Assembly: GCF_020283565.1 (NCBI RefSeq)
Contig: NC_060061.1
Location: 26,759,362-26,823,361 of the forward strand
DNA: 64,000 nucleotides
DNA from: Trifolium pratense
Taxonomy: Eukaryota > Streptophyta > Magnoliopsida > Fabales > Fabaceae
Direction: 5' to 3'
The translations under genes were made by a program, and so were the position numbers. This document shows positions 1 to 64,000 of the stretch, piece by piece. The stretch's first letter is position 1; every line of letters begins with the position of its first letter. The notes beneath the pieces are model-generated. The model worked only from the letters and a program-made list of their open reading frames with translations, had not been told where the DNA came from and did not search any database.

Positions 1-24
1 GCATGCCAGCATACCTCCCCATAC

Positions 25-1478
25 CTGCTTCAGCTGAAACGATAACATACTCTTCAGATTATCCCAGTCATGCCTGTTATTGAAAAACTCATCACATTAG
101 TGTTTAAGGTGCATATCCATCTCTAAGACAATTATCTTTCAATTTAGCCACTGTGGTGAATACAATGATAGTGGCTTCCTCTAAAAACAAAGTTAGTAAA
201 TAATATGCAAATACTATAAGTACAAGCATATGGAAACTTGAAAAATTTCAAGATTTAGAGCATATTCATCATCATCATCATCATTCAGTAATACTTAAAC
301 ATCGGAGCTAACAAACACAATCAACATCAGTCTATAGAAGATAGAGGCTAAGGCTAATGATCATTCTTGAACAATAAGTCCTTGCCAATTACCATAACAC
401 AAAAATGAACTTAACTGTTAACGTACACACCGACAACAAAAACATAATGATTGGACAATCAAATCAAAACCTCAAGGAAGGAAGGGTGGACAGATAGATA
501 ATACAATAACAACAACAACCAAGACTATTCTCCTTAGTTGGACCAGCAGCATAGATCAATCAATGACATAAAAACCTGTCATGTAGTAGGTCCAAAGATA
601 AACCATTTATAACCGGTTTGGACTTTAGTCTTTCTTACTTAATCTCCCTCTACATCTATGATCTAACTATTGGACTCTTTCCTATGTAGTCAGCTCTAAT
701 TACCAAACCCAACGTCATATAGCAACACAAGGCAGTTAGGCTGCATCAGAGCTATAATGTTATGATTCAGTGCAATTAAATAATTTTCATTTTCTGGCTA
801 CAGTTTAAGATTAGCTCACTGAAGCAACCAAACAAGTAACTGAACTATATCATCATTTCAAAGTATTGGCAAATCGTTAATTTCCATTTGTAATTGGCAA
901 CCCATTAGCAATGCAAACTTAACTATATCATTATGTAATTGATGTCTATAACTTCAGCTACTTATACATGTGGCTACATTCGTTCACTTCCATTTACTTA
1001 AATCAATTATCAGAGTCTACGCGTTAGTGTTGTGTCTGGTGTATGTGCTTCATAGAATAAATCACAACCAGAAACAGACAAACATTCCTTAATTATCCAC
1101 CAAGACCATAAATGAAACCAATGCTAATAACAAACAAACTCCAAATCCAAATAACATCATCACTTTCACATCAACAAAAATGAAATCACAAAAGTAACTC
1201 TTACCGGAACCTCCCGGTGGAAGCAATATCTTGTATAATCCGAATAACTTCATCCTTTGAAACATCGCTTTTTACTTCTTCGGTATCTCTATAAAATCAA
1301 CCACAAAAACAAAATTAATTCCAATGGTTTCTCAAACAGAAGAACGAGCTACTGAATTCGAAAATCACCTGTGATTTGAAACTTCAGCCACCGCCACATC
1401 GTTTTGTAGATTGTCAGCGCCGTCGCTGGAAGAAACCACCGGTGCGTGCTGCAAATTATCCTGCGGTTGCGTCTCCAT
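25..1478 (-). CDS. PP4R2: Serine/threonine-protein phosphatase 4 regulatory subunit 2 (PP4R2-like), 5' exons, partial
   Basis: Regulatory subunit of the PP4 phosphatase complex. Three minus-strand exons join in frame with GT-AG borders: 1478-1369 (starts METQPQDNLQ), 1288-1205 and 73-25. The first two join as SNH-R-DTEEVKSD and lead into DEVIRIIQDIASTGRF. The third reads RHDWDNLKSMLSFQLKQ, matching the family's conserved (F)WHDWD.LKSMLSFQLKQV block. Phases are 2 at both internal borders and fit exactly. The ATG is the first in frame after a short TAAAT-rich leader. The rest of the gene lies left of position 1. No defect is visible, so this is probably a working host gene. The family call is from remembered consensus. 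One difference is R instead of the usual W before HDWD, and that codon is split by the intron. Confidence 0.8.
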
Positions 1479-1810
1479 GATAATCCCACTACAACCGCAT
1501 TAAATTAAATTAAATTAAATTAAATTAAATGAGAGATATGGTGAATTTCGACTTCGAACAGTGTATGTATAATAGATTAGATTAGATATAAGTGGAAGAA
1601 ATAGAATTACCTATATACGTTGTCGTTTTGGAGATTTGAAAGTGAAGTGTGAGTGTTATTTGAGATTTGTGAAAGGTTGTTCCGGTAAGCACTTTGCAGC
1701 CTCCGTCGCCGTCACGGAGGAACTGCGTCGTGTCGTGTCGTGTGTGTGAGTGAGAATGTGTGTGTGCCTCTCTGTCACTATAATATGAGTTGGGCTTTGG
1801 CACTTATTGA
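1479..1810 (-). promoter_or_regulatory. PP4R2 5' UTR and probable core promoter
   Basis: This stretch lies upstream of the PP4R2 ATG on the minus strand. Reading minus, a TATA-like CATATTATAG lies near 1785-1776, about 300 bp before the ATG, followed by a CT/CA-rich stretch typical of plant 5' UTRs. A TE-dense region begins just upstream (from about 1865), so the promoter is probably short. The TATA assignment is a guess from spacing and composition. Confidence 0.4.
1501..1530. repeat. TAAAT pentanucleotide microsatellite, six units
   Basis: Six perfect TAAAT units lie in the 5' UTR of the PP4R2-like gene, about 22 bp upstream of its ATG. Such a tract is likely to vary in length between accessions. 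Confidence 0.9.
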
Positions 1811-1864
1811 AGCAGTGGACTCACTTCTGGCCTCTGGGCCTGTTTCTTAAAAGATCTTCTCTTG

Positions 1865-2071
1865 TCACCCTACCGGTTACTCGCGCGTTTTACGTGTTTT
1901 CTGTTTTACACTTTCACTACTTAAGTAGCAGACGTTATAAAAATAAAAAAATTTAGAAAATTGGCGTCCGCTACTTAAGTAGTGGTATGATGTTTTTGGG
2001 GTGTCCGCTAATTAAGTAGTGGACAGACCGTATTTGGTAAATTCGTAAGGCGCGTAAAAATGGGTAGGGTG
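1865..2071. mobile_element. Probable MITE with TCACCCTACC ends
   Basis: The left end TCACCCTACCGG and the right end ...GGGTAGGGTGA are inverted copies, and the similarity extends inward through a GCGCGT-containing stretch on both sides. The interior holds several copies of TACTTAAGTAG-type palindromes. No clean target duplication is visible, so the ends are approximate and the family is not named. Confidence 0.45.
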
Positions 2072-2220
2072 ATAAAATTAAATCTCGTTTCTTAATATAT
2101 GACCAATTATAAAATGAAAGTTTCTTTTGGCACGTATGATTTTCTCGCGCACCTTATTTTTACTCATTCGCTATTTAAATAGTGGATAATGTTTGAGAAA
2201 CTCATAGGTCTATTTATATA

Positions 2221-2344
2221 CTACTCTGTCCCAAAATATAAGGGAAAATTGGTCAAAGAAAGTTGATGTATTTGGTTAAAAATTTGGACTAGATACATCA
2301 ATTTTAGTTGACCAATTTTCCCTTATATTTTGGGACGGAGGGAG
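2221..2344. mobile_element. Stowaway-type (Tc1/mariner) MITE
   Basis: A 124-bp element flanked by TA on both sides. The right end read inward is CTCCCTCCGTCCCAAAATAT, the classic Stowaway terminus; the left end CTACTCTGTCCCAAAATAT is its slightly diverged partner. The inverted repeats run about 50 bp inward through AAGGGAAAATTGGTCAA. It has no coding capacity. Confidence 0.85.
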
Positions 2345-2559
2345 TATATGATGGGTGTTCTTCAACTCTTCTTAAATTGATCAAAATCTCTTCCGCATGT
2401 CCCCTCATTTACCGCAAGATATTTTCTTCGCCAGTGCAAATTTTACTGGGAGATACATCCCTCTCCAGAGACATTTATTTATCGATAGTATATTTCCTAG
2501 TGTGAGCATTGTATAGGGAGAAGAGCAACCATCAAAATATCTTTTGACTTTAATTTAAA

Positions 2560-2734
2560 GGAAAATGCTAAACAGTGCCCCCGAGGCATTGTTTAAGGAA
2601 CCAAATATAGTAATATCATATTAAAGTTTGTGCAGTCAACGCCTCGAAAGTCTAAAAAGTGTTATTTTCAATTTTAAAATTTCCTTTTTTAGTTTCCTTA
2701 ACCAGTGCCCCGGAGACACCGATTAGCATGACCC
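2560..2734. mobile_element. Mutator-like MITE with 9-bp target duplication
   Basis: A 175-bp element bounded by perfect 9-bp direct repeats TAATTTAAA at 2551-2559 and 2735-2743. Its ends are inverted: GGAAAATGCTAAACAGTGCC on the left and, read inward, GGGTCATGCTAATCGGTG on the right. Both continue into a CCCCGGG/GAGGCA core. A 9-bp duplication with degenerate GG...ATGCTAA ends is typical of Mutator-like MITEs. No ORF. Confidence 0.8.
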
Positions 2735-3088
2735 TAATTTAAATGCGTATTAACTTTAACACAACATATCATCACATCCAACGTCTTCTTTTTCACTTTG
2801 TTATCAACTTCATCCTCACAAATAAAAATTTAATCTTCATAGCCAACAATTTTTACAAAAGGAGCATGCACTCTTCTATTTTCTTCTTTTGATTGTTTTT
2901 GGAAGATTTATCAAAAACCATAATTTGTTGATTTTTTTTTTTTTAATGATTTCACCATCTCGTGTACTCTTTCCTGCTAAAATTGACTGTACAAGCAGTT
3001 TATAATATTTAAAAGTGAATTCAATAAAAGTAATGTTTGTTCTTCATTTTCAATATCGTCATATGTGTCCATATATAATCTTTTATCT
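2735..3088. other. AT-rich intergenic stretch
   Basis: I see no gene and no clear element here. It holds the right-hand copy of the 9-bp duplication, homopolymer T runs near 2930, and AT-rich sequence leading to the left end of the first Helitron. Confidence 0.5.
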
Positions 3089-3221
3089 TTTACTAGTAAA
3101 AGGAATGTTGAGTTGCTCACAAACAAGCATTGTGATGATGTGGCACTCTATAAAAAAAGTTTACAATCTCTATTAAAACCTTTTCATATTTCATATAATA
3201 GAGTTACTCTAATAATAAACA

Positions 3222-5871
3222 ATAATAATATATTAAAAAAAAAAACTAACACAATTTATTGTTGTTGAATTGAGACAAAAATGAATTGCAAGCAATGAAA
3301 GGTGGAACGATGCATCATGTTATTGTTTTAACTAATTGCATTGTAATATATTATTATAAATATATATTGTATGTTACAATTCCCTATTAATGCAATTGAA
3401 AACAAAGAATTCTTTGAGACACTAATATTGAATATGTAAATTTAGCTAATTATCAAACACAAACTCTATATAAAGTTAACTCAAAAGCCAATTATCACCA
3501 CCACCATATTAGGAAGTCTACCTTCTATGTTTTAACAAAATTTTAATTTATCTATCTCATGGCAAAAACTCTATGGTTTCTTTGTCTAACATCTCCATGA
3601 GAAAAAGTTCATGAGAAAAGATTATGCATCTTCACCTTCCATATGTTAAAGTTACACATTATAGTGTCTTGAATTGATTTAAAAGTTATTGTGTGCATAT
3701 ATATAGTTACATCATAAGTATATTGGTTTTTGTCCAATATTGTGTGCATATATAATAATATATTAAAAAAAAACTAACACAATTTATTGTTGTTGAATTG
3801 AGACAAAAATGAATTGCAAGCAATGAAAGGTGGAACGATGCATCATGTTATTGTTTTAACTAATTGCATTGTAATATATTATTATAAATATATATTGTAT
3901 GTTACAATTCCCTATTAATGCAATTGAAAACAAAGAATTCTTTGAGACACTAATATTGAATATGTAAATTTAGCTAATTATCAAACACAAACTCTATATA
4001 AAGTTAACCCAAAAGCCAATTATCACCACCACCATATTAGGAAGTCTACCTTCTATGTTTTAACAAAATTTTAATTTATCTATCTCATGGCAAAAACTCT
4101 ATGGTTTCTTTGTCTAACATCTCCATGAGAAAAAGTTCATGAGAAAAGATTATGCATCTTCACCTTCCATATGTTAAAGTTACACATTATAGTGTCTTGA
4201 ATTGATTTAAAAGTTATTGTGTGCATATATATAGTTACATCATAAGTATATTGGTTTTTGTCCTTGGTAGGTGATGATGTCTGACCTCTTAGAATATCAG
4301 GTATGTCTACATGTGATTGATTAAGAAATTGATATACATATATGTGATAGTTGCCTATTAATATGTTTGTAAATTGGAATTTTTCTATTACTCTGAGTTT
4401 AGAAGATCTCTAATCATTTTTTATATTTCTTTTTTAGGTTGGATTTTTTTTAAATATCAACCGGTGTTTTGTTCGATGATTAATTAAACTTTGATCGAGT
4501 TGAATCGATTAATACGAATATGACTATTTTTTCATGTGAAGGAGGAGAACAAGATAAAATATATTTCTATTTTTGTTTACGTTGCATCCTTACTCCTTAT
4601 AAAGCCTATGAAATGACACATCATGTAAGGATGTGTATTTAACTCTAATGGCAGTTTGTAAACTATCATTTTTTTAATTGATATAATGTTTGTAATTAGA
4701 CAACTTTTCTTTTTCATTTATTATTTTATTAGTCTAATGTTTTAGCTTATTTGTTTCTTGTTTTCTTTTTCATTTATTATTTTATATAAGGTAAAAGATT
4801 TGTATAAAAAATTGTTGATTAATGGGAATATAATTGAGACAAAAATGAATTGCAAGCAATGAAAGGTGGAACGATGCATCATGTTATTGTTTTAACTAAT
4901 TGCATTGCAATATATTATTATAAATATATATTGTATGTTACAATTCCCTATTAATGCAATTGAAAACAAAGAATTCTTTGAGACACTAATATTGAATATG
5001 TAAATTTAGCTAATTATCAAACACAAACTCTATATAAAGTTAACCCAAAAGCTAATTATCACCACCACCATATTAGGAAGTCTACCTTCTATGTTTTAAC
5101 AAAATTTTAATTTATCTATCTCATGGCAAAAACTCTATGGTTTCTTTGTCTAACATCTCCATGAGAAAAAGTTCATGAGAAAAGATTATGCATCTTCACC
5201 TTCCATATGTTAAAGTTACACATTATAGTGTCTTGAATTGATTTAAAAGTTATTGTGTGCATATATATAGTTACATCATAAGTATATTGGTTTTTGTCCT
5301 GGGTAGGTGATGATGTCTGACCTCTTAGAATATCAGGTATGTCTACATGTGATTGATTAAGAAATTGATATACATATATGTGATAGTTGCCTATTAATAT
5401 GTTTGTAAATTGGAATTTTTGTATTACTCTAAGTTTAGAAGATCTCTAATCATTTTTTATATTTCTTTTTTAGGTTGGATTTTTTTTTAAATATCAACCG
5501 GTGTTTTGTTCGATGATTAATTAAACTTTGAGTTGAATCGATTAAGACGAATATGACTATTTTTTCATGTGAAGGAGGAGAACAAGATAAAACATATTTC
5601 TATTTTTGTTTACGTTGCATCCTTGCTCCTTATAAAGCCTATGAAATGACACATCATGTAAGGATGTGTATAATGGCAGTTTGTAAACTATCATTTTTTT
5701 TAATTGATATAATGTTTGTAATTAGACAACTTTTCTTTTTCATTTATTATTTTATTAGTCTAATGTTTTAGCTTATTTGTTTCTTGTTTTCTTTTTCATT
5801 TATTATTTTATATAAGGTAAAAGATTTGTATAAAAAATTGTTGATTAATGGGAATATAATTAATTTTTTTC
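3222..5871 (+). repeat. Nested tandem triplication inside Helitron copy 1
   Basis: A block beginning GAGACAAAAATGAATTGCAA occurs at 3272, 3800 and 4836. The first two copies are offset by 528 bp and repeat only the first half. The last two are offset by 1036 bp and repeat the whole stretch down to GGGAATATAATT, where an AATT microhomology marks the join. The copies are nearly identical. Helitron copy 2 has a single version, so the amplification happened in this copy. Short reading frames starting ATGACTATTTTTTCATGTG recur with the unit, but I recognise no protein. Confidence 0.85.
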
Positions 5872-6607
5872 ATGTGAATAAGTTGAAGAGGATAAAAGAG
5901 ACTTCTATTTATTGATTTTGAAGTACCTTAAAATTTATATAGATCGAGGGTATATTGATGTTGGAGGCATTCAATTAAAATAGGACAATCCAAATAATTT
6001 AGAAATATAAATATGTGTCTCATTTTTAAATACTATATTGTCTACAATGTGTAGGTGATCTACTTGATCTCGATCAAGAGAAATATAGAAACAAAAAGAA
6101 TGTAGAAATTAAAATAAGTTTTTTTTTTGGTAGTTGACACTCAAGTCATGCAGTTCTTATAATTGTAATACATGCAAGAAGTATATTGATTCAACTTGAC
6201 TTAGAGGTTGTCCAGATATATAATCTTCATGCATTTATCGTATAACACTTGCCTAAATCTGGATGGTTCAATATGAATATATATGAATTTTAATAGACGA
6301 TCCTATTTTAATCTACGCATGTCATCTTATTCTTACAACCATAAAATGAATCGATGAAAAGAATTGTGCTATGCTAAAAACATGTTAGTTTAAAAATTGT
6401 GCTAAATACTTTTTCATCCCACTTAGAATTGTACTAAAAACTTTCTAAATTAAATTAAAAAAAGATAATTTCGCTTTTAAATTATTTCCCTTGGATGAGA
6501 GATGAGAGAGAAACAGCGGCGAAACTATTCCTTTGAGATTCACTGTTCACCGTCTTCTTCGTAGCCTTCCTCCCTTAACCGGCCTTTAATTCTCAACATC
6601 TTTTACC

Positions 6608-8200
6608 ATGGAAAACTTCTGTATACCCTGGAAATGCCTAGATCCTTCATCTAAACAACCTGTTTCTGAAGAAAAACAAACAAAAGTTCAGAAATCTTTT
6701 ACTGAAGCGGTTTCAAATGTTTGTGACATTCCTTTGTCGCAGCTTCCCCAAGCTTGCGTTAAAGGTGCTAATCTTGCTATTCCCATCGCAGAAAACGACT
6801 ATCTTGCAGGAGTTGAAGCCTGCAAACACAATTTGCAAGGAAGAATCATATAGCCAAAAGGTGCAACACCTTTGACAGTGCTTGAATTGAAGAACAAACT
6901 AACCCCTCTTTGGAAAGATCTTAATCGTTGGGGTGTCATGTCACTTGGCAAGGGCTTCTATGAGTTCACGTTTACATCCCTCGAAGATGTTAGAAGAGTC
7001 AGATCTATCGCCTCATGGAACCTTAATCCTGGTACGTTAAAGCTTTTCGCGTGGTCCAGTGATTTCAATCCTAGGGCCCAGCAAAACTCATCAGCTCAGG
7101 TTTGGGTAAGATTATATGGCTTATCACAAGAATATTGGAGAAAAAATATACTTTTCACTATTGCAAGTAGTTTAGGAACACCAATTTGCACTGATTCTGT
7201 TACAGCCAAACCCTTGTTGGAAAGAACATTTGGTCAATTTGCTAGGGTTTTGATTGACACGGACCTTACACAAACCTTAAGGGACAAAGTTCTTGTGGAA
7301 AGGAAAGGTTTTGCCTTTTTGGTTAATATCGAATATGAGAACTTGCCGAATTTCTGCACAAACTGCAAGGTTATTGGTCATTATGTGGCCAATTGCAAAA
7401 AGTTAATTCCAATTGATGATGGGAAATTTGACAAAGACATCAGAGATAGAAGAACAACAAATAAAGAACCTAAGAAGGTGTTTGTGCCAACCAAAGAGGG
7501 TAGACAAGGGCAGGGTACCTCATAAAGAATTGCAAATGTTGAAAAAACAAATGAAAATAATGATGAATTGGTGATTGTTGAAACTGATAAAGATTTGGCA
7601 GATAAGAGTCTTAATCCAAAGCCTCATGACCAACAAAGAGATGACAGCTCAAATAGTGGAAAAGATAAAGAGGTGGCAAATATGAATGATCAATTTAACA
7701 TAATTGGTAATTCAAATCAGTCTCCACAGTCAGACAAGTCACAATGTTCAACTAGTCAAGGTTCAAAGACCGATAAAGAAACTACTATTAGTCACAATAG
7801 ATTTGAAGTTCTTACTACTCAAAACATTGATGATATTGATGTAGAAGCTACAGAAGAAACTCCTGTGATAGATATAGAAAGCACCAAAGACACTGAAGGT
7901 GTGGAAGACACACAAGTGGAGGTGGTTTTGAACAAAGATGAAACTTTAAGATTAGAAACTAATGTTGCCAACAAAACAACGGAATTCTTGAATCAATCAT
8001 GGGCAAATATGGTAGATGCAGAAGAAGAAGAATTGAAGACACAAGAGATTGCAGAACATGAAAATCTGGTTTCTAAAACTAGATCAGCCCCTTTGCCTAT
8101 TGTGAAATCAAAAACAAAAGCTAAGAATCAGAAGCAAGTTTCTTCGAGTTCTTATGGAACCAGGTCTAAGCTGACAGGTAATACCAAGCCTGTCAAATGA
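6608..8200 (+). pseudogene. LINE ORF1 (DUF4283-type, zinc-knuckle RNA-binding protein) with two nonsense codons
   Basis: This encodes the nucleic-acid-binding ORF1 protein of plant L1 elements, which coats the element RNA. One frame runs 6608-8200 (about 530 codons), broken only by TAG at 6851-6853 and TAA at 7523-7525. The N-terminal half is the DUF4283-like fold (around LKNKLTPLWKDLNRWGVMSL). A CCHC zinc knuckle follows (CTNCKVIGHYVANC, near 7353-7394), then a charged, disordered tail. The TAG replaces the W of the conserved IIWPKG motif, a TGG-to-TAG change. Its TGA stop overlaps the ORF2 start as ATGA, the usual arrangement for reinitiation. Confidence 0.85.
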
Positions 8201-11200
8201 GGTGCTTATTTTGGAATTTGAGGGGTTTGGCCAACTCCCCTACAAGACTGGCCTTGAAGAGACTTATTTTGAGTAATAATCCTGACTTCATTCTTCTTGC
8301 TGAACCTTGGATGAAAGTTATTGATTTTCCTAGACAATGGTTAGCTAATTTGGGTCTTAAAATCTTTGCCGTGAATAATAGAGATAATTTAGATCCTAAT
8401 CTTTGGTGTCTTTGTAAATTAAGCCTTAATCCCAATGTCATTGCTTTTGATGATCAACAAGTTTCTTTTTCATTTAGTGATAATGGGAATTCTATGTATA
8501 TAGCTGCTATATATGCTTCTACTTGTCATCTTAAAAGAAGATTTCCTTGGCAAAATTTATCAAATCTTCAAATTCAATTTTCAGCCCCTTGGTGTTTCTT
8601 AGGTGATTTTAATTCAATTATGGGTGCTCATGAGCATAGTGGTTCTTTAACTCCTGCTAGAGCCGCAATTGATGATTTTCAGAATTGGACTGATAGTAAT
8701 TTACTTCTGCATTTGCCTACTTCTGGTGCTTACTTCACTTGGAACAATGGTAGAGGTGGTACAAGACACATTGAGAGGAGATTAGATAGGACAATTTGTA
8801 ATCAGGATTGGATTGATTGTTGCACCTCCATCAGTTGTACAACTTTAGTGAGAAACAGGTCTGACCATTACCCTTTGTTACTTGATTTTCAAAGTAGTAC
8901 TATTAAGTTCATGTCAAGCTTTAAATTTCTTAGAATGTGGTCCACACATGATAATTGTAAAGAGGTTATTGTTAATAGTTGGAAGGAGTCAGTAGTTGGA
9001 TGCCCCATGTATATATTGAGCTCTAAACTGAAAAGATTGAAAGAAAAGCACAAGATTTGGAATAAAGATGTCTTTGGTAACATACATGATCATGTGAAAG
9101 AAGCTGAGCAACAGGTTTTGAGCATACAGTTGCAGATTCATAATAATGGTCGCTCTGACCAGCTTATGAATTTAGAAAAAATTGCACAAAGTGAATTGGA
9201 TAAAGCTCTTGAAAGACAAGATTTGTTTTGGAAAGAAAAAGCAAGATCTAGATGGCACTTTGAAGGTGATAGAAACACTGCTTATTTCCATAGGCTTGCA
9301 AAAGTCAAAAGTGCTACTAAACTCATTACCTCTATGAGAAATGGAAATGGTGTTATTCATGATCCAGCTCTTTTGTCTGACCATGTTGTTAATTATTTTC
9401 AAAATCTTTTTTGTTCTAATCCTCTTATGCAGGATCCCTTACTTGTTGATGATGTCATTCCTTCCTTGGTCTCTGAAAATGTTAACAACTTGTTAACCAT
9501 GTTACCATCTAAAGAGGAAATCAAATCTGCAGTTTTTGCTCTCAACAAAGATGGTGCCCCAGGACCTGATGGCTTTGGAGCTTATTTTTATCAAGAATAT
9601 TGGGATATAATTAAAGATGATGTTGTCAATGCAGTCATTCAATTCTTCACATCTGGGTGGATTCTTCCAAACTTCAACTCCAACACTCTGATTCTTATAC
9701 CCAAATCTGAAAATGCTGATACTATTGATAAATTCAGGCCTATAGCTTTGGCTAATTTCAAATTTAAGATAATTTCCAAAGTCCTTGCAGACAGGCTAGC
9801 TCAAATCCTACCTACTATCATCACTAAGGAACAAAGAGGGTTTGTGCATGGTAGGAACATTAAGGATTGCATTGGCTTAGCTTCTGAGGCCATTAATCTC
9901 CTTCATAACAAAGCTTTTGGTGGTAACTTAGCCTTGAAAATTGACATCTCAAAAGCATTTGATACTCTCGACTAGTCCTTTCTTCTTAGAGTTTTGCAAA
10001 AGTTTGGTTTCAACAGCCAGTTTTGCAATTGGATTAAAGTAATTCTTGAGTCTGCAAACATTTCAATTTCCTTTAATGGAGCTCAACATGGATTCTTCAA
10101 ATGTAAGAGGGGTGTTAGACAAGGTGATCCACTGTCCCCTCTTCTTTTTTGTTTAGCAGAAGAAGTTCTGAGTAGAGGCATAACTAAATTAGTGGCAGAT
10201 GGTAAAGTTGATCTCATCAAGGCCTCCAGAAACAATTATGTTCCATCTCATTGTCTTTATGCAGATGACATAATGGTGTTCTGCAGAGGTAAGTTATCTT
10301 GTCTTCAAGCTCTTAAAAGCTTGTTCACGGATTATGCCAATTGTTCAGGTCAAGTGATCAATGCTTCAAAGTCTACTATTTATTCAGGGGGCATTTCTCA
10401 AGTTAGACTAACTCAAATTGTGAATTTAATTGGTTTCAACATTGGTTCACTCCCTTTCACTTACCTTGGTGTTCCTATCTTTAAAGGGAGACCTAAGGCT
10501 AGATACTTTATTCCAATTGCTGACAAAATTAAATCCAAGCTTTCAGCTTGGAAAGCCTCTCTTTTGTCCATCGCAGGAAGGACTCAACTTGTCAAATTTG
10601 TCATTCAAAGCATGCTTGTCTACAACATTTCCATTTATTCATGGCCTGTTGCTCTTTTAAAAACAATTGAAGGCTGGACTAGAAACTTTATATGGAGTGG
10701 AGATATAGCTCAGAGGAAACTGGTTACAGTTTCTTGGAAGAAAGTTTGTGCTCCATATGAGGAAGGTGGGCTTGGTTTAAGATCTCTAATTAGTACTAAT
10801 GAAGCTGCAAATCTTAAACTTTGCTGGGATCTTTTGCACTCTAATGAGGACTGGGCTGCAATCCTTAAAAGTAGAGTTTTGAGAGGACAACAAGTTATTA
10901 AACATCACATTTTCTCTTCTTTGTGGAGTAGTATAAAAAATGAAATACCTGTTATCAAAGAAAATTCAAGTTGGAATGTAGGCACAGGTCAGTTGATTAA
11001 TCTTTGGCATGATACTTGGTGTGGAATTCCTTTACAACAATCCCTTAATATTCCTCAGAATGTGTCCATTTGGCTCCCTCAGCTTGTCAGTGATTTAATC
11101 TTAAATCATCAGTGGCACATACCACCTCTTCTGGAAAACATGTTTCCAAATCTCTTGTCCATGGTTCAACACATTACACTCCCAGTTGAAGAAACCCTTG

Positions 11201-12327
11201 ACCAGCTTTGTTGGAATAATTCTCCATCAGGTATGATTTCAATGAAGTTAGCATATGATTTCAAGAGAAAACATTATACTCCAAAACATTGGGCTAAATC
11301 TATTTGGAGTATAGATATTCCACCATCAAAATCATTATTAGTTTGGAGATTGATGCATGATAAGGTCCCCACTGATGATAAATTAATGGAGAGGGGCTGT
11401 AACATTCCTTCAATGTGTTCTCTTTGTCACACTCATTCTGAATCCACCTTTCATTTGTTCTTTGAGTGTAATTTTGCTTTTTCTCTTTGGTGCTGGATGG
11501 CTTCAATTCTGAACACTACTTTGCATTTTCAATCCATCGAAGATATTTGGCTTTTGTGTGATGGTTCTTGGTCTCCTCAATGCAAGATAACAATTAAAGC
11601 TGCTATTGTTAATCTACTGAACTCTATTTGGCATGCTAGAAACATTGCTAGATTTAATAACAAAACAACTCATTGGAAGACTGCACTTGCTTGGATTTTG
11701 TCTAACACTTCTCTCACAGGTAACAAAACTATTGGTGTTGCCTCTCCATCTATGACAGAATTCATGGTTCTAAAAAATTTAAATGTTAATTTGCATCCTC
11801 CTAAGCCAACTGTTCTTAAAGAAGTCTTTTGGCAGCCTCCATTGGAGCATTGGGTGAAGTGTAACACAGATGGGGCCTCTAACTCTTTTACCTCATCTTG
11901 TGGTGGCATTTTTAGAAACCACAATGCAGATTTTTTATGTTGTTTTGCAGAGAATACAGGTTTGAAATCAGCATTCATGGCAGAGATCTGTGGTGCTATG
12001 AGAGCTATAGAACTAGCTAATTGTAGGAATTGGAAAAATCTTTGGCTTGAGTCAGATTCTACTCTTGTTGTCATGGCTTTTAATTCATCTGTATTAGTTC
12101 CTTGAGAGCTAAGTAATAGATGGAGGAATTGTCTCAGAATCACTAGAAGCATGAATTTTGTGGTCTCCCATGTGTATAGGGAGGGTAACCAATGTGCAGA
12201 TGGTTTGGCAAACATTGGTCTTACTATTGATAGGTTTACTATATGGAATGAGCTTCCTCAACAAATTAGTGGTTTTTTTGTTGATAATAGTTTGGGTAAG
12301 CCTAGTTTCAGGCTTATCCGTGTGTAA
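8197..12327 (+). pseudogene. LINE ORF2: endonuclease, reverse transcriptase, zinc-binding and RNase H domains, two nonsense codons
   Basis: The target-primed reverse-transcription enzyme, about 1376 codons in one frame. Domains in order: EEP endonuclease (MRCLFWNLRG start, LGDFNSIMG, SDH at RNRSDHYPLLL); reverse transcriptase (FRPIALANFKFKIISK, RGVRQGDPLSPLLF, catalytic YADD near 10259-10270); zf-RVT (WRLMHDKVPTDDKL, CSLCHTHSESTFHLFFEC); C-terminal RNase H (CNTDGASN, AEICGAMRAIELA, LESDST). The frame is broken by TAG at 9973-9975 in the DTLDW motif and by TGA at 12103-12105, both at codons that are normally tryptophan. It ends at TAA 12325-12327. No frameshift is seen. Confidence 0.93.
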
Positions 12328-12360
12328 GGAGGTTTTGGCCTAGTCCCCCTCCTTCTTTTG

Positions 12361-12445
<85 letters not shown>

Positions 12446-12482
12446 AGGCAGTAGCACTTTGCTACTCCTCTTTTGGGGAAAA
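12328..12482 (+). other. LINE 3' UTR with (TC)n/(TA)n tract and 3'-end hairpin
   Basis: This holds a long (TC)n run at about 12365-12395, a (TA)n run at 12396-12440, then a hairpin of the form GAGG-c-AGTAGC-acttt-GCTACT-CCTC near 12445-12470. It ends in TTTTGGGG and A-rich sequence next to the target duplication. Such a terminal hairpin is the likely recognition structure for the element's reverse transcriptase. Confidence 0.75.
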
Positions 12483-13572
12483 AAATTAAAAAAAGACAAA
12501 AATTATTAAATAAAAATTGTTGATGCTCATTTGTCAAAATAAATTTTAGAAATTATTAAAACCGTAGATGTTAAAATATATTTACATATATTTAGAAAAT
12601 ATAATCACACATATATTTAAACATATTTACACACAACTAAAATTCACCAATAATTAAAAAATTATTAATTTAATTTACATAATAATATAACTTTTTGGAT
12701 AAATTAAGTACATATTCTAAAAGAATGTTTACGTTACGGCTGAAAATAAAATAGTGGAATATTTATAAGAATAAGATGACATTTTTTTAAGCAAATAAGA
12801 AGATGACACATGTTAAATCTTAAATTCATCTATACGACTTTCTTTACCTTAACTAAATAACTAAACTTAAATTCAAATATATAAAATCTTCGTCCAAACT
12901 TATATATTGACAACAACAAATATTCAGGTTTATATAATATAATAAGAAAAATAAAATAAATGTTCAAGAAAATATTAAATTAGAGGGACAAAAACTAACA
13001 ATAATTTTGAAGAGACACAAACCTCACAAAGAAAAATAAAAACAAACCAAAAACAAAAGGATCAAGCAAAAAAAAAAAAAAAAGTGAACCAAACAATAGA
13101 CTAAAAAATTGGGACTAATAAAGTTGGAATAAAATTTCACCAAGTGAATAAGTGAGAATAAACTCTAAAAGAACGAGAGATGAGTGTAGATAAGCTATTT
13201 GAAACCTTAAATTGCATAGAACGTAGTAAGCAAATACGCTATTTGATACATAATTTTCGAAAAATGAGATCACGTGGAACAAATAGTCAAATCCACCGTA
13301 TATGAATCATATTCTATAATCAAAACTTATTTTAAAATTTCTCATGAGCAATATTGTCTATAAGTATAATTAGGTATGCCTCAAACTTTTATTGAAAATA
13401 ATAATAAAATAAGAGATACATCAAAAATAAAAAACAAAGTGACATTTGATTATAAAATTGCAACTCATATAAAGAAAACTAAAATCTTATATGATTACAC
13501 TAATAAAATAAAAAATGATACATCCTTTCAAACTTATGAAATATTATAAGAGATCTATTACATTAAAATATA

Positions 13573-14284
13573 GGCTTAATTGCAGTTTTGACCCTTCAAG
13601 TTTCACAATTGTTTGATTTTGGTCCCCCGCGTTTCGATTGCTTGATTTTAACCCCCTAAGTTTCACAATTGCTTGATGTTAGCCCTCCAAGTTTCAATTG
13701 CTCGATTTTGGCCCCCCAAGTTTACCCCCTTTTGCATTTACTAGCCCCCGTTGAATATTTTGATTAAAAATTGGTTATGTGACATTTTAAAATTAAATAA
13801 GTATTTAAAAATAAATAAATAAATTACAAATTGTTTTTTAAAAACTAAATTATAAAATATATTTTTTATTATATGTAGTTTATAAAATAATTTTGTTATA
13901 TAAAAAAGTAAAAAAACATTTTATGAACTATTTTTTAAAAACTTTGTAAACTTTTTTTTAAATAAAAAATAATTATTAAACCTTTTATTAAAAAAACAAT
14001 TTTTTACATTTTTATAAAAGCAAATATTATTATTTTTTAATTTTTTTTATTTAAAACATATTTTTTATTTTAAAAAATGTCACATAAGCAATTTTTAGTC
14101 AAAAAAGTCAATGGGGGCTGACAAATGCAAAAGGGGGTATACTTGGGGAGCCAAAATCGAGCAATTGAAACTTGGAGGGCTAAAATCAAACAATTGTAAA
14201 ACTTAAGGGGTTAAAATCAAGCAATTGAAATGTGGGGGGCCAAAATCAAGCAATTGTGAAACTTGGGGGACCAAAACTGCATTT
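13573..14284. mobile_element. Foldback transposable element with subrepeated inverted arms
   Basis: About 190-bp arms face each other. The left begins GGCTTAATTGCAGTTTTGAC and the right, read inward, begins AAATGCAGTTTTGGTCCCCC. Each arm is built from imperfect short repeats of the type AAGTTTCACAATTGCTTGAT / TTTTGGTCCCCC. The centre is very AT rich. Helitron copy 2 lacks it at the equivalent place, so it is an insertion. No clean target duplication is visible. No ORF. Confidence 0.75.
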
Positions 14285-14433
14285 AATAAAAAATCTAATA
14301 TTTCTAAACAACTATTTTATTTACTCATATATTAATATTAAATATAATCATATTTTAAAATAATATCTATTATTTAACTATATGTGAATAATTATTTTTT
14401 ATTTATAAAAATATTTTAATTATATATTTTAAT

Positions 14434-14464
14434 CAAACCCGTGCAAAGACGGGTTTACCCCTAG
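14434..14464 (+). other. Helitron 3' terminal hairpin and CTAG end
   Basis: AAACCCGTGCAAAGACGGGTTT can form a hairpin, followed after ACCC by CTAG and then T. This is the 3' terminator structure of Helitron copy 1; the same end occurs in copy 2 at 26604-26638. Confidence 0.85.
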
Positions 14465-15071
14465 TAAGCGTGTAATTGGAAGAATTGTAATATTTAATCA
14501 TAGTCTGTTCTAAATTTGTTTCCATTTAAAAATGCACAAAACTAGTCAATCGGGCTCTACATACCACTTTGATTTTTTTTGGTTACTACATACCACTTTG
14601 TTTGAAAAAAACAAACTTAAGATTCTCCATAATGCGAGATTATTTCTACCAACAACACCTATGTAGTTAAATAATAATCTTTTATATTATAAGCTTGTAT
14701 ACACAAGGCAATATTTATAACCACTATGACAAGTATACCAATTGTGATTAAAATTATGTGCAATTGTGATTAAAATTATGTGCAATAATTGATAAGCACC
14801 ATCAATTTTAAAAGTTTATCATATCAAAATTATTGTTGACTATATTATTCATCACGAAATATTTTTATGTCTTTTCTGATCAATGATTTTTTTTCTGCCG
14901 GATCATAAATTTAGAGAATAGTTATCATGTGAGATTTGAAAAGTTATTATGATTTGGAAAGTTATTATCAAACTCAGTTCTACTAAATCAATTTTTTTTT
15001 GCAATACAACCAAACACAAACATAGTCATGTCACTAATCACATTCATTATTTTGATTTTAACACTACAGAT
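14465..15071. other. AT-rich stretch before the helicase remnant
   Basis: No clear coding sequence is visible. CAATTGTGATTAAAATTATG occurs twice in tandem around 14738-14781. It may be the upstream part of the Helitron whose helicase follows, but the Rep domain that should precede the helicase is not recognisable. Confidence 0.4.
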
Positions 15072-17509
15072 TTAATATTAACCGATGACCAATTGATACA
15101 ATATGCACTAGCAGATATTGAGATGATGTTACGTAGTTGTGGGAAGAATTTAAAAGATTATCATCCAATGCCTAGAGCAGACACATCATTAGTTCCTGAT
15201 ATACAAAATAGTTTAATACACGACGGATTGAATAATAGCAGACAATCATTAGCTGAGGAACATGTTAGATTGATGTCAACTATGACTTCAGAGCAACGTA
15301 AAGTATACGACACAATAATGACAAGAGTTAACGAAAACAAACCTGGTATGTTTTTCTTTATGATTATGGCGGTACAGAGAAGACATTTATCTGAAGGGCC
15401 ATGTCAGCCGCATTACGCTCAAAAGGTGAGATAGTTTTAACAGTTGCCTCAAGTGAGATCGCTACATTGCTTATACCTGGCGGTAGAACAGCACATTCAA
15501 GGTTTTGTATTCCTCTAAATGTTGACAAGTTTTCAACATGTACCATAGTTCCTAAAAGCCCTTTTGCGCTATTAATACAAAAAGCAAAGCTCATTATATG
15601 GGATGAAGCACCAATGATGCACAAACACTGTTTCAAAGCTGTTGATCGAACTTTAAAAGATATTCTCAAGTCTTTTGATGAAAAAAATAAACACATTCCC
15701 TTCGGTGGAAAAGTTGTTGTTTTTGGCGGAGATTTTAGACAAATTCTACTAGTAATACCCAAAGATACAAGGCCAGAAGTTGTTCATGCTACTATTAATT
15801 CTTCGGTTCTTTGGAATTTTTGTGAAGTTTTAACATTGAGTAAAAATACGAGGCTTCTCGGTGGTGCTTCAAGTGCAGACGTTGAACAAAGAAGATTGTT
15901 TTCTGAATGAGTTTTGTGTGTTGGCGATGGAGAAATTGGAGATGACAACGAGGATGATTTAAAACTTGGCATTCCATCAGATTTATTGATTCCAAATTCA
16001 GGTGATCCTCTTGCTTTCTATTGTTGAAAACACATATCCCCAACTTTTACAAAACATGAACGATATAACGTATTTCCAACATAGAGCTATACTAGCTCCT
16101 AAAAATTCAATAGTCGACACAATAAATGATTATATGTTGGATTTAATTCATGGGGAAGAAAAAACATATTTGAGTTATGATACTCCACTCACACAAAATG
16201 TAGACGGTCAAACAGTGAATGATGTTCATACTCCCGAATTTTTGAACACGATTTCTGCGTCGAGACTTCCAAATCACAAGTTGAGACTCAGGGGCGGACC
16301 CATAAATAGATTACCGGTGTGGCTAAATTTTTAGCATTACTGGAAAAAAATTCATCGTTATCTTAATAATTCTGTTAAACAATGAACAACATATAAAATT
16401 ATTATTAATACACATGTGTATTTAAAAAAAAAACACCAACAATTCAGAAAAATTCTATTTCAAAAAAAGAAATTAACAAACTATATCCAGAAAACTACAA
16501 AATTTTTATTCAAAAAAAAAAAGAAAAGACTATAACTTTTTGAATATATGTGAATTCATATTACTATTGTTTGATACATCACAAGATTCTATCTTAGACC
16601 AAAATATATAGAACCCAAAATTTTATTAGCTTATAGTTTATTTTGATAAACTAATTCAATTAACTTATAACTTATTAAATTTTATTCAAATTTTACCCAT
16701 ATCTTCTTGAAAAAATTAAACCTATTATATTTTATGTCATTTCATATTTATATGCCACAATCGTTAAAGTTGATTATTATACAATTAAATTATATAACTT
16801 AAAATAATACACTTTGTATAACCAAAGAGTTGAATACTATAAACTAATTTGCACTAATATTTAAACTAATATGTATCGAGAGACTTACGGTCATTAATAA
16901 TAAACTCTAAACTAATATTTACATTAATATTTGTACAAATATGTATACAGAATAATTTAAAATTATTTATAAAAATTTTATTATTATTTTTAAAAAATAT
17001 TTGGGCTGGCTGGTGTGGCTATAGAGCCACACCAAGCCTCACACAGATCCGCCCCTGTTGAGACTTAAAGTTGGAGTTTCAGTTATGCTATTAAGGAATT
17101 TGAATAAAAAATTAGGATTATGCAATGGAACAAGACTTATTATTACGAGATTGGGAAAACTTGCTTTTGAAGGAAAAATTATTTCATGAAGTAATATTGG
17201 TGATCAGGTTTTCATACTTATATTTTCTCTGACACCATCTGACGTGAGAATTCCTTTTAAATTTCAACGGAGACAATTTCCTATAATGATTTCTTTTCGA
17301 TGACTATTAATAAGAGTCAGGGACAATCTTTAAAGCATGTTGGGATATATCTTCCGTCGCCAGTGTTTTCACATGGCCAGATGTATGTTGCAATTTCAAA
17401 AGTTACTTCTTGAAATGGATTAAAAATATTGATCATCGATGACGACGGTGAAGATACGACTGAGACTTCGAATGTGGTCTATAAGGAAGTCTTCCGTAAT
17501 ATAACATAA
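15072..17509 (+). pseudogene. Helitron Pif1-like helicase, decayed
   Basis: A remnant of the RepHel protein's SF1B/Pif1 helicase half, which unwinds DNA during rolling-circle transposition. Motifs in order: AEEHVRLMSTMTSEQRKVYD; a damaged Walker A reading GGTEKT instead of GGTGKT; TVASSEIATLLIPGGRTAHS; Walker B WDEAPM; VVFGGDFRQILLVIPK; VGVSVMLLRNLN with [25 protein letters not shown]. Damage includes a frame change near 15350, tryptophan-to-TGA codons near 15390 and at 15908-15910, further frame breaks, and a 769-bp hAT MITE (16289-17057). The Rep endonuclease half is not seen. It lies just upstream of a Helitron 3' end at 17672. Confidence 0.88.
16289..17057. mobile_element. hAT-type MITE with 8-bp target duplication
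   Basis: A 769-bp AT-rich element bounded by direct repeats TTGAGACT (16281-16288 and 17058-17065). Its ends are CAGGGGCGGACCC and, read inward from the right, CAGGGGCGGATCTG. An 8-bp duplication and CAGGGG ends are diagnostic of hAT elements. It interrupts the Helitron helicase; the codons on each side resume at the same place (RLPNHKLRL / LRLKVGVSV). No transposase. Confidence 0.9.
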
Positions 17510-17640
17510 TTTTCTTTGTATGAATATTTATCCAAAATTATTGTTAAACTATCGTTTAATGTTACTCAACTTTTTTCATATACCTTACGTTATTTGAATT
17601 GTCATATCTTATTTAATCATTATATATCTTATGTCTAATC

Positions 17641-17672
17641 AGACCCGTGCACCGGACGGGTCGATGTTCTAG
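17641..17672 (+). other. Helitron 3' end downstream of the helicase remnant
   Basis: The hairpin ACCCGTGCACCGGACGGGT is followed by CGATGTTCTAG and then T. It marks the 3' end of the Helitron that carried the helicase at 15072-17509. Confidence 0.85.
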
Positions 17673-17749
17673 TATGTAAATAAACTTCTGTGGTGAGTTC
17701 AGAACACCAAATGTCTTCAAGAGGAGTTCCATATATACCTACATTAATA

Positions 17750-18008
17750 CTCCCTCCGTCCCATTTTATAAGACATTTTTTGACTAAATATATTATTCAT
17801 ATATCTTGCTTTGACTATTTTTCTAAAAGTATATAAATGTAAATATTATTATATAAGATCTTGATTGATTTGTTTCGTTGTATATTTTTAAAATATCAAA
17901 TTTCTATAATTTTTACTAGTAGAGAATTAAAGATATTTTTAATAAAAAATATGTATTGACATGTGCGGTGGTCAAAGAGTTATTTATTATATTTTGGGAC
18001 AGAGGGGG
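17750..18008. mobile_element. Stowaway-like MITE
   Basis: The left end is TA|CTCCCTCCGTCCC and the right end is GGGACAGAGGGGG, its inverted partner. About 259 bp, AT rich, no ORF. The right-hand flanking dinucleotide is CA rather than TA, so the boundary or duplication has mutated. Confidence 0.7.
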
Positions 18009-18315
18009 CAGATGTTTACCGTTTTTAATAGTTCAAGTAGATTATATTTTTTCGGTGCTAGTTCAAGCATATTTAATTACCATAAAATAAAATAAATTGA
18101 CAATTTAATTTGTAGCATAGAAGAGTGCCGCAAAAATTAGCTGGGAAAAAAATAGGGCCAAATACATATAGTTTCCATTTAATAAAAACATAAATATATA
18201 CATAAACTACACAATTCAAAGACAATAGAACACTAACCCTCTAAGAACTCGTAGTCGTGGGTGTGACTGCAAATTTCAGCGAAATTTGTAAAGCTCAATG
18301 CATAGTTACCTATTT

Positions 18316-18664
18316 ACGAAGTCTGGGAAATCTACACCTTAGCCTTAATTTGAAAGAACAACTTGTATGGATGGAGAGTTGTCTTGTAGACTGTAGTGAC
18401 ACACTGAAACACTGAAACACTGAAGAATGACATTTGGTATGCTTCTCCTTCTTCAATCTTGGATTGAAACATATACAGGAGCTGCTTCCTAATGGTTGCA
18501 TGTATTTTGCCACCCTAAAAAAAAAATTAATAAACAAACTTAAGTTGGAAAAATGAAAAATGAGTGTGAAATTTACCTTCTCATCAACTAAAATAATCTC
18601 TACTGAGTTGGTCTCAGAAGGATTAAGGAATGCAGGGACCCCTTCCAAAGTTGCAAAATTCAAA
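18316..18664 (-). pseudogene. Replication protein A large-subunit-like fragment (two exons)
   Basis: Reading minus, an exon ending FLNPSETNSVEIILVDEK (to about 18571, followed by a GT donor) joins after a TTTTTTTAG acceptor to GGKIHATIRKQLLYMFQSKI. This matches the OB-fold N-terminal region of plant RPA1-like proteins. Later sequence (TVYKTTLHPYKLFF) needs a frame change, so it is decayed. RPA-like genes are common passengers of plant Helitrons, and this fragment lies between two Helitron 3' ends. It is opposite in strand to the helicase remnant. Confidence 0.7.
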
Positions 18665-18733
18665 CCTTGATGCGGATTCGCTCCTGATCAAGACAAATAT
18701 CAGCAATATCATCAAAGTTGGAGACATTGTTAC

Positions 18734-18916
18734 GTAATGTGGTCTATAAGGAAGTCTTCCGTAATCTAACATAATTTTCTTTGTATGAATATTTATCCAA
18801 AATTATTGTTAAACTATCGTTTAATGTTACTCAACTTTTTTCATATACCTTACATTATTGGAATTATATATCTTACAGCTAATCAGACCCGTGCACCGCA
18901 CGGGTTGATGTTCTAG
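18734..18916 (+). mobile_element. Second Helitron 3' end, duplicate of 17484-17672
   Basis: The last 183 bp repeat the end of the neighbouring Helitron almost base for base, from the GTGGTCTATAAGGAAGTCTT segment to the hairpin ACCCGTGCACCGCACGGGT and GATGTTCTAG. It implies a second family member, whose interior may include the RPA-like fragment. Its 5' end is not identified. Confidence 0.8.
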
Positions 18917-19550
18917 TTATTACTACGTTTTAAAAAAGTTTTTCTAATTTGACTTTAATTTTTTATTTAGAAGTAGTAAGAGAAATAATTTGATGCAGAG
19001 GGTGTACTATATTACTCCCTCTAGTCCTTATTATAATAGAATTTTAACATTTTAAATTCATTGTAAAACTTATGTATCTAGATTATAATATTGTCCATAT
19101 ACATTAGTTTTACCATGAATCTAAAAAGGAAAACTTCTCTTGTAATAAAGACCAAAGACCGAGAGTATATGGCTATTAATCTAATGGCTATAAATCTTTG
19201 TCCATCATAGACCACATGCCTCACTAGTCCTTGGAAGCATCCTAATTGAATACTCAAACGGAAAAAACAAAACAAAATCCAAACTTTCTTCTGTTCAAAC
19301 CCAAACGCTACTGTCCCACTCACACACAATTCACTCTCACTCTCAGACTCTCTCCCAAAACACCAAACCCCCCAATAAAACCCATTCACCCGTACCCCCA
19401 ATTCTCTCAAAAATCACAAACCACAACACTTTCACAAAATGCAACAAACTCTTTGAAAAATTTTGTTTTCAAAAACCGTTCTCATTCCTTTACGCTTAGC
19501 CGTTGCCGTTTCACCTCTTTTCTTCTGTTGCCTTTTCCAACCTTTCTGTC
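18917..19550. other. Non-coding stretch with a partial Stowaway-like end; start of mosaic block A
   Basis: TTACTCCCTCTAGTCC at 19013-19028 resembles a Stowaway terminus without a clear partner. From about 19241 the sequence is CA/CT rich, like a plant 5' UTR, and corresponds to about 35230-35345 in block B. No gene is supported here. Confidence 0.4.
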
Positions 19551-19576
19551 TCCTCCACAACCCTTATTTCTAAGCA

Positions 19577-20160
19577 ATGGAACTCACTCTTCTACTCACT
19601 CAACTTCTCCGATTGGATGTTAACAACTTCTTGAAAGAAGACCCAACCTCTTTCGATAAGGTTTTTCCTTCTCTCTCTATTGAAACTTTCTTCTTTGCAA
19701 TGATTTTTCCAATTTTTGTGTTGTTCTATTTTTAATTTGTTGTTAATTATATTATGATGATGATTTAGGGTTTTGAATTTTTGTGTTTTCTCCCTTTTCT
19801 GTTCTGCTTTTCTTTGAATCAGATTTTGGGTTTGTGTTCTTATCTCTTGTTAAATATGTTTGGTGCACCAGCTATGAATCTTTGCACCACAAAGCAAACC
19901 CAACACAACAAAACAAAACCCTTTTCTTTAATCTTCTAAAAATTGAATCTTTTCATCTACCCAATTCTTAAACCGTTTTTTTTGTTCTGGGTTTTTGTTA
20001 AATTCTAAAAAGATCTGATTTTTATTCTTGATTTGTTTGAAACGTGTTGTTTCACTATTTGGGTCTGATTGAAATTGTTGTTTGGTTTTGATAATGAGGA
20101 AACGCGAGAGGGAAAATCATTGTGGTGTTTGTGGGCACTATCACAAACACAAGAAGGTGA
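19577..20160 (+). pseudogene. IBR5: IBR5 phosphatase 5' fragment (block A)
   Basis: A short frame starting MELTLLLTQLLRLDVNNFLK (19577) is followed by an intron-like stretch. An ATG at 20094 opens MRKRERENHCGVCGHYHKHK, the start of the plant dual-specificity phosphatase IBR5 (family form MRKRERENPC.VCGHYHKYEEGEVC). Similarity stops near 20160, so only the N-terminal zinc-binding part survives. The same arrangement recurs at 35347-36615. The MELTLL segment itself is unrecognised; it may be an upstream exon of another captured gene. Confidence 0.7.
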
Positions 20161-21139
20161 CCTGTTTCAATTTTTTCACGACTATTGAGTAGATCTTCTT
20201 TTTCAGATGCTTAGAGTATGTTTCTCAAACTCACATTAATGTCATTTCATCCATCATCATTTTATGCTTATTTTATTTTTTCAGTTCCATGACATGATAA
20301 TAAAGTTGAAATTGTCCAATTTAAATAGGTTTATTTGTTTCTAGAAAAAAAAAATTTTAATTCTTTATATTTTAAGATTTATGTGCATAATTCATTTATT
20401 TTTATATAATTAATTTTGCTTTTTATTCCCACAAAGACCTCATCTTCCTCTCAAGAGGAATTTTTTTTTTTATCATTTTAAATTGTTTTTTAGATAATAT
20501 TTTTCTTAAATCAAATATATTGGTGACACTATTGCAAGTGTCTGCATAAATATATTTATTTAGTCAAAAAAAGATGAAGAAACATGGTGGCTACTGAATT
20601 TTCATTCACCTAGCAGTGTCAAACTTTGGAATTAATACTATAAAAGTATTTAAATTAAAACTATTAAAAAATAAAAAGGGTTGCTACTTGTTGATACAAG
20701 TAAGGAGGAGGCAGAGAGGTTGAGAAAAACTATATAATATATATGTTTAAAATAGTATAGACATAAGATAACACTTAAATTATTTATTGACAAATAATCA
20801 AACATCTCACACACCTTCAAAATCTAATATGATTTGTCAATGATCTTCGTGCTAAAAGGAAACATGAGACAAGATCAAGCTTGAATTTGAATTTATTTTC
20901 TTGTGTCCATATATATCCTTCCCATTATATACATATATAATTCTCCAATTTTTCTTATAATATTTTGTGTCTTCAAATCCCACACGATCTATTGGTTAAA
21001 TGTTTTTTCTATTTTTTTGTTCTATTCAAGTTATCCAATTGGTCTTGAATTCTGCAAACTTTGGAGTTTTGCCAATATGTAATCTCTATTTGCATTTCTG
21101 TTATTTGGTTTGTTCGTATGGATTTATGTATATTTTATA
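20161..21139. other. AT-rich stretch, no gene seen
   Basis: No recognisable exon is present between the IBR5 fragment and the first importin-9 exon. AT-rich, with several T and A runs, and no clear terminal repeats. Confidence 0.4.
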
Positions 21140-22049
21140 GAGGTATTCACGAGCTTCATCAGAAAATTGCTTCTTGTAGGCTTGCTTTTACTGGAAGAGT
21201 TAGTCAATTCTTTTGATGGTGAAGGATTTCTGGCCATCATAGATGCATCAAAACAATGGTTCAATGAGTCTCAAGTAATAAAAGTGGAATGCAATGCAAG
21301 CTGGTGGAGGGTAAATACAAAATTTCTGTTTTCCTTGGATCTAGAATTTTTCTAGTATGACTTGACTAGTAGAGAGTATAATGTGATTTTAATTGGCTTG
21401 CTGACAAAGGCAATTTTAAAATAATGCTGATTCTCAATCCTCCTCTTTTTTTTATTCTTTTTCTTTTCTGTAACTCTTTTAGAAACATTACTAAATACTG
21501 AGGAAGAACGATGTAGTCTAGCTCCTCACCATTGGAAAGTTCCTCTTTATTACACAGACTTAAAGAAAAAAAGATTGAAAAACCCTCAGATATTTGAGGG
21601 TCTACCAACGTTCTTTCCCAAAGTGCCCCAGAGTCTTCACACAAATTTCTGGATGCCTTAACTAGGATTGTCAAGCTTATCTTATCCTTCCTCGTCATGT
21701 TTATTCCCTCCTTCCTTCGCGTGAAACGTATGCTGTATTAATATTGCCATGGTATGCACCCAATGGTCCCAATTTGTAACATGAGAAAAAGTTTTTGCTT
21801 TTGCATCAATCATTTCATGGAACTTACCTTTTCTAAGTTCTAAAGTCAGTATTATACATATTAATTGTGTCAGATAAGAGAAGATACTCTTTTTGCCTTG
21901 TCCTCTCTTTCAGAACAACTGCTTGAGACACATGTATGTGATATTGATTTCAGTTTTCTTAATTCTTATGGGCTGATATACATGCTTAAAATTTATATCT
22001 CCATTTTCAATATCTGGGTTATATTTTGCACTGAGATATACTTATACTT

Positions 22050-22084
<35 letters not shown>

Positions 22085-22572
22085 ATGTTCTTCATATAGG
22101 AGTCAGGGTTTCGGACAAGTAACTTGAAGAACATGATTGAACAGATTGTTGCCGAGGACTTTCTAATAGGTCATTTCTCAAATGCTTCCTTAAGCTTCCG
22201 TTATGCTTCAGTTATGATACATGCATGCATATGCGCGCGCGTGTGTGTATTTATTTCACTTTCCCTCTTTTTTTGTGACAGATTCTCTTGAATACCCCTT
22301 TCTATATACTCGTATCTTTACTTCAGTTGCCAAATTCTCCTCTGTGGTAACTATTTTCTGTCCTATTTTATTTTCTCAGATAGTTACTCCTTCTCTGTCA
22401 AACTTTTAACTTCTCTTAATTTACAGATAAGCAATGAAGTACTAGAGCACTCTCTTGATGCTGCACTGAAGGCAATTACAATGAATGTGTAAGCAAACAC
22501 CTGTAAAAGTAGGTGCCTGCAGTTATTCAGTTTATTTTCATCCCTCACGGATCTTCTTAAGAAATTCTTCAC
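21140..22572 (+). pseudogene. IPO9: Importin-9 fragment, block A
   Basis: Fragments of a karyopherin-beta nuclear import receptor (plant importin-9/KAP114 type), with introns kept. Exon remnants: LEELVNSFDGEGFLAIIDAS...NASWWR (to about 21310); IREDTLFALSSLSEQLLETH (21871-21931); SGFRTSNLKNMIEQIVAEDF (about 22099-22169); SLEYPFLYTRIFTSVAKFSS (22280-22347); ISNEVLEHSLDAALKAITMN (22427-22490). WWR-IREDT joins in phase across the first intron. The following exons are cut by two small deletions relative to blocks B and C around 22500-22530. The full protein is about 1000 residues; only a short internal part is here. Confidence 0.85.
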
Positions 22573-22810
22573 TTAGTATACCTCGTTTAGGAATTGATAT
22601 TTATGAATTGATTTTAAGTTGATTTTAACCTAGCTTAGGATTTGATATTTCAAAAATTTCTTTTAAAATATGTTATTGGAAACATCATTTAGTTGCTTCA
22701 TTAGTTTGGAAGATTTAATTGGCTGATGTATTTTTTAGATATGAAGTTTGTTTTTGAAACTTAAGCTTAATTTCTAGAAGTGCTTAGTTATTAGAAGTGC
22801 TTATTTTTTT

Positions 22811-22811
<1 letters not shown>

Positions 22812-22871
<60 letters not shown>
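22812..22871. repeat. (TA)n microsatellite, left part
   Basis: About 30 TA units left of the foldback element. With 23271-23297 and 27360-27436 it is the remains of one (TA)n tract that in block B is uninterrupted (39577-39611). Confidence 0.85.
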
Positions 22872-22874
<3 letters not shown>

Positions 22875-23267
22875 GAGGGATCAAATTACACCGGTGTAAC
22901 ATTTGAGTAATGTTACACCGCTTAATAACGCTTCAACGAATACAAATTTTACAAAATCCACCGTTGGATTGAAAGTTTATATCATTTAGATCAATCATGT
23001 TCAATTTTACAAAAATCTAAAATCCTTTGATATGTTATTGAGACCGATCAAGATTAACGCTTTATGTGTTTTTATTGAATACCATTAAGCTTGATCAATC
23101 TCAATAACATATCAAATGATTTTAGATTTTTATAGAATTGAACATGAATGATCTATATGATATAAACTTTCAATCCAACGGTGGATTTTGTAAAATTTGT
23201 ATTCGTTGAAGCGTTATTGAGCGGTGTAACATTACTCAAATGTTACACCGGTGTAATTTGATCCCTC

Positions 23268-23270
<3 letters not shown>
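22872..23270. mobile_element. Foldback MITE inserted in (TA)n (Micron-like)
   Basis: A 399-bp near-perfect inverted repeat. The left end is GGGGAGGGATCAAATTACAC and the right end read inward is GAGGAGGGATCAAATTACAC, with arms of about 185 bp and a short loop around 23060-23090. It is flanked on both sides by TA microsatellite. The arms include TCCACCGTTGGATTGAAAGT, shared with the element at 26962-27359. Rice Micron elements show the same preference for (TA)n. The transcript would fold into a long hairpin. Confidence 0.85.
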
Positions 23271-23298
<28 letters not shown>

Positions 23299-23302
<4 letters not shown>

Positions 23303-26300
23303 ACTAGTAAAAGGAAGGTTGAATTGCTCATAAGCCTTCATTGTGATGATGTGGCATGCTTTAGAGAGCTTCTCATATCTATTTAAAATTTGTCCCACAA
23401 TTTATTTTGTGTGTCCATTCATCCTCCAAAGTAATTATCTATATGTTACAATAATAATGGCTCCCAATAATAATGAAAGAAAGAAAAAAAAAAAAACAAA
23501 TTACAAAAAGAACAATGAATAGATATATGCTCTTTCATATTTTACACTACCAAACATAAAATATAAATCATGCATGTGTAAATATGATTTGCAATTTGCA
23601 AAAATTTACTTTAAATAAATAAATCAAATAAAAAAATTACTCCTCAAAAAAATTTCATGCTTGACAAAATAAATTTTATGAAAAAAAAATACTTTAGTTG
23701 TTGAGTTGCTCACAAGCATGCATTGTGATGATGTGACACTCTATAAGAAAAGTTTACAATCTCTATTAAAACATTTTCATATTTCATATAATAGAGTTAC
23801 TCTAATAATAATATAATATATTAAAATATATATTGTATGTTACAATTCCCTATTAATGCAATTGAAAACAAAGAATTCTTGGGGACACTAATATTGAATA
23901 TGTAAATTTAGCTAATTATCAAACACAAGCTCTATATAAAGTTAACCCAAAAGCTAATTATCACCACCACCATATCAGGAAGTTTGCCTTCTATGTTTTA
24001 ACAAAATTTTAATTTATCTATCTCATGGCAAAAACTCTATGGTTTCTTTGTCTAACATCTCCATGAGAAAAAGTTCATGAGAAAAGATTATGCATCTTCA
24101 CCTTCCATATGTTAAAGTTACACATTATAGTGTCTTGAATTGATTTAAAAGCTATTGTGTGCATATATATAATTACATCGTAAGTATATTGGTTTTTGTC
24201 CTTGGTAGGTGATGGTGTCTAACCTCTTAGAATATCATGTATGTCTACATGTGATTGATTAAGAAATTGATATACATATATGTGATAGTTGCCTATTAAT
24301 ATGTTTGTAAATTGGAATTTTTCTATTACTCTGAGTTTGAAACATCTCTAATCATTTTTTATATTTCTTTTTTAGGTTGGATATTTTTTAAAATATCAAC
24401 CGGTGTTTTGTTCGATGATTAATTAAACTTTGAGTTGAATCGATTAATATGAATATGACTATTTTTTCATGTGAATGAGGAGAACAGGATAAAACATACT
24501 TCTATTTTTGCTTACGTTGCATCCTTGCTCCTTATAAAGCCTATGAAATGGCACCTCATGTAAGGATGTGTATTTAACTCTAATGACAGTTTGTAAACCA
24601 TCATTTTTTTTTAATTGATATAATGTTTGTAATTAGACAACTTTTCTTTTTCATTTATTATTTTATTAGTCTAATGTTTTAGCTTATTTGTTTCTTATTT
24701 TCTTTTTCATTTATTATTTTATATAAGGTAAAAGATTTGTATAAAAAATTGTTGATTAATGGGAATATAATTAATTTTTTTCATGTAAATAAGTTGAAGA
24801 CGATAAAAGAGACTTCTTTTTATTGATTTTGAAGTGCCTTAAAATTTATATAGATCGAGGGTATATTGATGTTGGAGGCATTCAATTAAAAGAGGACAAT
24901 CCAAATTATTTAGAAATATAAATATGTGTCTCATTTTTAAATACTATATTGTCTACAATGTGTAGGTGATCTACTTGATCTCGATCAAGAGAAATATAGA
25001 TCTCGATCAAGAGAAATATAGAAACAAAAACAAAGTAGAAATTAAAATAAGTTTTTTTTTTGTAGTTGACACTCAAATCATACGGTTCTTATAATTATAA
25101 TACATGTAAGAAGTATATTGATTTAACTTGACTTAGAGGTTGTCCAAATATATAATCTTCATGCATTTATCATATAACACTTATATGAATTTTAATAGAC
25201 GATCCTATTTTAATCTACGTATGCCATCTTATTCTTACGGCCATAAAATGAATCAATGAAAAGAATTGTGCTAAAAACATGTTAGTTTAGAAATTGTGCT
25301 AAATACTTTTTCCTCCCACTTAGAATTGTACTAAAAACTTTCTAAATTAAATTAAAAAACGACAAAAATTATTAAATAAAAATTGTTGATGCTCATTTGT
25401 CAAAATAAATTTTAGAAATTATTAAAACCGTAGATGTTAAAATATATTTACATATATTTAGAAAATATAATCACACATATATTTAAACATATTTACACAC
25501 AACTAAAATTCACCAATAATTCAAAAATTATTAATTTAATTTACATAATAATATAACTTTTTGGATAAATTAAGTACATATTCTAAAAGAATGTTTACGT
25601 TACGGCTGAAAATAAAATAGTGGAATATTTATAAGAATAAGATGACATTTTTTTAAGCAAATAAGAAGATGACACATGTTAAATCTTAAATTCATCTATA
25701 CGACTTTCTTTACCTTAACCAAATAACTAAACATAAATTCAAATATATAAAATCTTCGTCCAAACTTATATATTGACAACAACAAATATTTAAGTTTATA
25801 TAATATAATAAGAAAAATAAAATAAATGTTCAAGAAAATATTAAATAAGAGGGACAAAAACTAACAATAATTTTGAAGAGACACAAACCTCACCAAGATA
25901 AAGAAAAACAAACCAAAAACAAAAGGACCAAGCAAAAAAAAAAAGTGAACCAAACAATAGACTAAAAAATAGGGACTAATAAAGTTGGAATAAAATTTCA
26001 CCAAGTGAATAAGTGAGAATAAACTCCAAGACAGAGTAAGTAGATAAGTTATTTGGAACCTTAAATTGCATAGAACGTAGTAAGCAAATACGCTATTTGA
26101 TACATAATTTTCAAAAAATGAGATCACGTGGAACAAATAGTCAAAGCCACCATATATGAATCATATTCTATAATCAAAACTTATTTTAACATTTCTCATG
26201 AGCAATATTGTCTACAAGTATAATTAGGTATACCTCCAACTCTTATTGAAAATAATAAAATAAGGGATACATCAAAAATAAAAAATAAAGTGACATTTGA

Positions 26301-26638
26301 CTATAAAATTGCAACTCATATAAAGAAAACTAAAATCTTATATGATTACATTAATAAAATAAAAAAAATGATACATCCTTTCAAACTTATGAAATATTAT
26401 AAGAGATCTATTACATTAAAATATAAACAAACTACGATATAAATTAATAAAAAATCTAATATTTTTAAACAATTTTTTTTTGTACTCATATACTAATATT
26501 AAATATAATCATATTTTAAAATAATATATATTATTTAACTATATGTGATTATAGTTATCACAATTATTATTTTTTATTTATAAAAATATTTTAATTATAT
26601 ATTTTAATCAAACCCGTGCAACACGGGTTTACCCCTAG
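23299..26638 (+). mobile_element. Helitron copy 2
   Basis: It begins at ATTACTAGTAAAAGGAAGG, as copy 1 does, and ends with the hairpin ACCCGTGCAACACGGGT and CCCCTAG at 26635-26638. The interior matches copy 1 over about 3.0 kb but has a single version of the repeated block and no LINE or foldback. At about 25349-25362 the sequence TAAATTAAATTAAAAAACGA is the pre-insertion site used by the LINE in copy 1. It is flanked by TA-rich DNA inside the mosaic's microsatellite. Non-autonomous: no helicase. Confidence 0.82.
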
Positions 26639-26961
26639 TATATATAATTCAAGACTATCATCAACAAGATTTTTATCGAAAAAAAATAAAGTTTTTTTTT
26701 TTTATGTACTAAATATTTTTCGTACTAGTACTTATTTATCAATGTCTTTTTTGACAAAATCAATACATTATATTTTTATTTTTACAAGAAGATTATTATT
26801 TTTGTAGTCAGAAAAATAAAAAGAAGAAGATTATTAGTATTTTTTTTTGAGGTAATTCTTACATGAAGATAAACATACTACTATACACATGACCAAAAAA
26901 AAAAAATACTACTATACAATAAATAAATCCTAGATCAATATATATATATATATATATATAT
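26639..26961. other. AT-rich spacer between Helitron copy 2 and the second foldback
   Basis: Low-complexity AT-rich DNA ending in a (TA)n run at about 26939-26960. No gene or terminal repeat recognised. Confidence 0.4.
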
Positions 26962-27356
26962 GAGTCAGGATCCGTTGACACCAACTAGTTTGACACCAAA
27001 TGTTACACCTCTCAATAACGTTTTAACCGATATAAATTTTATAAAATCCACCGTTGGATTGAAAGTTTACATCATATAGATCATTTGTGTAAAATTTCAG
27101 ACAAATCCAAAATCATTTGATATGCTATTGAGACACATAAAGATTAACGGCATTTAAAAAAATACAAAAACCGTTAATTTTGATGTATCTCAATAACATA
27201 TCAAATGATTTTGGATTTATTTGAAATTTTACACAAATGATCTATATGATGTAAACTTTCAATCCAACGGTGGATTTTATAAAATTTATATCGGTTAAAA
27301 CGTTATTGAGAGGTGTAACATTTGGTGTCAAACTAGTTGGTGTCAACGGATCCTGA

Positions 27357-27359
<3 letters not shown>
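26962..27359. mobile_element. Second foldback MITE in (TA)n (Micron-like)
   Basis: A 398-bp inverted repeat with ends GAGTCAGGATCCGTTGACAC and, read inward from the right, GAGTCAGGATCCGTTGACAC. The arms are about 180 bp with a loop near 27150-27180. The arms share an internal core with 22872-23270 (AAAATCCACCGTTGGATTGA and AATGATCTATATGAT), but the terminal 60 bp or so differ. It is flanked by TA microsatellite on both sides. Confidence 0.85.

Positions 27360-27436
<77 letters not shown>
27360..27436. repeat. (TA)n microsatellite, right part
   Basis: About 38 TA units followed by GAAGTGCTTACTTATT, the same sequence that follows the (TA)n tract in blocks B (39612) and C (50282). This confirms it is one ancestral tract. 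Confidence 0.85.
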
Positions 27437-27440
<4 letters not shown>

Positions 27441-27600
27441 GTGCTTACTTATTATTTTTTGTAGTGTAAACTGTTTCTTTTATGTTGAAATGTTACAGAA
27501 TTTATTGGAGTAACAAATAAGATGGCTATATTGCATGTTGCTTTTACTTATTTTTATGTTTAAACAACTAGTTTTTTGAAAACTGTTAGCTTTATTGTAG

Positions 27601-29148
27601 GTCTAGAAATTCATGAAGGAGCATAAGAATCATAAGGTTCGTAGTGAGGGAATTTTGTGGATGGTTTCTGCTGTTGTGGATTTTGGTGTATCACATTTAA
27701 AGCTTAAGGTCTGTTATCAATTTTTTTGGTAATTAAGTTATGTTGTCTGTGTGTTTTTATTTTTTTTATTTTTTATAAACTATGTTGTCTGTGGTGATTG
27801 CATGTATTAAATTTAAATACTACTACTATAGATTTTTTTTTTGAGATTTTTTTGATATGCAATTTTTTCTAAATTTTAATGCAATTCCTCTTTTGCAGGA
27901 TTGTATTGATTTTGTTAAAGAAATTGGTCTGCAGTCAAGTGCAGCTGCTACTAGAAATGCATCAATTAAACTCTTGGGTGTTCTGCATAAATTTGTTGTT
28001 CCAGGTGACTTTGTGTTGACTTTCAAATTTCTATCTCTCACTATTTCTTTAGATCTAAAAGGGTTTCTTCGCTAGTAGACATAAAAGGGTTTCTTACTGA
28101 TGTTAAGCCTGCACTGCTGAGTGCTCTTGACATAGAATATGAGAAGAACCCATTTGAGGTATGTTGTGCCTGGTGGTATAACTTCTATGTTGCATCATGA
28201 TTCCTAATGTTGTAATATTTATTTATTTTAGTTTTAATTCAGGGAGCATCTACAGTGCCTAGAAAACTGTCAGGGCATCAGATTCATCCTCATCCGTTGT
28301 GGCTGGTGGGCTGGATAGCTTGCATCGTGAAGATATTACTGGAAAGGTTACTCCGACTCCCTGGAAGAGTTTCGAAAGCCCTGATTGGAAGGTTTGGTTG
28401 AAATATTTTAGACCACCTTTTGTTTTGTATTTTTAACTTGTTTTTAGTTGCATCACATTCCGTGCTCTGTTTTTTCCCCTTAATGTTGGTTCGCATGTAG
28501 TCTGTTGATGCTGTAAACAAAATACTGGAAGAGGCTAATAATAATAAGTGCATTCAATCAACTGGAACTGGTACGTCATAAAAACATTTGTATTTTGTAC
28601 ATTTGTATTTTCCTCTGCTTTGTGGACTTGCATGCTTTGTTTTTTTATTAACTCTTTAGGTTTTATCCTGTTCATTATAATGTTTGTCGATCTTTTAAAT
28701 TGTGCCGAGTGATGACTTGTATTACCAGGTGATTTATTTGGCGCTCTCAGGGGACAGTTCAATGAAAGAAACAAAAACCTTGTCATGACTACCTTGACAA
28801 CAATTGGTAATGTTTAATCTGCAATGCGTCAAGCTGTTGAGAAGTCAAGCAATGTTAGTGAATTGTGTTCGGCTTTTGGATTTTCTTTCCAGTTGTTAAT
28901 GTTGCATTTCCTTGTTTAAAAGTTTAACTTTTTGAATGGTTTATTGCAGGGCATTCTGTCGGATATATTGAAATGTCTTGGGGACAACAGGAAGCACATG
29001 AGAGTATGTGTACTGAATACTCTTTGTCTCTTAGCTTTGCTGCTGTTCATCTTGATAACATGGTCTGTCATGATTTGGTATTTTATTATTATTAATCTTT
29101 CTTTATTTTTAAGAAAATTCCATATTATTATTATTATTGTTATTGTTG

Positions 29149-29202
<54 letters not shown>

Positions 29203-29774
29203 TTATTGTCTTTTTGTCTTTTGTCCTAAACATGATGTGACTGTAGGTTCCTTATGTTGCAATTGCTTTGGTGGATTCTAAACTTGGTGCAGAAGGGCGT
29301 AACGATCTTTTTGATTGGTTATCTACGCAACTTTCTGGGTTAAGTAGTTTTGCTGAAGCTGCTCAACTGCTGAAGCCCAGCCTCTTCTTCAATGGTAGTA
29401 TGTTCTGGCTACTCAATCTTGTCCTCACTTGTCTTTCATTATCAAATCAGTTCTGGTGCATAGTTTACCTGGATATAAATTTGTAACGGCTCCTTTGTAG
29501 GATAAATCCTCTGATGTTTGCAAGGCGACATAGACTTGTTTTAATGAGATACTTAGAGTTAGTGGGCATGAAATGGTGTGACAAAAATGCCGGTTTTTCG
29601 TTCCTTGTTTCCTCAACATTCATGTGATACCAAGTATAATTAAATTGCTTGTTTATTTAGACTGAAAAGATTGTTATGACATTCATGGACCAGCACTGAC
29701 AGTTGTTCTTGAGAAGAAGATAAAACCATATGGAGCTTTTCAATGTGCATATGTATGTGCACTATTTTAGTCTC
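27601..29774 (+). pseudogene. MOR1: MOR1/XMAP215 microtubule-associated protein fragment, block A
   Basis: Fragments of the TOG-domain microtubule polymerase MOR1/GEM1, introns kept. Exons in order: KFMKEHKNHKVRSEGILWMV (27601-27708, with a TAG at its second codon where B and C have Y); DCIDFVKEIGLQSSAAATRN...LHKF (27899-28004); [20 protein letters not shown] (28078-28158); GLDSLHREDITGKVTP region (28243-28392); SVDAVNKILEEANN; GDLFGALRGQF; GILSDILKCLGDNRKHMR; VPYVAIALVDSKLGAEGRND...LSSFAEAAQLLKP; DKSSDVCKA. Several exons hold stops or indels. This is the most complete MOR1 copy; B and C lack the middle. It covers only a small part of a roughly 2000-residue protein. Confidence 0.87.
29125..29207. 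repeat. (TTA)n microsatellite in a MOR1 intron
   Basis: A run of TTA units with a few TTG interruptions. Block B has the matching tract at 40265-40336. Poly-isoleucine reading frames across it are meaningless. Confidence 0.85.
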
Positions 29775-29966
29775 TAGTTTCATTTGAATGTATGACTCAC
29801 ATAGTTTCATTTGAACTAAATTTTCCTATAGCTGTTAAACTTATTAATGTAATCTCCGTTTTTCCCCCTACCTAGTATCTACCCATATACATGCTTCAAA
29901 TTTTGATGTATTGTTTCTTGATAAATATCACCGACGATGAAAACAAATTTCAAACTTAAGATTGTA

Positions 29967-30700
29967 GATAAAGCAAGCTGCAAAAGGAACACAAGAAGTC
30001 CCAGGACTTGTTGAAGCTCATGTCCATGAAACAGAAGATGTGCGGGAATCGCTCAAGACTGGAAATAGAGTTTGGCTCCACCTTTGCCAATGAGCTTAGC
30101 AGCCGTTCATGTTGGTATGTATTGGTTCTTACTGCCAGCCTTATTAATGTTTTTAATAATTTCAATACCTTATTTACTAACCATATGACACAATAGGTAT
30201 TCTCCTTGAGCATGTATTTATTTATCTGAATGAAACAATTGATCTAGGAAGAAGTTATTGCATATTATAGGTTAATGAAAACCTGGTTGTTTTTCATGCA
30301 GCTTGTTGTGAGTAACAGTCATCGGGGAGAATTCAATCAATGGCCAGAAAACAAGGAGTCACTTTTGGCTAGTAGTCTTAGCAGGTAGCGAACGTGTGGG
30401 AAAAATCGAAACAGAGGGAGAAAGATTAAAGGAATCTTAATTCATAAACAAGTCTCTTTCGGCAGTAGGTGATGTTATTTCTGCTCTTGCTTCCAAAGCA
30501 GCCCACATTGCTTACAGGTGATTTTCTTTTCGACAATAGAACACATTCTTGCAGAATGAACATCTCATTAATAAGTGACTGTTTTGTTTACCTTCATATT
30601 CATACACAGTATACTCATCAACTCTGAAATAATTTTGACAGGCACGGTGCCTGGAGAATCAAGTAGCAGAAGAAAAAAAAAACTAGACTAAAGCAAGAAA
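29967..30700 (+). pseudogene. Kinesin-14 motor fragment, C-terminal half, block A
   Basis: Part of a minus-end-directed KIN-14 motor domain. The exon at 29967-30115 encodes KQAAKGTQEVPGLVEA in one frame and then FANELSSRS (switch I SSRS), with indels between. The next remnant (about 30298-30520) reads TVIGENSING, LAGSERVGKIETEGERLKES and KSLSALGDVISALASKAAHI after frame corrections. The switch II aspartate of DLAGSE is changed to V here (VVLAGSE). The copy in block B keeps VDLAGSE. The matching N-terminal motor exon, present in B and C upstream of MOR1, is missing from block A. Confidence 0.82.
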
Positions 30701-33324
30701 AACTAGACCACCTCCTGTACAATCAACAACACCGGTTATTTTATTTATGAGAGTTGCTATCTGGCACAATAAGCTCTCCACACGACTATGCACGACAGAT
30801 TCATTCTCATGTGATTAATGCGTGCTAGATAGCTTATAATTTTTTAAAATACTTAAAACATAAACCAAGATGAAATAAATATTCAAGGAAGTGTGATAAT
30901 ATCCTAGACTTGTGTTCTACAATATTCATTCAGCCTTAGACAATGGCAACACATCACAGAGTGATTTGGAAAATCACCACCTCATGTGATGGGATTTCTC
31001 ATAAATAAACACGTGTGAAACAAACTGGTAATTAGGAATCAAATAAAAATCAAAAGATAATTCAAATTATAATCTAAATTTAAGTCGTGCTATTGTGACG
31101 AATGCTTTTGTCGTGCAGTTTAGCTTTTTCCTTTATTTATTTCTTTTTCCCTTTCCACCTGTTTTCTTTTCTTGGATATAAAATTTACTCATTTCATCAT
31201 CCTGCTTATAAACCATGTTTTGATATAATGTCTACTCAGAGTCTCTGACCTCTAAACTATTACTTAGCTTTTTTCGTGTCTAATATTTTACAGGAAGTTC
31301 TATGATGGATCAGAAACATAGTTCAGGAGTTTGGAATTCCAAACATCATTTTCACCACTACTAAAGTTGTAGATCTGTTCCCTCTTCAGTAGTGTTTTCT
31401 GCCTAGTGTAGGTTAAATGCTCCCTAACCTTAGTTGCATCGGCAAAATTTCCCATATCCTCAGGTCAACGTATCATCATTGAAAACCAATGCATCTTCAG
31501 TAAGTTTCTTCAGCAAGGTTTTGAAACAAGGAATAGTTTATGTTCTCTATTTCATCTCTAACTTTATTTGTTCTTTTACTTGAAATTCTTCTCCAATATA
31601 TCACTTTCTTTGATACATAACTTCTTATGCCAAACAACACATGGTAACAGCCGTAATAGTCCCATCCATCCCCCCTTTTTTTTTCGGGGGAATGTTTTTT
31701 CTTGCTTAGTATCTGCCAATTCGCACATAAACATAAAATATTGGTTCCATTTATGTTTCATCTTTAGGTTCAGCTAGTTGGGATGGGTATTTACTTGCAC
31801 TATCCTTGGTTATCACATCAATAGTTAAGTAAGTTTGGTTATTTGTGTTTATAGAATTCAGTATGTTTTTTCTCTTGTTTTTCTTGTGTTTTATGTTTCT
31901 ATTCCAGGCTTCTCATATTGCTTGTCTACTTATTGTTGCTACTGTGGATGGTTTATCCTGCACTATATCAAAGTAAAGATTTATGGACAAACATCTGTAT
32001 GGGTGATTGATTTGTTCAAAACTCATTATTATACTAATTTCATTGATGGTTATATAAAATGTATGAATGATACTCTGCAGATTAGCTAATTGCTTCATTA
32101 GCTCATTTTTCATTTGGTAGAATGCCTACATAATTATGTAAATTACATAAAAATAAGAAAGACTGAAAAGTGAAAACATACGACACATTCATTATCTTGA
32201 TTTAACATAAAATGAAATTATGCTGGTGCATTCGATATATACAACTTTTCATAGGCAGGCCTCCACATAAAAAGCTTACGCTTCTAATAGACGTGGTTAT
32301 GGAAGAGTACAATTAGTGGGAGGATTAGGTAGCGTCCAGATTGTACAAACTGAAACAAATATGGGCCAGGGTTACTAAAATTTTCACAATCTTGTCCAAT
32401 CTCTACAAATCAGATATTGAAACCCCCTTAAAAAGCAACCATGTGTAGGGTAACAAAGAAAAAATTATCTTAATGAACCTCCGTGCACATGTGTTTGATG
32501 CATTTTATTTGTGCTGGTCAATATTTTCATGTTGCATTTCTCTGACTTTGGATATCCTACGTCGGATCTATATGGATTTATATAAGTTCTCTAATGCATT
32601 TTTTGCTATATTTACCACTAGCAATTAGTAAACATAATTTTGTGTTGCTTCTTGTAGTTTGTATTTTTGACTATATTGGAGGTTTTTGTATAGATGGAAC
32701 AAAAACAATGGGCAGCTAGTACTTTCAAAGAAGGTCATTGTTCTCTGCAATGGTGTGGATGGAATGTATTTTCCAAGCCTTGACTTGTAAGCATAAACTC
32801 CTTCATAGTGTTTTAATGTAATTTTTTTTCTTTCTATATTGTGCTTTGTTTATCATCATAGTTTTTGTCTGTTATAGTTATTAACTAAATAAACTTAGTT
32901 GGTTTGTTTGTAAAACATGTGACAAGTAGTAAAAGGTTAGCACCTTTTTAAATTGGTAATTAAAAGTTTATAACAACTATCCAGGATGTGCTATGTGTAG
33001 ATGGGTTGAAGATTGGGACTACAACAAAATTATAATCTGTGTCAGGTAATATGGCATCCTCAGCTTATTATAAATATGCAAACCTGAAAACTAGAGACTA
33101 GAAAAAGTTTCTGCACTAGTCTAATGATTGTGTAGCTGATTAACGTAGTGATTTAGTGAGTATTTGGACAGTTAACAACAGACTTAATTTTTGTCCGTGT
33201 CTTGAAATATTATAATGCAAGAAGTACCTCCAGTATTTTGGTATTAAGTATTTAACACAACTATGCACCCTTTCTTATGCTTTTCATTTATATTTATGGA
33301 AATCTGTTATTTTGCCTGGCCTTA
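30701..33324 (+). other. Duplicated mosaic segment of unknown origin, block A
   Basis: This is almost identical to 42226-42483 plus 44579-47915 in block B (minus the PIP5K piece). Two exon-like islands recur in both copies. One is around 31291-31390, with a frame RWIRNIVQEFGIPN ending in stop. The other is around 32695-32790, with VIVLCNGVDGMYFPSL. I cannot name the source genes. No terminal repeats or target duplications are seen. Confidence 0.55.
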
Positions 33325-33560
33325 TCGGTGAGACCAAGTTTTGAAAGAACTCGTTGTCTTGCCCAATTGTCTTGCAGACCACATTGGGTCACTCATTCCT
33401 GGAATTTAAAAAGCATTAAATGTAAGCAATATTCTCGAGTTAAATTTTTCTTTACTCTTACGTCGTTTTTACTATTGATCTATATTTTGTCATTATTTTT
33501 CTTTTCAGGACAAATCATCTACCTCAATTTTGAAGCCCTGATATTCTTGTTCGTTATGAT
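33325..33560 (+). pseudogene. CAND1: CAND1 internal exon fragments, block A
   Basis: CAND1 is the HEAT-repeat exchange factor that binds unneddylated cullins. An exon at about 33328-33415 reads QVLKELVVLPNCLADHIGSL then IPGI, matching the family's VLKELVVVLPDCLADHIGSLIPGI. It is followed by an intron and DKSSTS / FEALIF (33509-33560), equivalent to the family's DKSSTSNLKIEALVF with a small deletion. Introns are retained, so this is genomic capture. It repeats at 47915-48116. The CAND1 N-terminal part follows at 34161-34649, out of natural order. Confidence 0.78.
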
Positions 33561-34160
33561 CGTACTCTTCTTGGTGGTCGTGGTACACGTGCTAGGTTCC
33601 AGAAATCTTACTGTTAAATTGTTTTTGGTATTATTGAGATGTTATTGCGTTTATGTTTTTCAATACTCTTTAAAATTTCTATGCACTGTTTTAATTGAGG
33701 TTTGGCTGTTTTGAAGAAAGAAAAAAATGAAATGATGAAACGGCTGAGCGGAGAGTTTTTCAATACTCTCTTTCATTCATTCTGATTCATTCAGCCGCAT
33801 GGATTTCGAATTTCTCGATGACTTAGCAATTGAGGCACAGTTGCGGATAACGTCACAGTTAATTGAAGTGCGACTTCCGCTGATCCACTCTCGCCCTAGG
33901 TGTACGATCTATCTCTCTTTCTCCGATACATTCCATTCTCCGACGTATAATTTAAATCAAATTAATTGATAAATCTTCGCTTTAGGTTTATGCTTATGAT
34001 GACGCATTGCTTATAAATCTCCAATCAAGGTCTTTTGTATGAATGCTTATTTTCAATTCAATTGGTTTGTTTATTTGTCTGTTTGTTGCTTCTCATATTC
34101 CCTAACTAACTAACTAACAACATTCCAAATTACTCATGCAACAACAGTGCCGCTGCAAAA
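33561..34160 (+). other. Unrecognised exon-like segment
   Basis: An ATG at about 33799 opens MDFEFLDDLAIEAQLRITSQ and continues about 34 codons to a possible splice donor near 33900. It has exon-like composition in AT-rich flanks. I do not recognise the protein. It could be another captured gene fragment between the two CAND1 pieces. Confidence 0.4.
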
Positions 34161-34381
34161 ATGGCCACTTCTGATTTGCTTAATGAGTTGACCAAACCCA
34201 CTTTTATGACCGTTCCTGATGTCGAACTCAAATTGAAAATTATCAACATACAACAACTTGACGATGCTGCTGGTGATGTTTCTGGACTTGCTGTCAAATG
34301 GTACGATATCTTTTTACCAACCAATATTATATTATCGAATCACTCCACATTACAGATTAAGTGTTGTTTTAATTTTTTTTA

Positions 34382-34430
<49 letters not shown>

Positions 34431-34649
34431 AATTGCAGCCTTGCTCTGTTAGTGAGGAAGATGAATGAGCCAAGGGTTGTCGAAATGAGCAGTCAACTGT
34501 GTGACAAAATACTAAACGGGAAGGATCAACATCGTGACACTGCTGCTAGCATTGCTTTGAAGACTGTTGTTGCTTATGTTTCTCCACCCCTAGCACATTC
34601 TATTCTTTCCGTTCTCTCACCACAATTGATAAAAGGATTTACCGGCAAA
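34161..34649 (+). pseudogene. CAND1: CAND1 N-terminal exon fragments
   Basis: The exon at 34161-34300 reads MATSDLLNELTK, then after diverged residues IIN-IQQLDDAAGDVSGLAVK. An intron containing a (TTA)n tract follows. The exon at 34439-34649 reads LALLVRKMNEPRVVEM, QLCDKILNGKDQHRDTAASI and ALKTVV...LSPQLIKGFTGK, ending at GTAAGT. These match the first HEAT repeats of plant CAND1 (YMATSDLLNEL...; LCDKLLNGKDQHRDIASIAL). Codon-level changes such as PTFMTVPDVE and an extra A in DTAAS suggest relaxed constraint. It lies downstream of the later CAND1 exons, so gene order is scrambled. Confidence 0.85.
34376..34431. repeat. (TTA)n microsatellite in the CAND1 intron
   Basis: About 17 TTA units just before the acceptor at 34437-34438. 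Low-complexity reading frames across it are not coding. Confidence 0.85.
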
Positions 34650-35015
34650 GTAAGTCCTTCAAACTTACCAACCCATCTGTGTTCATTCCGCCTTTACCAA
34701 CTTCCATTCTCTCTTATCTATATTTCTCTCTAATGTATGCATTTAGATTATTCAGTTTGTACCTTTTGGTCTCTCACCTACTAACTTCTTTCCTTCCTTT
34801 TTATTATTCTATTGGGGACAAAATCTGACTTTGTTGTATGATCGAGTCCTAAAATACCCCGATCGTGTCAGATATTTGTATTTCACTTTTTTCTTTGTCC
34901 TGCGAGCAGTAACCAAAGTGAGTATAATTTGCCCTGATTTTAATTGATTGATCCTGATATATACTTTTTTTCTTTTAGAAGAAGTATTCATGATGCAATC
35001 TATGTTTCACTTTAG

Positions 35016-35155
35016 GCTGCAGATTATCTTGAGCAGGCTGAGTACAACAAGTACAATCAGGCATGCAGCCAGTTGTGACTAATGCAGCTGCTGCTAATAT
35101 GCCTTTGTCCCAACAAACGGATTCTTCACAATCAAAATATATAAGGGTCTGGGAG
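35016..35155 (+). pseudogene. MED25: MED25-like exon fragment with a short unknown exon
   Basis: After an AG acceptor the first part reads AADYLEQAEYNKYNQ, which I do not recognise. In a shifted frame the sequence then reads MQPVVTNAAAANMPLSQQTD and SSQSKYIRVWE, ending at a GT donor. The latter resembles the linker before the ACID domain of plant Mediator subunit 25 (...NMPLSQQ...QSKYVKVWEG). Only about 30 residues support the call. Confidence 0.5.
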
Positions 35156-35246
35156 GTATGTCCACTTCTTACTTAAACCTAAAGATTTCACTTCTTTCTC
35201 AAACAGGCCCTTAATCACCTACATTTTTTACACATTAAACACTTCA

Positions 35247-35306
35247 CTCTCTCTCTATCTCTCTCTCTCTCTCTCTCCCTCTCTCTCCCTCTCTCTCTCT
35301 CTCTCA
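35247..35306. repeat. (CT)n tract at the start of block B
   Basis: An impure CT microsatellite, 5' UTR-like, at the place where block B begins to match block A (about 19310). Confidence 0.8.
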
Positions 35307-35346
35307 AACCCAAACTCGCGTTCACCACAACCATTCTTCCCAATCG

Positions 35347-36615
35347 ATGGACCTCACTCTTCTATTCACACGACGTTCTCCGCTTCGATGTAACAACTTC
35401 TTGAATGAAGACGCAACTTCTTTCGATAGATTATGTCGTTTTGTCGATAATCTCATGCAACGAGGTTTTTTGTTCTCTCTCTATTGAAACTTTTTTTTTG
35501 GCAATGATTTTTCCATATTTTGTGTTGTTCTCTTTTTAATTTGTCGTTACTTATATTATGATGATGATTTAAGGTTTTGAATTTCTGTCTTCTTCTCCCC
35601 TTTTCTGTTTTTCTTTGAATCAGATTTAGGGTTTGTGTTCTTTATCTTTTGTTAAAATGTTTGGTGCACCGGGAATCTTTGGACCACAACGCAAACCCAC
35701 ACAACAAAACAAAACCCTTTTCTTTAATCTTCTAAAAATTGAATCTTTTCATCTACGCAATTCTATAATCGTTTTTTTTGTTCTGGGTTTGTCTTAAATT
35801 CTAAAAAGATCTGATTTTTATTCTTGATTTGTTTGAAACGCGTTGTTTCATGATCTGGTTCTGATTGAAATTGTTGTTTGGTTTTGATAATGAGGATAAG
35901 AGAGTGGGAAAATCCTTGTGGTGTATGTGGGCACTATCACAAACATGAATAAGGTGAAGTGTGTTTGATTTGTGGTCATATGGTTCCGGTTGGATCGGAG
36001 AAAACTTCTGTACAAGTTAGGCTTTTCCTTCTATGATCTTACCGGAGTTTCTTTACTTGGGAAGTTATGATAACGCTGCACGTTCAAAACTCAAGGGATT
36101 TCACGTATCCTCCAGTCTTGTCAAAATCTCTAAAAGAACTCATTTACCTATCACCTCCTCCCAGATGACAAAACTTTCCAATTTGATGAAGGATAAGGAG
36201 CGTGTTCTGGTTCATTGCATGTCAGCAAAGAGTAGGTCCCCAGTCGTTGTGAGCGGCTACCTGATGAAGTCTAGAGGATGGAGACTTGCACAGAGTTATC
36301 AGTGGTTAAAGGAATGCAGAACTTCCGTTGAATTATCTGAAGGTGCCTACCATTCGGATCAGTCGGCAACTCGATACTCTCTGCTGGTTTCTCACCTGCA
36401 GCAGGACCATCTTCAATTAGCTTTGGCTTCCCAAAAATCAACAAACTACCTCAACTTCATGCCTTCGGCTCCAATACAACTCCTTCAATTTTTGCCCGAG
36501 CACCGTCCAACATAGCTCCTTCGGACTTCACATTCGGAGCTGGTCAGAATGTTACCGGAAATCCTTTCAATACAAATCCATCTAATCCTAATGCTACCGA
36601 TATTCAAATTGACTG
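35347..36615 (+). pseudogene. IBR5: IBR5 dual-specificity phosphatase pseudogene, block B
   Basis: IBR5 is a plant dual-specificity phosphatase in auxin/ABA responses that acts on MAP kinase 12. Here an ATG at 35890 starts MRIREWENPCGVCGHYHKHE followed by a stop. Then come GEVCLICGHMVPVGSEKTSV, ILPEFLYLGSYDNAARSKLK, a shortened middle with DDKTF-type remnants, and the catalytic loop RVLVHCMSAKSRSPVVV (CX5R intact), GYLMKSRGWRLAQSYQWLKE. The C-terminal tail (FGFPK..., DFTFGAGQN) is in another frame, ending at 36613-36615. Stops and frame changes make it non-functional. An unrecognised MDLTLLFTRR frame at 35347 sits upstream, as in block A. Confidence 0.87.
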
Positions 36616-37770
36616 ATCTTGATTCTTACTAGTCGCAACAACATCTGTGTGATTAAGCAACTTGACGATTTTGGCTTTGTGGTAGGTAAAGTTCAGTACA
36701 GCTACATCTAGTTTGCCCTGTTTCATGTCAAGGTGCAAAAATCATAAGTAAACTTGTCAATTCTATAGTTCTTTTTCTGATCTTCATTTCAAATAATTTC
36801 TCATTAGTTATCAATCACTATGGTTGTAGTATTGAGTTATATAAAGTTTTAGTGGCATTGTGTCTCTACTTTGGTAGATTGGAACTGAACTTCATCAAGT
36901 TTCCTTTTCTTGTTACAAGCTAAACTTTATAAAAGTATACAAAACTAGACCCCCCGTAAAAAAACATATTTAACATCATGTGTTTTTTTTTTGTTTGTTT
37001 CTATCAGATTTAGGGTTTTTGTTCCTCCATGTCTTTGATTATGATATGATGATGATTTAGGTTTTTGTTCCTCTATGTCTTTGATTATGATATGATGATG
37101 ATTTAGGTTTTGCTAGTTTTAATGTCTTGCAACAATCCAATTTTAGGCACTCGTTCTCTGTTAAATTTTGAACTCACTGGATTTTGTTATATCAGCAGAA
37201 CTATTCTTTGTTTAGCTTAGTGTGCTGCAGGTTATACCGGGATCGTATTATGATAATTCCAACTTCCATTGCAACTGTTGTGATCCCGAATCTCTGTCAA
37301 TTTCTGGTGAGTTAATTGAAGCTACTACTTGCAACCATTCATTGATATAAGGAAATAGTCTTTCTGGTATATAATAAGAGTCTGTTTGGATAGACTGACT
37401 TATTAGAATTTATCTACTAGCTTAAACACTTGTAAGTCTGTTTGAGTCAGTTTAAAGAAACTGCTTATGACATGTCCGTAAACTATTTCTAGCTTATTTT
37501 TATTAGTTCTCCAAGATAGGTTATGAAAACAGCTTATTGTTTATATAAAAAAATTTACTTTATTTTATTATTTTTTTATAAAAATTGTTGATATAAAAGC
37601 GCTTATGCTACACGTGCATAGTTAAGCTGTTAATTCAAACATGACCTAAATGTGTAGCTGATTTTGGTTTTCATCCAGGGCTGAAAAGTTTTCTGGTCTA
37701 AAGAGGAAGTTAGTTGATGAAGTAGGAAAATGCAAAGGTCTACAGTCAGTGCTATACATATTAATTGTGT
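36616..37770 (+). other. Non-coding segment with a short tandem duplication
   Basis: About 37011-37107 carries a near-perfect tandem duplication of about 48 bp containing TCTTTGATTATGATATGATG. A possible exon island lies at 37218-37305, and another (AEKFSGLKRKLVDEVGKCKG) at about 37680-37740, also found at 48150-48210 in block C. Neither is recognised. Confidence 0.45.
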
Positions 37771-37773
37771 CAG

Positions 37774-38733
37774 ATTAGAGAAGCTACTCTTTTTGCCTTG
37801 TCATCTCTTTCAGAACAACTGCTTGAGACACAGGTATGTGATATTGATTTTAGTTTTCTTAATTCTTATGGGGTGATATACATGCTTAAAATTTATATCT
37901 CCATTTTCAATAACTGGGTTATATTTTGCACTGAGATATATTTATACTTTGATATATATTTTATGTTCTTCATATAGGAGTCAGGATTTCAGACAAATAA
38001 CTTGAAGAACATGATTGTACAGATTGTTGCCGAGGACTTTCTAATAGGTCATTTCTCAAATGCTTCATTAAGCTTCTGTTATGCTTCATTTATGATACAT
38101 GCATGCATATGCGCGCGTGTGTATTTATTTCACTTTCCCTCTTTTTTTTTGTGACAGATTCTCTTGAATACCCCTTTCTATATATAGGCTTGTATCTTTA
38201 CTTCAGCTGCCAAATTCTCCTCTGTGGTAACTATTTTCTGTCCTATTTTCTTTTCTTAGATAGTTACTCCTTCTCTGTCAAACTTTTAACTTCTCTTAAT
38301 TTACAGATAAGCAATGAATTACTAGAGCACTCTCTTGATGCTGCACTAAAGGCAATTACAATGAATGTGTAAGCAAACACGTGTCAATTTGTATTCTTTG
38401 TACATCAAGCTTTCTTCTAACTTTTAATCTGACAGGCCTCCACCTGTAAAAGTAGGTGCCTGCAGGGCACTTGCTCAACTTCTACCTAAAGCAAAGAAAG
38501 AAATTGTCCAACCACAGTTATTCGGTTTATTTTCATCCCTCACAGATCTTCTTAATCATGTACTGTACAATATAAATCCCTTTTTCGAATATATTTTGCT
38601 ATTGTTGCCATGTAGTTACCTTAATATGGTTTCCAGGCATCGATGAAACCTTGCATACCTTAATATGGTTTCCAGGCATTAGATGAAACCTTGCATATGG
38701 TACTTGAAATGTTGCAAGAAGCAGTAAAGGCAG
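37774..38733 (+). pseudogene. IPO9: Importin-9 fragment, block B
   Basis: The same importin-9 region as block A but extending further. Exons: IREATLFALSSLSEQLLETQ (37774-37833); SGFQTNNLKNMIVQIVAEDF; SLEYPFLYIGLYLYF-type remnant with a frame change; ISNELLEHSLDAALKAITMN (38307-38370); PPPVKVGACRALAQLLPKAK then KEIVQPQLFGLFSSLTDLLN (38437-38566); DETLHMVLEMLQEAVKAG (38676-38733). Introns are retained. The copy is damaged by small duplications (a repeated TTAATATGGTTTCCAGGCAT near 38620-38680) and frame changes. Confidence 0.87.
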
Positions 38734-39127
38734 GTTAGGAATATCTTTCTCTGGTGTGTGTGTGTGTATTTCTGGTCTAGTCAAACTTCCACACATATAG
38801 ATAAATTAACTGATAAAATATATGTTAATGTTAAATATCTCTATGGAAATCGCTAATTTACTCTTCCTATCCCCACACAATTGACTTTATTTTTTTTCTT
38901 TCTTTTTTGTGATACAAATAACTTTTTGGTTCAAATGCTCGCCGAGAAATTTCGCCTTTTCATTCAATAACCAAGGTAAGGTATATTCGGAGTTATAACT
39001 TTTCCTATCGCTGCATTAAATATTTCATTTTCATTCTCGAAGCTGATCAAATTTGTGTTATTTTATAATGACGCAGAGGCTGTTTTTTCTCAAAATAAAT
39101 CTATTGCTACATCAGTATAGGATGATG

Positions 39128-39359
39128 TTTTAATGTCTGTATATTTGCTTATGGGCAAACTGGAACCGGTAAAACATTTACCATGGAGGGAACACCAGAA
39201 GAGAGGGGAGTTAATTACCGAACACTTAAAGAATTGTTTAGGATATCCGAAGAGAGAAAGGGTGTAATGAAGTATGACTTACATGTTAGTATGTTGGAGG
39301 TTTACAATGACCAGATAATAGATCTTCTAGTGGAAAACTCTACCCAGCCTACTAAGAAG
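39128..39359 (+). pseudogene. Kinesin-14 N-terminal motor exon, block B
   Basis: An uninterrupted exon reading [20 protein letters not shown] (P-loop GQTGTGKT), [40 protein letters not shown] and DQIIDLLVENSTQPTKK, ending at a splice junction at 39360. This is the KIN-14 motor domain with an intact nucleotide-binding P-loop. Upstream FSQN/IATSV remnants belong to the preceding part of the motor but contain a stop. The next kinesin exon begins only at about 41077, after the MOR1 fragment. Confidence 0.9.
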
Positions 39360-39575
39360 TGAGTTTTAATTCTTCTTAATCTAATTAGCATTGTAGTTTT
39401 TAGTTCCTTTATTTTAAATTTCAAAATTGATAGTCATTTCATATGTTCTTAACAAAAACCAAATTTGAGAACACCGATTGGTTATTGCTTGGCTGGATAA
39501 TTAGTCTGTAAGAAATGTGCACTATTTTAGTCTCCAGGCTTGTGTATATGAAAAATTTATAATAATGGATTGAAA

Positions 39576-39576
<1 letters not shown>

Positions 39577-39611
<35 letters not shown>
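39577..39611. repeat. (TA)n microsatellite, uninterrupted in block B
   Basis: About 17 TA units between kinesin intron sequence and the MOR1 fragment. In blocks A and C the same tract holds inserted elements. Confidence 0.85.
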
Positions 39612-39614
<3 letters not shown>

Positions 39615-39785
39615 AGAAGTGCTTACTTATTATGTTTTGTAGTGTGAACTGTTTCTTTTATGTTGAAAGTTGAAATGTGACAGAATTTAATGGATTAACA
39701 AATAAGATGGCTATACTGAATCTTGCTTTTAATTGTTTTTATGTTTACACAACTAGTTTTTTGAAAACTGTTAGTTTTATTGTAG

Positions 39786-40295
39786 GTCTATAAATTCATG
39801 AAGGAGCATAAGAATCATACGGTTCATAGTGAGAGAATTTTGTGGATGGTTTCTGCTGTTGAGGATTTTGGTGTATCACATTTAAATCCTAAGGTCTGTT
39901 ATCAATTTTTTTTGGTAATCAAGTTATGTTGTCTGTGTGTTTTTATTTTTATAAACTATGTTGTCTGTAGGTGATTCCATGTATTAAATTGAAATTTAAA
40001 TACTACTATTATAGATTTTTTTTTGACACATTATAGATTTTTTTGATATGCAAATTTTTCTAAATTTTAATGCAAGTCCTATTTGTTCCACGTGACTTTG
40101 TGTTGACTTTCAAATTTCTATCTCTCATTATTTCTTACTGATGTTAAGCCTGTACTGAATACTCTTGGCTCTTAGTTTTGCTGCTGTTCATCTTGATAAC
40201 ATGGTCTGTCATGATTTTTTATTTTATTATTTTTAATCTTTCTTTATTTTTAAGAAAATTCCATATTATTATTATTATTATTATTATTGTTATTG

Positions 40296-40336
<41 letters not shown>

Positions 40337-40860
40337 GTCTTTTTGTCTTTTGTCCTAAACATGATGTGACTGTAGGTTCCTTATGTTGCAATTGCTTTGG
40401 TGGATTCTAAACTTGGTGAAGAAGGGCGTAACGATCTTTTTGATTGGTTATCTAGGCAACTTTCTGGGTTAGGTAGTTTTGCTGAAGCTGCTCAACTGCT
40501 GAAGCCAGCCTCTTCTGCAATGGTAGTATGTTCTGGCAACTCAATCCTGTCCTCACTTGTCTTTCATTATCAAGTCAGTTCTGGTGCATAGTTTACCTGG
40601 ATTTAAATTTGTAACGGCTCCTTTGTAGGATAAATCCTCTGATGTTTGCAAGGCGACATAGACTTGTTTTAATGAGATACCTAGTGGGCATGAAATGGTG
40701 TGACAAAAATGCCGGTTTTTCGTTCCTTGTTTCCTCAACATTCATGTGATACCAAGTATAATTAAATTGCTTGTTTATTTAGACTGAAAAGATTGTTATG
40801 ACATTCATGGACCAGCACTGGCAGTTGTTCTTGAGAAGATAAAACCATATGGAGCTTTTC
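39786..40860 (+). pseudogene. MOR1: MOR1 fragment, block B (internally deleted)
   Basis: It starts with VYKFMKEHKNHTVHSERILW...SAVEDFGVSHLNPK. The exons between about 27899 and 29020 of block A are then missing: the sequence jumps from TTTTAATGCAAGTCCTATTT to TTTCTTACTGATGTTAAGCC and to TACTGAATACTC. Later exons VPYVAIALVDSKLGEEGRND...LSGLGSFAEAAQLLKP and a stop-containing DKSSDVCKAT follow. Block C shares the first deletion, so B and C are closer to each other than to A. It lies within one intron of the kinesin fragment. Confidence 0.85.
40265..40336. repeat. (TTA)n microsatellite, block B
   Basis: Counterpart of the tract at 29125-29207, in the MOR1 intron. Confidence 0.8.
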
Positions 40861-41076
40861 AATGTGCATATTTTTGTCTCTAGTTTCATTTGAATGTATG
40901 ACTCGCATAGTTTCATTTGAACTGAATTTTCCTATAGCTGTTAAACTTATTAATGTAATCTCCGTTTTTTCCCCTACCTAGTATCTACCCATATACATGC
41001 TTCAAATTTTGATGTATTGTTTCTTGATAAATATCACCGACGAGGAAAACAAATTTCAAACTTAAGATTGTAGATA

Positions 41077-42225
41077 AAGCAAGCTGCATAAGGAACACAA
41101 GTAGTCCCAGGACTTGTTGAAGCTCATGTCCATGGAACAGAAGATGTGCGGGAGTCGCTCAAGACTGGAAATAGAGTCAGATCTGTTGGCTCCCCCTTTG
41201 CCAATGAGCTTAGCAGCCGTTCATGTTGGTATGTATTGGTTCTTACTGCCAGCCTTATTAATGTTATTAATAATTTCAATACCTTATTTACTAACCATAT
41301 GACACAATAGGTATTCTCCTTGAGCATGTATTTATTTATCTGAATGAAACAATTGATCTAGGAAAAAGTTATTGCATATTATAGGGTAATGAAAACCTGG
41401 TTGTTTTTCATGCAGCTTGTTGCGAGTAACAGTCATCGGGGAGAATTCAATCAATGGCTAGAAAACAAGGAGTCACTTTTGGCTAGTAGACTTAGCAGGT
41501 AGCGAGCGTGTGGGAAAAATCGAAACTGAGGGAGAAAGATTAAAGGAATCTTAATTCATAAACAAGTCTCTTTCGGCAGTAGGTGATGTTATTTCTGCTC
41601 TTGCTTCCAAAGCAGCCCACATTGCTTACAGGTGATTTTCTTTTCGACAATAGAACACATTCTTGCAGAATGAACATCTCATTAATATTTGTTGTTTGCT
41701 ACAAAATCTCGGCCGACTTAGTAGAGACACTATATTCACTGGAATGTTTTGCCACACGTATTCGTGGAATTGAGAGTGGCCCAGCTCGCAAACAAGTAGA
41801 CCTCAGTGAGCTGTTTAAGTACACACAAATGGTATGTTAAAGTATAAGTTTGCTTTCAATAAGAATGACAGTGTTTTCTTTAATTATTGAAACCCGTAAA
41901 TTTGTCATAATAAAAGGCAGAAAAGGCCAAACACGACGAGAAGGAAACAAAGAAGATACATGATAGCCTGCAAAATTTGCAACTCAGACTTGCTGAGAGA
42001 GAATACCATTGTAAAAACTTTCAAGAAAAGGTATAAATGCGAATGTTTAAGGTTTCCTAATAAGTGACTGTTTTGTTTACCTTCATATTCATACACAGTA
42101 TACTCATCAACTCTGAAATAATTTTGACAGGTACGGTACCTGGAGAATCAAGTAGCAGAAGAAAAAAAACTAGACTAAAGCAAGAAAAACTAGACCACCA
42201 CCTGTACAATCAACAACACAGGTTA
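41077..42225 (+). pseudogene. Kinesin-14 C-terminal motor and neck exons, block B
   Basis: Consecutive exons with introns: KQAA.GTQ.VPGLVEAHVHGT...NELSSRS (41077-41221); TVIGENSING, LVDLAGSERVGKIETEGERL, KSLSAVGDVISALASKAAHI with small frame breaks (41415-41633); KISADLVETLYSLECFATRI then RGIESGPARKQVDLSELFKY (41699-41831); AEKAKHDEKETKKIHDSLQN, LQLRLAEREYHCKNFQEK (41919-42030); VRYLENQVAEEKKTRLKQEK (42131-42225). Switch II DLAGSE is intact in this copy. The series continues exactly where the exon at 39359 stops, showing one kinesin gene fragment interrupted by MOR1. Block A lacks the third and fourth of these exons. Confidence 0.88.
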
Positions 42226-43102
42226 TTTTATTTATGAGAGTTGCTATATGGCACGATAAGCTCTCCACACGACTATGCACGACAGATTCATTCTCATGTG
42301 ATTAATGCGTGCTAGATTGCTTATAATTTTTTAAAATACTTAAAACATAAAGCAAGATAAAATAAATATTCAAGGAAGTGTGATAATATCCTAGACTTGT
42401 GTTCTACAATATTCATTCAGCCTTAGACAATGGCAACACTTCACAGAGTGATTTGGAAAATCACCACCTCATGTGATGGGATTTGTAACACCCAAACCCA
42501 TTATTTAATAAAATTCTACCATGATAAATCTTTTTCAAAATACGCGGCGGAAAATCAAAGTTTGTTATTATAAAAGTCATGGTTCGAGCATTACACTCTT
42601 CAACCAAAATAATACTAATGTAGTTAATTAGTAAAAATGCTTGTTTATACAAAATAATCCTCTTTATCGAAAGATACAATTTTACAAATAAATACAAGAA
42701 TGTCATAAAGACTTTATACCCTAAGTACACCCTTTTGCCGTGTCACAAAACCTGTGAATCTGGACCCCCAACGGTCTAACACATAACACATAAAAGAGAG
42801 TTAGACAACATACTCAAAATATACAAGTGTAAGTAAATTATACTTAAACACTTCATCAACATTCATGCATATTCATATATCATGCATATACTTCATTAAT
42901 ATCATTTAATTATAAACTACAAGAAGTTATAATCAAATATCAAACATAGACAATCAACACATACAACAAGTCTAACACACATATACAATTATCACAAATT
43001 CCAAACATATGTGTCACATATTAAATATCAAATAATGTACACATATCAAATATCAATTAATGTACACATATCCCTAGACATATCTAATGCATGTAAGACT
43101 AT

Positions 43103-43426
43103 CGTCTTTATTAGAGTATCTCACCTCTAATATTCGTCTTTATTGGATAAATATAATCCGATATCCGTCTTTATTGGAATATCCAATATACATCAACAAT
43201 TCATGAATGCATGTATGTAATTCATGAATTCACACTCACACAATTAACATTTTGCTCGTCATTTTTAATGTGGAACACTATCCGACATTTCGTCTTTATT
43301 AAGATAACACTATACCTTAATATACGTCTTTATCGAATAACATAATTCGATAATTCTTTATTAGAATAACATGATTCTAATATTCTTCTTTATCAAGTTA
43401 ATTAACATCTTAATATACTTCTTTTG
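43103..43426 (-). repeat. Array of short palindromes with CTTTAT linkers in the solo LTR
   Basis: At least seven consecutive inverted repeats, each introduced by (C/T)GTCTTTAT or TTCTTTAT. The arms differ from unit to unit but are self-complementary, for example ATTGGA-ata-TCCAAT, TATCGAA...TTCGATA and ATTAGAAT...ATTCTAAT. The LTR at 62482-64000 has the same design with other arms. Confidence 0.8.
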
Positions 43427-43609
43427 ACATTTAAACAAACATCATTAACACAATCTAAAACAATCATATTCCACAAATATAATCAACAATTCGTCACAAT
43501 ACAATTAATCATGGTTATAAACACCTAATTGCATGTTAGGATACCTTAAACCCATGTTACAAGTGTCTAATTACACTTACAAACATCAACAAAAGTTGCA
43601 GTCTCAGGA

Positions 43610-43815
43610 CTGTTCGCTTAGCGAACTGTAGCGAGCATCAACGAACACTACTAGAGAAATACTGACTCATGGCGAGCAGTAGCGAGCTGTTCGCTGAGCG
43701 AAGGCTCAGCGAGCCAAAGCGAACCACACCAGTGGAACACCTGCTCGTGCCGAGCTGCAGCGAGCTATGGCGAGCTGTTCGCCACAAGTTCGCTGAGCGA
43801 AGGCCTAGCGAGGGA
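43610..43815. repeat. GCGA/TCGC palindrome cluster in the solo LTR
   Basis: A GC-rich patch in AT-rich DNA with dense AGCGA/TCGCT motifs, including TTCGCTTAGCGAAC-type and TTCGCTGAGCGAAGG palindromes. Related clusters occur at 60480-60605 and 63570-63705. Confidence 0.75.
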
Positions 43816-44578
43816 CTCCTGTCAGGAAAACTCAAAACCTGCGTTTTTCACTCTAATCACCCAAAAATCCCATTTTTCATGTTATAAATCCCAAATGAGT
43901 TTGTATTCAAGTATAACAAACATGGATAAACACAAAAGGACAGTTTATTTCTTAGATCCACATCATAAACATCGAAAAAGTAAGGATTGAACACTTTTTC
44001 ATCAAAACTCTCAAGAACACAAAGTTCTTGAGTTTAATCTTTCATAAACCTCATTTTTAACCATTAAATTCGTTCATTCATCATGTTAAAAGCATGTTAA
44101 GCATGTTATGAACCTTAGAATCGATTTCTATCAAGAAAATCTATTCACAACTAAAACGAAAATGGGGTGGAGGAAGTTCGGGTGAGGAGAAATCGACATT
44201 CTCCCCTTCCTCGTATCACCCACGAATATGAAATCTACTCTCTTACCTTAGATCGACAAACTCACGAAGATTGCTCCTCGAATCTCTCCTTCAAGCTCTT
44301 GCCCTAGCTCCTCTTGCTCTCCCTTCTCTCTAGCTCTCCACAAGAACAAGGAAAATGAACTTCTCTCTCTCTAACAAATCCTCTTAAACCGCCCCCCACT
44401 TGGAGACAAGGCCCATTGGGCCTCAAGCCCACTAACTTGGCCCAACTCGCGTTAACTCTCACTAACTCGCGCGTTAACTAAATGTCTCGATAAATAACTT
44501 AAAGTTACTATCTTACTTAAACCACGTCACCAAATAATTAAACACTTACATAGTGAATAATAAATTTGGGTCGTTACA

Positions 44579-46396
44579 GGATTTCTCATAAATAAACATG
44601 TGTGAAACTAAACTGGTAATTAGGAATCAAATAAAAATCAAAAGATAATTCAAATTATAATCTAAATTTAAGTCGTGCTATTGTGATGAATGCTTTTGTC
44701 GTGCAGTTTAACTTTTTCCTTTATTTATTTCTTTTTCCCTTTCCACCTGTTTTCTTTTCTTGGATATAAAATTTACTCATTTCATCATCCTGCTTATAAA
44801 CCATGTTTTGATATAATGTCTACTCAGAGTCTCTGACCTCTAAACTATTACTTAGCTTTTTTCGTGTCTAATATGTTACAGAAAGTTCTACGATGGATCA
44901 GAAACATAGTTCAGGAGTTTGGAATTCCAAACATCACTTTCACCACTACTAAAGTTGTAGATCTGTTCCCTCTTCAGTAGTGTTTTCTGCCTAGTGTAGG
45001 TTAAATGCTCCCTAACCTTAGTTGCATCGGCAAAATTTCCCATATCCTCAGGTCAACGTATCATCATTGAAAACCAATGCATCTTCAGTAAGTTTCTTCA
45101 GCAAGGTTTTGAAACAAGGAATAGTTTATGTTCTCTATTTCATCTCTAACTTTATTTGTTCTTTTACTTGAAATTCTTCTCCAATATATCACTTTCTTTG
45201 ATACATAACTTCTTATGCCAAACAACACATGGTAACAGCCGTAATAGTCCCATCCATCCCCCCTTTTTTTTCGGGGGAATGTTTTTTCTTGCTTAGTATC
45301 TGCCAATTCGCACATAAACATAAAATATTGGTTCCATTTATGTTTCATCTTTAGGTTCAGCTAGTTGGGATGGGTATTTACTTGCACTATCCTTGGTTAT
45401 CACATCAATAGTTAAGTAAGTTTGGTTATTTGTGTTTATAGAATTCAGTATGTTTTTTCTCTTGTTTTTCTTGTGTTTTATGTTTCTATTCCAGGCTTCT
45501 CATATTGCTTGCCTACTTATTGTTGCTACTGTGGATGGTTTATCCTGCACTATATCAAAGTAAAGATTTATGGACAAACATCTGTATGGGTGATTGATTT
45601 GTTCAAAACTCATTATTATAGTAATTTCATTGATGGTTATATAAAATGTATGAATGATACTCTGCAGATTAGCTAATTGCATCATTAGCTCATTTTTCAT
45701 TTGGTAGAATGGCTACATAATTATGTAAATTACATAAAAATAAGAAAGACTGAAAAGTGAAAACATATGACACATTCATTATCTTGATTTAACAGAAAAT
45801 GAAATTATGCTGGTGCATTCAATATATACAACTTTTCATAGGCAGGCCTCCACATAAAAAGCTTACGCTTCTAATAGACGGGGTTATGGAAGAGTACAAT
45901 TAGTGGGAGGATTAGGTAGCCTTCAGATTGTACAAACTGAAACAAATATGGGCCAGGGTTACTAAAATTTTCACAATCTTGTCCAATCTCTGCAAATCAG
46001 ATATTGAGACCCCCTTAAAAAGCAACCATGTGTAGGGTAACAAAGAAAAAACTCTCTTAATGAACCTCCGTGCACATGTGTTTGATGCATTTTATTTGTG
46101 CTGGTCAATATTTTCATGTTGCATTTCTCTGACTTTGGATAACCTACGTCGGATCTATATGGATTTATATAAGTTCTCTAATGCATTTGTTTCTGTATTT
46201 ACCACTAGCAATTAGTAAACCAGTGTCCTTCTGTTCTAGATACACAATGTACTGCTCGTCTTTCTAAACGGAAGCTAAAGCTGCGATATAGTATCATGGC
46301 CCTAATCTATGAGTAGGTATGCTAAAGATTTATTGGTTGTACATAATAATGAAATTCACATGTTGTCGGTCATCATAAAGATTTTTGGTCTGCAGA
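44579..46396 (+). other. Duplicated mosaic segment of unknown origin, block B
   Basis: Continuation of block B after the solo LTR, matching 31000-32634 of block A nearly base for base, including the exon-like island RWIRNIVQEFGIPNIT near 44880-44970. From about 46220 the sequence departs from block A and enters PIP5K DNA. Confidence 0.55.
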
Positions 46397-46803
46397 GGAT
46401 TATACCTTCATGTAGTCAAAAGGTAATGTTTTTTTTTTTTTTAGACCTGGGTAGTTTTTCTTGAGTAATTATCAATTACTAATGCAACTTGCATTTCAAT
46501 ACTTGCAAATCAGAAAGATATTTGAACCACTTACATCTTTCATGACAAAGAACTTCAAATTTATTTCCTTTAATTAGGAGGACCATATTTATATATATGA
46601 TATCTATCTTTCAGTTTCGCTTTGTTGTTATGGGAAATGTTTTCTGCACAGAATTAAGGATCCATAGGGAATTCGATTTAAAAGGTTCATCGCTTGGACA
46701 TTCTTCTGACACAATAGAAATTGATGAGAATACCACTCCGAAAGATTTGGATTTGAACCACTGCTTTTACTTGGGACCGTCTTTGGCAGGAGTCTTTATT
46801 AAA
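46397..46803 (+). pseudogene. PIP5K: PIP5K (phosphatidylinositol-4-phosphate 5-kinase) catalytic-domain fragment
   Basis: The enzyme makes PI(4,5)P2 at the plasma membrane. A short exon end reads RIIPSCSQK (46397-46422, GT donor). After an intron, the exon 46615-46803 reads [40 protein letters not shown] and [16 protein letters not shown], ending at GTAAGG. These match the plant PIP5K kinase core (RFVVMGN.FCTE..IHR.FDLKGSS.GR), with R-to-H changes and a diverged end. The segment of about 1 kb is absent from block A, where the flanks meet at a TAAAC microhomology. Confidence 0.87.
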
Positions 46804-47914
46804 GTAAGGGGAATTTACAAAATACTTTCTTTAATCTTGTGTTTCAATTTTTATTTTTTATGTTATAAGAAAAGATTTTTTACCTAGGAACATAAAGATG
46901 ATGATAAACATAGTGATTAATGGACACGTTATAATTGAAGGTTTATCCATACCACAGTTGATTTGTAATTATTTTATTCTGATTTTTATTATCTGTTTCT
47001 TGAAGAATCTTGGAAGCACTGATTATTTCTTCCCTACTAGTAAAGTGAAGTGTAATTTTGAATTATCAGATTCTGAAAAATCACATACAGAAGTCAAGAA
47101 AGTTTATAGAAATGGTTCATGTTTTTTCTCCACACCCCCTATTTGTATCCTTACTCAGTAATTCCTTGCATGTCTGTCATTTTAACATATTTCTTTAGGT
47201 TTTTGAATAAACATAATTTTGTTTTGCTTCTTGTAGTTTGTATTTTTTACTATATTGGAGGTTTTTGTATAGATGGAACAAAAACAATGGGCAGCTAGTA
47301 CTTTCAAAGAAGGTCATTGTTCTCTACAATGGTGTGGATGGAATATATTTTCCAAGTCTTGAGTTGTAAGCATAAACTCCTTCATAGTGTTTTACTGTAA
47401 TTTTTTTCTTCTATATTGTGCTTTGTTTATCATCATAGTTTTTGTCTGTTATAGTTATTAACTAAATAAACTTAGTTGGTTTGTTTGTAAAACATGTGAC
47501 AAGTAGTAAAAGGTTAGCACCTTTTTAAATTGGTAATTAGAAGTTTATAACAACTATCCAGGATGTGCTATGTGTAGATGGGTTGAAGATTGGGACTACA
47601 ACAAAATTATAATCTGTGTCAGGTAATATGGCATCCTCAGCTTATTATAAATATGCAAACCTGAAAACTAGAGACTAGAAAAAGTTTCTGCACTAGTCTA
47701 ATGATTGTGTAGCTGATTAACGTAGTGATTTAGTGAGTATTTGGACAGTTAACAACAGACTTAATTTTTGTCCGTGTCTTGAAATATTATAATGCAAGAA
47801 GTACCTCTAGTATTTTGGTATTAAGTATTTAACACAACTATGCACCCTTTCTTATGCTTTTTATTTATATTTATGGAAATCTGTTATTTTGCCTGGCCTT
47901 ATCGGTGAGACCAA
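46804..47914 (+). other. PIP5K flank and duplicated mosaic segment, block B
   Basis: About 46804-47210 is unmatched in block A and probably belongs to the PIP5K capture. From 47211 the sequence matches 32625-33324 of block A, including the VIVLCNGVDG island. No further gene recognised. Confidence 0.5.
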
Positions 47915-48116
47915 GTTTTGAAAGAACTCGTTGTCTTGCCCAACTGTCTTGCAGGCCACATTGGGTCACTCATTCTTGGAATTTAAAAAGCATTAAATGT
48001 AAGCAATATTCTCGAGTTAAAATTTTCTTTACTCTTACGTCGTTTCTACTATTGATCTATATTGTGTCATTATTTTTCTTTTCAGGACAAATCATCTACC
48101 TCAATTTTGAAGCCCT
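47915..48116 (+). pseudogene. CAND1: CAND1 internal exon fragments, block B
   Basis: Same as 33325-33560: VLKELVVLPNCLAGHIGSLI (D of the family's LADH changed to G), an intron, then DKSSTS and FEAL. At 48117 the sequence switches abruptly to the importin-9 flank of block C (AAATGTGTAGCTGATTTTGG), which in block B lies at 37650. This is the B/C junction. Confidence 0.78.
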
Positions 48117-48242
48117 AAATGTGTAGCTGATTTTGGTTTTCATTCAGGGCTGAAAAGTTTTCTGGTCTAAAGAGGAAGTTAGTTGATGAAGTAGGAAAAT
48201 GCAAAGGTCTACAGTCAGTGCTATACATATTAATTGTGTCAG

Positions 48243-49100
48243 ATTAGAGAAGCTACTCTTTTTGCCTTGTCCTCTCTTTCAGAACAACTGCTTGAGACAC
48301 AGGTATGTGATATTGATTTCAGTTTTCTTAATTCTTATGGGGTGATATACATGCTTAAAATTTATATCTCCATTTTCAATAATTGGGTTATATTTTGCAC
48401 TGAGATATATTTATACCTTGATATATATTTTATGTTCATCATATAGGAGTCAGGGTTTCGGACAAGTAACTTGAAGAACATGATTGAACAGATTGTTGCC
48501 GAGGACTTTTTAATAGGTCATTTCTCAAATGCTTCGTTAAGCTTCTGTTATGCTTCATTTGTGACAGATTCTCTTGAATACCCCTTTCTATATGCTTGTA
48601 TCTTTACTTCAGCTGCCAAATTCTCCTCTGTGGTAACTATTTTCTGTTCTATTTTCTTTTCTCAGATAGTTACTCCTTCTCTGTCAAACTTTTAACTTCT
48701 CTTAATTTACAGATAAGCAATGAAGTACTAGAGCACTCTCTTGATGCTGCACTAAAGGCAATTACAATGAATGTGTAAGCAAACACGAGTCAATTTGTAT
48801 TCTTTGTACATCAAGCTTTCTTCTAACTTTTAATCTGACAGGCCTCCACCTGTAAAAGTAGGTGCCTGCAGGGCACTTGCTCAACTTCTACCTAAAGCAA
48901 AGAAAGAAATTGTCCAACCACAGTTATTCGGTTTATTTTCATCCCTCACGGATCTTCTTAATCATGTACTGTACAATATAAATCCCTTTTTCAAATATAT
49001 TTTGCTATTGTTGCTATGTAGTTACCTTAATATGGTTTCCAGGCATCAGATGAAACCTTGCATATGGTACTTGAAATGTTGCAAGAAGCAGTAAAGGCAG
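48243..49100 (+). pseudogene. IPO9: Importin-9 fragment, block C
   Basis: The best preserved importin-9 copy. Exons IREATLFALSSLSEQLLETQ, SGFRTSNLKNMIEQIVAEDF, SLEYPFLYACIFTSAAKFSS, ISNEVLEHSLDAALKAITMN, PPPVKVGACRALAQLLPKAK, KEIVQPQLFGLFSSLTDLLN and ASDETLHMVLEMLQEAVKAG occur in order with short introns. It lacks the small duplications seen in block B. The fragment is still only an internal part of the gene. Confidence 0.87.
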
Positions 49101-49435
49101 GTTAGGAATATCTTTCTCTGGTGTGTGTGTGTTTCTGGTCTAGTCAAACTTCCACACATATAGATAAATTGGCTGATAACATATATGTTAATGTTAAATA
49201 TCTCTATGGAAATCGCTAATTTACTCTTCCTATCCCCACACAATTGACTTCTTTTTTTTTCTTTCTTTTTTGTAATACAAATAACTGTTTGGTTCAAATG
49301 CTCGCTGAGAAATTTGGCCTTTTCATTCAATAACCAAGGTAAGGTATATTAGGAGTTATAACTTTTCATATCGTTGCAGTAAATATTTCATTTTCATTCT
49401 CAAAATAAATCTATTGCTACATCAGTATAGGATGA

Positions 49436-49695
49436 TGTTTTAATGTCTGTATATTTGCTTATGAGCAAACTGGAACCGGTAAAACATTTACCATGGAGGG
49501 AACGCCAGAAGAGAGGGGAGTTAATTACCGAACACTTGAAGAATTGTTAAGATATCTGAAGAGAGAAAGGGTGTAATGAAGTATGACTTACATGTTGGTG
49601 TAATGAAGTATGACTTACATGTTAGTATGTTGGAGGTTTACAATGACCAGATAAGAGATCTTCTAGTGGAAAACTCTACCCAGCCTACTAAGAAG
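49436..49695 (+). pseudogene. Kinesin-14 N-terminal motor exon, block C
   Basis: As in 39128-39359 but damaged. The P-loop region reads [10 protein letters not shown] (G to E just before it). A 6-bp loss plus a base change after EELL shifts the frame. GGTGTAATGAAGTATGACTT and its next bases are tandemly duplicated (27 bp, near 49570-49624). Later residues VSMLEVYNDQIRDLLVENST match the family; this copy has R where block B has I. Confidence 0.85.
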
Positions 49696-49911
49696 TGAGT
49701 TTTAATTCTTCTTAATCTAATTAGCATTGTAGTTTTTAGTTCCTTTATTTTAAATTTCAAAATATATAGTCATTTCATATGTTCTTAACAAAAACCAAAT
49801 TTGAGAACACCGATTGGTTATTGCTTGGCTGGATAATTAGTCTGTAAGAAATGTGCACTATTTTAGTCTCCAGGCTTGTGTATATGAAAATTTTATGATA
49901 ATGGATTGAAA

Positions 49912-49914
<3 letters not shown>

Positions 49915-49980
<66 letters not shown>
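49915..49980. repeat. (TA)n microsatellite, block C left part
   Basis: TA tract continuous with the short TA run at 50270-50280 on the other side of the foldback; equivalent to 39577-39611 in block B. Confidence 0.85.
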
Positions 49981-50269
49981 GGGTTTTGCTAACGTACACC
50001 CACTTGTTTTTTAGAAGGTGTGTATTAACAAGTCATAACTAAAAAGTGGTAACATACACCTTGAGGTGCATGTTGCTAAAACACTCCTTCTAAAAAATAA
50101 GTGGGTGTACGTTAGCAACTCCTATAAGCATTTGCTAGAATACACCCACTAATTTTTTAGAAGGTGTGTTTTAGCAACTAATAACTAAAAAGTGATTAAA
50201 TACACCCTAAGGTGTACGTTGCTAATGCACACCTTCATAAAAATGGGTGGGTGTGTTATAGCAAATCCC
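49981..50269. mobile_element. Foldback MITE in (TA)n, block C, distinct family
   Basis: A 289-bp element with ends GGGTTTTGCTAACGTACACC and, read inward from the right, GGGATTTGCTATAACACACC. It contains two successive internal inverted units built from GTACACCCACTT / AAGGTGTGT motifs around AACTAAAAAGTG. It lies inside the TA tract and is unrelated in sequence to the elements in block A. Confidence 0.8.
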
Positions 50270-50454
50270 TATATATATATGTAGAAGTGCTTACTTATTA
50301 TGTTTTGTAGTGTGAACTGTTTCTTTTATGTTGAAAGTTAAAATGTGACAGAATTTAATGGATTAACAAATAAGATGGCTATACTGCATCTTGCTTTTAA
50401 TTGTTTTTATGTTTAAACAACTAGTTTTTTGAAAACTGTTAGTTTTATTGTAGG

Positions 50455-50810
50455 TCTACAAATTCATGAAGGAGCATAAGAATCATAAGGTTCGTAGTGA
50501 GGGAATTTTGTGGATGGTTTCTGCTGTTGAGGATTTATGTGTATCACATTTAAATCGTAAGGTCTGTTATCAATTTTTTTTGGTAATCAAGTTATGTTGT
50601 CTGTGTGTGTTTTTTTTTTTTTTTTTATAAACTATGTTGTCTATAGGTGATTCCATGTATTAAATTTAAATTTAAATACTACTATTATAGATTTTTTATA
50701 TGCAAATTTTTCTAAATTTTAATGCAAGTCCTATTTGTTGTTCCACGTGACTTTGTGTTGACTTTCAAATTTCTATCTCTCATAATTTCTTACTGATGTT
50801 AAGCCTGCAT
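50455..50810 (+). pseudogene. MOR1: MOR1 fragment, block C, truncated
   Basis: It reads VYKFMKEHKNHKVRSEGILW and MVSAVEDLCVSHLN, then the same shortened intron region as block B (TGCAAGTCCTATTTGTTGTT, TTACTGATGTTAAGCCTGCA). Similarity stops near 50805, where minus-strand gypsy RT sequence begins. The rest of block C is lost. Confidence 0.8.
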
Positions 50811-50925
50811 AACTGAATAACTGAATACTCGGTTCATATATTCCATGAAAACTCCGGGTGCATTGGTCACACCAAACGGCATAACTGAATACTCGTAGTG
50901 CCCATACCTCGTCCTGAATGCAGTC

Positions 50926-52632
50926 TTAGGTATGTCTTCCGTCTTTCTTCTTTACCAACAAAACAGGTGCTCCCCATGGCGAAACACTCGGCCGAACAAA
51001 CCTCTTCTCAAGCAGCTCTTCAAGTTGCTTCTTCAACTCATTCAACTCTGACGCTGACATTCGATACGGCGCCATCGATATCGGACTAGTTCCAGGTACT
51101 AGGTCGATAGAAAACTCTACCTCTCGCTTTGGAGGCACGTCAGATATATCATCCGGAAACACATATGGGAATTCACAAACGATTGGTAACTCTTCCACTT
51201 TAACTCCTTCGAGTTTCAATGATGCAAACATCATGAACATCTCGGCATGCTCATTCAATGATTCTGACAAATATTTCCCGTTCATCAACTGTAAATTCTC
51301 CTCTGGTTTCGGAAAAACAACAGCCTTCTCACAACAGTTGATATGAATTCGATTAAAGATTAACCAATTCATACCAAAAATTACATTCATACCACTAAGT
51401 GGTATACACACTAAGTCCATTCCAAAGTGCCTATCAAAAATGGTTACGGGGCAATTACGACATACTTGTCGAGTAATTACTGAACCATTAGCAGGAGTTT
51501 CTATTTCCATCCTACCCGTCATATCCGTTACTGGAACACCCAAACGCTTCACACAATCTAAAGAAATAAAAGAATGCGTCGCTCCCGTATCTATAATCGC
51601 AATTAAAGGAGTGTTATAGATGAAACACGTACCTCTAATGAGATTGTCCTCTTGGCTAGCATCCTCTCCACTCAAAGCAAACACCTTGCCCATCACCTTC
51701 TTGGGCTTCTTACAAGTCGGACTTTTGTGGCCTTCCTCACCACAGTTAAAACACACCACTTTTCCTCTGCAAGCTTCGGTCTTGTGGCCCAGCCTTCCAC
51801 AATTCTTACACCTATCCCCTCTCTTCGGGCAATCATAAGACATATGACCCCGTCCTCCACAGTTATAACAACTTCCATTCACCGGCTTCTTACCACCACT
51901 TGTATTACTTCTACCGCGGTTATCATAAGGTTTCCCGCGTTCTTGTCCTTTGCCTTTTCGGTCGTTCACGGCCTTGTAGTAGTTCACCTTTGCCCTACCG
52001 TCTTCATCACAGATCCTACTCTTGTTCACAAGGGTCGCAAAATCCCTTATCTGTGAAAATCCGATCATATGCTTGATGTCTGGATGTAGACCACTTTCAA
52101 ACTTCACGCACTTGTCGTCCTCCGCTTCAAAAGTGTTGTAATGCGGACTAAATGCGCACAACGTCTCAAACTTGACGGCATAATCAGCTACCGTCATATT
52201 CCCCTGTTTTAGTTCCATGAATTCCACCACTTTCTTGTTCTTCACATCAACAGGAAAATACTTAACCAAAAATTCCCTTTTAAACATTGCCCATGGTATA
52301 GCCATACCACCGGGTCCTAGCCTCAACTTGGCGTTCTTCCACCACACATTCGCTTCCTCGCGCAACACATATGTCCCAAGGGTTGTCTTCCCTTCCTCGG
52401 AACAATCCATTGCTTCAAAAATTATTTCAAGTTCCTCCAGCCACTTGTAAGCTCCATCCGGGTTGTAACCTCCGGTAAATGTTGGCGGTTTCTGCTTCAT
52501 GAACCGTTCCAACCTCATCTCTACCTCTCTTCCAGGTTGATGATCTCTAACCACTATGTTGGTGAGTGCGGCCAAAGTCTCCGCAATCTGGGCATTCGTT
52601 CTCGCAGCAGCCATGATTCCTGAACGAATCAC
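50926..52632 (-). pseudogene. Gypsy gag-protease-RT polyprotein, truncated and internally deleted
   Basis: Gag domain around FKREFLVKYFPVDVKNKKVV; three CCHC knuckles (CYNCGGRGHMSYDC, CKNCGRLGHKTEAC, CFNCGEEGHKSPTC); aspartic protease DTGATHSFIS; start of RT at YRMSASELNELKKQLEELL, then [15 protein letters not shown]. The frame then breaks. In the next frame RT resumes at [18 protein letters not shown] and [18 protein letters not shown] (to about 50815), so about 60 residues, including the first RT motifs, are deleted at about 50937. The start chosen is MIRSGIMAAARTN, shared with the homologous gag at 62376. Confidence 0.9.
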
Positions 52633-52719
52633 AACTAGACGTTAGAAAGTACTAACAGTGTTCCCTACACATGCTCATACGGGGAAAAGAAAAGTCCTAA
52701 TTGGTTCACACGAACCGAC

Positions 52720-52732
52720 CTGCTCTGATACC
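52720..52732 (-). other. Primer binding site (tRNA-iMet) of the truncated gypsy
   Basis: Minus-strand TGGTATCAGAGCA, complementary to the 3' end of initiator tRNA-Met, five bases inside the LTR end TGTTACA. Confidence 0.85.
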
Positions 52733-53175
52733 ACTATTGTAACACCCTAACCCTGATACACCTAAAAATATACTATTTATTTAGTTAATTTACTATTATA
52801 TTTTATATGTTTTTATTTCGATTCCGAAGTTTTATTATATAAATAGTTACTTATTTCTCATATTTTAAATAAACAGATAAAAAGTGTACGAGTTGAAGAA
52901 AGGAGCGAAAACGGACCGAAAAGGAGCAAAAATGGACAAAAAGGCCACACATGTGCAGCCAATTGGGCCACACATGTGCAGTCCACAAATCAGCTCGCCA
53001 AGAAGCCCACATTGGCGCCCGCCAACTGGCCCAAGCTGCTGCTCGCCACTTGCAGCCCAGTGGCGGTCGCCACTCCCCTTTGCATCATGGCCATCCATCA
53101 GATCAAACAGTGACGCGCTATTCAACTATTAGTCCCACATCGGCCAGATTCTGTCTTTTCCTCCTTGTATTTTAG

Positions 53176-53183
53176 TATAAATA
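53176..53183 (+). promoter_or_regulatory. TATA box of the Athila LTR
   Basis: TATAAATAGG in otherwise mixed sequence, about 1.3 kb upstream of the primer binding site. Transcription would start near 53205-53215 and include the hairpin array at 53633-54196. Confidence 0.7.
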
Positions 53184-53632
53184 GGCTAGTTCTCTTCACT
53201 CAAAAAGATAATACTTGACTTGGAGAATTGAGAACTAGGCTTAGTACCACAAGGTTTTCTTCTCTAAAGTTGTGAGTTTAGTATTATTTTATTCTCCGTT
53301 GAGAATAAAATAAGTTTTTTTTATTTTCCTACCGTTACGCTGTCGGAGTCCGTACTCGAGATTCCTTTTGTAATTTCAGGTTCTTATTTTATTTATGGTC
53401 TTATTTATTTCTTGTCTTTATTTTATTGCTTTTATTTTATGCTTTTAATTTCTGTTTTTATTTTTATTATGTCTTTTTATTTATTTGCTTATTTTATTTT
53501 TATGTCTTTAGTTTTAGTTATGTCTAGCTAAATTTAGCGTTGCTAGGATGTGTAGTTAGTAGCTAATAGGGGTTCGGTAGTTAATTCGTGCTTAATGGTT
53601 TTCAACCACCAGTTTTAAATAAATACGTTTTC

Positions 53633-54196
53633 AAATAATTCGTCACGAGAGTGAGGATTATTTTAAAGGCAATAAACCAACATTGACGAGAGTTGAGGTT
53701 TAGGGTCGGATAGTTAAAACTGACCGTTAGTTCTAAAGTCCGCGAGAGCTATTTAGGATTAATGAGTTTTATATTGATTTTCAAAGGTACTTATATAGGT
53801 AAGTGAGTGTGTGAGAGCTGAGCATTTATTTTATCTAAGTATAACGCTAGTCAAGATTTGCGAGAGCTGAGATTAGTGTTTTTAAATCAAATATAATTCT
53901 TGAAAACCGGCGACTGTTTTATTTTCCTAAGCAGTTTTTAATTAAACGTTGACTATAATTCGTCACGAGAGTGAGAATTAATTAAAGTAAAAATCAATAG
54001 AGCGAGAGCGTGAGATTTCTACTAGATAGTAAAAACTGAACATTAAATCTAATTCGCAACGAGAGTTGGGATTAGAGTTAATTAAATTATATTGTTTTTC
54101 AAAGAGTATTTTATTAGCGGGTGTGAGGACGAGAGTTAAGCACCACCTTTATAATTTATAATACTAGTCAAGATTTGCGAGAGCTGAGATTGGTAT
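53633..54196 (+). other. Array of RNA hairpins capped by C-GAGA-G in the Athila LTR/leader
   Basis: CGAGAG recurs nine times, at 53646, 53687, 53743, 53861, 53966, 54003, 54060, 54130 and 54178 (position of the C), plus a degenerate TGAGAG unit at about 53812. Around each, the flanks are complementary, allowing G-U pairs. Examples: AAATAATTC (53633) with GGATTATTT (53655); TAAACC (53673) with GGTTTA (53697); TTAGTTCTAAA (53727) with TTTAGGATTAA (53752); AACGCTAGTC (53843) with GATTAGTGTT (53871); TCTAATTC (54048) with GGATTAGA (54069). Stems differ; caps do not. GAGA is a GNRA tetraloop. Function unknown. Confidence 0.85.
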
Positions 54197-54506
54197 TTTT
54201 AAAACAATATAGTTTCGAAAATTTAACAGTTAAGCTTAGCGCGAATTAAGCATTGAACCCTCTGAAGCAACTAATAGCACGTCCTAGCAATATTTCATTT
54301 ACATATTAAAAATCTAAAAAAATATTTACTTTTCTTATTTTAATTATTCAATTAATCAAAAATCCTTCTAATCATTAGCCTTAGATTTACAAAGCAACAC
54401 TAGAATACGGTAGGTCGATTATTGGTCCTTTGGGTTCGATATCTTTTAAAACTACACGACACGACTGTATACTTGCGGTCATTGTCGCGTCACACGATCA
54501 AGTTTT

Positions 54507-54524
54507 TGGCGCCGTTGCCGGGGA
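54507..54524 (+). other. Primer binding site (tRNA-Asp type) of the Athila element
   Basis: TGGCGCCGTTGCCGGGGA, the conserved Athila primer binding site, six bases after the LTR end. It sets the LTR boundary and the lineage. Confidence 0.9.
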
Positions 54525-54615
54525 CCAATTTAGTCGATATCGTAACTCCGGTGTTACACCGTAGAGACTAAGGCAAATTTCATTTTATTTTTACCCCGAT
54601 TAGTTCGTTTGTTGC

Positions 54616-57600
54616 ATGCCAAGCACTCGCTCTAGAGGCGAAAGATTGGTGCAACTAGTTAGCGAACCCGAACGTCTTTTAAGACGTAGAAATTTAGAAA
54701 ATCAATTAGAGATTCCTCTTCCCGATATAGTTAACGAACCAGATATGGCTGAAGGACCGCAAAACCGTCCACTTAAGTCATACGCTATCCCTTCACAAGC
54801 TGAACCTCACAATAGCATCGCTGCCCCCGCTATTGAAGCAAACAATTTTGAGCTTAAACCTTCACTGTTGTCGGTCGTACAACAAAACCAATTCTCCGGA
54901 AACCCCACGGACGACCCCAATCTACACTTATCTATATTTCTGCAATATGCGGATACAGTAAAAGCAAATGGTGTCAGTCCCGAAGCTATAAGACTTCGTT
55001 TATTCCCTTTCTCGTTAAGAGATAAAGCTAGAGCCTGGCTCCAGTCTCTACCATCCAACTCAGTCGCAACATGGGACGAGTTGAAGAAAGTCTTTTTAGC
55101 AAGATATTTCCCGCCTAGCAAAACTGCTATGCTAAGAGCCCAAATCAATGGATTTAGACAAAGAGACAACGAATCTCTCTTCGAAGCATGGGAAAGATAT
55201 AAAGAAATGATTAGGATATGTTCTCATCATGGGCTCGAAGAATGGTTAATCATCCATACCTTTTACAATGGTCTCTTGTACAACACAAGATTGACCATAG
55301 ACGCCGCAGCTGGTGGCGCACTAATGGATAAGGCCTACAATGAAGCCTATCGGCTTATCGAGAGCATGGCTCAAAATCACTATCAATGGGGAAGCGAGAG
55401 AGCACCCGTAGAGAAAACTCAAACGAAAGGTGGAATGTACGAAATCAGCAACATGGACCAGATCAACGCCAAGTTGGACGCCTTGACTCAAAAGATAGAA
55501 ACTCTAACCGCCGCACCCAAAGCCACCGTGGCAGCAACAACACAAAATTGTGAGTTGTGCGGAGTTCAAGGTCATGCTATCGCTGAATGTCAACTTCTAA
55601 CGGAAGTTCCCCCAGACCAAGTGAACTATACTCAAGGAAATCCATACAACCATGGTCCGAGGAACCATCCATACCTTTCGTACAAAAGTAACAACGCTCT
55701 ATATGCACCTGGCCAAGCAGCTACTCCTTCACCACCAGGATTCCAAAAACCTGCTCAAAATGTTCCTAGGAAGTCTAACCTTGAACTATTAATGGAAAAC
55801 TTCATAACTACCCAAGCTCAAACCAACCTTCAAACTAGTGAACAAATTAAGCAAATAACAAGCAAGCTGGATGCCTTGACCACTCACAATAAGATGTTAG
55901 AGACACAAATAGCACAAGTGGCACAACAACAAGCATCTACCTCTGCCCCTGTAGGAACATTTCCTGGTCAACCACAACAAAACCCGAGAGGACAAGCCAA
56001 TGCTGTTATACTAAGAAGTGGAAAACAACTAGATGAACCAACAAATTCAAAACCTGATGACCCAGCCATGCAACAAGGTTCTAATAAACTAGCCGAGGAG
56101 AGTGAACCAAAAGAAAAAGAGGATAGTGGAGAGGAAACCAAAGAGAAGGAGAAACCTTACGTTCCTCCACCACCATATAAACCACCCATCCCATATCCTC
56201 AAAGACTAGTACAATCCAAAAATGTAGGGCAATTTAAGAAATTTGTAGAGCTTCTACAAAAACTAAACATCACAATACCTTTTACGGAAGCTATCACACA
56301 AATGCCCTCATATGCTAAATTCCTTAAAGATATCTTGACTAACAAGAGAAAGATCGAGGATGATGAGACCGTCATGCTCACTGCCGAGTGTAGCGCCATA
56401 TTACAAAACGAAATGCCTCCTAAGCTAAAAGACCCAGGAAGTTTCTCCATACCTTGTGTCATTGGAAAGTACGTAATAGATAGAGCCCTATGCGATCTAG
56501 GAGCTAGTATCAGTTTAATGCCCGTAGCCTTATGTGAAAAACTGAAAATGGGAGAATTAAGACCAACGAAAATGTCCGTACAATTTGCTGACCGTTCCGT
56601 CAAATACCCTCTAGGTATTTTAGAAAATGTGCCCGTACGTGTAGGACAATTCTTTATCCCAACTGATTTCATAGTTATGGACATAAGGGAAGATTCCAAT
56701 ACACCTATCCTTTTAGGAAGGCCATTCTTAGCAACTGCCGGTGCCATAATAGACGTAAAGAGAGGAAAGCTCACTTTTGAAGTGGGTGAAGAAAAAGTTG
56801 AGTTTATCTTAACTCAATTCATGAAAGCACCAGCAATAGACGATGAATGCTACATGCTAGACGTCATTGAAGAATGTAGAAAGGAAGTGGAAAAGGATCA
56901 AACTAAGTATTCTAAAATTCTAAAAACCTCTGATCCTCAAACTCATAAAGACGATGAAGACGACCCAGCCGAATCTAAAGATCCTACACCTCACCTTGAC
57001 AAGCCAACTTTAGAACTCAAGGCTCTACCCGAAAATTTAAGGTATGAATTCCTAGATAAAGACTTCAAACGACCAGTAATAGTCAGTGCGGATTTAGGAA
57101 AGTTAGAAACTGAAAAACTTCTGAACATTCTAAGAAAATACCCAACTGCCTTAGGGTATAACATCACTGACCTAAAAGGAATTAGTCCTTCAATATGTAT
57201 GCATCGTATTACGCTAGAGGAAGACGGTAAAACCTCTAGAGAACCCCAAAGAAGGATCAATCCAGTTCTAAGTGAGGTAGTTAAGAAAGAAGTAGAAAAG
57301 CTTCTAGAAGTAGGAATCATATACCCCATATCTGATAGTAAATGGGTCAGCCCAGTACATGTCGTACCAAAGAAAGGGGGAGTTACAGTTGTAACGAATG
57401 CAAAAGGAGAATCTATAGCACAAAGAGTTGTAACTGGCCATAGAATGTGCATAGATTATAGGAAACTAAACAAAGCCACTCGAAAAGACCATTTTCCTTT
57501 ACCCTTTATTGATCAAATGCTCGAGCGATTGGCTAAACATTCATATTTCTGCTACCTAGATGGTTATTCAGGATTCTCCCAAATCCCTATTCACCCTGAT

Positions 57601-57683
57601 GACCAAGAGAAAACCACTTTCACATGTCCTTACGGAACTTTTGCTTACCGACGAATGCCCTTCGGACTATGTAATGCTCCCGC
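54616..57683 (+). pseudogene. Athila Ty3/gypsy gag-pol polyprotein, truncated in RT
   Basis: A single open frame of about 1020 codons from MPSTRSRGERLV. Gag: LLSVVQQNQFSGNPTDDPNL, RARAWLQSLPSN-type core, RYFPPSKTAMLRAQI. A CX2CX4HX4C-like CELCGVQGHAIAEC follows. Protease: ALCDLGASISLMPVALCEKL. RT starts at VEKLLEVGIIYPISDSKWVS and continues through VHVVPKKGG, HRMCIDYRKLNKATRKDHFP, CYLDGYSGFSQIPIHPDDQE and RRMPFGLCNAPA. It stops at 57683, where a Copia LTR begins; RT palm motif YxDD, RNase H and integrase are absent. No stop or frameshift is present before the break, so the copy was young when interrupted. Confidence 0.93.
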
Positions 57684-58991
57684 TGTTGGGAAATCGTTTC
57701 ATAAAACACTTTTATAAACGCAGCGGAATTTTAAATCAAAATTTCCCATCAATGGATTCTTGTGAATGAGCATGATCAGGTCTAGAATATTACCTTTGAA
57801 GAACAAATCTGTGGCCGCCTTTCTTGATCACAAGCACCGCACTTGCAGCACCTCCACTTAGTCCACACGAACAGGAACCTTCGATCTCACAGTGCTAGCT
57901 GTTCTTGGATGAAGGCTAAGGGAATTTTGTGCGGTTTAGGGTTTAGAGAAATTCAGAATTTTTCTAAACTCAGTTAGGGTTTCAAAAAACGTAACTACTG
58001 AACTTCATAAGGCTCTATTTATAGAGTTTCTTATGAGGTCTTTAGTTTACACGAAATTGGGCTTCTCAAGCCCAATAACCGTTTTTCACTAACTGCACCC
58101 CCACAATAAGTCTTACTTATTTTTCCCTTCTTAATTGTCCTTATGTGTGTGACCCTGTAGGTTCTTGTGACGTTGGCAATAATATTAATCGTAATATTAT
58201 AAACAGTGAGCGGTATCTAGCAACACATCACTGTTACCCAAGTCACAGGAATGTCACGTGATCTGACTAACCTTTCCGTGATAAATATCTTGTGCATAAT
58301 TACCCTTTTGTCCTCATGTCTATATTGAACACAAGGCATAGTATGTCATCCTTGTCTAGTTCAATATTGGGCCCATAGACATATCTCCCGTTATGTAGGA
58401 GGGACAAATTCCATCTAGGTCACTCATGTCCCTCAGCATGATTCGTGGGATACCCATCAACCAACTTTATAATTATCCAGTTACGGATAACAATTGAATG
58501 ACAACAAGGTATTACACTCCTGCATCTAGGGTACATAGTGGTTTCAGGTCAAAGGGTGGAATACACCTTTTATCACTATGAGAAAACTTATGACATTTCA
58601 TAACACTCTATGTAGTATTCTCACGGTGGGTCAATCCGATATAAAGTTACCCTTAACATTTATATCTATGTGAAGACATGATAACTCATTATCCATGATC
58701 AGTGAGATATGATCATCAATCTACCAACATAATAGTCTTTATGCTTTAACGTTATCCCATTTCACAATAAAGCTTGACTATGGATATGTTTAAGAATAGT
58801 GTTCCTATATTTAATGGAATCTCACGATTAAGTCATACTTAACGTTCCATACAATGAACTTACTATTCTAGGGACTCTATTATTATTTAACACATAAACA
58901 TAATAAAGAAAAGCCTTTATTTAATAAGTAAATTATTCAATACATTTATTATGCAATTATAAATAATTGGCCTCTAGGGCTTACACCAACA
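57684..58991 (-). mobile_element. Copia LTR (3' LTR of a minus-strand element)
   Basis: A 1308-bp LTR. Minus view: starts TGTTGGTGTAAGCCCTAGAG at 58991 and ends CGATTTCCCAACA at 57684. It is preceded by a polypurine tract and abuts Athila RT at 57683/57684. The Athila bases just before it (CCCGC) would be the left target duplication; the right one is lost. Confidence 0.9.
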
Positions 58992-59006
58992 ATCTCCCAC
59001 TAGCAC
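58992..59006 (-). other. Copia polypurine tract
   Basis: Minus-strand GTGCTAGTGGGAGAT directly before the LTR start. It overlaps the end of the Copia pol frame, whose stop TAG lies at 59008-59006. Confidence 0.8.
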
Positions 59007-60430
59007 TAGAGCCAATCAGGCATATTCCTAATACCTATGCCCCTAGTGTGGCCCTCATGCTTCGGCTGAGCAAGAGGCTTTGTAAGTGGATCAGCAGCAT
59101 TGTCAAGTGTTGGTACTCTGCATATTTTCACATCTCCTCTATCAATTATTTCTCGAATAAGATGATAGCGCCTGAGTATGTGTTTGGACTTTTGGTGAGA
59201 TCTAGGTTCCTTAGCTTGTGCGATTGCACCATTGTTGTCACAAAATAATTCAATGGGATCCACAATGCTAGGGAATATGCCAAGTTCAGTAATGAACTTC
59301 TTTATCCAAACAGCTTCCTTTGCTGCATTTGATGCAGCGATGTACTCAGCTTCGGTTGTAGAATCAGCAACTGTATCTTGCTTTGAACTCTTCCAGCTCA
59401 CAGCGCCACCATTTATGCAAAACACATAGCCTGATTGCGACCTAAAGTCATCCCTATCTGTTTGGAAGCTAGCAGTAGTGTAACCAATTACATTTAGCTC
59501 TTCTTGGCCTCCATATATTAGGAATGAGTCTTTAGTCCTCCTTAAGTATTTAAGGATGTTCTTGACAGCCACCCAATGAGCCTCACCAGGATCAGACTGA
59601 TAACGGCTTGTTGCGCTTAAGGCATATGAAACATCTGGTCGAGTACATATCATGGCATACATGATAGATCCTATAGCCGATGCATAAGGGATCTTACTCA
59701 TGCGGTCTCTTTCTTCCTTAGATGAAGGAGACTGTGTCTTTGAAAGACATAGGCCATGTTGCATAGGAATGAATCCTTTCTTGGAATCATGCATATTAAA
59801 GCGTCTTAACACTTTATCTATGTATGTACTCTGGCTCAGGCCAAGCAGTTTTTGTGATCTATCTCTATAGATTCTTATTCCTAATATATAGGCTGCTTCA
59901 CCCAGATCTTTCATAGAAAAGCAATTCCCTAACCAAGTTTTAATTTGTTGCAAGGTAGGGATGTCGTTTCCTATTAGTAGTATGTCATCTACATATAATA
60001 CTAGGAATGCGACTATGCTCCCACTAACCTTCTTGTAAACACAAGGCTCATCTTCATTTTGAATGAATCCGTACTGTTTTACAGTTTCATCAAAACGAAG
60101 ATTCCAACTTCTGGAAGCTTGCTTCAATCCGTAGATTGACCGCTGTAATTTGCATATCTTTTTGGCTTCTCCTGGAATGCAAAAGCCTTCAGGTTGTGTC
60201 ATATACACATCCTCAAGGAGACTCCCATTAAGGAAGGCAGTTTTTACATCCATCTGCCAGATTTCATAATCATAGTATGCAGCGATGGCAAGTAAGATCC
60301 GAATGGATTTGATCATCGCAACTGGTGAAAATGTTTCATCATAATCTACCCCATGAATTTGTTTGAAACCTTTAGCAACCAATCGCGCTTTGTAGGTCTG
60401 TACCTTTCCATCCATGTCAGTCTTCTCAAA
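59006..60430 (-). pseudogene. Copia reverse transcriptase and RNase H, 5'-truncated
   Basis: Minus strand. The frame enters RT at DMDGKVQTYKARLVAKGF and continues QMDVKTAFLNGSLLEDVYMT, QPEGF and LYVDDILLIGND (catalytic VDD). RNase H follows, with YTTASFQTDRDDFRSQSGYV, SWKSSKQDTVADSTTEAEYI, LFCDNNGAIAQAKEPRSHQK and SKHILRRYH. The family usually has YTDAS; here the aspartate is T, which would damage RNase H. Gag, protease and integrase are missing: at about 60430 the sequence passes into gypsy LTR DNA. The apparent start MCIHVFEK is not a true start but junction sequence. Confidence 0.9.
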
Positions 60431-61371
60431 TACATGGATACACACTTTACAAACATCAGCAAAAAATTGCTGTCACAGAGGCCTTCGCTAAGCGAGGGCT
60501 TAGCGAGACATGGCGAACCTCACCAGGAAGTCACCTACTCATGGCGAGCATTGGCGAGCTTCAGCGAACATGTTCGCTACAGCGAACTCCTGGTCGCTTA
60601 GCGAACTACACCAGAAAAATATCTGTTCTTGAGTTTCAATAAGGCGGTTTAACCTTAAATCCACTCAAAAATACATCTAGACATGTTATAAATTCTTATA
60701 AACAGCTAATTCAAGCATATATGGTATCAAGGAACATTAATCATCCCTTCCAAACATCCAAATACATCAAACACTCAAAATCATGTCAATTTCTTGCAAA
60801 ATAAGCAAAGTTGCATAAACATGCAAAACCTAAACATATACATATTCCCTCCTAGATGTTCATTAAGCATACTAAGATGAAAAGACATGTTTATGATAAA
60901 GAAATTTCACCCAAAACCCCAAAGAAATTGGATGAGAGAGTTTGGGAATGGAGGCTAGACACCTCCCCTCTCTTGGATCACCCAAGCTTATGCTTAACCA
61001 CTCTCACCTTAGATTGAACGATGATTCTTGGCCTCTAAACTCTTCTCCTTGCTCGAGTTCTTCTAGCTCTCCTAGGGTTCTTGCTTCTAAGCTCACAACC
61101 TTCAACTTCTCATGAAAAACAAGTTATGAGACTATTCCTTGGTTTGACTTGCTACTTATACCACTCTCTAATTCTCTTGGTTCAAGCCCAACTTGCCTAA
61201 GCCCACTAAGCTTCTATCACACGCCCAAGCCCACTAACATGGCAAAGGTTTCGCTCACAAACTTATGTTCGCGATAAATAATTATACGTCGCGTAAATAG
61301 ATATTTAACACTAACCCAAAATATATGCATATATATAAAATATCGATTTACTAAAAAATCGGGTCGTTACA
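60431..61371 (-). mobile_element. Gypsy LTR fragment (3' LTR of the gag-only element)
   Basis: This ends GGGTCGTTACA at 61371 (minus view: LTR start TGTAACGACCC). About 60431-60910 matches 63526-64000 with only a few indels. The portion equivalent to 62482-63525 is missing, replaced by Copia sequence. It includes a GCGA palindrome cluster (60480-60605). Confidence 0.85.
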
Positions 61372-61390
61372 ACTCTACCCCCCTTAAAAG
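61372..61390 (-). other. Polypurine tract of the gag-only gypsy
   Basis: Minus-strand TTTTAAGGGGGGTAGAGT directly before the LTR start TGTAACG. It lies only about 50 bp after the gag stop codon. Confidence 0.85.
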
Positions 61391-61437
61391 AATTTCGCCC
61401 TCGAAATTACCTAAGAGATAAAACAGAGAACGAACCC

Positions 61438-62376
61438 TCAACGCGGCATCTTCGGTTTCTTGCATACCGGACTCTTGTGACCTTCCTCGCCACAATTGAA
61501 ACAAAACACTTTCACCCGACAAGCATCGGCCTTGTGCCCAAACTGTCCACAACTGAAACACTTGTCGCTTTTCCTCGGGCAATCATATGACATATGACCC
61601 CGCTCTCCACATTTGTAACAACTTCCACTTCCTTGCTTCTTCTTTCCACTTCCATTGCCCTTGTTCTCATACGGCTTACCGCGATCCAAACCTTTTCCTT
61701 TCCTATCATTCAGAACCTTATAGTAGTTGGTCTTGGCTTTGCTATCTTCATCACAAATCCTTGCCTTGGTCATATGGGTCGGAAAATCCCTGATTTCAGA
61801 AAATCCAATCAAAAGCTTGATATCCGGACGAAGTCCACTCTCGAACTTGACACACTTATCCTCTTCGGCTTCCACCGTGTTGTAGTGTGGACTAAACACA
61901 CACAAAGCTTCAAACTTAGCCGAATACTCGGCGACCGATAAATTTCCTTGCTTGAGCTCCATGAACTCGATCACTTTCTTGTTCTTCACATCAGCCGGAA
62001 AGTACTTCCTTAAAAATTCCCTTTTGAAAGTTTCCCAAACGATAGCAACACCGTCCACTCCTATCCTGAGTCTCACATTCCTCCACCAAACGATTGCCTC
62101 CTCTCTAAGGGCATAAGTTCCCAAAGTAGTCTTGTTCTCCTCAGAACAACCCATTGCTTCAAAGATGATCTCAACCTCATCTAACCACTTGATAGCTCCC
62201 TCCGGGTTATAGCCTCCGGTAAACAGAGTTGGTTTATGTGACATAAACCTTTCCAATCTTTTCTCACTATCCCTTCTCGGGTCATTATCCCTTACCACCA
62301 ATGTAGTCAAAGCGGTCAAAGCTTGTGCAATCTGAGCGTTGGTCCTAGCAGCAGCCATGATTCCTGAACGAATCAC
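61438..62376 (-). CDS. Gypsy gag (Tekay-like), intact frame in a pol-less element
   Basis: A 312-codon minus-strand frame from MIRSGIMAAARTNAQIAQAL to KKPKMPR-stop. Gag core: FKREFLRKYFPADVKNKKVI, EFMELKQGNLSVAEYSAKFE. Three CCHC zinc knuckles: CYKCGERGHMSYDC, CFSCGQFGHKADAC, CFNCGEEGHKSPVC. It is about 70% similar by eye to the N-terminal 310 residues of the protein at 52632-50926. It ends right after the third knuckle and the polypurine tract follows, so protease, RT, RNase H and integrase are absent. It may make capsid-like protein; transposition would need enzymes supplied by another element. Confidence 0.88.
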   Translation of the reverse strand: MIRSGIMAAARTNAQIAQALTALTTLVVRDNDPRRDSEKRLERFMSHKPTLFTGGYNPEGAIKWLDEVEIIFEAMGCSEENKTTLGTYALREEAIVWWRNVRLRIGVDGVAIVWETFKREFLRKYFPADVKNKKVIEFMELKQGNLSVAEYSAKFEALCVFSPHYNTVEAEEDKCVKFESGLRPDIKLLIGFSEIRDFPTHMTKARICDEDSKAKTNYYKVLNDRKGKGLDRGKPYENKGNGSGKKKQGSGSCYKCGERGHMSYDCPRKSDKCFSCGQFGHKADACRVKVFCFNCGEEGHKSPVCKKPKMPR

Positions 62377-62460
62377 AACTCGACGTTAGAATGTATTAAC
62401 AGTGTACCCAACACATGCTTCATACAAGAGAAAGAAAATCCTAATGGCTCACATGAACCG

Positions 62461-62476
62461 ACCTGCTCTGATACCA
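62461..62476 (-). other. Primer binding site (tRNA-iMet) of the gag-only gypsy
   Basis: Minus-strand TGGTATCAGAGCAGGT, five bases inside the LTR edge TGTAACACCC at 62482. Confidence 0.88.
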
Positions 62477-63189
62477 ACTATTGTAACACCCCGAACTAAC
62501 TACCCTTAAAAACGTGATCTTAAAAACTTTTTAAAGATAAGTAGCCGGAGCGCTACGGAAAACATTTTCAAAAACGATCGTGCACATGACACGAAACGTC
62601 GCAGCGGAAAACATAACATAAAGGATTTTCAAAGCAATGAACAAAATAGTTCAAAAGATAATTCATTTACATAAAACATAAGTTAAGATGTTCACATCGA
62701 TATACGACGGAATACAAACGATCCCCGACTCGATGTTACAACATACCAGAGCACTAATATACATCACAACCCAACTAAACTTAACAAAACTATACAAAGG
62801 TAGCCTACACTAGCTCCTCACCAAAAGTGCTCCACACCAAAACGATCTGCAGCTAAAGCTCGATTGAAACCTCGACCTGAATACCTGAACCCCCAAAGGT
62901 CCAGCACATAACAAATAGGTAGAGAGTTAGTAAACATAATCACATACATACGAATATAGAAACGCACCTATATTCAACCTATCACGTATTACTAACTCAC
63001 ACACATGCCTCAATAAGCAATACACCAGATAACACATACTCACAAATACACAACCAGATAGTTTCACGTCGTTTCGGACAACACAAAGAACTCACGTAAC
63101 ACATAACACATAATTGCACATTTACTCAAATGCGACTAATGCCAAACATTCAATGTCATGCCAACCTAGACACGACTAATGCATGTGGT

Positions 63190-63435
63190 ACCATCTTCTT
63201 TATCAAGGAACTTACCATTGATATTCTTCTTTATTGGACAAGTCCATTATCCTTCTTTATCAGACAAGTCTGATATCCCTAAATAATGCATGAATTTATG
63301 AATGCCATGCATTTACCAAACATATGATAATCACTTAGCACGAAGCTACTGCTCACTACATGGATAACATAATCCATTAAACTTCTTTATCAGATAAACT
63401 GATATTCTTCTTTATCGGACAACCCGATATACAAT
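63190..63435 (-). repeat. Array of short palindromes with CTTTAT linkers in the 5' LTR
   Basis: Units after each CTTCTTTAT: ATCAAGG...CCATTGAT, TTGGACAAGTCCA, ATCAGACAAGTCTGAT, TATCAGATAAACTGATA, TATCGGACAACCCGATA. Also ATGGATAACATAATCCAT without the full linker. Arms differ between units yet stay complementary. It shares layout, but not arm sequences, with 43103-43426. Confidence 0.8.
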
Positions 63436-63569
63436 ATACATACTCTTCTTTGACATTTTATATAAATGCCATCACACAACACAATTATTAAACATATAAT
63501 AATTCCAAACCAAAACGAAATCAAATACATGGATACACACACTTTACAAACATCAGCAAAAATTGCTGT

Positions 63570-63705
63570 CACAGAGGCCTTCGCTAAGCGAGGGCTTAGC
63601 GAGACATGGCGAACCTCACCAGGAAGTCACCTACTCATGGCGAGCATTGGCGAGCTTCAGCGAACATGTTCGCTACAGCGAACTCCTGGTCGCTTAGCGA
63701 ACTAC
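63570..63705. repeat. GCGA/TCGC palindrome cluster in the 5' LTR
   Basis: Contains TTCGCTAAGCGA, TTAGCGAGACATGGCGAA, TTCGCTACAGCGAA and GTCGCTTAGCGAAC. It is essentially identical to 60480-60605 and related in style to 43610-43815. Confidence 0.8.
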
Positions 63706-64000
63706 ACCAGAAAAATATCTGTTCTTGAGTTTCAATAAGGCGGTTTAACCTTAAATCCACTCAAAAATACATCTAGACATGTTATAAATTCTTATAAACA
63801 GCTAATTCAAGCATATATGGTATCAAGGAACATTAATCATCCCTTCCAAACATCCAAATACATCAAACACTCAAAATCATGTCAATTTCTTGCAAAATAA
63901 GCAAAGTTGCATAAACATGCAAAACCATCATCAAACATATACATATTCCCTCCTAGATGTTCATTAAGCATACTAAGATGAAAAGACATGTTTATGATAA

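What the first reader, a model, noticed from the sequence alone, without database searches (positions are those of the whole stretch)
53633..54196. Tandem array of hairpins with constant GAGA (GNRA) caps and compensating stems in an Athila LTR/leader
Seen: CGAGAG occurs nine times in about 560 bp, roughly every 40-100 bp, and each time the flanks are complementary while differing from unit to unit. Compensation is visible. AAATAATTC/GGATTATTT, TAAACC/GGTTTA, AACGCTAGTC/GATTAGTGTT and TCTAATTC/GGATTAGA pair with G-U allowed, and inner stems such as TCAC-GAGA-GTGA and CAAC-GAGA-GTTG abut the cap. Known: C(GNRA)G is an especially stable RNA cap that docks into receptors or proteins. Inference: the transcribed LTR/leader carries a multi-hairpin RNA element, perhaps for Gag binding and packaging, dimerisation, or slowing the RT or ribosome. 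It may also be a hotspot that grows by unit duplication. I do not know a published description.
Basis: partly seen in the sequence, partly recalled or inferred. Interest (0 to 1): 0.88.

Follow-up and report, generated by a model that had tools for sequence, protein, structure and literature searches.

The report
Structured leader RNA of Athila-like retrotransposons
The start of this plant jumping gene's RNA appears to fold into a large many-fingered structure, with a tiny reading frame ending just before it, much as in the leaders of plant pararetroviruses whose ribosomes hop over such structures; a similar layout recurs in distantly related elements of the same genome.

Summary
Nine CGAGAG-capped hairpins plus a TGAGAG variant lie in two ~320-nt domains inside one closed structure, 53539-54291. 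Fold energy is -229 kcal/mol against -165 +/- 7 for 100 shuffles (z -9.4). The basal stem scores -66; the best of 1000 shuffles reaches -41.

Four in-frame AUGs share a stop that ends 7 nt before this stem, and an 84% A+T stretch follows it: the pararetroviral ribosome-shunt layout.

I examined 50 of 670 primer-binding-site loci of the same genome, 51 leaders with the window's. In 44 of 51 (nine clusters), an AUG-x-x-stop frame ends 4-10 nt before a long-range stem; 1.6 are expected by chance. Stems covary in the four clusters tested. Hairpins with similar spacing (about 56/72/44 nt), mostly capped by G-A-N-A tetraloops, recur in clusters whose Gag is only 32-39% identical.

Best reading: an old leader RNA whose base works as a shunt take-off and whose caps are docking sites, perhaps for Gag. 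Predicted structure and conservation are shown; shunting and packaging are inferred. Strict GNRA caps are not kept in relatives.

The parts
53176..53184 (+). TATA-box-like TATAAATAG; presumed transcription start about 30 nt downstream (not mapped)
   Evidence: start site inferred
53439..53531 (+). upstream frame with four in-frame AUGs (53439, 53469, 53502, 53520) and one stop; shortest version ATG TCT AGC TAA at 53520-53531
   Evidence: last AUG and stop kept in 30 of 30 loci, one of which (L002) is the window itself
53532..53538 (+). 7-nt spacer between stop codon and basal stem
53539..53592 (+). basal stem, 5' arm
   Evidence: 0 of 546 changed cells in the part outside the search query
53594..53908 (+). 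domain A: five hairpins
53633..53663 (+). hairpin H1, cap CGAGAG 53646-53651
53673..53702 (+). hairpin H2, cap 53687-53692
53725..53764 (+). hairpin H3, cap 53743-53748
53787..53842 (+). hairpin H4, variant TGAGAG 53812-53817 (cap not formed in predicted fold)
53843..53880 (+). hairpin H5, cap 53861-53866
53909..54236 (+). domain B: second copy of the five-hairpin unit
53956..53980 (+). hairpin H1', cap 53966-53971
53991..54018 (+). hairpin H2', cap 54003-54008
54042..54082 (+). hairpin H3', cap 54060-54065
54106..54159 (+). hairpin H4', cap 54130-54135
54160..54197 (+). hairpin H5', cap 54178-54183
54238..54291 (+). basal stem, 3' arm
54292..54380 (+). A+T-rich (84%) stretch after the stem: proposed landing zone
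   Evidence: variable in sequence among copies
54507..54524 (+). primer binding site TGGCGCCGTTGCCGGGGA (complementary to plant tRNA-Asp, recalled)
54616..57714 (+). gag-pol frame as it stands in the window (Retrotrans_gag, RVT_1); opened by the first AUG after the stem

Best explanation
The array is the folded core of a conserved 5'-leader RNA of Athila-like retrotransposons. A ribosome scans from the cap and translates a very short upstream frame that stops 7-10 nt before a stable basal stem. It cannot melt the stem, bypasses the structured core, lands in the A+T-rich stretch and initiates at gag: a ribosome shunt of pararetrovirus type. The shielded core presents four or five hairpins per domain (ten in this family, through a domain duplication). 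Their mostly G-A-N-A caps are docking sites, most likely for the element's own Gag during packaging. Shown here: the predicted fold, covariation, conservation, the uORF-stem spacing and the recurring hairpin spacing. Inferred: shunting itself, Gag binding, and that both act on one RNA.
For: Fold z -9.4 and nine caps against none in 100 shuffles. Basal duplex -66.4 against a shuffle minimum of -40.6, and no other of 1054 window sites beyond -30.6. Domain A structure placed on domain B: 12 pairs changed on both sides yet paired, against 6.5 in shuffles (1 of 500 as high) and 1-4 when slid; B placed on A: 9 against 4.1 (P 0.009). In 29 genomic copies, pair 53910/54235 is GC 11, GU 9, AU 9 and pair 53597/53908 is GC 3, AU 26. 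Basal arms outside the search query: 0/546 and 2/806 changed cells, against 121/1271 just after the stem (26 rows). uORF stop 4-10 nt before a long-range stem in 44 of 51 leaders, 1.56 expected, 11 of 306 refolded shuffles. The stop codon is TAA, TGA or TAG in different loci and the spacer varies. Similar hairpin spacing across clusters whose Gag is 32-39% identical. Published shunt layout: stop 7 and 8 nt before the stem (PMC3291615 passages); UA-rich landing, packaging signal atop the stem (PMC5902531 section 6).
Against: No experiment. In the window the first AUG after the presumed start opens a different 17-codon frame (53395), so the take-off frame is not strictly 5'-proximal. In c0, c1 and some other loci (L057, L058, L066) short AUG frames follow the stem before the longest frame. 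The structure in the window is AUG-poor (3 against 8.9 expected), which linear scanning would also favour. The proposed landing stretch is only modestly unpaired (0.56, like the uORF stretch at 0.57; array 0.30). Seven of 51 leaders fail the spacing test. L047 and L078 lost most caps yet keep the base. L001, presumably from another plant, lacks the uORF arrangement and the hairpin series. Projected pairs are broken in 28 of 104 (A on B) and 24 of 98 (B on A). Among copies, 17 of 40 distinct one-sided changes break a pair, and caps have as many variable sites (4 of 60) as paired (30 of 422) or unpaired positions (10 of 163), though fewer changed cells. The wobble-direction test was inconclusive. 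Gag binding has no direct support.
Confidence: 0.6

Rival explanations
1. Packaging or dimerisation scaffold only. The structure sorts genomic RNA into particles, and the short upstream frame merely stops ribosomes before they disturb it; gag is made from another transcript or by inefficient reinitiation.
For: Like caps on differing stems; GACG tetraloops are involved in packaging in alpha- and gammaretroviruses (PMC516450 passages), and GACG is the loop of one hairpin in most c1 members.
Against: Does not by itself require a 4-10 nt spacing kept in 44 of 51 leaders.
Confidence: 0.2
2. Retained-intron model: the structured core is spliced out of gag mRNA and remains only in genomic RNA.
For: A donor-like AGGTAAGT lies in hairpin H4 of domain A at 53797, and acceptor-like YAG sites follow the stem.
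Against: The donor string is inside the structure and absent from the aligned position of domain B; the uORF-stem spacing is unexplained. Splice sites were not tested in other clusters.
Confidence: 0.08
3. Nuclear export or stability element: the structure recruits host export factors, as reported for the CaMV leader.
For: A structured pararetroviral leader is reported to recruit TREX components (PMC12786077 passages).
Against: Does not explain the caps or the uORF spacing.
Confidence: 0.06
4. No RNA role: a DNA-level palindromic array or relic of unit duplication.
For: The two domains are a real duplication; the minus strand also folds better than shuffles (z -5.2).
Against: Covariation including a GU intermediate, conservation of the basal arms, and similar structures in clusters without detectable DNA similarity to the array.
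Confidence: 0.03

Closest known systems
Ribosome-shunt leaders of plant pararetroviruses (CaMV, RTBV) and of RTSV
   Same: Short uORF stopping just before the basal helix of a large stem-loop (7 and 8 nt in RTBV/RTSV), UA-rich landing stretch, primer site downstream, packaging signal on the upper structure (PMC5902531 section 6; PMC3291615 passages).
   Different: Here it is an integrated LTR retrotransposon with a gypsy-type gag and a different primer site; the core carries repeated capped hairpins; shunting is untested.
Retroviral packaging/dimerisation hairpins with GACG tetraloops (alpha- and gammaretroviruses, Maedi-visna)
   Same: Leader hairpins with a like tetraloop implicated in packaging or dimerisation (PMC516450 passages).
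   Different: Here loops are mostly G-A-N-A, several per domain and up to ten, and enclosed by one long stem.
Palindromic repeated motifs of Sirevirus retrotransposons
   Same: Repeated palindromic units in plant LTRs (PMC2829016 passages).
   Different: Those lie upstream of the TATA box (and near the ENV gene) and mostly share a CGG-CCG core; these lie downstream of the TATA box and covary.
Ty3 genomic RNA 5' end
   Same: Structured 5' end linked to dimerisation and packaging (PMC11381356 passages).
   Different: The passages seen mention no uORF-stem arrangement or capped hairpin series.

Membership tests
Pararetrovirus-type ribosome-shunt leader | short uORF whose stop lies just before a stable basal stem | tested here: met
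   7 nt in the window; 44 of 51 leaders at 4-10 nt. Caveat: in the window an earlier AUG opens another uORF.
Pararetrovirus-type ribosome-shunt leader | large stem-loop structure | tested here: met
   predicted structure present; bypass by ribosomes not tested
Pararetrovirus-type ribosome-shunt leader | UA-rich landing stretch of low structure | tested here: inconclusive
   84% A+T in the window, but unpaired probability only 0.56; not measured in the other clusters
Pararetrovirus-type ribosome-shunt leader | translation depends on uORF and stem | not testable with these tools
   needs reporter assays
Caulimoviridae | pararetrovirus without LTRs | tested here: not met
   a near-identical leader lies about 13 kb downstream in the same orientation (L005; presumed 3' LTR), with gypsy gag: works like, is not one
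Athila lineage of Ty3/gypsy | gypsy-type Gag-Pol | tested here: met
   Retrotrans_gag and RVT_1
Athila lineage of Ty3/gypsy | primer site complementary to tRNA-Asp | tested here: inconclusive
   site found; its tRNA assignment is recalled, no call compared it with a tRNA
Athila lineage of Ty3/gypsy | no extra RNase H domain (separates Athila from Tat, PMC6317226 passages) | not tested
   the pol frame ends at 57717 in the window
Retroviral packaging signal | specific binding by the element's Gag | not testable with these tools
   a zinc-knuckle-like CX2CX4HX4C is seen by eye in the gag frame; the piece given to Pfam returned no knuckle
Any Rfam family | match to a covariance model | tested here: not met
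   no match over 53200-54620 up to E 1

The most novel reading that the evidence does not exclude
Plant Athila-like retrotransposons translate Gag by pararetrovirus-type ribosome shunting, and the shielded core carries a lineage-specific code of like tetraloops (GAGA, GGAA, GACA/GAAA and so on) read by the cognate Gag. Shunting and cap-based packaging in plant reverse-transcribing elements would then share an old leader plan.
Probability: 0.45. Interest if true: 0.92.

Novelty: new variant of a known kind. Interest (0 to 1): 0.85.

Why it matters
How plant LTR retrotransposons start Gag translation behind long AUG-bearing leaders, and how they recognise their own RNA, are to my knowledge poorly known; no cis-acting packaging signal was named in the passages I saw of a 2025 review (PMC12786077). 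A uORF-stem-hairpin plan kept across elements with Gag at 32-39% identity makes both questions directly testable, links LTR retrotransposons to pararetroviruses, and would define a new RNA family for genome annotation.

Tried and rejected
Wobble-direction test (1x1 mismatches with G-U forbidden): 2 U-G against 1 A-C, uninformative. 400-nt sliding folds: weak z in the window (best -2.2), as they cut the domain. Insertion reading (basal stem as terminal inverted repeats of a nested element): no flanking direct repeat by eye, and most primer-site loci of other clusters carry a basal stem at a like place; not formally excluded. IMG/VR scans for gag, RT, primer site and a hairpin string: no relatives. 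Plasmid collection: no match. L001, a contig of a Streptomyces clavifer assembly that looks like plant DNA, has the same primer-site junction but no uORF arrangement; it has one locally capped CGAGAG in its leader, 400-nt z from +0.9 to -4.0 and 771-nt z from +1.8 to -2.6. One search used wrongly oriented loci and is discarded.

Paper searches (listings only, except for the papers cited) showed no title that I recognised as describing this structure; one search found no papers. Wright and Voytas 2002 is not held.

Choices made after seeing data: the 4-10 nt window and the AUG-x-x-stop form were set. The 51 leaders fall into nine clusters, so they are not 51 independent cases; all 50 loci come from one contig. 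Structures come from one member of each cluster, which favours the unslid count. Rows dropped in the rates: L002 (the window itself), L009, L029 and L030. L032-L041 were fetched but not analysed. Downstream Gag was compared in 30 of the 50 loci plus L001; 20 of those 30 gave a hit and L001 none.

Full report
Observation. Each of the nine is a hairpin cap in a local fold; none of the 11 CGAGAG sites elsewhere in the window is. Across 100 dinucleotide shuffles of 53530-54300 no such capped hairpin formed, and the real energy, -229.0 kcal/mol, lies 9.4 standard deviations below the shuffle mean; the minus strand has z -5.2. Fifteen background windows of the same size (40 shuffles each) gave z from +1.9 to -4.8.

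Anatomy. The hairpins form two tandem units, domain A (53594-53908) and domain B (53909-54236). They are 74% identical in the local alignment and 66% over the whole alignment without gaps. Each folds alone into a like five-hairpin plan (z -4.0 and -4.6). Both lie within a basal stem, 53539-53592 with 54238-54291, whose duplex energy is -66.4 kcal/mol; 1000 shuffles reach at best -40.6 and no other of 1054 window placements goes beyond -30.6. The mean pair probability of the lowest 15 pairs is 0.98 in the full leader. At 20-37 C nine of ten caps form, seven at 45 C.

Setting. A TATA box lies at 53176, the primer site at 54507 and the gag-pol frame at 54616 (Retrotrans_gag, RVT_1). Upstream of the stem four in-frame AUGs share one stop at 53529-53531, 7 nt before the stem. 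No AUG lies between the stem and gag (P 0.045 by shuffling). A uORF stop 5-10 nt from the stem occurs in 4.8% of shuffles and at 9.0% of 1673 other window positions; with four or more in-frame AUGs, in none of 5000 shuffles and at 0.2% of those positions. Against a simple reading: another AUG (53395, 17 codons) comes first, and the structure itself is AUG-poor (3 against 8.9 expected).

Selection on the RNA, within the element. Structure from A placed on B leaves 12 pairs changed on both sides and still paired, against 6.5 in shuffles (1 of 500 as high) and 1-4 when partners are slid. A second null gave 5.5 (P 0.002) for A on B and 4.1 against 9 observed (P 0.009) for B on A; 28 of 104 and 24 of 98 pairs are broken. 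All 25 GAGAG columns are identical between domains against 63% elsewhere (the alignment may favour such anchors).

Selection on the RNA, among copies. The genome holds many copies: 40 of 355 candidates were scored, 97-100% identical, and 30 became loci, one being the window itself. In 26 rows the basal arms outside the search query show 0 of 546 and 2 of 806 changed cells, against 121 of 1271 in the 49 nt just after the stem. Caps change at 5 of 1560 cells, other paired sites at 188 of 10972 and unpaired ones at 49 of 4222; but the share of variable sites is alike (4 of 60, 30 of 422, 10 of 163). Two pairs covary over 29 copies: 53597/53908 (GC 3, AU 26) and 53910/54235 (GC 11, GU 9, AU 9), the latter through a wobble intermediate. 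Of 40 distinct one-sided changes 23 keep and 17 break the pair. Pair 54095/54204 is unpaired in 18 of 29 copies and 53808/53824 in 10 of 29. The last AUG and the stop of the uORF stand in 30 of 30 loci (L023 has two other changed letters there); 212 nt after the stem are AUG-free in 28 of 30; of 11 loci with the primer site, 8 are AUG-free up to the position of gag.

Relatives. The primer-site string occurs 670 times in the genome and 0 times reversed. I examined 50 of these loci, all on contig C1, plus the window. They fall into nine leader clusters. Only members of c2 and c3 resemble the array by blastn. Yet in 44 of 51 leaders a three-codon AUG-x-x-stop frame ends 4-10 nt before a long-range stem, against 1.56 expected with shuffled letters and 11 of 306 refolded shuffles. 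By cluster: c0 21/21, c1 10/11, c2 6/6, c3 1/4, c4 4/4, c5 0/2, L057 1/1, L071 1/1, L082 0/1. In two c3 misses (L050, L054) the predicted helix starts directly after the stop of the short frame. Stop codons differ among loci (TAA in most, TGA in L043, TAG in L069 and L057) and spacers differ in letters and length, which points to selection on termination and distance, not on a peptide.

Covariation in the four clusters tested: c0, 19 distinct rows, 94.3% of cells paired, 22 double-changed pairs against 3-12 when slid; c1, 6 against 0-3; c4, 10 against 0-2; c2, 18 against 2-9.

Recurring scaffold. Hairpin tops keep like spacings across clusters: about 55-58, 68-75 and 42-49 nt (H2 to H5), with H1 37-41 nt before H2 in c2 and c3. 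Not every member's fold shows all of them (L085 shows two, L089 two), and some folds have other tetraloops too. Loops are alike within a cluster and differ between clusters: c0 GAGA; c1 GACG, GACA or GAAA; c4 GGAA (one GAAA); c5 GAGA and GAAA; c3 GATA, GATT, GACA, GACG, GAAA and GAGA; the window GAGA throughout. As many GNNA loops appear in 0 of 200 shuffles for the representatives of c0, c2, c3, c4 and c5, 2 of 200 for c1 and L057, 3 of 200 for L071; L082 has none. As many copies of one same tetraloop appear in 0 of 200 for c0, c2, c4 and c5, 3 for c1, 5 for L071, 6 for c3, 178 for L057 and 182 for L082. Gag of c0, c1, c4, c5 and L071 is 32-39% identical to the window's where a hit was found, 70-72% for c3. 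So the plan looks old, and the stems are not recent copies of one another. L047 and L078 keep the base but have lost most caps.

Mechanism. The layout matches the published pararetroviral shunt configuration: a short uORF ending in front of the basal helix (7 and 8 nt in RTBV and RTSV), a UA-rich landing stretch, and a packaging signal exposed on the upper structure (PMC5902531 section 6; PMC3291615 passages; PMC2241666 passages). I therefore read the base as a shunt take-off and the capped core as a docking scaffold, most likely for Gag. The first part rests on spacing kept in most clusters; the second on like caps with variable stems and on analogy with GACG hairpins (PMC516450 passages). 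Neither has been tested by experiment. AUGs inside the structure (2 to 20 in the 44 leaders) would hinder linear scanning; short AUG frames after the stem in c0, c1 and a few others must also be passed.

Novelty. No Rfam family matches the leader. Searches of the held papers listed no description of this structure that I recognised; most subscription papers are not held. I call it a new variant of a known kind.

Noticed in passing
window 55129-55235 (-): Rfam snoR71 (RF00097) matches antisense within the retrotransposon gag, which suggests that family may catch Athila-like gag sequence.
   Followed up: no
window 53797-53804: A splice-donor-like string AGGTAAGT lies in hairpin H4 of domain A.
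   Followed up: partly
L001 (Streptomyces clavifer BMWJ01000030.1): The contig looks like plant retrotransposon DNA, a likely contamination of the bacterial assembly.
   Followed up: partly
window 2224-2340: Long inverted repeat (33- and 19-pair helices), resembling a small MITE-type element.
   Followed up: no
window 50926-52641, 59006-60472 and 61438-62385 (all -): Other retrotransposon pieces lie in and beside the Athila-like element; 52334-52747 and 62078-62491 share 78% DNA identity.
   Followed up: no
L047, about -490 to -280 before the primer site: This leader carries two tandem copies of a longer insert where other members have capped hairpins; L078 of the same type was not read letter by letter.
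   Followed up: no
L048, -1038 to -458 before the primer site: A very long helix (about 188 pairs) sits in the leader, probably a later insertion.
   Followed up: no
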